From positions 1-35,968 of the IMG/VR virus record IMGVR_UViG_3300025671_000210: DNA of 35,968 nt. One strand, given 5' to 3'. The notes under the pieces are model-generated. The model was not told the origin of the DNA. It made no database searches and saw only the letters and a list, made by a program, of their open reading frames with translations. This DNA comes from a virus. Shown here in pieces: positions 1 through 35,968 of the stretch. Made by a program: the position numbers and the translations under genes. Each line of letters opens with the position of its first letter. Positions within the stretch are counted from its first letter, which is position 1.

Positions 1-1140
1 GGAATGGTTGCAAGAGATGTTATCACCACAACTACTACTGCCGTAGAGGGAGGTATTACTGATAATGTACCAAGATTGGACTATACGGATAGTTCGTGTC
101 CTGCACTCTTGTTAGAGCCACTACGGACTAATCTTGTGACAAATAGCGAATGGCTTGAGGGTGGTTTTTCTCTTGCGAATGGTGCTACTCTTTCATTAGA
201 GAATGTTACTGCTCCCGATGGTAGTAATTTAGTTACAAAGGTTCAAGCAAATAGTGATGATGCTGGTCGTGCACAAGATGGTTTAGGAACACTTGGAACA
301 AATCACATTTGGTCGGGATTCTTTAAAGGAACGGGTGTTGCTACACGATTAAGATTTAGAAATAATCAAGGAAAGCAAGTTCAATATAATATAAATGCTT
401 CGGGTGATTTTAGTTTATATAGCGAAGATGCTGTAAACGGAAATTATGATATTGAAGATTATGGAAACGGATGGCATCGCATTTGGTTTGAAACTACTAC
501 AACGGGAGCGACAAGCAACTTTGTGCAAATATACCCCGATGTTCAAAATGGAACGGGTTCGGTTTACGCTTGGGGATTACAAGCAGAAGCAGGAAGTTAC
601 GCAACATCCTACATCCCTACCTATGGGAGTAGTGTGAGTCGTGTTGATGATTTTTGCGCCACATCACAAAGCGGAAATGCAGATTTTGGAAGCGGAGATT
701 TTAGCGTTTTCTTTGATGTTGAGGATGTAGATGATGATGGTAGTGGCGCAACTGCTCTTGTTGGAAATAGACAATCGGGAGAATGGTGGCGTTTCTATGG
801 AAATAAAATCCTAAATAGATTCCATCTTGAAATGAGCAGTAGTATTGGTGGTTATACTGCAACAATAATCGGTAGTTATGAGCAATTCGTGGATGGCCGT
901 AATAAGGTAGTGATAAGTAGAAATTCAAATCGTTTGCTTTGTTATGTGAATGGAGTTGAGAAAATCAATAGTACATCTGCGGTATATCTTCAAAACTTTG
1001 ATAGTACAAACACAAAAATTGAATTAAATTCTTGGAATGATGGTGCAACCGCAAATACAAATGTTCGTTATAATCAATTATTGATTTTCAAAGGGACTGC
1101 GTTAACGCCTTCCGAATGTCAATCCCTAACAACTATATAA
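1..1140 (+). CDS. Tail fibre / receptor-binding-like protein with lectin-type C-terminus (3' part of a gene cut by the window ends)
   Basis: The frame is open to the first base, so the ATG at 4 is probably not the real start; the gene most likely begins at 35824 and crosses the ends. The N-terminal part of this piece has the ITDNVPRLDYTD and LLLEPLRTNL motifs seen in many marine and flavobacterial phage surface proteins, followed by a carbohydrate-binding-like beta domain. The last ~165 residues (from about SRVDDFCATS) resemble a concanavalin A/LamG-like sandwich, with the typical end pattern NTNVRYNQLLIFKGTALTPSE. This suggests a virion surface protein that contacts host glycans. Joining the two ends exactly as given puts this piece one base out of frame with the 35824 start. 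Role is inferred from family resemblance; which sugar or receptor it binds cannot be told. Confidence 0.75.
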   Translation, partial: GMVARDVITTTTTAVEGGITDNVPRLDYTDSSCPALLLEPLRTNLVTNSEWLEGGFSLANGATLSLENVTAPDGSNLVTKVQANSDDAGRAQDGLGTLGTNHIWSGFFKGTGVATRLRFRNNQGKQVQYNINASGDFSLYSEDAVNGNYDIEDYGNGWHRIWFETTTTGATSNFVQIYPDVQNGTGSVYAWGLQAEAGSYATSYIPTYGSSVSRVDDFCATSQSGNADFGSGDFSVFFDVEDVDDDGSGATALVGNRQSGEWWRFYGNKILNRFHLEMSSSIGGYTATIIGSYEQFVDGRNKVVISRNSNRLLCYVNGVEKINSTSAVYLQNFDSTNTKIELNSWNDGATANTNVRYNQLLIFKGTALTPSECQSLTTI

Positions 1141-1142
1141 TT

Positions 1143-1523
1143 ATGAAAACATTTAGAAAATACTCTTTTGGCTCTAAAGGAGCAGCCACTACAAAGATTA
1201 ACGCTTTAGGCGTAGATGAGGAAGGTAACTCAACTCATAGCCACGCAATTGTTCATTTGGGCAATTTAGTTGAGGTAGAAGGAACCTATGACGAAGAAGG
1301 TAATGAATTAACGGCTCCAGTGATGAGTAGCACTTATCACTTGGACGTGCTATGGGATGGAGAACCAGAACCTTCTTGGGATGCTCAAATGGTTTGGTGT
1401 CCACCAATGGGAATACATACGTTTGGAAGCAGTTCGGCAATCAGAGAGTGGACCGAAAAATGTAAAGAAATTCGTCCAGATTTTTTTCCCGAACCAACTG
1501 AAGACGAGGTAACTTTGCCTTAA
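1143..1523 (+). CDS. Hypothetical protein in the tail-fibre region
   Basis: This encodes about 126 residues beginning MKTFRKYSFGSKGAATTK. An upstream in-frame ATG at 1116 would overlap the fibre gene, so the ATG at 1143, two bases after its stop, is preferred. The protein is acidic and Trp-rich in the middle (VLWDGEPEPSWDAQMVWCPP) and has no membrane segment or clear catalytic motif. Its stop overlaps the start of the GIY-YIG gene by one base. Position directly behind a fibre gene makes a tail accessory or fibre-chaperone role possible, but the family is not recognised. Confidence 0.7.
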   Translation: MKTFRKYSFGSKGAATTKINALGVDEEGNSTHSHAIVHLGNLVEVEGTYDEEGNELTAPVMSSTYHLDVLWDGEPEPSWDAQMVWCPPMGIHTFGSSSAIREWTEKCKEIRPDFFPEPTEDEVTLP

Positions 1524-2128
1524 TGAGCGGATTCGTTTACAAATGGATTGATATCTCTAACGGTATGTATTATATCGGCAGTCACAAAGGAACTGTTGAT
1601 GATGGTTATATTGGAAGCGGAACTTATTTTAGTTCTGCTTTCAATAAAAGGTCAAATTCATTTGTAAGAGAAGTATTATACGTTGGTCCGCATTATAGAG
1701 AATTGGAAGAATTTATTCTTGAAGAACTTGATGCTGCAAATGATAAATTATCGTACAACCTAAAGAATACCGCTATAGGATTTGGAACAAAAGAATCTAA
1801 TCCAAGATATGGCAAAAACAAAGGGGAGGATAATCCATCATACGGATTTAAAAAAACAAAAGAACAGAAACAAAAAATTTCTGACTACGCATCTACAAGA
1901 ACTGGTTCTAAAAATAGTTTTTATGGTAAGAAACATACTAAAGAATCTAAAGAAAAGATAGGTAGAGCAAATAATAGAGATGTGTATGTTGAATCTACTG
2001 GAAAAACGTATCACTCTATAGCGTTTGCTGCAAGTGAATTAAATATCAGCGTACAAAAATTATATAACATATTGTACGGAAAGGTTAAAAATACCATAGG
2101 AATAAAATATACCAATGAAAAGACTTAA
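1523..2128 (+). CDS. GIY-YIG homing endonuclease with NUMOD3-type repeats
   Basis: The 201-residue protein opens with a GIY-YIG nuclease domain: VYKW near residue 5 and MYYIGSHKG at 15-23 stand for the GIY/YIG pair, with Arg and Glu residues following at the expected distances. Three NUMOD3-like DNA-binding motifs follow (NPRYGKNKG, NPSYGFKKT, NSFYGKKHT, roughly residues 93-140). A C-terminal block (TGKTYHSIAFAASELNIS) resembles the IENR1/NUMOD1 helix-turn-helix. This is the layout of free-standing mobile endonucleases that cut cognate DNA and spread their own gene. It sits between two structural genes with a one-base overlap upstream and a 14-base overlap downstream, so it appears neatly inserted without an intron. 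Lysine-rich codon use differs from the neighbours, which fits a selfish insertion. Confidence 0.9.
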   Translation: MSGFVYKWIDISNGMYYIGSHKGTVDDGYIGSGTYFSSAFNKRSNSFVREVLYVGPHYRELEEFILEELDAANDKLSYNLKNTAIGFGTKESNPRYGKNKGEDNPSYGFKKTKEQKQKISDYASTRTGSKNSFYGKKHTKESKEKIGRANNRDVYVESTGKTYHSIAFAASELNISVQKLYNILYGKVKNTIGIKYTNEKT

Positions 2129-3023
2129 GACAGGAGTAGTAAATACTCTATCCTTTGTCAAGCTATCTACCTTTACGGTGAACAGCTTTGACGTTACATT
2201 GGATAAGGTGGTAGGTACTGGTAGTCTAACGATTACCAACCTTACTGACCTTAACAACCTTGACTCCTGTAAGGACTTCATTCAGATTAACATAGACCTT
2301 TTATCTAACGATATTGAAGGTGGTGAGTATGAACTTACTATAACAAACAGTGGTGACAGCTACAAGTATCTTACAGAGGTGCAAAGTTATCAATACAATA
2401 ATTTAACCACTGGTATTTATTCTGATAGTGTAGTGTTGTCAAATCAAGTAGATGCTGAAGCACCCGGTGAGCAAATATATACTCAAGAAGGTGAAGCTGA
2501 TAATATGATTGTAGTTTTCGCTACAAGCTTATCTGAAGCACAAGGAGTTATAGATGCGGGAAATGAGTTAACAGGCTCTTTATTGGTAGATACGAACACA
2601 TACAACTTAAGTGATTTGATTGCAGGAACTTATAAGATGTATGTTAAAACTTCTGTTGGTGGAGATTATATTCATCATACAAATGTAAATGCCACATCTG
2701 GAACAACGAATAACCTGCCATTTGTAGCGTATCACTTAAGCCCTTATTACACTTCGGTTACATTAACAGCAAATGAATTGACCGAGGTTAAATCCTACGG
2801 CTCTCAAGAGATGCTTCCTGTAATTACTGGTATGGCTGATGCTACAGCAAGATTGCAGTTTAACATAACAAAAGAAGAGTATGTTAACGACTTGAGTGCT
2901 TTCTTTAATGCCAATCCAAACATACAATATGACAACGGATATGGAGCAATACCTCAATTCGTAAATAATTTAGACCAAAAACTAAAGACATATCTTGCGG
3001 ACATAGTTGATGATGTAACCTAA
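2115..3023 (+). CDS. Putative structural (tail-associated) protein
   Basis: This is a 302-residue protein. The N-terminal half is beta-rich with many Thr, Asn and Ser residues (LTITNLTDLNN, GGEYELTITNSG), as in phage fibre or tip proteins, and repeats the phrase 'G.Y...ITNSGDSYKYLTEV'. The C-terminal quarter is more helical (ARLQFNITKEEYVNDLSAFF). No signal peptide, membrane span or enzyme motif is visible. It starts inside the last codons of the homing endonuclease gene and is followed by the portal gene after a short spacer carrying the TTGTAAATTA motif. A virion role is inferred from position and composition only. Confidence 0.7.
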   Translation: MKRLKTGVVNTLSFVKLSTFTVNSFDVTLDKVVGTGSLTITNLTDLNNLDSCKDFIQINIDLLSNDIEGGEYELTITNSGDSYKYLTEVQSYQYNNLTTGIYSDSVVLSNQVDAEAPGEQIYTQEGEADNMIVVFATSLSEAQGVIDAGNELTGSLLVDTNTYNLSDLIAGTYKMYVKTSVGGDYIHHTNVNATSGTTNNLPFVAYHLSPYYTSVTLTANELTEVKSYGSQEMLPVITGMADATARLQFNITKEEYVNDLSAFFNANPNIQYDNGYGAIPQFVNNLDQKLKTYLADIVDDVT

Positions 3024-3025
3024 AA

Positions 3026-3035
3026 TTGTAAATTA
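3026..3035 (+). promoter_or_regulatory. TTGTAAATTA intergenic motif, copy 1 (before portal)
   Basis: The decamer lies between the stop of the preceding gene and the portal ATG at 3041. The same decamer occurs in four other intergenic sites of the rightward arm. It could be a late-promoter element or a translation-initiation leader; the sequence alone does not decide. Confidence 0.4.
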
Positions 3036-3040
3036 TAACA

Positions 3041-4273
3041 ATGGGACTACTATCTAATATATCAGAATTTTTTGCATCTAACACTTATGTGCAAGCTACA
3101 GAGCATTCTATTGCAACAAACGAGTTAGAGAACTCTATTGAGGACCTTAATGGTCGTTACAAATTAGGACACACTCTTGTAGGTGACTACATTAAGTTTG
3201 GTGTTAACGATGACTTCCCAGTTATCCTTGAGAAGATGCTACGTCAATCTCCAGTGCATAGTGGTATCTTAACAAAGAAAGCAAAGATGGTAGTCGGTAA
3301 CGACATCTCTTACTCTGATGAGTTCCTTACTACCAACAAATCTAAAGCTGAACTCAAGGCTTTCGTTAACCACTGTGGTGGTAACAACAAGGGATTGTAC
3401 GAGGTACTAACCCACGCTGCATTCCAATACGAGCATAAGGGTGCTTTAGCATTATATGTTAGATGGAACAAGGAGCGTACAAAGATACTTGAATTTAAGT
3501 CTTTAGACCCTAAAGGAGTGCGTGTAGCGGAGCCGAATGATAAAGGTGAGGTAACACACTACATCGTCCGTAGAAGTTTCGGCTATGGCTCTAATTCTGT
3601 ACAGCACAATGAGCCTCGTAAGATTAAGGCTTTTAATAAGTTTGATAAGAGCGGTACTGAAGCGGTCCTTTATGTAGGTAACCCGTACAGTGGTAACCCA
3701 TATTATGGTGTACCCAGCTACATCTCTGCGTTCCATTACATTGAGTCTGACTTTAGCTTTGGTAAGCACATCAAGAACTCTGCGGAGAACGGCTTTACGC
3801 CAAGAGTATTAGCTACCTTCATCGGTAGAAATATGAGTGCAGAGCAGAAGCGTGAGGAGTACAACAAGTTTAAGGAGTCTTTCACAGGTGCTGACGCAGA
3901 TAACTTTATTGTCTCTTGGGTAAAGAAAGAAGAGGACGCTCCGAAATTTGAGCCATTAGACGTTTCCAATTTAGACAAGACGGTAGACGTTCTATCAAAA
4001 CTTAATGATGCCAAAATACTTACAGCCCACAACGTTACTTCTCCTACTCTATTTGGTGTTATGGTTAGTGGTAAATTGGGAGGCACAGGTAACGAACTTG
4101 TTACGGCTTACCAAATATTTAGAGCGACTGAAACGCTACCTAATAGAGAAATTCTTTTAGACTCTGTAAACAGAATCTTTGCTACTGTAGGTTATGACCA
4201 AATGAATCTATCTGTTGTTGAGCAGCCAATCAACTTGGAGAGTATTAAAGGTGCTAACACTGAAGACGTATAA
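3041..4273 (+). CDS. Portal protein
   Basis: The 410-residue protein matches the portal pattern of siphoviruses of Bacteroidota. It has an N-terminal region with GDYIKFG and FPVILEKMLRQSPVHSGIL, a central part around FKSLDPKGVRVAEPND and YVGNPYSGNPYYGVPSY, and a helical end with HNVTSPTLFGV and ATETLPNREILLDSVN. Portals form the dodecameric ring through which terminase pumps DNA and to which the neck binds. Length is within the usual range for HK97/SPP1-type portals. Unusually it lies about 18 kb from the terminase (across the sequence ends) instead of next to it. A connector-like gene follows after two bases. Confidence 0.85.
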   Translation: MGLLSNISEFFASNTYVQATEHSIATNELENSIEDLNGRYKLGHTLVGDYIKFGVNDDFPVILEKMLRQSPVHSGILTKKAKMVVGNDISYSDEFLTTNKSKAELKAFVNHCGGNNKGLYEVLTHAAFQYEHKGALALYVRWNKERTKILEFKSLDPKGVRVAEPNDKGEVTHYIVRRSFGYGSNSVQHNEPRKIKAFNKFDKSGTEAVLYVGNPYSGNPYYGVPSYISAFHYIESDFSFGKHIKNSAENGFTPRVLATFIGRNMSAEQKREEYNKFKESFTGADADNFIVSWVKKEEDAPKFEPLDVSNLDKTVDVLSKLNDAKILTAHNVTSPTLFGVMVSGKLGGTGNELVTAYQIFRATETLPNREILLDSVNRIFATVGYDQMNLSVVEQPINLESIKGANTEDV

Positions 4274-4275
4274 TA

Positions 4276-4815
4276 ATGGTTGACGTAATATTCATAGACG
4301 ATAACTACCTGTACCAAAACTTCCCTTTACCGAAGCGTATGGACAGAGGTGCTTTATTGGCATTAATCCAATTAGAGCAATACACATCAATACAAGACTT
4401 GTTAGGTACTTGTCTATATGAGGATATTGAGGCTAAAGTATTAGCAGAAACCTTAAATGTAGCCGAGCAAGGTTTGTTTAAGCTGGTAAAGTATACCTTG
4501 GCTATGTACTCTGCGAAGGCAGCTATTTCTATATTACGCACAGCTACTGCAACAACTAAAGCAGAGGAGCAAAAGCAAGACCAATACATACTTGACACTA
4601 TATCTACTACTGTTGATAGTAAACTATCTTATATCAACAAGCGTATCACTAACTATATCCTTGACAATGCGGCAATTAAAGCAATCGCTACTGCCGATGG
4701 TTGCGACAATGACTTATTTGATGAAGAGGATACCTACCAAGGTGATGTGTTCTACCCTCAAGATGGCATTACAAACAAGACCTGCGAAGACGGAGGAGTA
4801 AGCTATAACCCGTAA
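4276..4815 (+). CDS. Putative head-tail connector / neck protein
   Basis: This 179-residue, mostly helical acidic protein (DDNYLYQNFPLPKRMDRGALLALIQLEQYTSIQDLLG) directly follows the portal. Helical proteins of this size next to the portal are often head-completion or adaptor proteins that bind the portal exit. The helix pattern (LFKLVKYTLAMYSAKAAISIL) fits an adaptor-like bundle, but no diagnostic motif can be pointed to. Its TAA overlaps the ATG of the next small gene. Function is inferred from position and fold impression. Confidence 0.6.
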   Translation: MVDVIFIDDNYLYQNFPLPKRMDRGALLALIQLEQYTSIQDLLGTCLYEDIEAKVLAETLNVAEQGLFKLVKYTLAMYSAKAAISILRTATATTKAEEQKQDQYILDTISTTVDSKLSYINKRITNYILDNAAIKAIATADGCDNDLFDEEDTYQGDVFYPQDGITNKTCEDGGVSYNP

Positions 4816-4979
4816 TGGACACTACAGATATCAAAGTACTTTTATTCAACGCCTCTACAATGGCACTGTCATTCTCCAACTTGGAGAACACCCTCAAGAT
4901 ATTACTGCTTTTAGCATCCATAGGTTACACCGCACAGAAGTGGTACTTTATGAATAAGCGCAATGGCGGAAAAAAGTAA
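4815..4979 (+). CDS. Small single-span membrane protein
   Basis: This 54-residue gene, MDTTDIKVLLFNASTMALSF onward, starts on the last base of the preceding stop. A hydrophobic helix (TLKILLLLASIGYTA, about residues 26-40) is followed by a basic end (MNKRNGGKK). Its last 17 bases overlap the start of the next membrane-protein gene. Paired small membrane genes at the end of the virion arm, facing the lysis genes, suggest a role in lysis or in the infection apparatus. The family is not recognised. Confidence 0.65.
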   Translation: MDTTDIKVLLFNASTMALSFSNLENTLKILLLLASIGYTAQKWYFMNKRNGGKK

Positions 4980-5217
4980 ATCCTTTATAAAAGAAAATTG
5001 GTCTATGTTGATATGGCTTGTTGCGGCAGTGTTTGCAGCGGGTGGTATCTATGCAGAGTTCTCATCTCTAAAGATGGAGCTACATACCGTACACGAAAGG
5101 CTTGATAAAAAGATTGTTGTAATCAACGACATAGAGGATAGAATTTATATTCTTGAGATGCACGTTGAATATGAGAAGGGATATAAAGAATCCCAAAAAG
5201 AAAAGGGGAACGATTAA
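4963..5217 (+). CDS. Membrane-anchored coiled-coil protein (holin/spanin-like)
   Basis: The 84-residue protein has a basic N-terminus (AEKSKSFIKENW), one membrane span (MLIWLVAAVFAAGGIYAEF, about residues 15-33), and a charged heptad-patterned tail (LKMELHTVHERLDKKIVVINDIEDRIYILEMH). This layout is common in small phage holin-like or lysis accessory proteins. It is the last gene of the rightward arm and converges with the leftward lysis genes. Its stop lies within a possible terminator hairpin. It could equally be an inner-membrane virion accessory. Confidence 0.65.
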   Translation: MAEKSKSFIKENWSMLIWLVAAVFAAGGIYAEFSSLKMELHTVHERLDKKIVVINDIEDRIYILEMHVEYEKGYKESQKEKGND

Positions 5218-5232
5218 CGTCCCCCCTTCTTA
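5202..5232 (+). terminator. Weak intrinsic terminator at the convergence of the two arms
   Basis: The stretch AAGGGG-A-ACG, loop ATTAA, then CGT-CCCC can form a bulged stem, followed by CCTTCTTATT. The stem includes the stop codon of the coiled-coil membrane gene. The T-tract is interrupted, so this is a modest candidate for ending rightward transcription. Confidence 0.4.
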
Positions 5233-5360
5233 TTACAAGCACCTTTACAAGTACATTCTATTGGTGCATATTCGCACCACGTTACTTTATCTTTGTTCTC
5301 TTGTCCACGGTCCTTACTGCAAAGTACCCGCCTATGACTGTTACGCTTACCAGCTCCCAT
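5214..5360 (-). CDS. Possible small Cys-rich protein overlapping the holin 3' end
   Basis: An ORF of 48 residues starts with ATG inside the holin gene (79-base overlap) and continues past its stop. The non-overlapping end reads WCEYAPIECTCKGACNKKGG, with four closely spaced cysteines, which is unlikely for random sequence. It ends inside the stop codon region of the opposing membrane-protein gene. It may be a separate small gene or a frame-shifted extension of the holin. No start signal favours it clearly. Confidence 0.35.
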   Translation of the reverse strand: MGAGKRNSHRRVLCSKDRGQENKDKVTWCEYAPIECTCKGACNKKGGR

Positions 5361-5647
5361 AATCCAATCCATCTTTCGTTAACACTACTAATACCAAAGC
5401 CTTCAAAGAAGGTCATAAGTACAAGGAATATCATAACAGTTGCAAGGGTTAGTGGCCTAACGTTTTTACTTAACCAAGAATCGGTAAGGCTATCGGCCTG
5501 CCAACGCTTGGTAATCTCTTGTTCTATGCTTTGACGCACAGCTTCTTTTTCTTCGGGTGTAGATACAAATCTATCTACCACATTGGCAACTGCTTCCACA
5601 GCTTCCTTCGCACCCCCTGTGAATAGTTTCGTTATTGGATTTCCCAT
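5282..5647 (-). CDS. Holin of the 3-TM (GTA-like) family
   Basis: The 121-residue protein has the layout of the 3TM holin family. An N-terminal amphipathic part (ITKLFTGGAKEAVEAVANVV) is followed by a charged helix (STPEEKEAVRQSIEQEITKRW), then SWLSKNVRPLTLATVMIFLVLMTFF and a further hydrophobic stretch (LWELVSVTVIGGYFAVRTVDKR). The motif W...S...N.RP before the first span is characteristic. Holins time lysis by opening the inner membrane for the endolysin. It sits downstream of the M15 endolysin in the same leftward operon, consistent with a lysis module. The product acts in the host inner membrane. Confidence 0.85.
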   Translation of the reverse strand: MGNPITKLFTGGAKEAVEAVANVVDRFVSTPEEKEAVRQSIEQEITKRWQADSLTDSWLSKNVRPLTLATVMIFLVLMTFFEGFGISSVNERWIGLWELVSVTVIGGYFAVRTVDKRTKIK

Positions 5648-5649
5648 AA

Positions 5650-5775
5650 TTAGCTACCGCAAGCTTCACACTCTGGATTATCAATGGAGCATTGAGCGTT
5701 ATCGTTTTTTTCGTCATTAGATAGTTCGTCTACGAAGTCAGCGAATGAGTCGCTTACATCAAAATCATTTTTCAT
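5650..5775 (-). CDS. Small acidic protein with C-terminal cysteine pair
   Basis: This gene of 41 residues (MKNDFDVSDSFADFVDELSN...) lies between endolysin and holin. Its ATG overlaps the endolysin stop by one base and its own stop is two bases before the holin start, so it is well embedded in the operon. The C-terminus CSIDNPECEACGS carries three cysteines. No membrane span is present. It may be a lysis accessory or zinc-binding peptide; the family is not recognised. Confidence 0.6.
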   Translation of the reverse strand: MKNDFDVSDSFADFVDELSNDEKNDNAQCSIDNPECEACGS

Positions 5776-6152
5776 TAGTAGGTCCAAATTACATCTTCAT
5801 TCTTACTTGGGTCATCATCAACGTGGATAAAGTTTTTAGCCACACCAATACGATTAAACCCAGCTTGAAGAAGAGCGTTAATAATAATATATTTTTGTGT
5901 TGAGGTAGGTGCGTAGATATCTACAGCGTGTCCAAGCGTATGACTTGAATTAGAAACTCCTCCTACCTTCTCATTATGATCCGGAGTTCTGTATCCACTT
6001 GTGATTTTAAATCCAATAGCTGCGAGTTCACGAGCCTTGGTTAGCTTGTTAAGAAAAGCCACATCCATATTCTCGTAACTCCCGGGTTGATCTGGAGAAT
6101 CAAATTCCGAGTATTCAAAGAACATATGGAACGCTCTTGTTAGTCCTTCCAT
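5775..6152 (-). CDS. Endolysin, peptidase M15 family (D,D-/L,D-carboxypeptidase-like)
   Basis: The 125-residue protein is a single M15-type zinc peptidase domain. SGYRTPDHNEKVGGV (52-66) is followed by SSHTLGHAVDIYAP with the zinc ligands His71 and Asp78, and FIHVDDDP supplies His110 and the nearby acidic residue. These are the signature positions of the M15_3 / Hedgehog-type peptidases that cut peptidoglycan cross-links. There is no signal peptide, so release depends on the holin encoded two genes downstream. Start overlaps the upstream stop by one base. Length is typical for a minimal phage M15 lysin. Confidence 0.9.
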   Translation of the reverse strand: MEGLTRAFHMFFEYSEFDSPDQPGSYENMDVAFLNKLTKARELAAIGFKITSGYRTPDHNEKVGGVSNSSHTLGHAVDIYAPTSTQKYIIINALLQAGFNRIGVAKNFIHVDDDPSKNEDVIWTY

Positions 6153-6307
6153 TATTTTACTTTTTTAATTTCCGATGTCCAAGAAGTGTAGCACACTCCT
6201 AATCTTTGTGATGTGTCGGGGTATTCCTCAATCATTTTAGGATTACTCATACATCTTTCAATAAATTCAGGTCTTGTTTCCTTTAGGTTCGGGACAGGTA
6301 TCGGCAT
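6152..6307 (-). CDS. Small phage protein with ERCM...QR..VCY motif
   Basis: The ATG at 6307 gives 51 residues, MPIPVPNLKETRPEFIERCM..., ending in YPDTSQRLGVCYTSW. This short motif (F..RCM....M..EYPD..QR..VC...W) recurs in many phage proteins and often at the ends of head proteins; its role is unknown to me. A GTG at 6367 would add 20 mostly hydrophobic residues, but that stretch contains a terminator-like hairpin, so the ATG is preferred. However, the GTG is preceded by an AAATTATAACA leader like that of the portal, so the longer form is not excluded. Its stop overlaps the endolysin start. Confidence 0.6.
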   Translation of the reverse strand: MPIPVPNLKETRPEFIERCMSNPKMIEEYPDTSQRLGVCYTSWTSEIKKVK

Positions 6308-6327
6308 TGTCGTTAGTATTAGAGTTA

Positions 6328-6361
6328 GAAAAAAGAGGCTCGTCCCAATAAAGGAAGAGCC
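6328..6361 (-). terminator. Intrinsic terminator or attenuator before the lysis genes
   Basis: In the leftward direction GGCTC-TTCC and GGGA-C-GAGCC form a 9-bp stem with one bulge and a short T/A loop, followed by TCTTTTTTC. It lies between the membrane gene ending at 6391 and the ATG at 6307. This suggests that lysis genes are shielded from full read-through or attenuated. Confidence 0.55.
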
Positions 6362-6390
6362 AACCACTGTTATAATTTACATTTTTCTCT

Positions 6391-6639
6391 TTATTCATTA
6401 ACTAACTTTCGGTAAGACAGCTCTGCGATAAAAGCTGTATAAATGGCGTATAAGGGATTAATTCCAAGATAACTATACAAGAGTAGGCTACACCAAAAAG
6501 AAAGGCACAGAACGCAGTTAAATGGCTTAAAAGGCAATACTCTTTCCATCACCCAACCATAGGGTTCAAAAATAAAAAGAAAACTAAACATTAATCCTAC
6601 CGAACTGACAAGTATCCAATCGTTATAAATCTCCATCAT
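6391..6639 (-). CDS. Membrane protein with CxxCxxFW motif (DUF1360-like)
   Basis: The 82-residue hydrophobic protein has about three spans: WILVSSVGLMFSFLFIF, CVLCLSFWCSLLLYSYL and YAIYTAFIAEL. The motif FNCVLCLSFWCS between the first and second spans resembles the CxxCxxFW signature of DUF1360-type phage membrane proteins. The role is unknown. It overlaps the start-side neighbour by four bases (ATGA type), so it is co-translated with the late-sigma-like gene. A place near the lysis genes makes a membrane effect late in infection possible. Confidence 0.65.
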   Translation of the reverse strand: MMEIYNDWILVSSVGLMFSFLFIFEPYGWVMERVLPFKPFNCVLCLSFWCSLLLYSYLGINPLYAIYTAFIAELSYRKLVNE

Positions 6640-7040
6640 AATTTCTCACTTAAATAATCATCCTTAATGTAGCGTTTTAATTTGGTAACGCTCTCACCAT
6701 CCTCTATATAGGTGAGGTAACCTTTTATGTTGTGACCATAGACATCACTGTGGTTAAGTGATACTATCTTATTAGTCATTGTTGAGTATATAATACTAAT
6801 AATTAGATTTGCAGCAGACTTGCCTCTCTTGTAATAATGCAGGAATTTTTCACAGGTCCTCATTACAGCGGCGTCGATCAACGCCTGCTTGAGTTCTTCG
6901 CTACCATCAGTGACAAATGCGGATCCCGCAACCTCTATGCTACGCTGTAGTATGAAATTACCCAGCTCTTCAGACAACTTACCCTCTTTCTCGGAGCGTA
7001 TAGCTTCTTTTTCAATTAGAGCCTTGTCGTACCTCGGCAT
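6636..7040 (-). CDS. Putative late-transcription sigma factor (T4 gp55-like)
   Basis: This 134-residue protein has the shape of small phage sigma factors. A helical N-terminus (KEAIRSEKEGKLSEELGNF) precedes MRTCEKFLHYYKRGKSAAN, and then comes a conserved-looking sigma region 2-like helix (LIISIIYSTMTNKIVSLNH) comparable to the AYFTQIAY..F..RI stretch of T4 gp55 relatives. Such proteins direct host RNA polymerase to late promoters. If correct, it should switch on the rightward virion arm, where a shared intergenic decamer (TTGTAAATTA) is a candidate target. The assignment rests on this one helix and the gene size. It could instead be an unrelated helical protein. Confidence 0.5.
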   Translation of the reverse strand: MPRYDKALIEKEAIRSEKEGKLSEELGNFILQRSIEVAGSAFVTDGSEELKQALIDAAVMRTCEKFLHYYKRGKSAANLIISIIYSTMTNKIVSLNHSDVYGHNIKGYLTYIEDGESVTKLKRYIKDDYLSEKL

Positions 7041-7245
7041 ATTCTTCCTCTACTTTAGTTAATATAGTTACGATAGTAGGTAAGTAATCAGCGAGTTCTT
7101 GAGGGCTTACGCCAAGCTCAAATCCCAGTCGCACCAATGTAACTGACTGGTCGTAGTATACCAAAGAGTCGATGACCCGATATATATCGAGAATGAAATC
7201 TGCTTCATCTGCACTTAGATCTTCGTAGTAATTTTCAGTCCACAT
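7012..7245 (-). CDS. Hypothetical helical protein
   Basis: Starting at ATG 7245, two bases past the upstream stop, gives 77 residues (MWTENYYEDLSADEADFILD...). An earlier in-frame ATG at 7296 would overlap the upstream gene by 50 bases and is less likely. The protein is acidic and helical (DIYRVIDSLVYYDQSVTLVRLGFEL) with GVSPQELADYLPTI resembling a small helix-turn-helix step. It overlaps the sigma-like gene by 29 bases. The family is not recognised. Confidence 0.6.
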   Translation of the reverse strand: MWTENYYEDLSADEADFILDIYRVIDSLVYYDQSVTLVRLGFELGVSPQELADYLPTIVTILTKVEEEYAEVRQGSN

Positions 7246-7246
7246 A

Positions 7247-7453
7247 TTAATAAGAGGAGCGAAGTCTTTCAGCCTTTTCTGGATCAAGCTCTGCAATTAA
7301 TTCAATGTATTCCTTTTCCCTTCTATAAGCATCTTGAATCTCTTCTACAGTAGAATCTGTGCCTATATAAGTAAAGAGTCGAGCCATCTCATAGAGATAA
7401 AGGTCGATTCTATTCTTAATTAATTTACAAGTCTGGTAGTTCCTTGTATCCAT
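7247..7453 (-). CDS. Hypothetical charged helical protein
   Basis: The 68-residue protein, MDTRNYQTCKLIKNRIDLYL..., ends EKEYIELIAELDPEKAERLRSSY and looks like a two-helix coiled coil. The chosen ATG overlaps the resolvase gene by 29 bases; a later ATG (MARLFTYIG) at 7387 is possible. No motif is recognised. It is part of a tightly packed leftward operon. Confidence 0.5.
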   Translation of the reverse strand: MDTRNYQTCKLIKNRIDLYLYEMARLFTYIGTDSTVEEIQDAYRREKEYIELIAELDPEKAERLRSSY

Positions 7454-7820
7454 AAAGCTTTAAACTAACAAGGATTTCGTTCTTCTCAACATCTTCTCCA
7501 TCATCAGCAACACGAATGCTAAGGCTTTTGAAGTATTTCTTAGAATCATCTGTGACATAGCCGTTGTCTTTAAGATAGTCCGAGATAAACTTAATGGTAA
7601 TAATAACATTATCGCAATCATAGCGAGTGTTATGAACGAGATCAATCTTATAGGTATCAGCAAAAAACTTATCATACCTATCAAAAACGTTTTTAATTTC
7701 TGCATTGTATTCTTTTTTATATTTCTGTCTTACTGAGTAGTGGCGACCAGCATAGAACTGGTTAAGACTTGGAGCCTTTGGCAGCAAAAACCTTACCTCC
7801 CTGTAGTCTTCTTTACTCAT
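7425..7820 (-). CDS. RusA-like Holliday junction resolvase
   Basis: The 131-residue protein shows the RusA family pattern. An early LPKAPSLNQFYAGRHYSVRQKYKKEY block is followed by the acidic catalytic core RYDCDNVIITIKFISDYL and NGYVTDDSKKYF. The DxDN and DD acidic residues would bind the metal ions that cut four-way junctions, and lysines follow at the usual place. Such enzymes resolve recombination and replication intermediates before packaging and fit the nearby exonuclease, annealing protein and helicase. Length is close to the family norm (about 120-140). The start overlaps the upstream nuclease-like gene by eight bases. Confidence 0.85.
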   Translation of the reverse strand: MSKEDYREVRFLLPKAPSLNQFYAGRHYSVRQKYKKEYNAEIKNVFDRYDKFFADTYKIDLVHNTRYDCDNVIITIKFISDYLKDNGYVTDDSKKYFKSLSIRVADDGEDVEKNEILVSLKLYGYKELPDL

Positions 7821-8211
7821 ATTTCTTTGAATTACTTATATTAAAATATCCCACCTCCTTATCTACGAACTGGCGCTGATTGAAGTGGGATGTCTTTGGC
7901 ATACCTCTGGTTTCCCATTGAGGCTGAGGTAGTGAAGCGAGATTAAAAGCGAATATACCTTCGGGAGTTTGACAAATGTATACTGGTATTGTAAGGTACT
8001 TTTGCGCTCTCATAAGGAGCTTGTCGTACTTGTACTTCTCTATCAGTAGTTCGTCGTAGTGCTTGTTTCTACACTTAAGTTCTATATCACATTCATACTT
8101 AATAGAGTAGCAATCGTAGTGCGAGAACTCGTCACCGGACCATTCAAGGTCTTGTATGTAGTTAGACTTTAGGTGATTGAATAACTCTTTTTCATTCTTC
8201 TTCCAACTCAT
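7813..8211 (-). CDS. PD-(D/E)XK nuclease-like protein
   Basis: The 132-residue protein has a compact restriction-endonuclease-like core. Helical N-terminus (KKNEKELFNHLKSNY) precedes GDEFSHYDCYSIKYECDIELKCR, where Asp33 or Asp42 with Glu44-Leu-Lys46 make a D...ExK site, followed by LIEKYKYDKLLMRAQ and a beta strand, IPVYICQTPEG. This order (helix, D, ExK, helix, strand) fits a small phage PD-(D/E)XK enzyme. It lies beside the resolvase gene. Substrate unknown; it could process branched DNA or degrade host DNA. Confidence 0.65.
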   Translation of the reverse strand: MSWKKNEKELFNHLKSNYIQDLEWSGDEFSHYDCYSIKYECDIELKCRNKHYDELLIEKYKYDKLLMRAQKYLTIPVYICQTPEGIFAFNLASLPQPQWETRGMPKTSHFNQRQFVDKEVGYFNISNSKKYE

Positions 8212-8470
8212 TCTCTTGGTGTATAGCGATCTTCAAGAGGATAAGGTATCCTATCAAGTCCTGCACAGTATCTTCAGTGGCGTCGGTAATACCTCGGCTC
8301 TTGATACGCATAAGCTTATCATCGATCCGGGCACATAGGCTTTCAATGGCGTTACCTCTCGAGAAGATGCCTACGGGGTTAAGAGCCGAGTCCCCGTAAG
8401 CAGCGTTCTTCTCTAAGAGTAGATTAGTTACCTCTTGAGAGGTTTTTATAATCAATTCTTTTGTGTTCAT
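8192..8470 (-). CDS. DUF1599-like / nucleotide-modification-associated small protein
   Basis: The 92-residue all-helical protein carries LLLEKNAAYGDSALNPVGIF, SLCARIDDKLMRIKSRG and DTVQDLIGYLILLKIA. This order (NxxYG, R.DDK..R, E.D...DL..Y) is the pattern of a common phage family labelled DUF1599 or nucleotide-modification-associated domain, reminiscent of all-alpha nucleotide pyrophosphatases. A role in nucleotide pool or DNA modification is possible but unproven. It overlaps the downstream nuclease-like gene by 20 bases. Confidence 0.7.
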   Translation of the reverse strand: MNTKELIIKTSQEVTNLLLEKNAAYGDSALNPVGIFSRGNAIESLCARIDDKLMRIKSRGITDATEDTVQDLIGYLILLKIAIHQENELEEE

Positions 8471-8488
8471 ATAGTAAATATAATGAAA

Positions 8489-8758
8489 TTAATCAAGTAA
8501 TCCGACCTCAAATTTATAAACTTTTCTACGGCCATCATTTTCAATGACCATACGCCCGTTCGTTGGGTTAAAGAATATATACCGCTCAGATATTCCAGTA
8601 TAGTCCGTTATGTCAACTTTGTAGTCTCTGCCCTTGATCTTGATGATGTTGTAATCTACGACCTCAACATCGTCTACAAGGTTGAACTTTATGTAGGCGC
8701 GAATCATCTCGCACCAACTCTTTCTATAGGCTTCTGCCCAACTTCTTTCTGCTTCCAT
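8489..8758 (-). CDS. Hypothetical protein upstream of the DUF1599-like gene
   Basis: The 89-residue protein starts MEAERSWAEAYRKSWCEMIRA and continues into a beta-rich part (VVDYNIIKIKGRDYKVDITD, RYIFFNPTNGRMVIEND). Its ATG overlaps the helicase stop by one base, so it is probably co-translated with it. No known motif is seen. Placement between helicase and nucleotide-related genes suggests a replication accessory. Confidence 0.65.
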   Translation of the reverse strand: MEAERSWAEAYRKSWCEMIRAYIKFNLVDDVEVVDYNIIKIKGRDYKVDITDYTGISERYIFFNPTNGRMVIENDGRRKVYKFEVGLLD

Positions 8759-9729
8759 TAAAATTCTAATTCTTCTTGTGATGGCGTAGGTATAACTGGT
8801 GTTGGCTTATCGGGATTGTCATAGGCAAATCGCTTACCCCCGAACTCATCCAGCTCATAGTATCTATTCTTTACTTTATCGTAGTATAGTGTAACACTAC
8901 CTAACTTACCTACAATCTTTGGCTTTGCTTTAACAACAGTGATCTCTACTTGATTAGGCTCGTAAGGAACGCCATTAGCATCCTCAAGTCCATACGGACA
9001 TCTCCATACATTTATGATCATCATACCCTTTCTGGACCACTGCATACCTCCAGCGATATCGTTCATTGTAGGCTTATCTACATAGGGTATACCATTCTTA
9101 TACTTGGCTTGCTGGTGCTTTGTATGAACGGTAACTATTGTATGGTAGTTATTATCACTACTATGCTTGCGTACTTTAGTCAGCACTTGGCCAATAGCGA
9201 TATCGTCTCTAACTCCAGCACTTACATCTGTCTTAATCTCCGTAAACGGATCTATAAGACATCCGTCTATCTTCACACCTTTGTTCTCTATCTCACTGAC
9301 GCAAGTGTAGAAACCCTCTACGCTGAGGTCCTGTAGACCGGAGTCTATGATATAGAAGTGTTTGTTGATAAATTCCACTGCTCTTTCAGCCTCTTCATTA
9401 GAAGCAGTTACCTTGTCGTTGACCAGATAAGGCTTACGCAGATATACCCAAAGTAGTTCTGCGAACACTTCGGTAGGTGATCCAGTCTCCGGGCTATACA
9501 CGGCCCAAGTCCAACCCGAATATTCTGATAGGTTCATCATCAGTTCAAATCCAAACTGGGATTTACCTTGGTGGGCACCAGCATAGATGTATGTGGTAGA
9601 TCCCTTCTTTACGGAATACTTGTCAAACAGGGAATCAAATCCCGTCCAAGCTCCTTTGCTTACTCCGTTCTCACGAAGTTGTGTTAGCGAATCCTTTAAC
9701 TCCTCGGCTCTATAGATAAAGTTTCTCAT
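8758..9729 (-). CDS. DnaB/RecA-type replicative helicase-like ATPase
   Basis: The 323-residue protein has a RecA-fold core. Walker A is AGAHQGKS (50-57), the strand WAVYSPETGSPTEVF follows as in DnaB-like helicases, Walker B is IDGCLIDPF (near 160), and a sensor strand reads HTIVTVHTKHQ. GGMQWSRKGMMIINVWR is like the arginine-finger region of SF4 helicases. There is no primase or zinc domain and no N-terminal DnaB domain, so it is a helicase-core-only version. It probably unwinds phage DNA at the fork and may be loaded by one of the phage DnaA-like proteins. The start is preceded by an AT-rich leader (AATAAATAACAATG). Confidence 0.8.
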   Translation of the reverse strand: MRNFIYRAEELKDSLTQLRENGVSKGAWTGFDSLFDKYSVKKGSTTYIYAGAHQGKSQFGFELMMNLSEYSGWTWAVYSPETGSPTEVFAELLWVYLRKPYLVNDKVTASNEEAERAVEFINKHFYIIDSGLQDLSVEGFYTCVSEIENKGVKIDGCLIDPFTEIKTDVSAGVRDDIAIGQVLTKVRKHSSDNNYHTIVTVHTKHQQAKYKNGIPYVDKPTMNDIAGGMQWSRKGMMIINVWRCPYGLEDANGVPYEPNQVEITVVKAKPKIVGKLGSVTLYYDKVKNRYYELDEFGGKRFAYDNPDKPTPVIPTPSQEELEF

Positions 9730-9747
9730 TGTTATTTATTTAGTTAA

Positions 9748-10041
9748 TTATAAATAGACTTCATTCAAGTCTTCCATCCAAATTGGTGTTTTCTTTCCTA
9801 CATAAGCACCGAATATATTGTACTCAGCAAACTCAATGCAGTCACTCTCACTCCATTCGTCGTTCTGCATAAACAATTGACGAACCACATCGTACTTAGA
9901 ATACACTACGCGCCACGAGGCTTCATCAAAACCTACTATGCAATCATCATATCCATCCGCAAAGAGAACGTCCTCTGTAGGAGCGAATAACTCTTCTATT
10001 AGAATACGGTTTCTACTCTTCTTTTCCAAATTCTCTTTCAT
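9748..10041 (-). CDS. Conserved phage protein of unknown function (GAYVG motif)
   Basis: The 97-residue acidic protein contains ADGYDDCIVGFDEASWRVVYSK and then SESDCIEFAEYNIFGAYVGKKTPIW. This pairing (DDCI.GF....RVVYS and E.AEFN..GAYVG..TPI) is found in a very widespread phage family with no assigned function to my knowledge. Two short basic segments at the N-terminus precede it. It lies between helicase and small unknown genes, overlapping the upstream gene by 29 bases. Confidence 0.75.
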   Translation of the reverse strand: MKENLEKKSRNRILIEELFAPTEDVLFADGYDDCIVGFDEASWRVVYSKYDVVRQLFMQNDEWSESDCIEFAEYNIFGAYVGKKTPIWMEDLNEVYL

Positions 10042-10291
10042 AATCTACTTCTTTATGTGCAAAGCTTCTACTTACTTCTTTTCTAAAATACTCTTCTTTA
10101 ACGTGGAAGTCATAAATCTTTTTACCAGTCAGCTTTAAAGAAGCCATTATATTCATTATCATTTCCGGTGAAGAGTTGATGTCTTCAATAGACTTCATTC
10201 TGGTTGGAATCTCTATCGTTCTGTAGTTATTGATATAACCGTTACCCCTTTTTATTTTGTAGGCTAACTTTAAACCTACAAGGTAAATCAT
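10013..10291 (-). CDS. Hypothetical protein
   Basis: The ATG at 10291 makes a four-base ATGA overlap with the upstream stop, as elsewhere in this operon, and gives 92 residues (MIYLVGLKLAYKIKRGNGYI...). An earlier ATG at 10327 would overlap the upstream gene by 40 bases. The protein is basic then acidic, with IPTRMKSIEDINSSPEMIMN in the middle and a charged tail. No known motif is visible. Confidence 0.6.
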   Translation of the reverse strand: MIYLVGLKLAYKIKRGNGYINNYRTIEIPTRMKSIEDINSSPEMIMNIMASLKLTGKKIYDFHVKEEYFRKEVSRSFAHKEVDYEREFGKEE

Positions 10292-10431
10292 TTGCCCTTC
10301 TTCGCTGGGCTTTTGCTGTTGTTCCATTTATTAATCTGTTTAAGTTTCTTAGCTTTCTTCACCTTACGTTGTTGCTTTAGGTCTTCGAAATATTCTTTCT
10401 CCCAGTTATCTTCGTGAGGTATGTATCTCAT
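10288..10431 (-). CDS. Small lysine-rich protein
   Basis: This 47-residue gene reads MRYIPHEDNWEKEYFEDLKQ, then a very basic end rich in Lys and Arg. Both ends make four-base ATGA overlaps with its neighbours, which strongly supports it as real despite its size. A nucleic-acid-binding role is possible from charge. The family is not recognised. Confidence 0.65.
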   Translation of the reverse strand: MRYIPHEDNWEKEYFEDLKQQRKVKKAKKLKQINKWNNSKSPAKKGK

Positions 10432-10577
10432 TCCTTTTTAGGCTTAATGGTTTTAAGGATATCATTATCAATAGTAAGGTAAGAGAAGTATATATCTTTG
10501 TTATTCCCGTATACATACTTCTTTCTATCTTCTGCTGTCATATCAATTAAAGCAAATAACTCTGTGAGTCTTCCCAT
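10428..10577 (-). CDS. Small hypothetical protein
   Basis: The 49-residue gene MGRLTELFALIDMTAEDRKK... is linked by a one-base TGATG overlap upstream and a four-base ATGA overlap downstream. It has an amphipathic helix at the N-terminus and a mixed C-terminus (YFSYLTIDNDILKTIKPKKE). No known family is recognised. The coupling pattern supports translation as part of the operon. Confidence 0.6.
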   Translation of the reverse strand: MGRLTELFALIDMTAEDRKKYVYGNNKDIYFSYLTIDNDILKTIKPKKE

Positions 10578-10786
10578 CACATCATTATTAATCTTAACCT
10601 ACGTTGGTACTTTCGGATCAACAAGGCAGAGTTTGTTAATTGATTCTGTAAGTCACTGGTCCAACCAAACCTACTGGCGTGAAGGGAAAGGTTTACATTG
10701 TCCAACATAAGCATCTCCAAATACTTCTCTACCTCACGTATGTGGCGTTTCTTTCTGTTGTAAGATTTAATCGTACTCAATACCAT
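10577..10786 (-). CDS. Small basic helical protein
   Basis: The 69-residue protein MVLSTIKSYNRKKRHIREVE... is helical and basic, ending RKYQRRLRLIMM. It overlaps the upstream gene by 20 bases and the downstream ATG by one. No known family is recognised. The basic helices could bind nucleic acid. Confidence 0.55.
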   Translation of the reverse strand: MVLSTIKSYNRKKRHIREVEKYLEMLMLDNVNLSLHASRFGWTSDLQNQLTNSALLIRKYQRRLRLIMM

Positions 10787-10940
10787 ATTCTGTTAAGTCT
10801 CTTTCGCATAGATGAACAATGCGGTTGTACAATTCTGATTTAACCTTTGTCTTTTTAGCATTAGCTATTGCGTAACTGCGTATACTGCTAATTACCCTTT
10901 TGCTTCCGCTTGTTCTTTTGGGTTGATAGTTTGTTTTCAT
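10767..10940 (-). CDS. Small basic protein
   Basis: Starting at ATG 10940 gives 57 residues, MKTNYQPKRTSGSKRVISSI..., strongly basic in the first half and acidic at the end (CERDLTEYGIEYD). A longer read from 10970 would absorb the short leader ORF region and is less likely. It is preceded by a nine-codon ORF that begins behind a leader repeat. The family is not recognised. Confidence 0.55.
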   Translation of the reverse strand: MKTNYQPKRTSGSKRVISSIRSYAIANAKKTKVKSELYNRIVHLCERDLTEYGIEYD

Positions 10941-10948
10941 AAGCAAAT

Positions 10949-10978
10949 TTATTTGCGGTGAGGAGTGCAACGACTCAT
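10949..10978 (-). other. Nine-codon leader ORF (MSRCTPHRK)
   Basis: An ATG placed exactly behind leader-repeat copy 8 opens a nine-codon frame ending eight bases before the next start at 10940. It may be a regulatory leader peptide or the remains of a deleted cassette. Confidence 0.35.
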
Positions 10979-10996
10979 CTCTCTTTGGTGTTATTG
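10979..10996 (-). repeat. Start-associated leader repeat, copy 8 (partial)
   Basis: Leftward AACACCAAAGAGAG directly before ATG 10978. It keeps the 3' half of the consensus GAAACCTTTAACACCAAAGA but has lost the 5' half. Confidence 0.7.
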
Positions 10997-11034
10997 TTGA
11001 ACTTTATGTTATATAATAAGTGTTAGCACACATA

Positions 11035-11340
11035 CTAAAAATCCTCAATAGGTGTACTATTAACATAGTTAAATATCTTTGGGCTATCTGCTTTTTCGTT
11101 AGCAAAGTGAGTTGCTCTTGCAGCACACTTGTCTCTTTGAACTTTAAGTAACCTATTTACTTCTTTTTCTGTGAAATACTTCATTGGTGTTTTATCGGTG
11201 GGTACTTCAATAATCTCTACTCCGCATCTATCTGCATTATCCCATATCATAGAATCATCGCAGTTAAGGATGTCAAGAAGGTGTGCTGCTTCTTCTTGTG
11301 TAGTCTCTTTCGTGTTATAAATGATTAGTGTTCTTTTCAT
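11035..11340 (-). CDS. Hypothetical protein, first-type cassette
   Basis: The 101-residue protein MKRTLIIYNTKETTQEEAAH... begins with a beta strand and an acidic helix (LLDILNCDDSMIWDNADRCG), then KYFTEKEVNRLLKVQRDKCAARA. The C-terminal half looks like a small helical unit. Its start carries a diverged leader repeat. No known family is recognised. It may act early in infection like the other cassettes. Confidence 0.65.
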   Translation of the reverse strand: MKRTLIIYNTKETTQEEAAHLLDILNCDDSMIWDNADRCGVEIIEVPTDKTPMKYFTEKEVNRLLKVQRDKCAARATHFANEKADSPKIFNYVNSTPIEDF

Positions 11341-11372
11341 TTTCTCTTTATGGTTAATAGGGGAGGTTTTAC
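11341..11372 (-). repeat. Start-associated leader repeat, copy 7 (diverged)
   Basis: Leftward AAAACCTCCCC...AACCATAAAGAGAAA directly before ATG 11340. It shares AAACCT and AAAGAGA with the other copies but has an insertion in the middle. Confidence 0.5.
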
Positions 11373-11388
11373 ACTCCCCTTGTTAATA

Positions 11389-11892
11389 CTATGCTTCTTG
11401 TTCGTTTAACTCTGCGATACACTTGTCAAGATAATCTTGACTTGTTGATGGTCTACCGAACTTTAATTCAGCAAACAATTCTTGTAGCGTGTGTTCCGCA
11501 GGATTTGTTAATGGGTTCTTGTGTTCCATTCCTTTTGTTGTGTTAACCTCTACAACCCCATCCTTTGGACCTCTATTCTCAATAAACCCTTTTGAGTTTT
11601 CATAATGTGTTTCATTTCCGTATGAATCATATTCTTTCCTACACCAATCTCCATTTGAGTTTTCCCAGTAGATTTCCCTTCCATTCTTATCCTTAATTTC
11701 AAATGGAAACTCTTTGATGTTGAGTTGTTGTGCGATTGTCTTTTTCATTTTATTATTTGTTTTTAAGGTTTCTAATTTCTCAAGCATATTTTCTGCATAT
11801 AAGATACAGATGTTGTAAGCGTCTTTCTCCGCTCCTAACGCTCTGTCTCTGTTGTAAGACATTTTTTTAATCAACTCTTTTAATGGTGTCAT
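11389..11892 (-). CDS. Two-part cassette protein (ELI-helix module joined to WENSNGDW repeat module)
   Basis: The 167-residue frame looks like two neighbouring cassettes read as one. Residues 1-48 (MTPLKELIKKMSYNRDRALG...MLEKLE) resemble the product of the next gene upstream (MKTPIQELI...MLEKEE). Residue 49 is a Met opening MKKTIAQQLNIKEFPFEIKD, followed by two tandem units of the type YWENSNGDW..EYD..GNE (about residues 74-105), a repeat common in phage and Bacteroidota proteins. The junction codons are a diverged copy of the leader repeat, in frame and without a stop. Either a fused protein is made or the internal ATG at 11748 is also used. Its start overlaps the upstream stop by four bases. 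Function unknown. Confidence 0.65.
   Translation of the reverse strand: MTPLKELIKKMSYNRDRALGAEKDAYNICILYAENMLEKLETLKTNNKMKKTIAQQLNIKEFPFEIKDKNGREIYWENSNGDWCRKEYDSYGNETHYENSKGFIENRGPKDGVVEVNTTKGMEHKNPLTNPAEHTLQELFAELKFGRPSTSQDYLDKCIAELNEQEA
11749..11772 (-). repeat. Start-associated leader repeat, copy 6 (inside the fused frame)
   Basis: Leftward GAAACCTTAAAAACAAATAA then the internal ATG at 11748. It matches the consensus in GAAACCTT and its AACAAA core but has no stop codon in the reading frame. Confidence 0.6.
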
Positions 11893-12173
11893 CTCTCTTT
11901 GGTGTTAAAGGTTTCGTTGTAGAAGTGTTCTAATATCTCACTGATAGTAACCTCTACTCCATTTGCATCTATAAAGCAATATCCACGAAGGCTTATGTCA
12001 AAGTCTGTTGAATAACGCTTTAATATAAAGTTCAAGAGTAGTCCCATTGTGTACTCCTCCTTCTCAAGCATTGATTTCATAAGTGATATAGCAAAGTCTA
12101 CATCTACCTTACTATCAATAGGAGAACGCATTTCTTCAAATGTTTCAATTAACTCTTGTATCGGTGTTTTCAT
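11889..12173 (-). CDS. ELI-helix cassette protein with ETFNTKE tail
   Basis: The 94-residue protein MKTPIQELIETFEEMRSPID... has a helical N-terminal half with a MLEKEE stretch, as in a common group of small Bacteroidota-phage proteins, and then a beta part (GYCFIDANGVEVTISEILEH). It ends ETFNTKER, encoded by leader-repeat copy 1 of the next gene. Starts and stops overlap neighbours by four bases (ATGA). Function unknown; likely an early accessory protein. Confidence 0.65.
   Translation of the reverse strand: MKTPIQELIETFEEMRSPIDSKVDVDFAISLMKSMLEKEEYTMGLLLNFILKRYSTDFDISLRGYCFIDANGVEVTISEILEHFYNETFNTKER
11893..11915 (-). repeat. Start-associated leader repeat, copy 1
   Basis: Leftward GAAACCTTTAACACCAAAGA then GAG and ATG 11892. 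It codes for the ETFNTKE end of the upstream gene in the same stretch. Confidence 0.8.
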
Positions 12174-12400
12174 TTCTCTTTGGTGTTAAAGGTTTCTTTA
12201 TAGTATTGCTTAAATGATTTTTGTGTGCGGAAATCGTTATCTCCAAAATCTGCATCTCTGCTATCATCCCACACTTTCTCCATTTGCCTATTCTCTTCTT
12301 GTATCCAAAAATCCTTATTTGGAAATTCCCAGTGTGGTAGACGCTCTTGATATAATCTCTCAACAGCATTAATTAATTGTGTTACAATTGTCTCTTTCAT
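12170..12400 (-). CDS. Cassette protein with ETFNTKEK tail
   Basis: The 76-residue acidic and aromatic protein MKETIVTQLINAVERLYQER... has Trp-rich segments (LPHWEFPNKDFWIQEENRQM) and ends YKETFNTKEK, the tail encoded by the leader repeat of the downstream gene. ATGA overlap with the downstream start. No enzyme motif or membrane span is visible and the family is not recognised. Confidence 0.6.
   Translation of the reverse strand: MKETIVTQLINAVERLYQERLPHWEFPNKDFWIQEENRQMEKVWDDSRDADFGDNDFRTQKSFKQYYKETFNTKEK
12174..12196 (-). repeat. Start-associated leader repeat, copy 2
   Basis: Leftward GAAACCTTTAACACCAAAGA then GAA and ATG 12173. It is identical to copy 1 over the first 22 bases. Confidence 0.8.
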
Positions 12401-12422
12401 CTTGCTTTTGTTTTAAAGGTTA
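12401..12422 (-). repeat. Start-associated leader repeat, copy 3 (diverged)
   Basis: Leftward TAACCTTTAAAACAAAAGCA then AG and ATG 12400. The 5' end contains the TAA stop of the upstream gene, so this copy does not code for the shared tail. Confidence 0.65.
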
Positions 12423-12599
12423 TACTTCTGGGGTGAAGTGTATAGTGAGGTTCACAAGTTGACCATCTTCTTGGCGAGTCCAACTAATTGCCTCTACGCT
12501 AACTAAATTAATTCCCATATGGTTTGGGATTACCTCTATTGGTAATGGAGATTCTGCTCCATTAAGGATTTCTTGAATTGTTTTGATTTCTGTTTTCAT
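12420..12599 (-). CDS. Small beta-rich cassette protein
   Basis: This 59-residue gene, MKTEIKTIQEILNGAESPLP..., ends NLTIHFTPEV. It fits exactly between leader repeats 4 and 3, and its length falls just under common gene-calling limits. The phrase SVEAISWTRQEDGQLVNLTI suggests a small beta sheet. It lacks the ETFNTKE tail because its stop falls at the start of the diverged repeat. Function unknown. Confidence 0.65.
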   Translation of the reverse strand: MKTEIKTIQEILNGAESPLPIEVIPNHMGINLVSVEAISWTRQEDGQLVNLTIHFTPEV

Positions 12600-12622
12600 C
12601 TCTATTTGGTGTTAAAGGTTTC
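12600..12622 (-). repeat. Start-associated leader repeat, copy 4
   Basis: Leftward GAAACCTTTAACACCAAATA then GAG and ATG 12599. One base differs from copy 1, which turns the GAG codon into a TAG stop for the upstream gene. Confidence 0.8.
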
Positions 12623-12802
12623 TACCACTGGAGCATAACTTTGTACTACTTCCCCTTTCAGCCAAACTGAACCATTAAACTCTTGATGCATTACTTTGGG
12701 TTTCCAAAACTGCCACCAGCGAGGTGAAGATTCAACTACAAAGGTTGTTTCTAATCTGCTCCATCCGTTTAAAGATTCTGTTACTTTGAATTGTGTTTTC
12801 AT
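12602..12802 (-). CDS. Trp-rich cassette protein with ETFNTK tail
   Basis: The 66-residue protein MKTQFKVTESLNGWSRLETT... carries SSPRWWQFWKPKVMH and GSVWLKGEVVQSY, likely a short beta domain, and ends VVETFNTK. The stop is TAG inside leader repeat 4. It is the first gene of the cassette train; upstream lies a non-coding leader with a long palindrome. Function unknown. Confidence 0.6.
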   Translation of the reverse strand: MKTQFKVTESLNGWSRLETTFVVESSPRWWQFWKPKVMHQEFNGSVWLKGEVVQSYAPVVETFNTK

Positions 12803-12825
12803 TTCTCTTATTTTTTAAAGGTTTC
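12803..12825 (-). repeat. Start-associated leader repeat, copy 5
   Basis: Leftward GAAACCTTTAAAAAATAAGA then GAA and ATG 12802. It sits before the first cassette without any upstream gene, which shows that the repeat is kept independent of coding a tail. Confidence 0.75.
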
Positions 12826-12891
12826 TAATTTGCGCCCATTATTATTGGTGTGCGCCTATTTTTATATGCTTAAAGTATCATTAATGTTACA

Positions 12892-12917
12892 AATAAGCAG
12901 ATTGTAATCTGTTTATT
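12892..12917. promoter_or_regulatory. Long palindrome upstream of the cassette train
   Basis: AATAAGCAGATT and AATCTGTTTATT form a 12-bp inverted repeat (one G-T) around GT. No T-tract follows on either strand, so an operator or RNA hairpin in the leader of the 12802 gene is likelier than a terminator. Nearby, TGCGCC is repeated at about 12831 and 12851. Confidence 0.5.
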
Positions 12918-12923
12918 GATACA

Positions 12924-13049
12924 TTACACTCGTAAGGTTTTACATCTGGGATAGGTGCAGTTGTTATTGAGCGTACAACTCTCACCTTCTCTTTTGATAT
13001 GCTTACACCTTTTGTTGGTGTCAACTATCTTGTGCAGTTTACTTGACAT
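12924..13049 (-). CDS. Possible small Cys-containing protein
   Basis: The 41-residue ORF MSSKLHKIVDTNKRCKHIKR... has four cysteines (CKHIKREGESCTLNNNCTYPRC), spaced as in small zinc or disulfide peptides. It is the only plausible coding use of this stretch. Neighbouring small genes have similar spacing. There is no independent support from overlap or homology. Confidence 0.4.
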   Translation of the reverse strand: MSSKLHKIVDTNKRCKHIKREGESCTLNNNCTYPRCKTLRV

Positions 13050-13074
13050 AGTGTTCTATTAAAGACACAAAACC

Positions 13075-13206
13075 CTATTGTTCTGTATCATTATTGGTTT
13101 CTATTTTCTCAAGCGTATCCTTCAGTATCACATTCCAAGCCCACTTGTCCTTGTCAGCGTTCCAAAGTTTCTCGTACATCTCAAGTAATATCTCTCTATT
13201 TGTCAT
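13075..13206 (-). CDS. Small helical protein
   Basis: The 43-residue ORF MTNREILLEMYEKLWNADKD... is an acidic helix with several Trp residues (WNADKDKWAWNVIL). Its start lies directly behind one of two copies of a 21-base repeat. The regular helix pattern supports coding, but the family is not recognised. Confidence 0.5.
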   Translation of the reverse strand: MTNREILLEMYEKLWNADKDKWAWNVILKDTLEKIETNNDTEQ

Positions 13207-13227
13207 TTTACCCTTGTTTTGTTACAA
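13207..13227 (-). repeat. Duplicated start leader, downstream copy
   Basis: Leftward TTGTAACAAAACAAGGGTAA then A and ATG 13206. It matches a second copy 33 bases upstream in 19 of 21 positions and contains the palindrome TTGTAACAA-like core. Confidence 0.65.
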
Positions 13228-13239
13228 ACAATTAACATT

Positions 13240-13260
13240 TTTACCCTTATTTTGTGACAA
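13240..13260 (-). repeat. Duplicated start leader, upstream copy
   Basis: Leftward TTGTCACAAAATAAGGGTAA then AAATG. The ATG opens an 11-codon ORF that ends in an ATGA overlap with the ATG at 13206. The 33-base spacing between copies equals about three helical turns. Confidence 0.65.
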
Positions 13261-13283
13261 TTTAAGGTTCATCGTTGTGAGGA

Positions 13284-13424
13284 TTATAAATCCTTTTCTA
13301 TGTTCTGGCGTTCTACATACCTGCGCCACATATTAGCAGCCCAAGCCCTTCTCTGGATCTTATTAGGATACACCTTCTTTAACCTCGCATTAGCAATGCG
13401 TAGGAATTGATTCATCTTATTCAT
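13284..13424 (-). CDS. Small basic protein
   Basis: The 46-residue ORF MNKMNQFLRIANARLKKVYP... is rich in Arg, Lys and Trp (NKIQRRAWAANMWRRYVERQ) and ends in a short acidic stretch. It starts 13 bases after the tRNA-like element in the transcription direction. The strongly basic helix suggests nucleic-acid binding. Unrecognised, but the amino-acid pattern is not random. Confidence 0.5.
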   Translation of the reverse strand: MNKMNQFLRIANARLKKVYPNKIQRRAWAANMWRRYVERQNIEKDL

Positions 13425-13436
13425 AGTAATTAATTT

Positions 13437-13504
13437 TGGAGGGGAGAGGGGAATCGAACCCCTCTATTAACCTACTCCGCAGTAAAGCTATTTGCCTTTT
13501 CCCC
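13437..13504 (-). ncRNA. Shortened tRNA-like element
   Basis: Leftward the element has a perfect tRNA T-arm (AGGGG, loop TTCGATT, CCCCT). It is enclosed by an acceptor-like pairing of 5' GGGGA with 3' TCCCC and followed by T and CCA. A short D-like arm (GGC-AAATA-GCT) and a stem TACT-GCGG-AGTA (extendable by two T-G pairs) stand where the D and anticodon arms belong. The anticodon loop has four to six bases instead of seven and the whole is about 66 bases, so it is unlikely to decode normally. It could be a decayed tRNA, a tRNA mimic or a processing signal between the SSB-like gene and the small genes downstream. Confidence 0.55.
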
Positions 13505-13512
13505 TTTGACGT

Positions 13513-13761
13513 TTAAAACAAGTCGTCGTCTTGAGTGTTAGCTGCTGCACCCGGAGCTGGTTTCTTTTGCTCCAATTCAGCATACATACCACCGTCTCTC
13601 TTGCTTAAGAGATTGATGTTCACCCAACCGCGATCGTTTAGGTTGCCTGACAATAGGTCGATGTCTTTCTGGCTAAAGCCAACATTGATGATCTGACCAT
13701 ACTTACCCTCTTTAACGCGGGTGCTTCCTACGAAGACTTTGTCCTTTCTGTCTTGTGACAT
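13513..13761 (-). CDS. Small SSB-like protein with acidic tail
   Basis: The 82-residue protein has a beta-rich body (KVFVGSTRVKEGKYGQIINVGF, GWVNINLLSKRDGGMYAELE), a flexible Pro/Ala linker (KKPAPGAAANTQ) and the acidic-aromatic end DDDLF. Such a tail is a hallmark of single-strand DNA-binding proteins, where it recruits partners. It is shorter than bacterial SSB (about 110-180), like several phage SSBs. It lies just downstream of the exonuclease and annealing protein genes, which fits a recombination and replication role. Confidence 0.65.
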   Translation of the reverse strand: MSQDRKDKVFVGSTRVKEGKYGQIINVGFSQKDIDLLSGNLNDRGWVNINLLSKRDGGMYAELEQKKPAPGAAANTQDDDLF

Positions 13762-13792
13762 AACTAATTAAATTAAAGGATTAAAAAAATAC

Positions 13793-14218
13793 TTATTCAA
13801 GAATCAATTTTGAGAGGTGATTCACCCTCTGTTCTAAACGCGCAACTCTCGAGTTCATATTGTCTACCGCTTGCGATAGATCGCCATTCTCCTCCGAGGT
13901 GTGCTTAAGGATGCCTTTGAGTTTGTTATAGTTAAAACTATACATACCATCGGCCATTCGGTTTTCGTGGGAATGGATGTACTCATACGCCATACGCTGA
14001 CTAACACCCAAAACTTTACCGACTTCCGTACTTGCGTACTCTTGTTCCGATAACACCCGTGCGATCAGCGCACGAGCGGTAACTACCTTTCTGTTCTTGC
14101 TATTCTCTACGATCTTATCTACTGGGACATCCATAAGATTACAGGCAGTCTCAATAATAAATCTCTCAAGGGGACTATAGTTCTCCCACAATAGCATAGT
14201 ACGGTCTAAACTCTCCAT
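13793..14218 (-). CDS. DnaA domain IV-like DNA-binding protein with coiled-coil tail (copy 2)
   Basis: The 141-residue protein carries a helix-turn-helix block similar to the DNA-binding domain IV of DnaA. It consists of VDKIVENSKNRKVVTARALI, ARVLSEQEYASTEVGKVLGV and QRMAYEYIHSHENRM, with the HH.TV..A-like third helix replaced by SQRMAYEYIHS. A C-terminal coiled coil follows (LSQAVDNMNSRVARLEQRVNHL). There is no AAA+ domain, so it is not an initiator by itself; it may bind the phage origin or operators. A relative with the same layout is encoded at 15611-16150. The start overlaps the exonuclease gene by 44 bases; ATG 14197 is an alternative. Confidence 0.7.
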   Translation of the reverse strand: MESLDRTMLLWENYSPLERFIIETACNLMDVPVDKIVENSKNRKVVTARALIARVLSEQEYASTEVGKVLGVSQRMAYEYIHSHENRMADGMYSFNYNKLKGILKHTSEENGDLSQAVDNMNSRVARLEQRVNHLSKLILE

Positions 14219-14930
14219 TTAAAAATAATTTTTCATATAAGTTAATTGACTTGTGCAGTTCCATCGCTCCGAAGTTTAGGAAATTCTCCGATGCTTTGTA
14301 GATGCCTACTTCATAAGGGAACTCTTTCTCTATAACGAGGAAGTAAAACTCATCGCAATTGAAGATCTCAGAGTATAGGTACGCTTGTTGAGCGTACATC
14401 CACTTGGCGTTTCTGGACCATTCCTCCAGCGGTTTAGCAGTTGTCTTTAGATCAACAAGGTATCTACGTCCGCCCTCTTCAACAATTGAATCGGCCTTAC
14501 CTTTTAGTTTAACAACCTCCCCAGATTCTAACGACCATTCCATTACACCGGGAATCTCGGGTTGGAAGTCAAATCCCATAAGGTCAGTTACCTCACTTAC
14601 CTTTTGTAGTTTATCGTACATCCCTTGGACGCAATCGTAGTCTTTGGTAGGTAATACTAACTTACCAGTGTTCTCCGCTTTAAACGCCTTGTAGTCGTTT
14701 CCTCTACGCGTTCCGTTCCACTTCACAGAGATATCTTTTCCTTCGAGGAACATAGAGTGTAGGGCTTGGCCTACGTCGAAGTACGACGCACTTGGCCAAG
14801 ACCATTTACCTTGTCTCCATAAGTGAAACTTTGTAGGAGACTTAGTCATCAACTTCAGCGAACTATTGGACAGGTAGGACCTATCTGCGTAGTACGCCTC
14901 GTCGTCATTAAAGCGAGTAACATCATCCAT
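14175..14930 (-). CDS. PD-(D/E)XK exonuclease (RecE/YqaJ-type)
   Basis: The 251-residue protein begins with YLSNSSLKLMTKSPTKFHLW and GQALHSMFLEG, then has the nuclease core VKLKGKADSIVEE...RYLVDLKTT, where the GKAD aspartate and D-L-K make the PD-(D/E)XK site. Next comes WMYAQQAYLYSEIFNC, with the Gln-Tyr of the QxxxY-type motif. This order is that of phage exonucleases paired with an annealing protein; it would resect double-stranded ends to give 3' tails. The ATG overlaps the annealing protein stop by one base, so the two are translated together. Confidence 0.85.
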   Translation of the reverse strand: MDDVTRFNDDEAYYADRSYLSNSSLKLMTKSPTKFHLWRQGKWSWPSASYFDVGQALHSMFLEGKDISVKWNGTRRGNDYKAFKAENTGKLVLPTKDYDCVQGMYDKLQKVSEVTDLMGFDFQPEIPGVMEWSLESGEVVKLKGKADSIVEEGGRRYLVDLKTTAKPLEEWSRNAKWMYAQQAYLYSEIFNCDEFYFLVIEKEFPYEVGIYKASENFLNFGAMELHKSINLYEKLFLNGEFRPYYAIVGEL

Positions 14931-15472
14931 TATGCAAGGATTTCTTTATTTTGTTCAGCGGTCGTGTTGTATCCAGCTAACGCCTTCTCTACTGCTTCCT
15001 TCTTACCAGAGGCAACTGCGGCTTTCATCTTTTCAATGATCTCCGGAGTAAGCTCTTTAAGAGCTACTTTAGTTTGCTTCTTAGTTGGTGCAGTAGTCGT
15101 ACTTCCTGTAGAGTTCTGCTTTGCGATGGCGATCGCAACCTCGTTAGAACTTGCAATCGAAGTATCAATACCAATACCGAGAGCAGCCAATGCACGGCCC
15201 CAAGCACTTGTCTCACAATTCTCCACATAGCTTGTCTTGTTAATGTAACTACTGGACTTATCCTCTTGAGCGAAACCAGTTGCTTTAACCATTCCGTTCT
15301 CATCTGTAATGAGAGCTTTTATCACACAACTCCCTTCATCAAGGTGGTGGATCTCCGAAGATAGTGACCATCCCTTGTAGTCTCCGCTCTCGCGAAAGTA
15401 CTTGATTCTTTCATTGACTTCAACATACTCTTTACCTTTGATGTTTGTAGTCTTAAACTTGTAGCGACTCAT
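14930..15472 (-). CDS. Single-strand annealing protein (Erf/Rad52-like)
   Basis: The 180-residue protein has a folded N-terminal half with WSLSSEIHHLDEGSCVIKA (35-53), VKATGFAQE and the signature SYVENCETSAWGRALAALGI (81-100), followed by a SNEVAIA stretch. This ENCETSA.GRALA..G.G pattern is shared by the Erf-like single-strand annealing proteins of phages. The C-terminal third is low-complexity and charged (KKQTKVALKELTPEIIEKMK). With the adjacent exonuclease it forms a two-component recombination system for annealing homologous single strands. A structured RNA candidate lies in its leader. Confidence 0.8.
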   Translation of the reverse strand: MSRYKFKTTNIKGKEYVEVNERIKYFRESGDYKGWSLSSEIHHLDEGSCVIKALITDENGMVKATGFAQEDKSSSYINKTSYVENCETSAWGRALAALGIGIDTSIASSNEVAIAIAKQNSTGSTTTAPTKKQTKVALKELTPEIIEKMKAAVASGKKEAVEKALAGYNTTAEQNKEILA

Positions 15473-15504
15473 ATATAATTGTTTGAATTAATACTCTTTG
15501 TGGG

Positions 15505-15573
15505 GGTTTGGTCGGGGGCCGGAGCGTGCCCCCTTTACAAACCAAAACCTTAAGATGCTCCGTTGTGCTTAAA
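15505..15573 (-). ncRNA. Candidate structured leader RNA with kissing hairpins
   Basis: In the leftward transcript, hairpin 1 (TTTAAG, 13-base loop, CTTAAG; 15573-15549) holds CGGAGC in its loop. Hairpin 2 has an outer stem GGTTTG/CAAACC (15543-15505) and an inner stem GGGGGC/GCCCCC around the loop ACGCTCCG. The loop sequences CGGAGC and GCTCCG are perfect complements, so the hairpins can kiss, or the two can form an alternative long stem. No T-tract follows, so it is not a simple terminator. It lies 32 bases before the annealing protein ATG and may control the recombination operon. Confidence 0.5.
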
Positions 15574-15610
15574 CAATGATTAACATTACTGCTAATATAC
15601 TAATAAATTA

Positions 15611-16150
15611 CTAAAAAGCAATACCAGCTATCTTTTTATTTAACATATTTAAACTCATCTGCTTCTCATAGTTGTCTGCCTTGAGTTGATCTATCTCCTT
15701 CTGTAGTTCTTTTACAACTTCTTCCTGTAGTTTAAATTCCATCAAGACCTTTCTATTGCGACGACTCATCTTCATTAATCGATCACGCATTTGATTGTTC
15801 TCATCCTTTAATCCGTTGTACTCAGAGAAGTCTATATCAAACATAAACATCTCAGCAAACTGATGGCTCATAATCTCGTAAGCCTTGTAATATACTTTTG
15901 AGAAACGAAGATTTACTTCGTGATTCTTATTGGCCCATACCACCATTGCGTGATGCTTCCCCAGAATTTTAGCTATACTCGTTATGCTGAGTGAGGAGTA
16001 CTTATTTGCAGCAACCATAAATGCGTTGCGGTACATTACATTTCTTTGGACTCTGTTGTCATCAACGGCCCATTGTTTTTTAACGTCCTTCCAGTAGTGT
16101 TCCAACATTACCTTTTGACCCATTGCGCTTAATACCTGTTCTTTTTCCAT
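15611..16150 (-). CDS. DnaA domain IV-like DNA-binding protein with long coiled coil (copy 1)
   Basis: In this 179-residue protein the segment RNVMYRNAFMVAANKYSSLS, ITSIAKILGKHHAMVVWANK, NHEVNLRFSKVYYKAYEIM closely follows the DnaA domain IV pattern: the basic loop, the helix with S...IA..LGK.HA.V and the final H...N...D..Y..A. The KHHAMVVWA helix corresponds to the DnaA signature that reads the DnaA box. A coiled coil of about 70 residues follows (LKDENNQMRDRLMKM to LKADNYEKQMSLNML), probably for dimerisation. No ATPase domain is present. It is the first gene after the palindrome region at 16.17-16.27 kb and may regulate that region or mark the origin. Confidence 0.75.
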   Translation of the reverse strand: MEKEQVLSAMGQKVMLEHYWKDVKKQWAVDDNRVQRNVMYRNAFMVAANKYSSLSITSIAKILGKHHAMVVWANKNHEVNLRFSKVYYKAYEIMSHQFAEMFMFDIDFSEYNGLKDENNQMRDRLMKMSRRNRKVLMEFKLQEEVVKELQKEIDQLKADNYEKQMSLNMLNKKIAGIAF

Positions 16151-16172
16151 AATTTACTTTGTTATAAACCCC

Positions 16173-16274
16173 TATATACTTAGTATACCTACTCTGTGTA
16201 TACTATATACTCTCTCTTATAGAGAGAAGTATATACTCTATATACTAAGAATATAATATATACTAAGTATATAT
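16173..16274. promoter_or_regulatory. Control region A: cluster of TATACT/AGTATA palindromes
   Basis: Four inverted repeats share the half-site TATACT. They are TATACT-T-AGTATA (16175-16187), GTATACTATATAC (16198-16210), a 14-bp bulged hairpin with outer arms TATATACT/AGTATATA (16204-16235) and ATATATACT-A-AGTATATAT (16256-16274). The cluster lies upstream of the DnaA-like gene at 16150. Control region B at 20.82-20.95 kb uses the same half-site. It is probably an operator array, an origin, or both. Confidence 0.55.
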
Positions 16275-16314
16275 CCAAAGTATATATGGTATTTTAATCG
16301 GGTATTCTTTTTTT

Positions 16315-16414
16315 TTATATTCCTAAGTGATCACTATACTCGTCCTCTAAACGGTTATCGGTCCACAACTGATACCAATACTCATCATCTTCGTAAGAGT
16401 CTCTTAAATCGTCT
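16315..16414 (-). other. Coding-like extension in the +1 frame after the gene at 16415-16720
   Basis: Directly after the TAG of the upstream gene, the +1 frame stays open and reads RDDLRDSYEDDEYWYQLWTD...EDEYSDHLGI, an acidic, aromatic sequence that looks coding. It has no ATG after the stop. A +1 shift at TCT-TAG (skipping the T) would join the two. An independent start would have to lie deep inside the upstream gene (for example at 16557). Confidence 0.35.
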
Positions 16415-16720
16415 CTAAGACATCTCTCTGTCGATGTATAGATTGAGTTTCCGTTCTGCTTCTTTCCAGTTCTCAAAGTATTGATTCCGTTCTGAAAGAA
16501 CTTTGTAATACTTGAGGCGTGCTTTGTCAACACCTCTCTGTAGTTTAAGTAAGTCATTTGTTCGTGTTCTATGGATTGCCTCAAAATCATACAAGGCCAT
16601 TAATATTTTTTTCTTCTCATCAGAGTCTTCTAACATACCAATGATCTCGGTCATCTCACCTACAATGTAGATCAGTAGAGTCATATCATTAGCGTATATC
16701 AATTCATCTGCGCTATTCAT
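16415..16720 (-). CDS. Hypothetical coiled-coil protein
   Basis: The 101-residue protein MNSADELIYANDMTLLIYIV... has an acidic N-terminal helix and a long charged heptad-type helix (LLKLQRGVDKARLKYYKVLS, RNQYFENWKEAERKLNLY). It overlaps the upstream gene by eight bases. The TAG stop is followed by an open +1 frame (see the extension at 16315-16414). The family is not recognised. Confidence 0.6.
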   Translation of the reverse strand: MNSADELIYANDMTLLIYIVGEMTEIIGMLEDSDEKKKILMALYDFEAIHRTRTNDLLKLQRGVDKARLKYYKVLSERNQYFENWKEAERKLNLYIDREMS

Positions 16721-16880
16721 CTTCCTTTAAAGAATTATAATTCTTTATCATAAACAACCAGTCATCTCTGGATATCTCTTCCTCACAAAATTCTTGGGCT
16801 AAGTCTCTTGCTTTAGGACTAAACATATTGTAGGCTCCTAATTCTCTAACGAGTTCGTATGCTCTAAACTTCTCTTTCAT
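16713..16880 (-). CDS. Small acidic helical protein
   Basis: The 55-residue gene MKEKFRAYELVRELGAYNMF... reads like a small two-helix protein (SPKARDLAQEFCEEEISRDD) with an acidic end. Overlap of eight bases with the downstream start supports operon membership. Function unknown. Confidence 0.55.
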   Translation of the reverse strand: MKEKFRAYELVRELGAYNMFSPKARDLAQEFCEEEISRDDWLFMIKNYNSLKEDE

Positions 16881-16893
16881 AACTCCTATTTAT

Positions 16894-17064
16894 TTATATA
16901 TTACTTTCTATATCATAACCATACACAGCGACCTGTCCGCTATGAAATAGATACTCCATATGCTTGTAGACCTTTGTCGCTCTCGGTCTTTTGCAATGCT
17001 TAATGGCGTGTATATTTCTCGCACCATCAACGCTTTCTTTTGTGTAAAAAATATATCTCCACAT
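16894..17064 (-). CDS. Small basic protein
   Basis: The 56-residue gene MWRYIFYTKESVDGARNIHA... is basic in the centre (IKHCKRPRATKVYKHMEYLF) and aromatic. A short AT-rich spacer separates it from both neighbours. It resembles small phage nucleic-acid-binding proteins only in composition. Function unknown. Confidence 0.5.
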   Translation of the reverse strand: MWRYIFYTKESVDGARNIHAIKHCKRPRATKVYKHMEYLFHSGQVAVYGYDIESNI

Positions 17065-17069
17065 AATTC

Positions 17070-17285
17070 CTATTTATTAAACAATACTTTATTCTTCCAA
17101 TCGTTAACATCACCGGATATATTCTCATACTTGTAGTAAGCTAATACATCTACCATCACCTCGTCCGGCACATAATTCCAAGCATATATAAGAGCGAGAT
17201 CAGCGAGCGTTGGTCTACCATTACCTTCGGTACGATTCCATTTCATCACGACTACATTAAACTCTCTTAGTGTATTGATTTTCAT
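17070..17285 (-). CDS. Hypothetical protein
   Basis: The 71-residue protein MKINTLREFNVVVMKWNRTE... contains GRPTLADLALIYAWNYVPDE and a C-terminal KYENISGDVNDWKN part. It could be a small helical domain. Start and upstream stop overlap by four bases (ATGA). The family is not recognised. Confidence 0.6.
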   Translation of the reverse strand: MKINTLREFNVVVMKWNRTEGNGRPTLADLALIYAWNYVPDEVMVDVLAYYKYENISGDVNDWKNKVLFNK

Positions 17286-17491
17286 AATTGATTATCTTTA
17301 AATGTTTTGTACTTGATCCGAGCTACCTTCAGAAACAAACGCTTATCAACTACATTGTAGAACTGGACCATTGAATGGGACAAGTAGTTTCTTTCTAATA
17401 CATCCACTATTAGTTCCGCTAACTGCTGGCCTGTAGGATCTATCTCTATTACAACCTTCTCCAGTTTTTTATACGCTTCGTTACTCTGCAT
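17282..17491 (-). CDS. Hypothetical protein
   Basis: The 69-residue protein MQSNEAYKKLEKVVIEIDPT... is helical (GQQLAELIVDVLERNYLSHS) with a basic end (KRLFLKVARIKYKTFKDNQL). It overlaps the zinc-ribbon gene by 11 bases upstream and the next gene by four downstream. Function unknown. Confidence 0.6.
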   Translation of the reverse strand: MQSNEAYKKLEKVVIEIDPTGQQLAELIVDVLERNYLSHSMVQFYNVVDKRLFLKVARIKYKTFKDNQL

Positions 17492-17690
17492 CTCCGATAT
17501 TATTTAAAGTTCCACAATCACATATATGTAACTGGTTCACACCAATTACGATAGGTATCTGCTTATCACATCCACCACAAAAGAATACTTCTCTATGGTA
17601 CTCTTCTTTTTTAGACGTTACTATTTTATCCGAAACCATCTTAGTAACAGTTCCATCTTTCCAGTGTATTTGATATCCTTTACGATCCAT
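17481..17690 (-). CDS. Small zinc-ribbon protein
   Basis: The 69-residue protein MDRKGYQIHWKDGTVTKMVS... has a CGGC pair (VFFCGGCDKQIP) and a second Cys pair 18 residues on (HICDCGTLN), the spacing of a zinc ribbon. Such small ribbons in phages often bind nucleic acid or the host polymerase. It is the third gene of the leftward arm and so probably expressed early. Its specific target cannot be told. Confidence 0.65.
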   Translation of the reverse strand: MDRKGYQIHWKDGTVTKMVSDKIVTSKKEEYHREVFFCGGCDKQIPIVIGVNQLHICDCGTLNNIGDAE

Positions 17691-17694
17691 ATTA

Positions 17695-17982
17695 CTACTC
17701 GTTTACAAATTCATACTCGTTACCAAATGCACTAACCGATACCAATTGCTCCGGGATAATCTGCATATACCGCTTACGATTGTTGTCCCAGATCAACCAG
17801 TTGCTTTCCTTGATGGAAGACTTGCCTCCCTTAGTAAACTTAGCAACACCCATACGACCATTGAAACTGGTGATCTCACCATTCTTTTTGATGTAGGTGC
17901 CTCCGAAGATTCTACCACTTGATTGTAGTTCTGACTTGAACTCTGCTGCGTAACCTTTAGTTACTGATACTTTAGTTTTCAT
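17695..17982 (-). CDS. SH3-like beta-barrel phage protein
   Basis: The 95-residue protein MKTKVSVTKGYAAEFKSELQ... follows the pattern of small phage SH3-fold proteins: GGTYIKKNGEITSFNGRMGV, then a Gly-rich basic loop and WLIWDNNRKRYMQIIPEQLV. The family is common in phages of Bacteroidota and is thought to bind nucleic acid, although its job is not established. It lies second in the early leftward operon. Confidence 0.65.
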   Translation of the reverse strand: MKTKVSVTKGYAAEFKSELQSSGRIFGGTYIKKNGEITSFNGRMGVAKFTKGGKSSIKESNWLIWDNNRKRYMQIIPEQLVSVSAFGNEYEFVNE

Positions 17983-17993
17983 AGTATATAGTT

Positions 17994-18239
17994 TTAGTAT
18001 TTAATATAAGAGTCCTTAGCCGGGTACACCACATTGTAGTTTTCATCAAACATACCACACTCAAATCTGCGTGTTTGTAGCGTTTCTGCTATGTATATCA
18101 ACTCTTCATCATTGGCCCACTCTCTAAGAATGACCTCTAACATTTGTCCGGCAGTCCAATGTTCCGCTTCCTGTGTAATTGCATTCACAGCTCTTTCCGA
18201 GTGCGAGTCGTTATGCAAGTCTATAGCTGTTGCTTTCAT
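17994..18239 (-). CDS. First gene of the leftward arm, hypothetical
   Basis: ATG 18239 gives 81 residues, MKATAIDLHNDSHSERAVNA..., and lies about 18 bases behind the predicted transcription start, so the earlier in-frame ATG at 18293 (inside the promoter) is rejected. The protein is acidic and helical with WTAGQMLEVILREWANDEEL and a C-terminal FDENYNVVYPAKDSYIKY. As the first early gene it is a candidate host-takeover or regulatory protein, but no motif is recognised. Confidence 0.65.
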   Translation of the reverse strand: MKATAIDLHNDSHSERAVNAITQEAEHWTAGQMLEVILREWANDEELIYIAETLQTRRFECGMFDENYNVVYPAKDSYIKY

Positions 18240-18263
18240 AATTGTAATTGTTTTGATTCCCTC

Positions 18264-18294
18264 CAAAAGTAATATAAAACTTCTAACTTGCAAA
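18264..18294 (-). promoter_or_regulatory. Bacteroidota-type promoter for the leftward arm
   Basis: Leftward TTTG, exactly 19 bases, then TACTTTTG. This matches the Bacteroidota sigma-ABfr consensus (TTTG, 19-20 bases, TAnnTTTG). The start of transcription would be near 18257, about 18 bases before ATG 18239. Confidence 0.75.
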
Positions 18295-18329
18295 CATTTC
18301 TGTTAAAAAGTCTAAAAAAAAAATAATTT

Positions 18330-18465
18330 CCCCAGATTCTTCGGGCATTCGCGTTATGAAATTTTTCAAAAAGTCCCCCAGATTTTTCGGCTTTCGCGAT
18401 TTATTCGTATGTGTGCGCGTCCGTCACGCGTGTGGCGACAAAATCCCCGGATTTCGAAATTTTCG
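18330..18465. repeat. Direct repeats in the divergent control region
   Basis: Two similar 24-base units start with CCCCAGATTCTTCGG (18330-18353) and CCCCAGATTTTTCGG (18376-18398) and both end in TTCGCG. A third shorter relative starts CCCCGGATTTCG (18445-18465). The stretch 18295-18666 between the two arms has no convincing gene; it also holds a CGCGT/ACGCG hairpin near 18417-18430. The repeats may be iterons of an origin or regulator sites. Confidence 0.5.
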
Positions 18466-18508
18466 AGAAAATCGGCCCTAATTCAAGGACGATCTACTAA
18501 GGCCGCAG

Positions 18509-18520
18509 GCCAGTACTGGC
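18509..18520. promoter_or_regulatory. Perfect 12-bp palindrome
   Basis: GCCAGTACTGGC is a perfect palindrome in the divergent region. It could be a binding site for a dimeric regulator of the GC-rich cassette. Confidence 0.35.
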
Positions 18521-18628
18521 AAGGGATCCGGACTTTTTCACTCGACAAAACACCGCGAAAAATAAAAATATTTTCGGTCCCTATGTCGGGGATATTCTTT
18601 TATACTATAATATTACACCAACAAACAA

Positions 18629-18644
18629 CCGGCAACGAAGCCGG
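18629..18644 (+). promoter_or_regulatory. Leader hairpin before the first GC-rich gene
   Basis: CCGGC-AACGAA-GCCGG forms a 5-bp stem 22 bases before ATG 18667. A similar GC-rich hairpin precedes the second gene of the cassette. Confidence 0.4.
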
Positions 18645-18666
18645 GCCTTAATTAATTTATAGTATT

Positions 18667-18942
18667 ATGAAAAATTCAAACAAAATCACAAAGATCTGGA
18701 CAAGCGAAACAACCGAACGCCAAGAGTACGAAATCGGCCGCGCCCACATTCAAAGCAATGACCCAGAGCTAACGAACTACTTTTGGAGATACACTACCAA
18801 CGATTACGAGGTAGGCGGCCAGCTTCAAATCTGGAAAGAGCCTAACGGCGTTAAATGTGTAAATGATTTTGACGGCGCCTTTGATCTTCCTAAAGGCATT
18901 AAGACGCACCTAATCAATAAAGGCATAGAAGTAGATTTCTAA
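18667..18942 (+). CDS. Hypothetical protein, GC-rich cassette
   Basis: The 91-residue protein MKNSNKITKIWTSETTERQE... has a beta-type centre (YFWRYTTNDYEVGGQLQIWK) and a C-terminal helix (LPKGIKTHLINKGIEVDF). Codons use GGC, GCC and CGC far more than the virion and replication genes. It is the first rightward gene after the divergent region. The family is not recognised. Confidence 0.65.
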   Translation: MKNSNKITKIWTSETTERQEYEIGRAHIQSNDPELTNYFWRYTTNDYEVGGQLQIWKEPNGVKCVNDFDGAFDLPKGIKTHLINKGIEVDF

Positions 18943-18958
18943 AATATAATATAAACCC

Positions 18959-18978
18959 GGGCCGGATCCGTCCGGCCC
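18959..18978 (+). promoter_or_regulatory. Strong leader hairpin (UCCG tetraloop)
   Basis: GGGCCGGA-TCCG-TCCGGCCC is a perfect 8-bp stem with a four-base loop, 16 bases before ATG 18994. No T-tract follows, so a leader or mRNA-stabilising element is likelier than a terminator. Confidence 0.5.
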
Positions 18979-18993
18979 TCAATACCTTAAACA

Positions 18994-19116
18994 ATGAAAA
19001 CAAACAAACTACAAACCAGCACAACAAAACAAAAGAAAAAAAGCGAAGGCGGAACGCTGGAAGCCCTCGCAGTAATTGGCGCCCTTTATTTGCTCGCGTC
19101 CTTTATTTTACGTTAA
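18994..19116 (+). CDS. Small single-span membrane protein, GC-rich cassette
   Basis: The 40-residue gene MKTNKLQTSTTKQKKKSEGG... has a basic front and a hydrophobic helix at the end (TLEALAVIGALYLLASFILR), so it is likely a small inner-membrane peptide with its N-terminus inside. The leader CCTTAAACA before its ATG recurs before the GP88 gene. Function unknown; size and form also fit a toxin-like or regulatory peptide. Confidence 0.55.
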   Translation: MKTNKLQTSTTKQKKKSEGGTLEALAVIGALYLLASFILR

Positions 19117-19135
19117 CCCTTAAAAAGAAAAAAAA

Positions 19136-19384
19136 ATGTTTAAAGACTTAACCGAAATCGACACAGGCGCCGGGCTAATGATCAACGGCGAAGGCGAATT
19201 CAACGCCGCAGAATTAGACTATCTAAACGGCACCGGAATACCGGAAGGCTGGACCGCTAATATATACGGCCTTATAATAGACGTAAACGGCAAAGAGTAC
19301 ACAATACCAGCCGCGGCACTTGATCCGGACCTATTAAAGGCGCTAACCAGCAACGCAGAAACAGAACTCAATAATTACTACTAA
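19136..19384 (+). CDS. Hypothetical acidic protein, GC-rich cassette
   Basis: The 82-residue acidic protein MFKDLTEIDTGAGLMINGEG... has GIPEGWTANIYGLIIDVNGK and EYTIPAAALDPDLLKALTSN, suggesting a small beta unit then a helix. An A-rich leader (AAAAAGAAAAAAAA) precedes the ATG. It lies 18 bases before the GP88 gene and probably is co-expressed. Not recognised. Confidence 0.6.
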   Translation: MFKDLTEIDTGAGLMINGEGEFNAAELDYLNGTGIPEGWTANIYGLIIDVNGKEYTIPAAALDPDLLKALTSNAETELNNYY

Positions 19385-19402
19385 AATTTAAAACCTTAAA
19401 CA

Positions 19403-20248
19403 ATGATCAACTTTGAAGAATTAGCCAACGCAGTAAACCCGAACCCGGGCCAAACATTAAAAGCAGCACCAACGCCGCCCGCGTATACGATCCCGGCCAA
19501 ACTACTGAGCAAGGGAACAACCAACGCTAAAACAAGCAAAAACGCCCTTGAAACCTTTATACTTTATATGAGTCCAGCGGCCCAAAATAGTAAAGGCGCC
19601 GACCTTTGCCCGTTTCGTAGTAAAGGATGTACGGCCGCTTGTTTATACACTGCCGGACGTGGTAAATTTAACAACGTCCAACGCGCCCGAATGAATAAGA
19701 GCGAATACTTTATAAGGGACAAAAAAACGTTTTTAGCTCAATTAGCCTTAGAATTAATTGCGATTAATAAGAAGCAACTCAAGAAGGGAACAAAGGCCGC
19801 AATCCGTTTAAACGGGACTACAGACGTAGACTTTTTGTATTTGCTTAAAAATCGCGCCGGACTTGACGCACTGCAATTGGAAGGCCTTGTATTTTATGAC
19901 TACACCAAAGACCCGTACCGCGTTAAAAGGTACGCCGGGACCAACTACACGCTAACATTTAGCCGGGCCGAGGATAACGAACCGCAGGCGCTTGATATCC
20001 TAAAAAATAGCGGCATAGTTTCGGCCGTCTTCGCTGAGAAATTGCCCCAGTTATACAAAGGCTTCGAAGTTATCGACGGCGACGCGTCCGATGATCTTAT
20101 GATTAAAGCAGCGGCCGCCGTTGGCGTACTCAAACGCACCCGGAAGGGTAAAGGCATTATCTTAGGACTAAAGGCCAAAGGAGACGCTAAAAAGGACGTT
20201 AGCGGCTTCGTAATTACCTCACATCTAAACACCGGCGCCAATGCATAG
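19403..20248 (+). CDS. GP88-family protein (Cys-rich, unknown function)
   Basis: The 281-residue protein matches the phage/plasmid family named after gene product 88. It has LCPFRSKGCTAACLYTAGRG with Cys69, Cys76 and Cys80, then FNNVQRARMNKSEYFIRD, RLNGTTDVDF, LVFYDYTKDPYRVKRY, NYTLTFSRAED and the closing GLKAKGDAKKDVSGFVITSH. The three cysteines plus the conserved Arg/Asn-rich segments suggest a metal or iron-sulfur site. The biochemical role is not known to me. The gene has strong GC-rich codon preference, unlike the flanking phage genes, which suggests recent transfer. It is followed with an eight-base overlap by a small basic gene and then a terminator. Confidence 0.85.
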   Translation: MINFEELANAVNPNPGQTLKAAPTPPAYTIPAKLLSKGTTNAKTSKNALETFILYMSPAAQNSKGADLCPFRSKGCTAACLYTAGRGKFNNVQRARMNKSEYFIRDKKTFLAQLALELIAINKKQLKKGTKAAIRLNGTTDVDFLYLLKNRAGLDALQLEGLVFYDYTKDPYRVKRYAGTNYTLTFSRAEDNEPQALDILKNSGIVSAVFAEKLPQLYKGFEVIDGDASDDLMIKAAAAVGVLKRTRKGKGIILGLKAKGDAKKDVSGFVITSHLNTGANA

Positions 20249-20438
20249 TATTTTTGAAATGATCGAAGCGCGGCCCCTCAAAGTAAGAGAAGGAAAGCGC
20301 GGCGCCCACTGGATTAAGACCAACGGCCAGCGCATAAACTTAGCCAGCCGGAACCATCATAGCAGCCTAACCAACGGCCGGACCTTTATATTCTCAGAGG
20401 ATCGGCGACACGTTAAGCAACTCAAAAACTATATATAA
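20241..20438 (+). CDS. Small basic protein after GP88
   Basis: The 65-residue basic protein MHSIFEMIEARPLKVREGKR... contains GAHWIKTNGQRINLASRNHH and ends RRHVKQLKNYI. It overlaps the GP88 gene by eight bases, so the two are translationally coupled and may act together. The basic beta-type sequence could bind nucleic acid. No family is recognised. Confidence 0.6.
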   Translation: MHSIFEMIEARPLKVREGKRGAHWIKTNGQRINLASRNHHSSLTNGRTFIFSEDRRHVKQLKNYI

Positions 20439-20467
20439 GCACCTGTAAAGGATCAACACCAAAAAAA

Positions 20468-20495
20468 GGGCACCCAATACGGGCGCCCTTTTTTT
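20468..20495 (+). terminator. Strong intrinsic terminator closing the GC-rich cassette
   Basis: GGGCACCC-AATAC-GGGCGCCC (8-bp stem, one mismatch) is followed by seven T and preceded by seven A, so it can work in both directions. It separates the cassette from the late control region. Confidence 0.85.
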
Positions 20496-20814
20496 ATACC
20501 CTTAAACGGGACCAACTGAAGAAGGAACGACGGAAGGAAAAGAGGAAAAGAGGCCCGAGAGTTACGCGCCCCGGCACCACCCCTTACAATACCCCGGCAC
20601 CCCTTCACCGGATCCACACCCCCAGCGGACCAACTAAGGCCCCCACATTGGACCAATGAAACCCCTTATATACTCAGTGCGGCCACCAATGTAGGACCGA
20701 CAAAGGACCCCGGCCGATAGTGACCGGACGAAGGAAGCGAAGAGATAACTTAGCCCTCGGTGTCCGCGGGGGAAGTGTCTATGTGAATGCCAAACCAAAT
20801 GAACTTAAAATATT
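20496..20814. other. GC-rich non-coding stretch with short repeats
   Basis: No convincing gene is seen here. The stretch has three copies of GGACCAA (20509, 20627, 20650) and a direct repeat of CCCCGGCACC followed by CCCCTT-like sequence (20569-20587 and 20592-20609). One strand is purine-rich near 20517-20555. Composition follows the GP88 cassette rather than the virion genes. It might be part of the transferred segment or an origin. Confidence 0.4.
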
Positions 20815-20822
20815 CCCTTGTA

Positions 20823-20948
20823 TATACATAGTATGTATACCTCTGTATATATATACTCTTAGGAACTTAGTATATACTAAGGAGAACTGTATACTCTCCC
20901 CTTTAGGGGGAGTATATAAGGGTATACTTAGTGTCCACACTAAGTATA
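20823..20948 (+). promoter_or_regulatory. Control region B: palindromes before the packaging/virion arm
   Basis: The region holds TATACATA-G-TATGTATA (20823-20839), the perfect palindrome CTTAGTATATACTAAG (20866-20881), a hairpin with TATACTC/GAGTATA outer arms and CCCC/GGGG inner stem around TTTA (20890-20916), and TATACTTAGTGT-CC-ACACTAAGTATA (20923-20948). It lies just upstream of the first late gene at 20979. The TATACT half-sites are shared with control region A. Confidence 0.6.
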
Positions 20949-20978
20949 TACAGGAAGTTTTTTAAGGCGAATATATTA

Positions 20979-21371
20979 ATGAATAGATTTATTCACTATC
21001 TTGTAGATTCATTTAGAGCCTTTCTAAGGACTCCAATTAAACACTTCTATACAATCGTACCAAAAGACCAAGATATGTCCTCTAAAGAACTCCTAATAGC
21101 TTTATTGAGCGGAACAATGCCTAAAGGTGATACCAAATCAGAGATGTTTAAGTTTTACAACTCTATGGTAGGGAAGAGTAAATACTTTCCAAAGAGTGAG
21201 AATCCTAAGACTGCGTGTGGTAGTTGTATCCAAAGGGTGAAGACTTCTATTTGGAAATGGTATCATAGTGATGAGACAGCTCCAACCTTTAGTGAGTTGA
21301 CCTTTACGGGTAGATTAGGCGCACATAATATTCCATTATACACACTTACAGATGCCAGCAAAAAGAAATAA
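20979..21371 (+). CDS. Hypothetical protein preceding terminase (CGSC motif)
   Basis: ATG 20979 gives 130 residues, MNRFIHYLVDSFRAFLRTPI...; the GTG at 20931 lies inside a palindrome and is rejected. The C-terminal part TACGSCIQRVKTSIWKWY resembles a Cys-pair motif seen in small proteins next to terminase genes of Bacteroidota phages. It overlaps the terminase small-subunit gene by 20 bases. Role unknown, possibly packaging-associated. Confidence 0.65.
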   Translation: MNRFIHYLVDSFRAFLRTPIKHFYTIVPKDQDMSSKELLIALLSGTMPKGDTKSEMFKFYNSMVGKSKYFPKSENPKTACGSCIQRVKTSIWKWYHSDETAPTFSELTFTGRLGAHNIPLYTLTDASKKK

Positions 21372-21804
21372 TAGCGGTAAAATAGTTAAGGGCCAAGGTG
21401 CGGAACTAACAGATCTCCAGAGTAAGTTTATTGACAGGATTGCAGAGGAGGGTATGGAGGCCTCGAGTAAGATAGCTCGGGAGCTTAATTATACTTCCTA
21501 CTATCGGGATAGGAGAACCGTAGGTACTGCATTCCATAGAGAGCTTATGGCTATTGCCAACGCGGAGATGAAGAGTATTGAAGCTGCTAAGGGTACAAAT
21601 CTTACGGCATTGATTAAGATACGAGATGTAGCACTGTCTAACGGGGATACAAAGGCGGCAATGGAAGCCATTAAGATTATCAATGATATGCAAGGATACA
21701 AAGCTCCTACGAAGGTCCATCAGACGAAGATAGACGTTAAGGCAACTATAGACCTTACTGCTCCGGATCAAGAGGATGAGGATACTGATTATATTGATGT
21801 TTAA
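21352..21804 (+). CDS. terS: Terminase small subunit
   Basis: The 150-residue protein has the layout of small terminases. A basic N-terminus is followed by an ELTDLQSKFIDRIAEEGMEA...KIARELNYTSYYRDRRTVGT helix-turn-helix. Next come a helical oligomerisation part (ANAEMKSIEAAKGTNLTALI, AMEAIKIINDMQGYKAPTKV) and an acidic tail (DLTAPDQEDEDTDYIDV) that may contact the large subunit. It recognises phage DNA for packaging. Its stop overlaps the large-subunit ATG by one base. Confidence 0.8.
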   Translation: MPAKRNNSGKIVKGQGAELTDLQSKFIDRIAEEGMEASSKIARELNYTSYYRDRRTVGTAFHRELMAIANAEMKSIEAAKGTNLTALIKIRDVALSNGDTKAAMEAIKIINDMQGYKAPTKVHQTKIDVKATIDLTAPDQEDEDTDYIDV

Positions 21805-23054
21805 TGGAGATAAAGTTATACAACCCTACAAAGCCTCAGAAGGATTTCTTGAAGATCATCTACGAAGAGGAGCCTTTTATAACCTTAGCCGCTATGGGGC
21901 GGCAAACGGGTAAGACCTTTGCTATGATGAACGATGCGGTAATGAGAGCCTTGAATAACAAGAAGCACCGTATGTTCTGGGTAAGCCCTATACAGGAGCA
22001 GGCCAACAAAGTGATGAAGGACATTGAGGGGATGTTTAGTAACCACCAAGAGTTGTTTGAGCAAATCATAACGAGGTTTGATAGAAAGCATAACGAAATA
22101 TACTTTTACAACGGTAGCTTTATTAAGTTCCGATCTTCCGAAGCGGGGGATAACCTTCGTGGTGCGACATTGGATTTTATCTACATTGATGAGGCTGCCT
22201 TTATCAAGGAGGCGTTTATCAACGAGGTATTGCTGCCTATGGTTACCCGGACCAATGGTAGGGTAGTGATGAGTAGTACCTTCAATGGTAAGAACTGGTA
22301 CTGGGAATGGTACCAAAGAGGACTTAAGGAAGATAACTTTAAGCAGATAAAGTCTATTAAGCGGACATATCTGGACCTCAACGACCATAAGGTCGAGGAG
22401 ACGGTACTGGGTATACGCAAGAGTATGACTAAGGCGCAGTTCAATCAAGAGTTTTTATGTAGACCCGTTAGTGCGGATGCCTTGTTTTCCGATATTGAGG
22501 ATTCCATTACTAAACACCTACCTCAAGAGTACGAGCGGGTATACATCGGTATGGATATCGGGGTAGCACAAGATTATACGGTGCTTACCGCAATGACAGA
22601 AGATTATAAAGTCATTGATATCGAGAGGTTCAACTTTAAGGAGCAAGGGATGGACTCTGTAGAATTCAAACAGCGCATTAAAGACTTTTACCTTAAACAC
22701 TTTGATAAACTTGCGGCGGCATACTTTGAGGTCAACAACAACGATTTACTCTTTGATGAGATTACCGATGATGACAGGATGTACAAGATGATACCCTTCC
22801 AAACGACAAGCAAGAGTAAACCAGAGATAATTAAGAACCTTATTAAGCTTTTTGAAGACCATAAAATTAAAATACCAGACTACGATGTGTTGGTAAAGGA
22901 ATTGTACGATTACAAGAGTAAACGTAATCCTGTTACGGGAAACCTACAATTCTCCAATACCGAAGGAAAGCACGATGACTGCGTGATGAGTCTTGCTATC
23001 GCAGCATACTGTGCTGTAGAGGAACAAGACGGTGGTATAACAATGTTCTTATGA
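21804..23054 (+). CDS. terL: Terminase large subunit
   Basis: The 416-residue packaging motor has Walker A GRQTGKT (32-38), HRMFWVSPIQEQANKV, Walker B LDFIYIDEAAF, and the coupling strand GRVVMSSTFNGKNWYWEW. The nuclease domain shows YIGMDIGVAQDYTVLTAM (about 246-263, first metal Asp) and KHDDCVMSLAIA near the end (third acidic pair). It translocates DNA into the prohead through the portal and cuts the concatemer. Length is typical. The next gene overlaps by four bases. Confidence 0.95.
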   Translation: MEIKLYNPTKPQKDFLKIIYEEEPFITLAAMGRQTGKTFAMMNDAVMRALNNKKHRMFWVSPIQEQANKVMKDIEGMFSNHQELFEQIITRFDRKHNEIYFYNGSFIKFRSSEAGDNLRGATLDFIYIDEAAFIKEAFINEVLLPMVTRTNGRVVMSSTFNGKNWYWEWYQRGLKEDNFKQIKSIKRTYLDLNDHKVEETVLGIRKSMTKAQFNQEFLCRPVSADALFSDIEDSITKHLPQEYERVYIGMDIGVAQDYTVLTAMTEDYKVIDIERFNFKEQGMDSVEFKQRIKDFYLKHFDKLAAAYFEVNNNDLLFDEITDDDRMYKMIPFQTTSKSKPEIIKNLIKLFEDHKIKIPDYDVLVKELYDYKSKRNPVTGNLQFSNTEGKHDDCVMSLAIAAYCAVEEQDGGITMFL

Positions 23055-23755
23055 TATCACTTCAGCAGCATATCAACCTTATGCAACACATTTTGTCTAA
23101 GGGAGATATAAACGAATACATAGACAAGATGAAGCCGCTTGAGGCCTTGACTTTTGTCAGATCTTCGGAACAGACTTATCCTATAGAGTCCAACACACTG
23201 AGGCCCAAAGACTTAAGAAGCGTTAATTTAAGTGTTAATTCACTTGTACTTGGTCAGTTCATAATGATAGAGCAGATAATAACAGGTAAAACTAAACTAC
23301 CCGACCACTTAGTAGACTTAGAATTACTGAAGTTGATATGCCGTCCACATCATCATACCGAGTTTGATAATGAAAACACAATTGACGAGAAGAAAAACGA
23401 GCAACGTATACTAAATATGGATGTTCGTGAGTGCTATTGGATACTCACAGAGTTTATAAAGAACAGAGAGAAGACTTTATTTAAGGATTTCGCGGGTGTA
23501 TTCTACGATGCACCAGAAGAGACAGAAGATGAAGAAGAGTCAGAACCAGAAGAGAAGACTTCTGATATGTTGTTTAATCAGCAATGGTACTGGTACTCTA
23601 TTGTTAGGATGTTGGCAAACGAAGATATAACCAGATATGGAGAAATTTATATGTTGCCAATGACTACAGTATTGCCCGAAATGTCTTATTTGGCGCAGCG
23701 CAACAAGATAGAGTCGGCAAAGCAAAGGCAAAGTCAAGCTATGCGTAAATTGTAA
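23051..23755 (+). CDS. Putative tail assembly or head-completion protein
   Basis: The 234-residue protein is helical, with a hydrophobic stretch LSVNSLVLGQFIMIEQIITG, a long acidic linker (PEETEDEEESEPEEKTSD) and a conserved-looking end FNQQWYWYSIVRMLANEDIT...YLAQRNKIESAKQRQ. Genes of this form stand near the tail genes in Bacteroidota phages, and the acidic linker with helical ends would suit an assembly chaperone. It ends with an in-frame TTGTAAATTA motif. The role is inferred. Confidence 0.6.
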   Translation: MISLQQHINLMQHILSKGDINEYIDKMKPLEALTFVRSSEQTYPIESNTLRPKDLRSVNLSVNSLVLGQFIMIEQIITGKTKLPDHLVDLELLKLICRPHHHTEFDNENTIDEKKNEQRILNMDVRECYWILTEFIKNREKTLFKDFAGVFYDAPEETEDEEESEPEEKTSDMLFNQQWYWYSIVRMLANEDITRYGEIYMLPMTTVLPEMSYLAQRNKIESAKQRQSQAMRKL

Positions 23756-23759
23756 ATTA
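23750..23759 (+). promoter_or_regulatory. TTGTAAATTA motif, copy 2
   Basis: The motif overlaps the last codon and stop of the preceding gene and lies 13 bases before the GTG start at 23773. Confidence 0.4.
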
Positions 23760-23772
23760 AGAAAAGACTACA

Positions 23773-24213
23773 GTGAACGATTTAGTAACTATATACGAGC
23801 TATTCAAGGCTTTTGGAGATTCTCACGGTATGATTAATGAGTTCAAGCTCATAGGCTCGTTAGAAGACCTGCAAAACATCGAGGTATCACACAGAGGTAT
23901 GTATGTGAACTTAGATAGCGCAAACGTATCGAGATCGGGTAACAGTCCGATCTATGATGTTACTTTTAATGTAATTGTAATTGACAAGGTGCCATTATAC
24001 GATGAGCTGGCTCTTATGAACTCTAATCAAGAGAATCTATTCGTTATGGGTCAATTGCAAGATTACTTTGGTCAAAACCTTTTAGGAGAGGAACGCTTTG
24101 ACGAGGTAAACCTTCAAGGCTTTTCTGCTGACGATTACAATATAACTACGGCTACTGGAAACTGTAGCTTCTCTATAGGTAGAAATCCAGACAATAGGAG
24201 TATAGACATTTAA
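23773..24213 (+). CDS. Putative tail terminator / neck protein
   Basis: The 146-residue protein starts at GTG 23773 (MNDLVTIYELFKAFGDSHGM...). A helical front is followed by a beta-strand set (RGMYVNLDSANVSRSGNSPI, YDVTFNVIVIDKVPLYDELA) and a helix (LFVMGQLQDYF), like the alpha/beta tail-completion proteins of siphoviruses. Position between terminase and tape measure supports that. The GTG start has no ATG competitor nearby. The assignment is by layout only. Confidence 0.6.
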   Translation: MNDLVTIYELFKAFGDSHGMINEFKLIGSLEDLQNIEVSHRGMYVNLDSANVSRSGNSPIYDVTFNVIVIDKVPLYDELALMNSNQENLFVMGQLQDYFGQNLLGEERFDEVNLQGFSADDYNITTATGNCSFSIGRNPDNRSIDI

Positions 24214-24214
24214 T

Positions 24215-24940
24215 ATGGATAACTTAGAGAGACGTCTTCGTATCATATTAAGTGAAAAAACCCCTCTGAAAGCGACATATCAACAGCGAGGGGCTTTACA
24301 ATTTTACCTACAAGACCAATTAAACAAGGGTAAGGTTATATCTCTGTTAAAAAGAAACCTCAGCGGTCCTCAGAACAAAGAAGGTAGGCCTTATGACCAT
24401 AGGGCTACAGGATTTTTAGAGAAATCTATAATGCCTGCTACTGATGGAAACCAAATCTGGACGAAGAGGTTCTTAAGGGTAAAGCTAACTGGAGATAGGT
24501 ATTTAGGTTTAGGTATAAGCTTGGATGAATTCTCCGCTAAGATTGAAGCTGCGAGCTACGCACAAAAACTTAGTGATGGATTCTCTTCCTCTGGAGTGAC
24601 TCAAGAAGAGATTGCAAATTGGATCTACGCAAAAGCAAGGAGAAACCCGGGTAGTAGATGGCAGGCAAGCTACAGAAGAAAGGATGGCTATAAAACATTT
24701 GATTACTACGGAGATCAGGTAAGCTACTCTGTAGCTAAGTATATAGCTAAACCAATAACTCAGAAGCTGCAAGTAAATGGATATGCTGGTAGCGGCTGGA
24801 TGGAATTCCTTCAAGGTCCTGCGGGACTAAAGGGAGCGTTAACCCGTGCTTACGGTAGGTATCTGAAAGATTACCCAGCGTATACTTGGGCTACGATGAC
24901 GTATAGAATTGAACAAATGTTAGAAAAACTCGAAAAATGA
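24215..24940 (+). CDS. Hypothetical tail morphogenesis protein
   Basis: The 241-residue protein MDNLERRLRIILSEKTPLKA... is basic, with SGPQNKEGRPYDHRATGFLE and a C-terminal RYLKDYPAYTWATMTYRIEQ. It resembles minor tail or neck proteins by position only, as it lies directly upstream of the tape measure with a four-base ATGA overlap. No enzymatic motif or membrane segment is visible. Confidence 0.6.
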   Translation: MDNLERRLRIILSEKTPLKATYQQRGALQFYLQDQLNKGKVISLLKRNLSGPQNKEGRPYDHRATGFLEKSIMPATDGNQIWTKRFLRVKLTGDRYLGLGISLDEFSAKIEAASYAQKLSDGFSSSGVTQEEIANWIYAKARRNPGSRWQASYRRKDGYKTFDYYGDQVSYSVAKYIAKPITQKLQVNGYAGSGWMEFLQGPAGLKGALTRAYGRYLKDYPAYTWATMTYRIEQMLEKLEK

Positions 24941-27900
24941 GTGAAGATAAAAGATTATCGGCGTTACAGAATACGCTGAATACAGTAGCTGGAGTTGTAG
25001 AGAAGCTAGCTACTCAGATGCAGGAGCTGAACAAACAGATCTCTCAGTTGGCTGGTAATTCTAAAAAATTAGGGACTGCACAACAGAAAGCTGCTAAAGA
25101 AACTGAAAAATCAGCCAAGGAGACTCAAAAGAGTGCTGACGCTACAAAAAATGCAAATAAAGAGAGTAAGGGTTTATTTTCTACACTTGGAAAGAATTTA
25201 AAGACAATTATATCTTTTTACGGTGCATACCAAGTACTGAATCTAGCTTTAACGGCATTTAGAGACATAACCGTTGGTTCAATAAAAAGAGCTATTGAAT
25301 TTGAAAAGGCATTATCTGATCTAAGAGCTATCGCTGGATTAACTGCTGAAGAGGTAAACAGGTTAGAGAAAGTAGTATTCCAGGTAGCTGGATCTACCTC
25401 TTTAACTACTACAGAGGTTGTAGAGCTACAAAAATCATTAGCCAAGCTAGGATCTTCTGTTACGGATATTGAAAACTTAACAGAGCCAATCGCTATTCTT
25501 TCACAATCCCTTGGTGAGGATCCTGGAGGTGTAGCGTCATCGTTAAAAAAGGCATTGAATCAGTTTCAAGCAACATCTGAAGAAGCAGATAGATTTGGTA
25601 ACATCTTCGTAGGTGCTGTAAACGAAACCGCTTTATCCCTAGATGATCTAGGTACATCATTATCTTATGTTGGTCCTTTAGCTTCTCAATTAGGAGTTTC
25701 ATTTGAGGAAACATCTGCGCTTCTAGGTATTCTTGCAGACAACGGATTTAAGGCATCAAAAGCAGGTACAGGTCTTCGTAACTTCTTCACTGTAGCAGCC
25801 AAGGATGGAAGACCTTTTAATGAATTCTTAGAGGATGTAGCAGCTAGAGGTCTTAATGCAGCTGAATCATTTGAGATATTCGGTAAGGTAGGTGCTTCTC
25901 AAGCATTAGTATTGAGCGAGAATATTGATAGGTTCAAGGAACTTTCTTTGGAATTGTCGGACAATACAAGGTTGATGACTGCCAATGCTGTTCAAATGGA
26001 CAACACACAAGGACAGTTAGACTTGTTATCTTCCGCCTATAATAAATTGTCAACTAGGATTGGAGAGTTCTTTATACAAAACAAGACTATAATAGGAATA
26101 ACGCAATTACTTGACGTAAAAACTGCTGCTTTAGCAGAGACATATAGCATTTTGGCTACCGCTTCTGAAAAAACGAAAAATAATATCGATGACTTAACAG
26201 AGTCTTTTAGAAGGGTAAGCGATGAGACAGACAATATGAATATATCAAGCTTAGAACAAGCTTTTAATATTGTAGAGCAGAGCGGTAAATTTTCAGAGAG
26301 AAGTATTTATCTGTTTCAAGAGTATTTAAAGATATATAGATTTTTAGGAGATACAGAGCTAGAAGCTGTAAATGCCATTGAAGACAATCAAGGTAGAGCT
26401 GTAAGAAGGATTGCGGCTACAGTAAAGCTACTCATTGAACAATCAAAGGAAAGAGCAGATCAACTTGACAAGGAAGAAATCGCATTGAGAGCTAATGACG
26501 ATGCTACTAAAGACTATGCATTAAGCGTTAGCAATCTTCAATCTTTAGCGGCAGCTGATATTGATATATATGATGATAAAATATCATTATTATCAGATTT
26601 GAAGAGAGAACTCAAGGAGAATGAGGATGCTCAAGAAGAAATAAGAAAGAAGGGTCTTCAAGCGAGTGCCCAAGAAATCGTATCTTATCAAGTTACAGAG
26701 AAAAGAATAGCGATACTAAGAGAATTAATAAACACTCTTAATGGCGTAGAGAATAGTGAGGAATCACTTAAAAATAAAAGAGAACAAGCCAATAAAGAAG
26801 AACAAAAGAGATTAAGAGCTGAATTCAACGATTATCTTGAAAGGATTAAAGAAACCGAAGACGCAATAGAAAATTTAAGAGTTGAGATAAGCGAAAGCGC
26901 ATTCCCCTCTCAAATAGACTTGTTAAACGGATTTTTTGGTGGAGCTGAAGACATCATCGAGGACGCGAAGAAGAGGTTTGGTCCAGACTCAAAGTTTGTA
27001 AAGGACTTAATAAAAGCTCTTAAAGATACTGCTGATGAAATAGCTGTGCAGTTGCCTAAACAAGCAGGCGATATAATCGATCTTCCTTCTAAAGTAATTG
27101 GAAGTGTTATTGAAGGCGATGTTCCAGAAATGGAGTTGAAGAAGCCAGCGGAAATAATTGTAAAAACATTTTACGATAAGGTAAAAGAGGCATTTGAAGG
27201 ATTAGATTGGGGCGAGGTTATTATAGAGGCTGTTGACACAGCTACTGAAGCTGTAGGCCAATTTAACGACACTGCTCTTGAAAACACAAAGAGTAGGGCT
27301 GAACAAGAGCTTGATATTATTAGAAGCAGATATGATATCGAAGAACAGATATTAAAATCACAATTAGATAATCAATTAATTACAGAGTCTCAGTTTAGAA
27401 AGAAACAAACAGATCTAAGAAAGTCTCAAATTGCTGAAGAGAATAGTATAGATAAGCAAATCTTTGACGCTGAAAGAAAGAGAGATAGACAGAATGCTTC
27501 AACAGATTATTTAGAGGCAATAGCATCTATTATACCAACATTGATTGCTTATGACAAAACTGCTGATCCTGTAAGCATTTTAACCAAGGCAGCTATCACT
27601 GGAGCCTTAGCAACCGCAGCATATGGCGCGGAAATTTCTGCAATTAATCAAAGAAAATTCTTCCCTAAAAAGTTTGCTGAAGGGGGTGTGGTTAACGGAC
27701 CTTCACATTCTGATGGTGGCGTTCCGTTTACCGTTCAAGGAAGAGGTGGATACGAAATGGAAGGTGGAGAGTACATTGTTAATAAGCGAGCCACTTCTAT
27801 GCACCGAGACTTGCTTGAGCGCATAAACAAAAGCGGTAAGATGAATCCAACTGTAGGTAGAATGAAATTTGCCGAAGGAGGTTTAGTATCTTCGCCTATG

Positions 27901-28053
27901 AATGAAAGTGTAGATTACCTAAAGGCTATCGCAGAGGCTACGACCTCAACAGCTATAGGTGTAAGCAAGCCAGTTCGTGCTTATGTTGCAGACAAGGACT
28001 TGCGTGGTAACGCTACAGAACGTAGAATTAGAGATAGAAACGACAGAATATAA
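24937..28053 (+). CDS. Tape measure protein (PhageMin_Tail / TP901 type)
   Basis: The 1038-residue protein is the longest in the window. It has an N-terminal coiled coil (about 1-80) and a hydrophobic helix (IISFYGAYQVLNLALTAF). The TP901-type core follows (FEKALSDLRAIAGLT to VGASQALVLSEN, about 117-330), with a long coiled-coil middle (QANKEEQKRLRAEFNDYLER). A second hydrophobic patch (ASIIPTLIAYDKTADPVSIL) precedes the Gly-rich end FAEGGVVNGPSHSDGGVPFT...GGEYIVNKRAT typical of tape measures. It sets tail length and may help DNA cross the envelope. Start overlaps the upstream stop. Confidence 0.9.
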   Translation: MSEDKRLSALQNTLNTVAGVVEKLATQMQELNKQISQLAGNSKKLGTAQQKAAKETEKSAKETQKSADATKNANKESKGLFSTLGKNLKTIISFYGAYQVLNLALTAFRDITVGSIKRAIEFEKALSDLRAIAGLTAEEVNRLEKVVFQVAGSTSLTTTEVVELQKSLAKLGSSVTDIENLTEPIAILSQSLGEDPGGVASSLKKALNQFQATSEEADRFGNIFVGAVNETALSLDDLGTSLSYVGPLASQLGVSFEETSALLGILADNGFKASKAGTGLRNFFTVAAKDGRPFNEFLEDVAARGLNAAESFEIFGKVGASQALVLSENIDRFKELSLELSDNTRLMTANAVQMDNTQGQLDLLSSAYNKLSTRIGEFFIQNKTIIGITQLLDVKTAALAETYSILATASEKTKNNIDDLTESFRRVSDETDNMNISSLEQAFNIVEQSGKFSERSIYLFQEYLKIYRFLGDTELEAVNAIEDNQGRAVRRIAATVKLLIEQSKERADQLDKEEIALRANDDATKDYALSVSNLQSLAAADIDIYDDKISLLSDLKRELKENEDAQEEIRKKGLQASAQEIVSYQVTEKRIAILRELINTLNGVENSEESLKNKREQANKEEQKRLRAEFNDYLERIKETEDAIENLRVEISESAFPSQIDLLNGFFGGAEDIIEDAKKRFGPDSKFVKDLIKALKDTADEIAVQLPKQAGDIIDLPSKVIGSVIEGDVPEMELKKPAEIIVKTFYDKVKEAFEGLDWGEVIIEAVDTATEAVGQFNDTALENTKSRAEQELDIIRSRYDIEEQILKSQLDNQLITESQFRKKQTDLRKSQIAEENSIDKQIFDAERKRDRQNASTDYLEAIASIIPTLIAYDKTADPVSILTKAAITGALATAAYGAEISAINQRKFFPKKFAEGGVVNGPSHSDGGVPFTVQGRGGYEMEGGEYIVNKRATSMHRDLLERINKSGKMNPTVGRMKFAEGGLVSSPMNESVDYLKAIAEATTSTAIGVSKPVRAYVADKDLRGNATERRIRDRNDRI

Positions 28054-28613
28054 TGAGTGATTATAATTTTTTATTTGGACCTGCTATAAATCAATCATTT
28101 TCCGCAACGGTATCTAATAATACTATAACACTGTCTTCAGGGACTTTTGACGTGGGTGATGTTATATACTTGCCACACAGCAATGTGTACGGTGTTTATG
28201 CATATTGTATAGACAGCGTTGTAAGAAGGTTTAAGTTTGATAGTGAGATATACACAAATGTACCTTCCTCTATAAACACCTCTAATGGAAAGTATTGGGA
28301 GGTAGGAGATGTTATTTATGACGATGTAAGTTCTTATAGAATAGGTTCTAAAGTAGAAAAAGGGCTGTACTCTAATTCTTACATCACGTATAAAACATCT
28401 ATAGACTATACACTTTTGATAAACAGCAAAAGAAGAGAGTTTTTTACAGACACTGCAAACAAATCAGTAAAAGCCTTAGTTCTTGAAAATAACATTGTGT
28501 TTTCAGACTCTTGCTCTGAGATTGCTTACGGAGTAGGCTTTGCAGATGAGGATTTTGATATATTCAAAAACAAGTTTAAGTCTTCATTAGAATTTAATAT
28601 CGCTACACGATAG
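28053..28613 (+). CDS. Hypothetical distal tail-like protein
   Basis: The 186-residue protein MSDYNFLFGPAINQSFSATV... is beta-rich (ISLSSGTFDVGDV-like strands, YCIDSVVRRFKFDSEIYTNV) and has no membrane segment. It starts on the last base of the tape measure stop and is followed by the large tail-tip gene. In siphoviruses this slot usually holds the distal tail protein, but no direct motif confirms it. Confidence 0.55.
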   Translation: MSDYNFLFGPAINQSFSATVSNNTITLSSGTFDVGDVIYLPHSNVYGVYAYCIDSVVRRFKFDSEIYTNVPSSINTSNGKYWEVGDVIYDDVSSYRIGSKVEKGLYSNSYITYKTSIDYTLLINSKRREFFTDTANKSVKALVLENNIVFSDSCSEIAYGVGFADEDFDIFKNKFKSSLEFNIATR

Positions 28614-28614
28614 T

Positions 28615-31344
28615 ATGGATTTTACTTTACAGATTAGCAGGGACAATACAGTCAACAGTTATTACAATGTAGACTTATTCCCCAACCAACAGTTGGATTA
28701 TGACTTAGATTTCTATGATAGCTTAGAGATTGACAAGGTGAAACTTCCGTTCTTCACAAAGATTAGAATACCCTTAACGGATAAAAATAAGACTTCTAAT
28801 CTATTTGACTTTGACCCCTTCACTTCTCCAAGTGCTGATTTTCCAAAAGATGATTTCTACTTTAAGATTACAGTTTACGGCTCCTCTTTAAACACGGAGA
28901 TAGCGGGTATATTAAATGTGGTTTCTTTTGAGTACAACTCTTCTGAGTCTTATATAGAAGTAGACCTAAAAGACTTTTTGTCAAAGTACCTTGCGGGGAT
29001 GAAAGACATTAAATTAGGAACACTATACGGTGAAACCAATTCATACTACAGGAACAGACATACATTTGCTCAGTTCTTGCAAGACACATCCAGCGGTGGT
29101 GAAGCGGGAGTTATAGGACAAAATCCAGACTATACAAGACCTATATCGTTTCCCTATGTAGATTTTTGTAATGACGTTGATGGTAAATTTGGTTATGCGG
29201 CACGTCAGTTTTTAGAGTATGGACCTGGATTAAATAGGACAGGTATTATGCCTGTGTTTTCTGTTCCAAAGTTTTTAGAATATATAGGCAGATATCTAAA
29301 TACAGCTTCTTTTCCTGTTAGTGTAGATTCAAAACTTTTTGGTTTAGGTTCGTTTTCTACAAACCCTGCTTACCCCGACTTCCAAGCTGATAAGCTTCAT
29401 ATGGTTGTTCCATCGCAATTACTTGCAAAGCAGGATGTGAACAGAAGAAGATTTTCTTTACGTCAATCACCCGCTTGGGCAGGTACTAATACTAATTTAG
29501 ATAGCTGTATTGAGATAGATGGTACTGCAATGGAGATACATACTGATTGGTGGGGGAGTATGGAAACCGCTGGTAACTATGGTACTATAAATGATGCAGA
29601 CCCTATATACACTGTTCAACAGTGGGGTGCTGAAAAACAGATGGGCTTTTACCCATATGATTACACGAACGGAATAGACGAGGACGGAATAAGAGGATTC
29701 TTTTGTCCTAAAGTTTCTTTCAATGCAGACATTACCATACCATCATCAAGTGTTACCATAAGAAACTTGCAGTACGAGATACCTGTTATTCAGCGAGATA
29801 AGATGGTAAAAAACATATTACTTTCGGACCCCGACACAACTATGACTTTCAAGTTGTATGTCGGTATATATGCTGATGGCACAATGAAAAAAAAGATACC
29901 ATTACAAGATTCAAATGGTGACGACATTGTACTTGACACTACAAATGCTACTGTAAGTCAAGGCTATTCTGAAAAAGGTAATTATCAGCAGCAGTACCCG
30001 CAATATAGAAAATGTAATGCTGCAACAATAGATGTTGCAATTATAGACAATGGAGCGACTTGGAGTGACAAGATAGACTTTCCACCTGTAGATGTAAACT
30101 TCCCTTCGGGTCAAGAAATGTTTATTGACAGTGGTAGTCAATACAGTATCAATTACTTTCTTGAGCCTTTAGATGGCAATCTTAAAATAGAATATGTTGG
30201 TGCTTATTCTTTTACAGGAGTTTGGTGGAGAGAGTTTGGGATAACTCCTCCCGAAACCTTTGGTGTAGGAGATGTTAAGAAGGCAATCACAAGAATAGGT
30301 ACTCCAGATGGAGTCGGTGATTACGGCTTACTAAATGTGAATTTCATCTCTAACGCAGATACATTTATATATAAGACTGATGATGAGTATTCTATAGAGG
30401 ATTCAGTTAATCAAACGTGTCCGCTAACCGTATCTGACATCTTACCTGCCGTACTCAAAAGGTTTGACTGTGGATTGTTTTACAAGTTTTCTAATGGCGT
30501 CAATATATTAAGGGTGGACCCATTGTCTATCGTTAGAGATGGCAATGAAAACATCAATGCTCTTGTTGATGATTTGAAATCAGTTAAGATAACCAACGGA
30601 GGAGATAAGGCTAAGACGCTAAATATAAGCAACAAGAACTACAATTTGTATTTTGATGACTTAGATAATGATAATATAACAATTGGCTCAACTACTCAAG
30701 ATGTTAATACAGATGGTATTGTAGAATTAAAAATAGACTTAGACTCTTCTATATACTATAAATCGGTATGTGGTGAGGAATCGGGAGAATATAATGAGTT
30801 GACGAACTATCAAACTTTTAGCGCAGCTCAATTAGGTTTTACTGAGAATGTATTTACTCCAAACAAGGACATTGGTCTAAGGTTTGCCTATCTTGACAAG
30901 CCTTTGTATAAAACAAATATGCTTGTCCCTTACTCCACTCTTGAAGGTTTTTATCAAGATAGTGATATGAAAACAGAGAGCCAGATAATATTCTCAAATG
31001 AATCCTTGCCTGTAAGCACTAATATAAGCGGCCAACATATCTTCAACGGAAGATTGTTCCCTTACAATACGGCTGGATGGAACCTTATGTTTGAGGATTT
31101 AAATGGAGATACAACACAGAGTTATATTCGCCTGTTCCAAACATCAGAAAAAATATTACAAAGTCAAAACCCTAAAATAGAGTTTGATATGGTTGTTCCT
31201 ACAGTTCAATTAGCGTCATTAGACTTTTTCTTACAAACACTTGAGGCTACAAGATTTACTCAAAGCAATATACTTGTAAAGAGTGCTAAGGGTGAAGTAT
31301 TTGATGATTACGCATACCTCACTATAGAAGGGATACTACAATAA
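28615..31344 (+). CDS. Large tail-tip / baseplate protein
   Basis: The 909-residue protein MDFTLQISRDNTVNSYYNVD... is beta-rich throughout, with Asn, Asp, Tyr and Phe abundant. The N-terminal strands (KVKLPFFTKIRIPLTDK) look like a phage baseplate hub. A middle section (YVDFCNDVDGKFGYAARQFL) and the end (FFLQTLEATRFTQSNILVKS, then YLTIEGIL) could be a second jelly-roll-like unit. Such a long protein directly after tape measure and distal tail gene is usually the tail tip or receptor complex. Recognised by position and composition only. Confidence 0.6.
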   Translation: MDFTLQISRDNTVNSYYNVDLFPNQQLDYDLDFYDSLEIDKVKLPFFTKIRIPLTDKNKTSNLFDFDPFTSPSADFPKDDFYFKITVYGSSLNTEIAGILNVVSFEYNSSESYIEVDLKDFLSKYLAGMKDIKLGTLYGETNSYYRNRHTFAQFLQDTSSGGEAGVIGQNPDYTRPISFPYVDFCNDVDGKFGYAARQFLEYGPGLNRTGIMPVFSVPKFLEYIGRYLNTASFPVSVDSKLFGLGSFSTNPAYPDFQADKLHMVVPSQLLAKQDVNRRRFSLRQSPAWAGTNTNLDSCIEIDGTAMEIHTDWWGSMETAGNYGTINDADPIYTVQQWGAEKQMGFYPYDYTNGIDEDGIRGFFCPKVSFNADITIPSSSVTIRNLQYEIPVIQRDKMVKNILLSDPDTTMTFKLYVGIYADGTMKKKIPLQDSNGDDIVLDTTNATVSQGYSEKGNYQQQYPQYRKCNAATIDVAIIDNGATWSDKIDFPPVDVNFPSGQEMFIDSGSQYSINYFLEPLDGNLKIEYVGAYSFTGVWWREFGITPPETFGVGDVKKAITRIGTPDGVGDYGLLNVNFISNADTFIYKTDDEYSIEDSVNQTCPLTVSDILPAVLKRFDCGLFYKFSNGVNILRVDPLSIVRDGNENINALVDDLKSVKITNGGDKAKTLNISNKNYNLYFDDLDNDNITIGSTTQDVNTDGIVELKIDLDSSIYYKSVCGEESGEYNELTNYQTFSAAQLGFTENVFTPNKDIGLRFAYLDKPLYKTNMLVPYSTLEGFYQDSDMKTESQIIFSNESLPVSTNISGQHIFNGRLFPYNTAGWNLMFEDLNGDTTQSYIRLFQTSEKILQSQNPKIEFDMVVPTVQLASLDFFLQTLEATRFTQSNILVKSAKGEVFDDYAYLTIEGILQ

Positions 31345-31354
31345 TTGTAAATTA
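31345..31354 (+). promoter_or_regulatory. TTGTAAATTA motif, copy 3
   Basis: The motif sits in the short gap after the large tail-tip gene and five bases before ATG 31360. Confidence 0.4.
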
Positions 31355-31359
31355 ATTTG

Positions 31360-31770
31360 ATGGCTACATACAACGACTACCCACAATCTGCTACTAACAA
31401 CGCCAAGAAAGTTCTTGAGTGGAAGAAGAAGTATGGTGATGAAGTTAAGGGAATGACTTCTGTGGGCTGGACTCGTGCAAATCAATTAGCATCAAGAAGA
31501 AAACTTTCCTATGATACTATTGCGAGAATGGCTGCTTTTAATCGCCATAGAAAGAATGCTGCGATTGACCCGAAGTATAAGGACACGCCTTGGAAAGATA
31601 GAGGCTATGTTGCTTGGCTTGGTTGGGGAGGAACAAGCGGTGTTAACTGGGCAATTAGAAAAGCTGAAAGCATACGAAACGGAACAGTTAAGGCAAGTGT
31701 TGATGTGGCTGACGTCCCGTGGGGTGACCGTAAAGTCAAGGATGTTCCCGCTAACAAGAAAAAGGATTGA
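31360..31770 (+). CDS. Phage head-morphogenesis-associated basic protein
   Basis: ATG 31360 gives 136 residues, MATYNDYPQSATNNAKKVLE.... The TTG three bases before it is not needed. The protein is basic and contains VGWTRANQLASRRKLSYDTI, RMAAFNRHRKNA and PWKDRGYVAWLGWGGTSGVN, a recognised widespread phage domain found beside or fused to prohead proteases. It lies directly before the XkdF-type protease gene, which supports a prohead role. The exact function is not known to me. Confidence 0.7.
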   Translation: MATYNDYPQSATNNAKKVLEWKKKYGDEVKGMTSVGWTRANQLASRRKLSYDTIARMAAFNRHRKNAAIDPKYKDTPWKDRGYVAWLGWGGTSGVNWAIRKAESIRNGTVKASVDVADVPWGDRKVKDVPANKKKD

Positions 31771-31802
31771 TTGGATTAAATCCTTCCCTAAAAAACTAAA
31801 GA

Positions 31803-32852
31803 ATGGATAAGCTACCATTATTTGATATATCATTAGAAGACATCGCTCAAGGGATGTACAAGATTTCTCTTGTAGATAAGCCCGCTATTGAGGAAGACTT
31901 CATCCACTTCAACGAAGTTGAGAAGGTGCAGATGTTTGCTGATGAAAAGAAGAAAGAGGTTGTAGGACCTATTATGATTCCTAACAAGGAAATCCTACGC
32001 TTCTCACCCGATATGGGATACTACTATGTACGATTTACTGAAGAGACTATTCAGCAGATTATGTACAAGTATTCTAAAGAGGGACTATTTAACGCATTTG
32101 GTATTAACCACTCGTACGATACTGATGAGGTGGTTATGCTTGAAGTTTGGACCAAAGAGAGTGATAACGATAAGTCTGTAGACTATGGTTATAAACTACC
32201 AAACGGAACCGTATTCGTAAAGGCAAAGATTGAGTCTGACGAATTATTTACTGCAATTGAGAATGGAGAGATTAATGGTTTCTCTATTGAGATTAAAGCG
32301 GATATTAAACCAACAATTAATAACGAAGAACAAATGAATGAATTTGCTTTCGCCAAAGAACTTGGTAAGTTAGAGGCTCAATTTGAGGCTATGGCTAATA
32401 AGTACGAGGCAAGAATTGAAGCTTTGGAGAACGAGAATAACGTACTCCTTGAAGCTGTGACATCTGTTGAAGAAAAGTTTGCAAGCGTAGACAGCTTAAA
32501 GTCTGCTATTGAGATGATTCAACAGCACATTGAATCTATGGGTGCTTCTCAAGAAGAGAATGCTGCTGTAGAAGAAGATGAAGAACAAATGGCTGGACAC
32601 TCTGACGAAGAGAAAGAGGAAGAAGAAATGAAGGAAGACAAGTACGAAGGTACTGAAGAGCCTGCATCTCAAGAAGTACAGACAGAACTATCTGCTGAAG
32701 AGGAAGCTACAGAAGCTGAAGTTGAGGAGCAATTTGCTGCTGAACAAAAGGCTGAAGAAGTTGCTGAAACAGTAGAAGACAAGACAGTAGTTTTTAATGG
32801 TATCACACCCGAAAAGGTGAATATGATTAATAACTTCTTTAACCGCAAGTAA
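31803..32852 (+). CDS. XkdF-like prohead protease with scaffold tail
   Basis: The 349-residue protein has an XkdF-type serine protease domain (about 1-170) with VGPIMIPNKEILRF, YYYVRFTEETIQQI, INHSYDTD (His103) and NGFSIEIKA (Ser161), the likely His and Ser of the active site. It is followed by a coiled coil (ELGKLEAQFEAMANKYEARI) and a very acidic Glu-rich stretch to the end, the character of a scaffold that is removed during maturation. The fusion of protease and scaffold means one gene directs prohead assembly and self-cleavage. It directly precedes the major capsid gene. Confidence 0.85.
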   Translation: MDKLPLFDISLEDIAQGMYKISLVDKPAIEEDFIHFNEVEKVQMFADEKKKEVVGPIMIPNKEILRFSPDMGYYYVRFTEETIQQIMYKYSKEGLFNAFGINHSYDTDEVVMLEVWTKESDNDKSVDYGYKLPNGTVFVKAKIESDELFTAIENGEINGFSIEIKADIKPTINNEEQMNEFAFAKELGKLEAQFEAMANKYEARIEALENENNVLLEAVTSVEEKFASVDSLKSAIEMIQQHIESMGASQEENAAVEEDEEQMAGHSDEEKEEEEMKEDKYEGTEEPASQEVQTELSAEEEATEAEVEEQFAAEQKAEEVAETVEDKTVVFNGITPEKVNMINNFFNRK

Positions 32853-32855
32853 TTA

Positions 32856-32865
32856 TTGTAAATTA
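32856..32865 (+). promoter_or_regulatory. TTGTAAATTA motif, copy 4 (before capsid)
   Basis: The motif starts three bases after the protease stop, 30 bases before the capsid ATG. The A/T-rich stretch between may be the capsid gene leader. Confidence 0.4.
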
Positions 32866-32895
32866 ATTAAACGAATCTTTTTAAACTAAAATAAA

Positions 32896-33789
32896 ATGAG
32901 TATAGTAATCTCAAACTTGCCATACGGTGACAGACGTCCAGACCTCTTCATTGATACTATGGTAAAAAGCGCAGCGGTATTAAACCGTTTTCGCCTTGTT
33001 GACGGTGTTAAAGCTAAAGTAAACGTACCTATCTTTGACGCTACATTATCTTTCGGTTCAGATCTTTGTGTATTTGATGGAGCATCTGCTGCTACAATCG
33101 GAGAAAAAGAAATGACCGTAACCACTTACAAGTGGTCTTTCCTAAACTGTAAGAACGCTCTTGAAACTTCTTACCGTGGTCTTCTTTTGAAGAAAGGTCA
33201 GAACAATCCAGAAACTATGGATGCTGACTTTAAAGACTGGGTATTTGACTACTTCGCAAAATTGTCTGCTGAAAAAGCTTTGACTGTTGCAGGTACTGCA
33301 TTGACTACTGAAATGGCTGCTGATGCTGCTGTATTGGACTACGATACTGACGCTGTATTGACTTCTGCTAACATCCTTGACAAATTAGAGGGTGCTTACG
33401 AAACAATGAGTGACGTTATGTTGGCTGCTGTTTACGGCGATGCTGACCGTGATTTCAAACCTGCTATCTTCTTGGGAACTGCTGCTATGCAACACTACCA
33501 AATTGCTATCGCTGGTCTTTACACTACTACTCCACAAGGTGTTGTAGAAGGTGGTGTACCGAACTACTACGGTATGGAAGTTATCCACTTCCCGTCAATG
33601 CCTGCTAACGAATTTATGATTGCTGCTCCACAGAACATCGTAATGTTGACTGATGAGTACAATGACGTTCGCGCTATTGATATGAAGTACGAAGCTGAAC
33701 TATCTTCTGACAAAATTTGGGGACAGTTCAAGTTAGGTTTCTCTTACCTTAAAGGTGAAGAGATTGTCTACGCGAAAAACTTCGCATAA
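32896..33789 (+). CDS. Major capsid protein
   Basis: The 297-residue protein MSIVISNLPYGDRRPDLFID... follows the protease-scaffold gene and precedes a hairpin terminator, the usual place of the capsid gene. It has an N-terminal arm and helical domain (KKGQNNPETMDADFKDWVFD), a beta-rich part (TVAGTALTTEMAAD) and a C-terminal strand set (KLGFSYLKGEEIVYAKNFA). Its codon use looks optimised: few codon types and many GCT and GAC codons, as expected for a highly expressed gene. HK97 fold is expected but not shown. Confidence 0.85.
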   Translation: MSIVISNLPYGDRRPDLFIDTMVKSAAVLNRFRLVDGVKAKVNVPIFDATLSFGSDLCVFDGASAATIGEKEMTVTTYKWSFLNCKNALETSYRGLLLKKGQNNPETMDADFKDWVFDYFAKLSAEKALTVAGTALTTEMAADAAVLDYDTDAVLTSANILDKLEGAYETMSDVMLAAVYGDADRDFKPAIFLGTAAMQHYQIAIAGLYTTTPQGVVEGGVPNYYGMEVIHFPSMPANEFMIAAPQNIVMLTDEYNDVRAIDMKYEAELSSDKIWGQFKLGFSYLKGEEIVYAKNFA

Positions 33790-33804
33790 TAATTAATTAA
33801 TAAC

Positions 33805-33827
33805 GGAAGGGCTTCGGCCCTTCCTTT
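33805..33827 (+). terminator. Hairpin after the capsid gene (UUCG tetraloop)
   Basis: GGAAGGGC-TTCG-GCCCTTCC is a perfect 8-bp stem with the very stable UUCG loop, followed by TTTAAT. The T-tract is short, so it may stabilise the capsid mRNA end or only partly stop transcription. Confidence 0.7.
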
Positions 33828-33841
33828 AATACCTATAACAA

Positions 33842-34372
33842 ATGGCTTGTAATGTAACTCTTGCTGATATTTCCTACTCTTGTGACGATGTTGCAATTGG
33901 TGGTATCGTAGAATTGCACGTTGCTAACCGTTCTGACGCTCTGACTGCTTTAACAAGAACAGACGCTGACCGTATAGTAACTGCTGCTACTGCTGTGACT
34001 GGAGTATCACAAATTTCTTTTAACAACAAAGATGGTTTCTCTGTCTTTAGCGAAGTAAAAACTGTAAGTGCTGATGGTATCGTTTCTACTGTACCAACTG
34101 TATCTGTTGAACTTCCTAAAATGACTGCTGACAAAATCACTGCTCTTAACGACATCTCTAAAGGTGGCGCAGAATTGGTTGCTTTTGTTAAGACTGCTGC
34201 TGGAACTTACCACGTTTGTGGTTTGGACTACGGTCTTTACGCAGGAACTGTTGATGCTAACTCTGGTACAGGTCGTGCTGAAAAGAACCGCTTCCAATTA
34301 ACTCTAACGGGTGATGAGCAAGGTCTTTCTTACAGCATTCCTGCTGCTGAATTTGCTACTGCAACTGCATAA
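33842..34372 (+). CDS. Tail tube-like protein 1
   Basis: The 176-residue protein MACNVTLADISYSCDDVAIG... is beta-rich and has highly expressed-type codons like the capsid gene. It contains YAGTVDANSGTGRAEKNRFQ, LTLTGDEQGLSYSI, which is closely echoed in the next gene. It sits between two hairpins, so it is likely made in large amounts. Tail tube or head decoration are both possible; the tandem relative and beta profile favour a tube. Confidence 0.65.
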   Translation: MACNVTLADISYSCDDVAIGGIVELHVANRSDALTALTRTDADRIVTAATAVTGVSQISFNNKDGFSVFSEVKTVSADGIVSTVPTVSVELPKMTADKITALNDISKGGAELVAFVKTAAGTYHVCGLDYGLYAGTVDANSGTGRAEKNRFQLTLTGDEQGLSYSIPAAEFATATA

Positions 34373-34381
34373 TAGTAAATC

Positions 34382-34391
34382 TTGTAAATTA
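34382..34391 (+). promoter_or_regulatory. TTGTAAATTA motif, copy 5
   Basis: The motif lies just after the first tail-tube-like gene and directly before a terminator hairpin. A promoter here would fire into the terminator, which argues for a processing or translation role at this copy. Confidence 0.35.
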
Positions 34392-34398
34392 ACACAAG

Positions 34399-34427
34399 GG
34401 GGAGTGGAGCAATCCTCTCCCCTTTTT
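34399..34427 (+). terminator. Strong intrinsic terminator (GCAA tetraloop)
   Basis: GGGGAGTGGA-GCAA-TCCTCTCCCC forms a 10-bp stem (one T-T mismatch) capped by a GNRA loop and followed by TTTTTATTT. It separates the two related tail-tube-like genes. Confidence 0.8.
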
Positions 34428-34439
34428 ATTTAAAAATAT

Positions 34440-34967
34440 ATGGCTTTCAACTGTTCTATTCTTTTAAGCGATATTGATATCAATTGTAACAAACGAGTTA
34501 CAGGAGGTATTAAGAAAGCTATTCTTTTATTACAAAAAGACTTGACGATTACCTTTGACCCTATTGATGAGACTCAAGTAACTCAAGTAGACACAGTAGA
34601 TACCGTAACTTTTGAGCATAACCCAAAGGACGGGACTACGACCTTTACAGAAAACAAGAACACATCTAATGGATTAGGTGTTGTCACTACAGATATTACT
34701 ATCCAATCTCCTGCTGTAGATAATAAGGTTAATCAGATAGACCTTATGAGCCGCAGAGAGGACATCTGCTGCATTCTTTTACACAACAATGACACTGTTA
34801 CTATCAGTGGATGGATGGATGGCTTAACGATGAACTATGAGGCTAACAGCGGTACAGGTACTGGTGAGAAGTCTTATGTAAATATTACGCTGAATACTGA
34901 AAGTGGTATTGCTTCTTTGGCAATCAATGATAAAGCGGTGTTTAGCGACCAAACCATATTTGCTTAA
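34440..34967 (+). CDS. Tail tube-like protein 2 (paralogue)
   Basis: The 175-residue protein MAFNCSILLSDIDINCNKRV... shares its plan with the preceding gene product: MAxNCxxLLxDI front, a Thr-rich beta middle, and the end YEANSGTGTGEKSYVNITLN. It is equal in length to within one residue, so a tandem duplication followed by divergence is likely. Codon use is less optimised than in copy 1. Its stop overlaps the next start by one base. Confidence 0.65.
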   Translation: MAFNCSILLSDIDINCNKRVTGGIKKAILLLQKDLTITFDPIDETQVTQVDTVDTVTFEHNPKDGTTTFTENKNTSNGLGVVTTDITIQSPAVDNKVNQIDLMSRREDICCILLHNNDTVTISGWMDGLTMNYEANSGTGTGEKSYVNITLNTESGIASLAINDKAVFSDQTIFA

Positions 34968-35287
34968 TGGCTTATTTAATTAGCGGCGGAACGGGATATA
35001 TGAAGGACGCTGTGCAAATTAACGCACAGCCTAAATACTTATATGTAAAAGGAGGTTACTCTGGCAGTTCTGTTTATTCCGGATATGAAGGATTTGGCAC
35101 AAGGGTGCTTACGGATGGTGCTACCATAGAGTCCTATTCTTGTGTCGCTAATGAAATAAACACATCTCCCACAGCTAATATTGGCCGTGTATTATTTGAT
35201 GCTTACGATACTCGTGTGCAAGCCGCAAGCGGAGATACAGAGGCAAGAAATTGCACTATAACAGAATTATACAATTTAAAACAATAA
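34967..35287 (+). CDS. Small virion-associated-like protein with GRVLFDAYD module (copy 1)
   Basis: The 106-residue protein MAYLISGGTGYMKDAVQINA... is Gly- and Tyr-rich at the front and ends with GRVLFDAYDTRVQAASGDTE, ARNCTITEL. The same ending is found in the protein encoded at 35561. The beta-rich, Gly-rich front suggests a small structural or fibre-associated protein. Function unknown. Confidence 0.6.
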   Translation: MAYLISGGTGYMKDAVQINAQPKYLYVKGGYSGSSVYSGYEGFGTRVLTDGATIESYSCVANEINTSPTANIGRVLFDAYDTRVQAASGDTEARNCTITELYNLKQ

Positions 35288-35291
35288 TAAA

Positions 35292-35561
35292 ATGTCATAC
35301 GAAACTATTGTAAAGGAAGGTAACTTCTACCAGTCTGCAACAGGTGACTACGGATTTCGCTTACTATCGGGTGGAGATTCTTCTACAGCGGGAGAAAGCT
35401 TCCGTTCTATCCAAGCATTGGAAGACAGTGTGGTAACGACTACTACAACTGTAGGTGATGCACTCACTTCAGTTACTCTTACAGAGGGCACTATTATCTT
35501 TGGTAAGTTTGATAGTGTTGCTGTAGCAAGTGGAAAAGTAATCGCTTACAAAGCTTCCTAA
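35292..35561 (+). CDS. Hypothetical small structural-like protein
   Basis: The 89-residue protein MSYETIVKEGNFYQSATGDY... has a Thr-rich beta centre (VVTTTTTVGDALTSVTLTEG) and a Val/Ala end (KFDSVAVASGKVIAYKAS). It resembles the small tail-tip or decoration-like proteins that stand before fibre genes. It overlaps the next start by one base. Not otherwise recognised. Confidence 0.6.
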   Translation: MSYETIVKEGNFYQSATGDYGFRLLSGGDSSTAGESFRSIQALEDSVVTTTTTVGDALTSVTLTEGTIIFGKFDSVAVASGKVIAYKAS

Positions 35562-35824
35562 TGGGTTTAATTAACAGCATATCTCTCATAGCAAGAAAGG
35601 CTATCGGTAGGCTGTTGGCTATCGTTAAATCCTTTGTTGAGAGAGCAGAATTAGATGGTGCTATTGTAGAGTCACCAAAGTGTGTCAACAATGCTATTAA
35701 GGCTATGGGTGATGCAGATGGTGGTAGAGTATTGTTTGATGCATATGATGTAAGAGTTGTTGCAGCAAGTGGTTCTACAGAGGCTCGTACTTGCACTATA
35801 AACGAATTAAACGAAATATTATAA
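35561..35824 (+). CDS. Small protein with GRVLFDAYD module (copy 2)
   Basis: The 87-residue protein MGLINSISLIARKAIGRLLA... has an amphipathic basic N-terminal helix, then VERAELDGAIVESPKCVNNA and the ending GRVLFDAYDVRVVAASGSTE, ARTCTINEL shared with the gene at 34967. The N-terminal parts are unrelated, so the shared C-terminal piece acts as a module. Its stop overlaps the fibre gene ATG. Confidence 0.6.
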   Translation: MGLINSISLIARKAIGRLLAIVKSFVERAELDGAIVESPKCVNNAIKAMGDADGGRVLFDAYDVRVVAASGSTEARTCTINELNEIL

Positions 35825-35968
35825 TGAGCAAATTATTTGACGATGCATCATTAGCAATGATACCCTCTGCTTACAAGGATGGTAAGTTGTATAGTATTAG
35901 ACCTACTGATGGTAGTGGAGATTTTACTTTTAGTAGGGGTTCAAATCTTGCTGCTACGAGGGTAGATG
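35824..35968 (+). CDS. 5' part of the fibre / lectin-like gene that continues at position 1
   Basis: The visible 48 codons read MSKLFDDASLAMIPSAYKDG, KLYSIRPTDGSGDFTFSRGS, NLAATRVD, a start very common in phage surface proteins of this group. The FTFSRGSNLAATRV segment is normally followed by a region like that at the left end (GITDNVPRLDYTD). The gene is cut by the window, so the two parts belong together with a total near 428 residues. Confidence 0.75.
   Translation, partial: MSKLFDDASLAMIPSAYKDGKLYSIRPTDGSGDFTFSRGSNLAATRVD

Follow-up and report, generated by a model that had tools for sequence, protein, structure and literature searches.

A 25-nt start-associated leader at gene-cassette joints in uncultured phages

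The leader array and its surroundings

The window (the whole stretch of DNA analyzed, 35,968 nt) is a 36-kb IMG/VR virus record in which a series of small genes on the minus strand is headed by copies of a leader with the consensus AACCTTTAACACCAAAGAGA[A/G]ATGA, a unit of 25 nt including the ATGA (Table 1). A preliminary description had listed eight copies abutting start codons, and every ATG listed was found on the minus strand. When mismatches were scored over the 21 nt upstream of the ATG against the reference AACCTTTAACACCAAAGAGAA, six of the eight copies had no more than 5 mismatches to the consensus, whereas those at 11340 and 11748 have drifted too far to count on their own, the sole support for the start at 11340 being a gapped resemblance (TTAACCATAAAGAGAAAATGA). 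All six window matches with ≤5 mismatches abut an ATG and none lies elsewhere on either strand, and a 20-nt probe allowing ≤3 mismatches gave 3 window matches, compared with 0.01 expected from shuffles; the repeat is thereby confirmed, with two of its eight copies weak. Near identity holds for the copies at 11892, 12173, and 12599, rather than for the first, second, and fourth in the listed order as had been stated. No antisense (reverse-complement) copies were found in the window, and Rfam gave no match near the leaders. Because the conserved unit includes the ATGA, it also holds the overlapping TGA stop of many upstream genes.

Table 1. Features of the leader array and adjoining genes, in order of transcription
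Feature	Coordinates	Strand	Remarks
Probable single-strand annealing protein (ERF/Rad52-like)	14930..15472	-	AlphaFold2 model and BFVD neighbours
Exonuclease VIII/PDDEXK-type exonuclease	14175..14930	-	phrog_412, E 1.3e-35; Pfam DUF3799, E 4.7e-20
Noncoding module upstream of first leader	12826..12876	-	paired TAGGCGCA/TGGGCGCA repeats
Leader copy, first of array	12799..12823	-	AACCTTTAAAAAATAAGAGAA-ATGA; 4 mismatches in 21 nt
Cassette gene, 66 aa	12602..12802	-	MKTQFKVTES...VVETFNTK-stop; block shared with G014
Leader copy	12596..12620	-	AACCTTTAACACCAAATAGAG-ATGA; 2 mismatches; start 12599
Cassette gene, 59 aa	12420..12599	-	
Leader copy	12397..12421	-	AACCTTTAAAACAAAAGCAAG-ATGA; 5 mismatches; start 12400
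Cassette gene, 76 aa, grouped with MKTPMQEL family	12170..12400	-	end ...YYKETFNTKEK-stop read from next leader
Leader copy, exact consensus	12170..12194	-	AACCTTTAACACCAAAGAGAA-ATGA; 0 mismatches; start 12173
Cassette gene, 94 aa, MKTPIQEL family	11889..12173	-	end ...FYNETFNTKER-stop
Leader copy	11889..11913	-	AACCTTTAACACCAAAGAGAG-ATGA; 1 mismatch (A/G position); start 11892
ORF of 167 aa, two cassettes fused in frame	11389..11892	-	MTPLKEL... and MKKTIAQQL...; internal start 11748
Decayed leader within fused ORF	11745..11772	-	AACCTTAAAAACAAATAATAAA-ATGA; 12 mismatches without gaps; gapped resemblance only
Doubtful, drifted leader	11337..11361	-	TTAACCATAAAGAGAAA-ATGA; 12 mismatches ungapped; start 11340
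Cassette gene, 101 aa	11035..11340	-	block 11341-11191 shared with G014 at 96% nt identity
Leader copy, 3' part only	10975..10993	-	TAACACCAAAGAGAG-ATGA; 5 mismatches; start 10978
Micro-ORF, second portable start module	10949..10978	-	MSRCTPHRK-stop; 17 contexts, upstream of different genes
Hairpin over micro-ORF stop codon	10943..10956	-	GCAAATAAATTTGC; paired changes among relatives
Gene downstream of micro-ORF	10767..10940	-	MKTNYQPK...; leader-headed in several other phages

Six of the cassette proteins were scanned against Pfam and PHROGs without a match. Since the start at 11748 lies in frame within the ORF at 11389-11892, two cassettes are fused in the window phage; both parts are also contained in the record G014, and in L143 the second half (MKTIAQQL...) is an independent gene behind a leader with ≤3 mismatches in 19. 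The start at 10978 does lie behind a leader, but it opens a micro-ORF of nine codons and not the next long gene. Paired changes in the hairpin over the stop codon of this micro-ORF were GCAAA/TTTGC, GTAAA/TTTAC, and GATAAAT/ATTTATC in relatives. The noncoding module in front of the first leader, which is possibly a promoter or operator, recurs before leaders heading many different genes. No tRNA was found in the window.

Adjoining the array are genes for an exonuclease and for a probable annealing protein. The AlphaFold2 model of the latter (mean pLDDT, 72) has an H-E-E-E-H core, and its named BFVD matches are annealing, ERF, Rad52, or RecT proteins save for one exonuclease-8 (best named E value, 3e-8). 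PDB, Pfam, and NCBIfam lent no support to this assignment, which is thus probable only, resting as it does on a mid-confidence model and on viral structure neighbours. The suggestion that the phage's own annealing protein helps cassettes to be swapped gains support from these two genes, the assistance itself being inferred from gene content and variant patterns.

Association with start codons and a possible role in translation

A set of 80 sibling loci was retrieved by means of the helicase-like protein of the window, without use of the motif. In these loci the distance to the ATG was fixed in 77 of 88 copies, the base after the ATG was A in 77/77, and conservation rose steeply at the first leader base and dropped after the ATGA. 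Fuzzy searches with shuffled motifs gave only a handful of matches. Loci L086-L198 were retrieved by a pattern ending in ATGA, and the start association therefore rests only on the motif-blind set.

In 143 of 297 distinct leader copies, the reading frame of the upstream gene continues through the leader (...ETFNTKE[K/R]-stop) to the TGA of the ATGA; in another 65 that gene ends at the TAA within CTTTAA. Start regions with a leader fold at a mean of -1.8 kcal/mol, compared with -3.5 kcal/mol for other starts in the same phages, and the leader alone folds at -0.5 kcal/mol with a stem of at most 4 bp. There is no Shine-Dalgarno sequence in the leader start region and no AGGAG in the consensus. 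It has been reported for Flavobacterium johnsoniae that initiation relies on low structure and the presence of A at positions -3, -6, -12, and -13 (PMC6847099). The leader has A at -6 and -13, G at -3, and usually C at -12. Low structure, the absence of a Shine-Dalgarno sequence, and the A residues at -6 and -13 make a role in initiation and stop-start coupling likely but unproven, as it is inferred without expression data. The G at -3, where A is favourable in F. johnsoniae, counts against a role in initiation.

The preliminary description took the repeat for a common translation or regulation signal and named siblings that lack the repeat while keeping the genes as a finding that would refute it. 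This condition is partly fulfilled, in that a leader is missing from the start of 50 out of 165 cassette gene homologs, and the leader is therefore not obligatory for translating those genes. What supports a common signal is position alone, namely, the fixed distance, the overlap with ATGA, and the low structure; the function itself remains an inference.

Cassette exchange at the leader

The 297 copies head 121 gene families. One upstream gene end is joined to as many as 12 different next families, and the MKTPMQEL family occurs in 44 left contexts. Where the left gene is the same and the right gene differs, identity is about 0.9 up to +24 (the A of ATGA) and then about 0.27; where the right gene is the same and the left gene differs, identity is about 0.3 to -2 and then ≥0.83 from position 0. 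Leader positions 2 and 9 are variable and are excepted from this last value.

Alignment of siblings, which had been set as a test of cassette gain and loss at the repeats, gave the predicted outcome. In the sibling L009 a leader-bounded block corresponding to 12194-11889 is present at 99%, after which the sequence continues at 10993, and L013 jumps from 12799 to 10993; entire cassettes set the two apart from the window, and the joints lie inside the leader. L009, L010, L013, L014, L018, and L020 all rejoin the window exactly at 10993. The record G014, which contains no detectable relative of the window TerL or helicase, shares the 12825-12596 cassette at 91% nucleotide identity in a block that ends exactly at leaders, as well as, at 96% nucleotide identity, the segments 11787-11392 and 11341-11191. 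Cassette swapping at the repeat, as originally proposed, thus has strong support from contigs of both sibling and unrelated phages. Homologous blocks that reach a leader end there in 90% of cases, whereas the figure for the remaining gene starts of these zones is 48%; leader edges account for 32% and 31% of block ends, compared with 1.9% expected. The contigs are redundant and related, and P values consequently overstate their independence.

Leader variants are informative about where the joints lie. The first 5 nt track the left gene, the A/G at position 20 tracks the right gene, and the middle tracks neither; the variant-linkage statistic was above all 500 shuffles, which were not corrected for relatedness. 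These variants, in the absence of an experiment, suggest that crossovers occur inside the leader. It might be argued that the leader is purely an expression signal, a site for a phage or host factor akin to the start-associated sequences (SAS) of mycobacteriophages, and that recombination is a by-product of repeats and of selection against joints inside genes. The fixed ATG distance, the invariant ATGA, the low structure, and the position of most copies at starts are all in keeping with such a signal, and gene boundaries generally tolerate breaks, as the value for non-leader starts illustrates. However, that value is far exceeded at leaders in the same zones (0.90 versus 0.48), the variant linkage points to crossovers within the leader, and a few copies lie at gene ends without a start, where they flank noncoding modules. 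We consider a purely expression-related role unlikely.

Assembly chimeras at a short repeat could mimic shuffling, and the sequences are indeed metagenome contigs whose ends concentrate near leaders. When only leaders ≥300 nt from contig ends were used, however, 34 of 35 left groups still had at least 2 right families, and 31 internal shuffled joints have leaders with ≥2 mismatches, a degree of drift that argues against chimeras. Furthermore, the gene order of the window is repeated over 3.8 kb at 100% in the separate contig L008, 14 joints recur in ≥2 contigs, and no sharp peak of contig ends was found at assembler k-mer distances from leaders. An assembly artifact is hardly credible on these grounds.

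Arrays of small-ORF cassettes with a repeated joint also recall site-specific recombination at an integron-like attC or other recombinase site, and phages, among them one of Polaribacter, are known to contain integron or CALIN arrays (PMC9892861). In contrast to the long attC hairpin, the 25-nt leader has only the short, weak stem described above. No match to Phage_integrase or Resolvase (tyrosine and serine recombinases, the only families searched) was found in 12 leader-bearing records (PF00589, 0/12 with positive controls); other recombinase families lay outside the search. The lack of an integrase is not decisive with regard to CALINs, which may lack one. Exchange was observed at a second, unrelated tract as well, GAGAAAGAGAAAGA, which is coding and lies inside MKTPMQEL genes, so the leader is not the sole joint; this fits general homologous exchange better than one dedicated site. 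Site-specific recombination is accordingly rated as highly improbable. Exchange at the leaders is shown by comparison of contigs, and its selective advantage is inferred.

Distribution among phages and hosts

A motif search on related phages had been proposed, and the leader proved to extend far beyond the window, to the sibling loci and, as an exact 23-mer, to at least 119 stretches of IMG/VR DNA. Some carriers of the exact 23-mer are phages without a detectable relative of the window terminase. Among 27 longer records, those of the window lineage carry TerL at 73 to 96% identity, and many leader-bearing records have no TerL match (e.g., G010, G012, G014, G018-G020, and G022-G029). When five leader-bearing lineages were compared, only the MKTPMQEL family was common to all five, and a DnaA-C-like protein (15611-16150) was present in four; no dedicated leader-binding protein, that is, a trans-factor common to the lineages, was found in this comparison.

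Close cultured relatives were not detected by megablast in INPHARED, nor was the MKTPMQEL family found there. The single start-associated match in cultured phages, in Flavobacterium phage FPSV-D35 (22/24 nt; E value, 0.4), is present in one copy in the stretch examined and is treated as chance or a remote echo.

The nearest helicase relatives belong mostly to Flavobacterium and Riemerella phages, with about 27% identity, and the host is probably a member of the Flavobacteriia, although these remote relatives are the only basis for that assignment. With such a host, the leader could in principle be an ordinary one common to the genes of the host group. However, leader matches in about 695 Bacteroidota genomes did not exceed the control rate; with ≤1 mismatch they occurred in 3/300 genomes of the family and 1/395 of the phylum, and a reversed control was similar. 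Only three of six exact matches in GTDB genomes are start associated (L199-L201), and these MAG contigs are taken for misbinned phage DNA. With genome matches at the control level, usage of the leader by the host was rejected, and a host origin of this kind barely merits consideration.

Comparison with known systems

No description of the leader was found in the literature, though most subscription papers were outside the coverage. The preliminary description had likened the arrangement to the SAS of Cluster K mycobacteriophages, which are 13 bp long (GGGATAGGAGCCC) and contain the Shine-Dalgarno core AGGAG (Pope 2011, PMC3203893). SAS are confined to one phage cluster, stand mostly before genes with gaps of >50 bp, and are linked at about half of the sites to 17-bp inverted repeats (ESAS) (PMC3203893). 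Both SAS and the leader are short asymmetric repeats placed a few nucleotides before the ATG in one orientation, ahead of many gene families in a nonstructural region, and host genomes contain hardly any copies of either. Stem-loop or direct-repeat modules of various kinds precede some leaders and differ in sequence from ESAS. In contrast to SAS, the leader is 25 nt including the ATGA, has another sequence without a Shine-Dalgarno core, in many cases overlaps the gene upstream of it, occurs across phage lineages, and lies at points of cassette exchange. Because sequence, Shine-Dalgarno content, gene spacing, and host range all differ, the leader is not a member of the SAS; the likeness holds by analogy, and on that footing SAS are its closest analogue in position and likely role.

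Conserved boundary (linker) sequences have been proposed to underlie phage mosaicism but are unidentifiable at most borders (PMC3029335). As in that model, a short shared sequence at module borders would allow homologous exchange, and mosaic joints do coincide with the short conserved leader. The leader differs from the usual boundary sequences in that a single sequence is used by no fewer than 121 gene families and itself constitutes their start site. Of the described systems compared, the boundary model fits the leader best.

The PeSL (promoter early stem-loop) elements of T4-type phages, reportedly described by Arbiol in 2010, are said to be mobile regulatory cassettes with a promoter and a stem-loop between genes, repeated between small hyperplastic genes and linked to modular shuffling. 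The leader resembles them as a repeated regulatory element among small genes that is tied to such shuffling, but it lacks a stem-loop and lies directly at the start codon or overlaps it. The intergenic repeats of halovirus HF2 likewise are short sequences repeated before phage genes; they are 29 to 58 bp long, carry promoters, and are conserved in place within a genus, and the abstract describing them reports no cassette exchange (PMC8707807).

Proposed function and implications

We think it probable that the leader acts in initiation without a Shine-Dalgarno sequence and in stop-start coupling and serves at the same time as a tract for homologous crossover, its function in translation being inferred. 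The 25-nt AACCTTTAACACCAAAGAGA[A/G]ATGA would be a start element that can be moved from gene to gene and now serves as the standard joint for a common pool of gene cassettes. Each small gene of the early region would receive an identical, unstructured, A-rich initiation site, and in about half of the cases, where the upstream gene runs through the leader and its TGA overlaps the next ATG, coupled translation may be possible. Because a leader stands at both cassette ends, crossing over of any leader with another, in the same phage or in a different one, would allow whole cassettes to be gained, lost, or replaced in register, and each such event would recreate a working stop/start joint. The crossover is envisaged as homologous via the 25-nt tract, probably with help from the exonuclease and the annealing protein of the phage and not from a dedicated site-specific recombinase, as inferred from gene content and variant patterns. 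The broader proposition, that unrelated phages exchange cassettes without a recombinase through a 25-nt stop/start adaptor equivalent to an attC plus a ribosome entry site, seems to us evenly poised between right and wrong. If it is true, any cassette of the pool could be inserted and translated in an identical context, a natural counterpart of standardized bicistronic expression parts.

Since hundreds of joints carry one and the same sequence, which is itself the gene start, with exchange edges resolved to a single nucleotide, the linker model becomes directly testable. The leader is a candidate translation element for Shine-Dalgarno-independent hosts. It also provides a tag for finding accessory genes of uncultured phages, and the genes that it heads are, by inference, candidates for early anti-host or counterdefense functions.

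Modules and mosaic genes around the leader

Besides the leader itself, a second portable start module was found, in which the leader is followed by a 9-codon micro-ORF, a hairpin, and then the ATG of the next gene. The micro-ORF encodes a peptide of the pattern MSR[CKQ][TA]P[HQ]RK*, and its stop codon is covered by the hairpin, which carries paired changes between relatives. The genes starting downstream are quite different from one another. The micro-ORF looks like a translational-coupling leader peptide.

Recombination was also seen for non-coding modules upstream of leaders, some of which sit between two leaders. Such modules, which are possibly promoters or operators, consist of direct repeats in pairs or of small stem-loops; the examples are TAGGCGCA, GTAAGG..CCTTAC, GATGG..CCATC, and CACAAAGTGTAAA.

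Features associated with the leader or found in the window
Feature	Location	Also found in or near
Second portable start module	window 10943-10978	contigs L008, L009, L024, L025, L118, L143, L165, L187, L197
Non-coding pre-leader modules	window 12826-12876	left clusters (leader copies grouped by upstream sequence) 0, 4, 5, 8, 9
tRNA-like T-arm/acceptor sequence	window 13442-13507	just upstream of gene 13284-13424
Two proteins weakly similar to DnaA C-terminal HTH	window 13793-14218 and 15611-16150	
Single start-associated TTTTTAACACCAAATAAAAATGA	L205 1497-1521 (Flavobacterium phage FPSV-D35)	

Genes of the MKTPMQEL family are mosaics, with 5' and 3' halves swapped at the coding tract GAGAAAGAGAAAGA, which encodes MLEKEKE (L010, L014, L026, L038, L042, L086, L139, L174, and other contigs). 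Separately, a three-part fused ORF in L209 (8000-8653; phage G014) combines the 5' half of an MKTPMQEL gene with an MKKTIAQQL gene and a portion of an MKRTLIIY gene, the intervening leaders having been lost.

Leader-bearing phages and contigs

ARAGORN made no call at the tRNA-like sequence. Relatives of the protein at 15611-16150 are present in several unrelated leader-bearing phages, and the sequence in the cultured phage FPSV-D35 is possibly a remote echo of the leader. Contig ends are concentrated within about 150 nt of leaders in many of the contigs L006-L198, as if assemblies broke at sites of within-population cassette variation.
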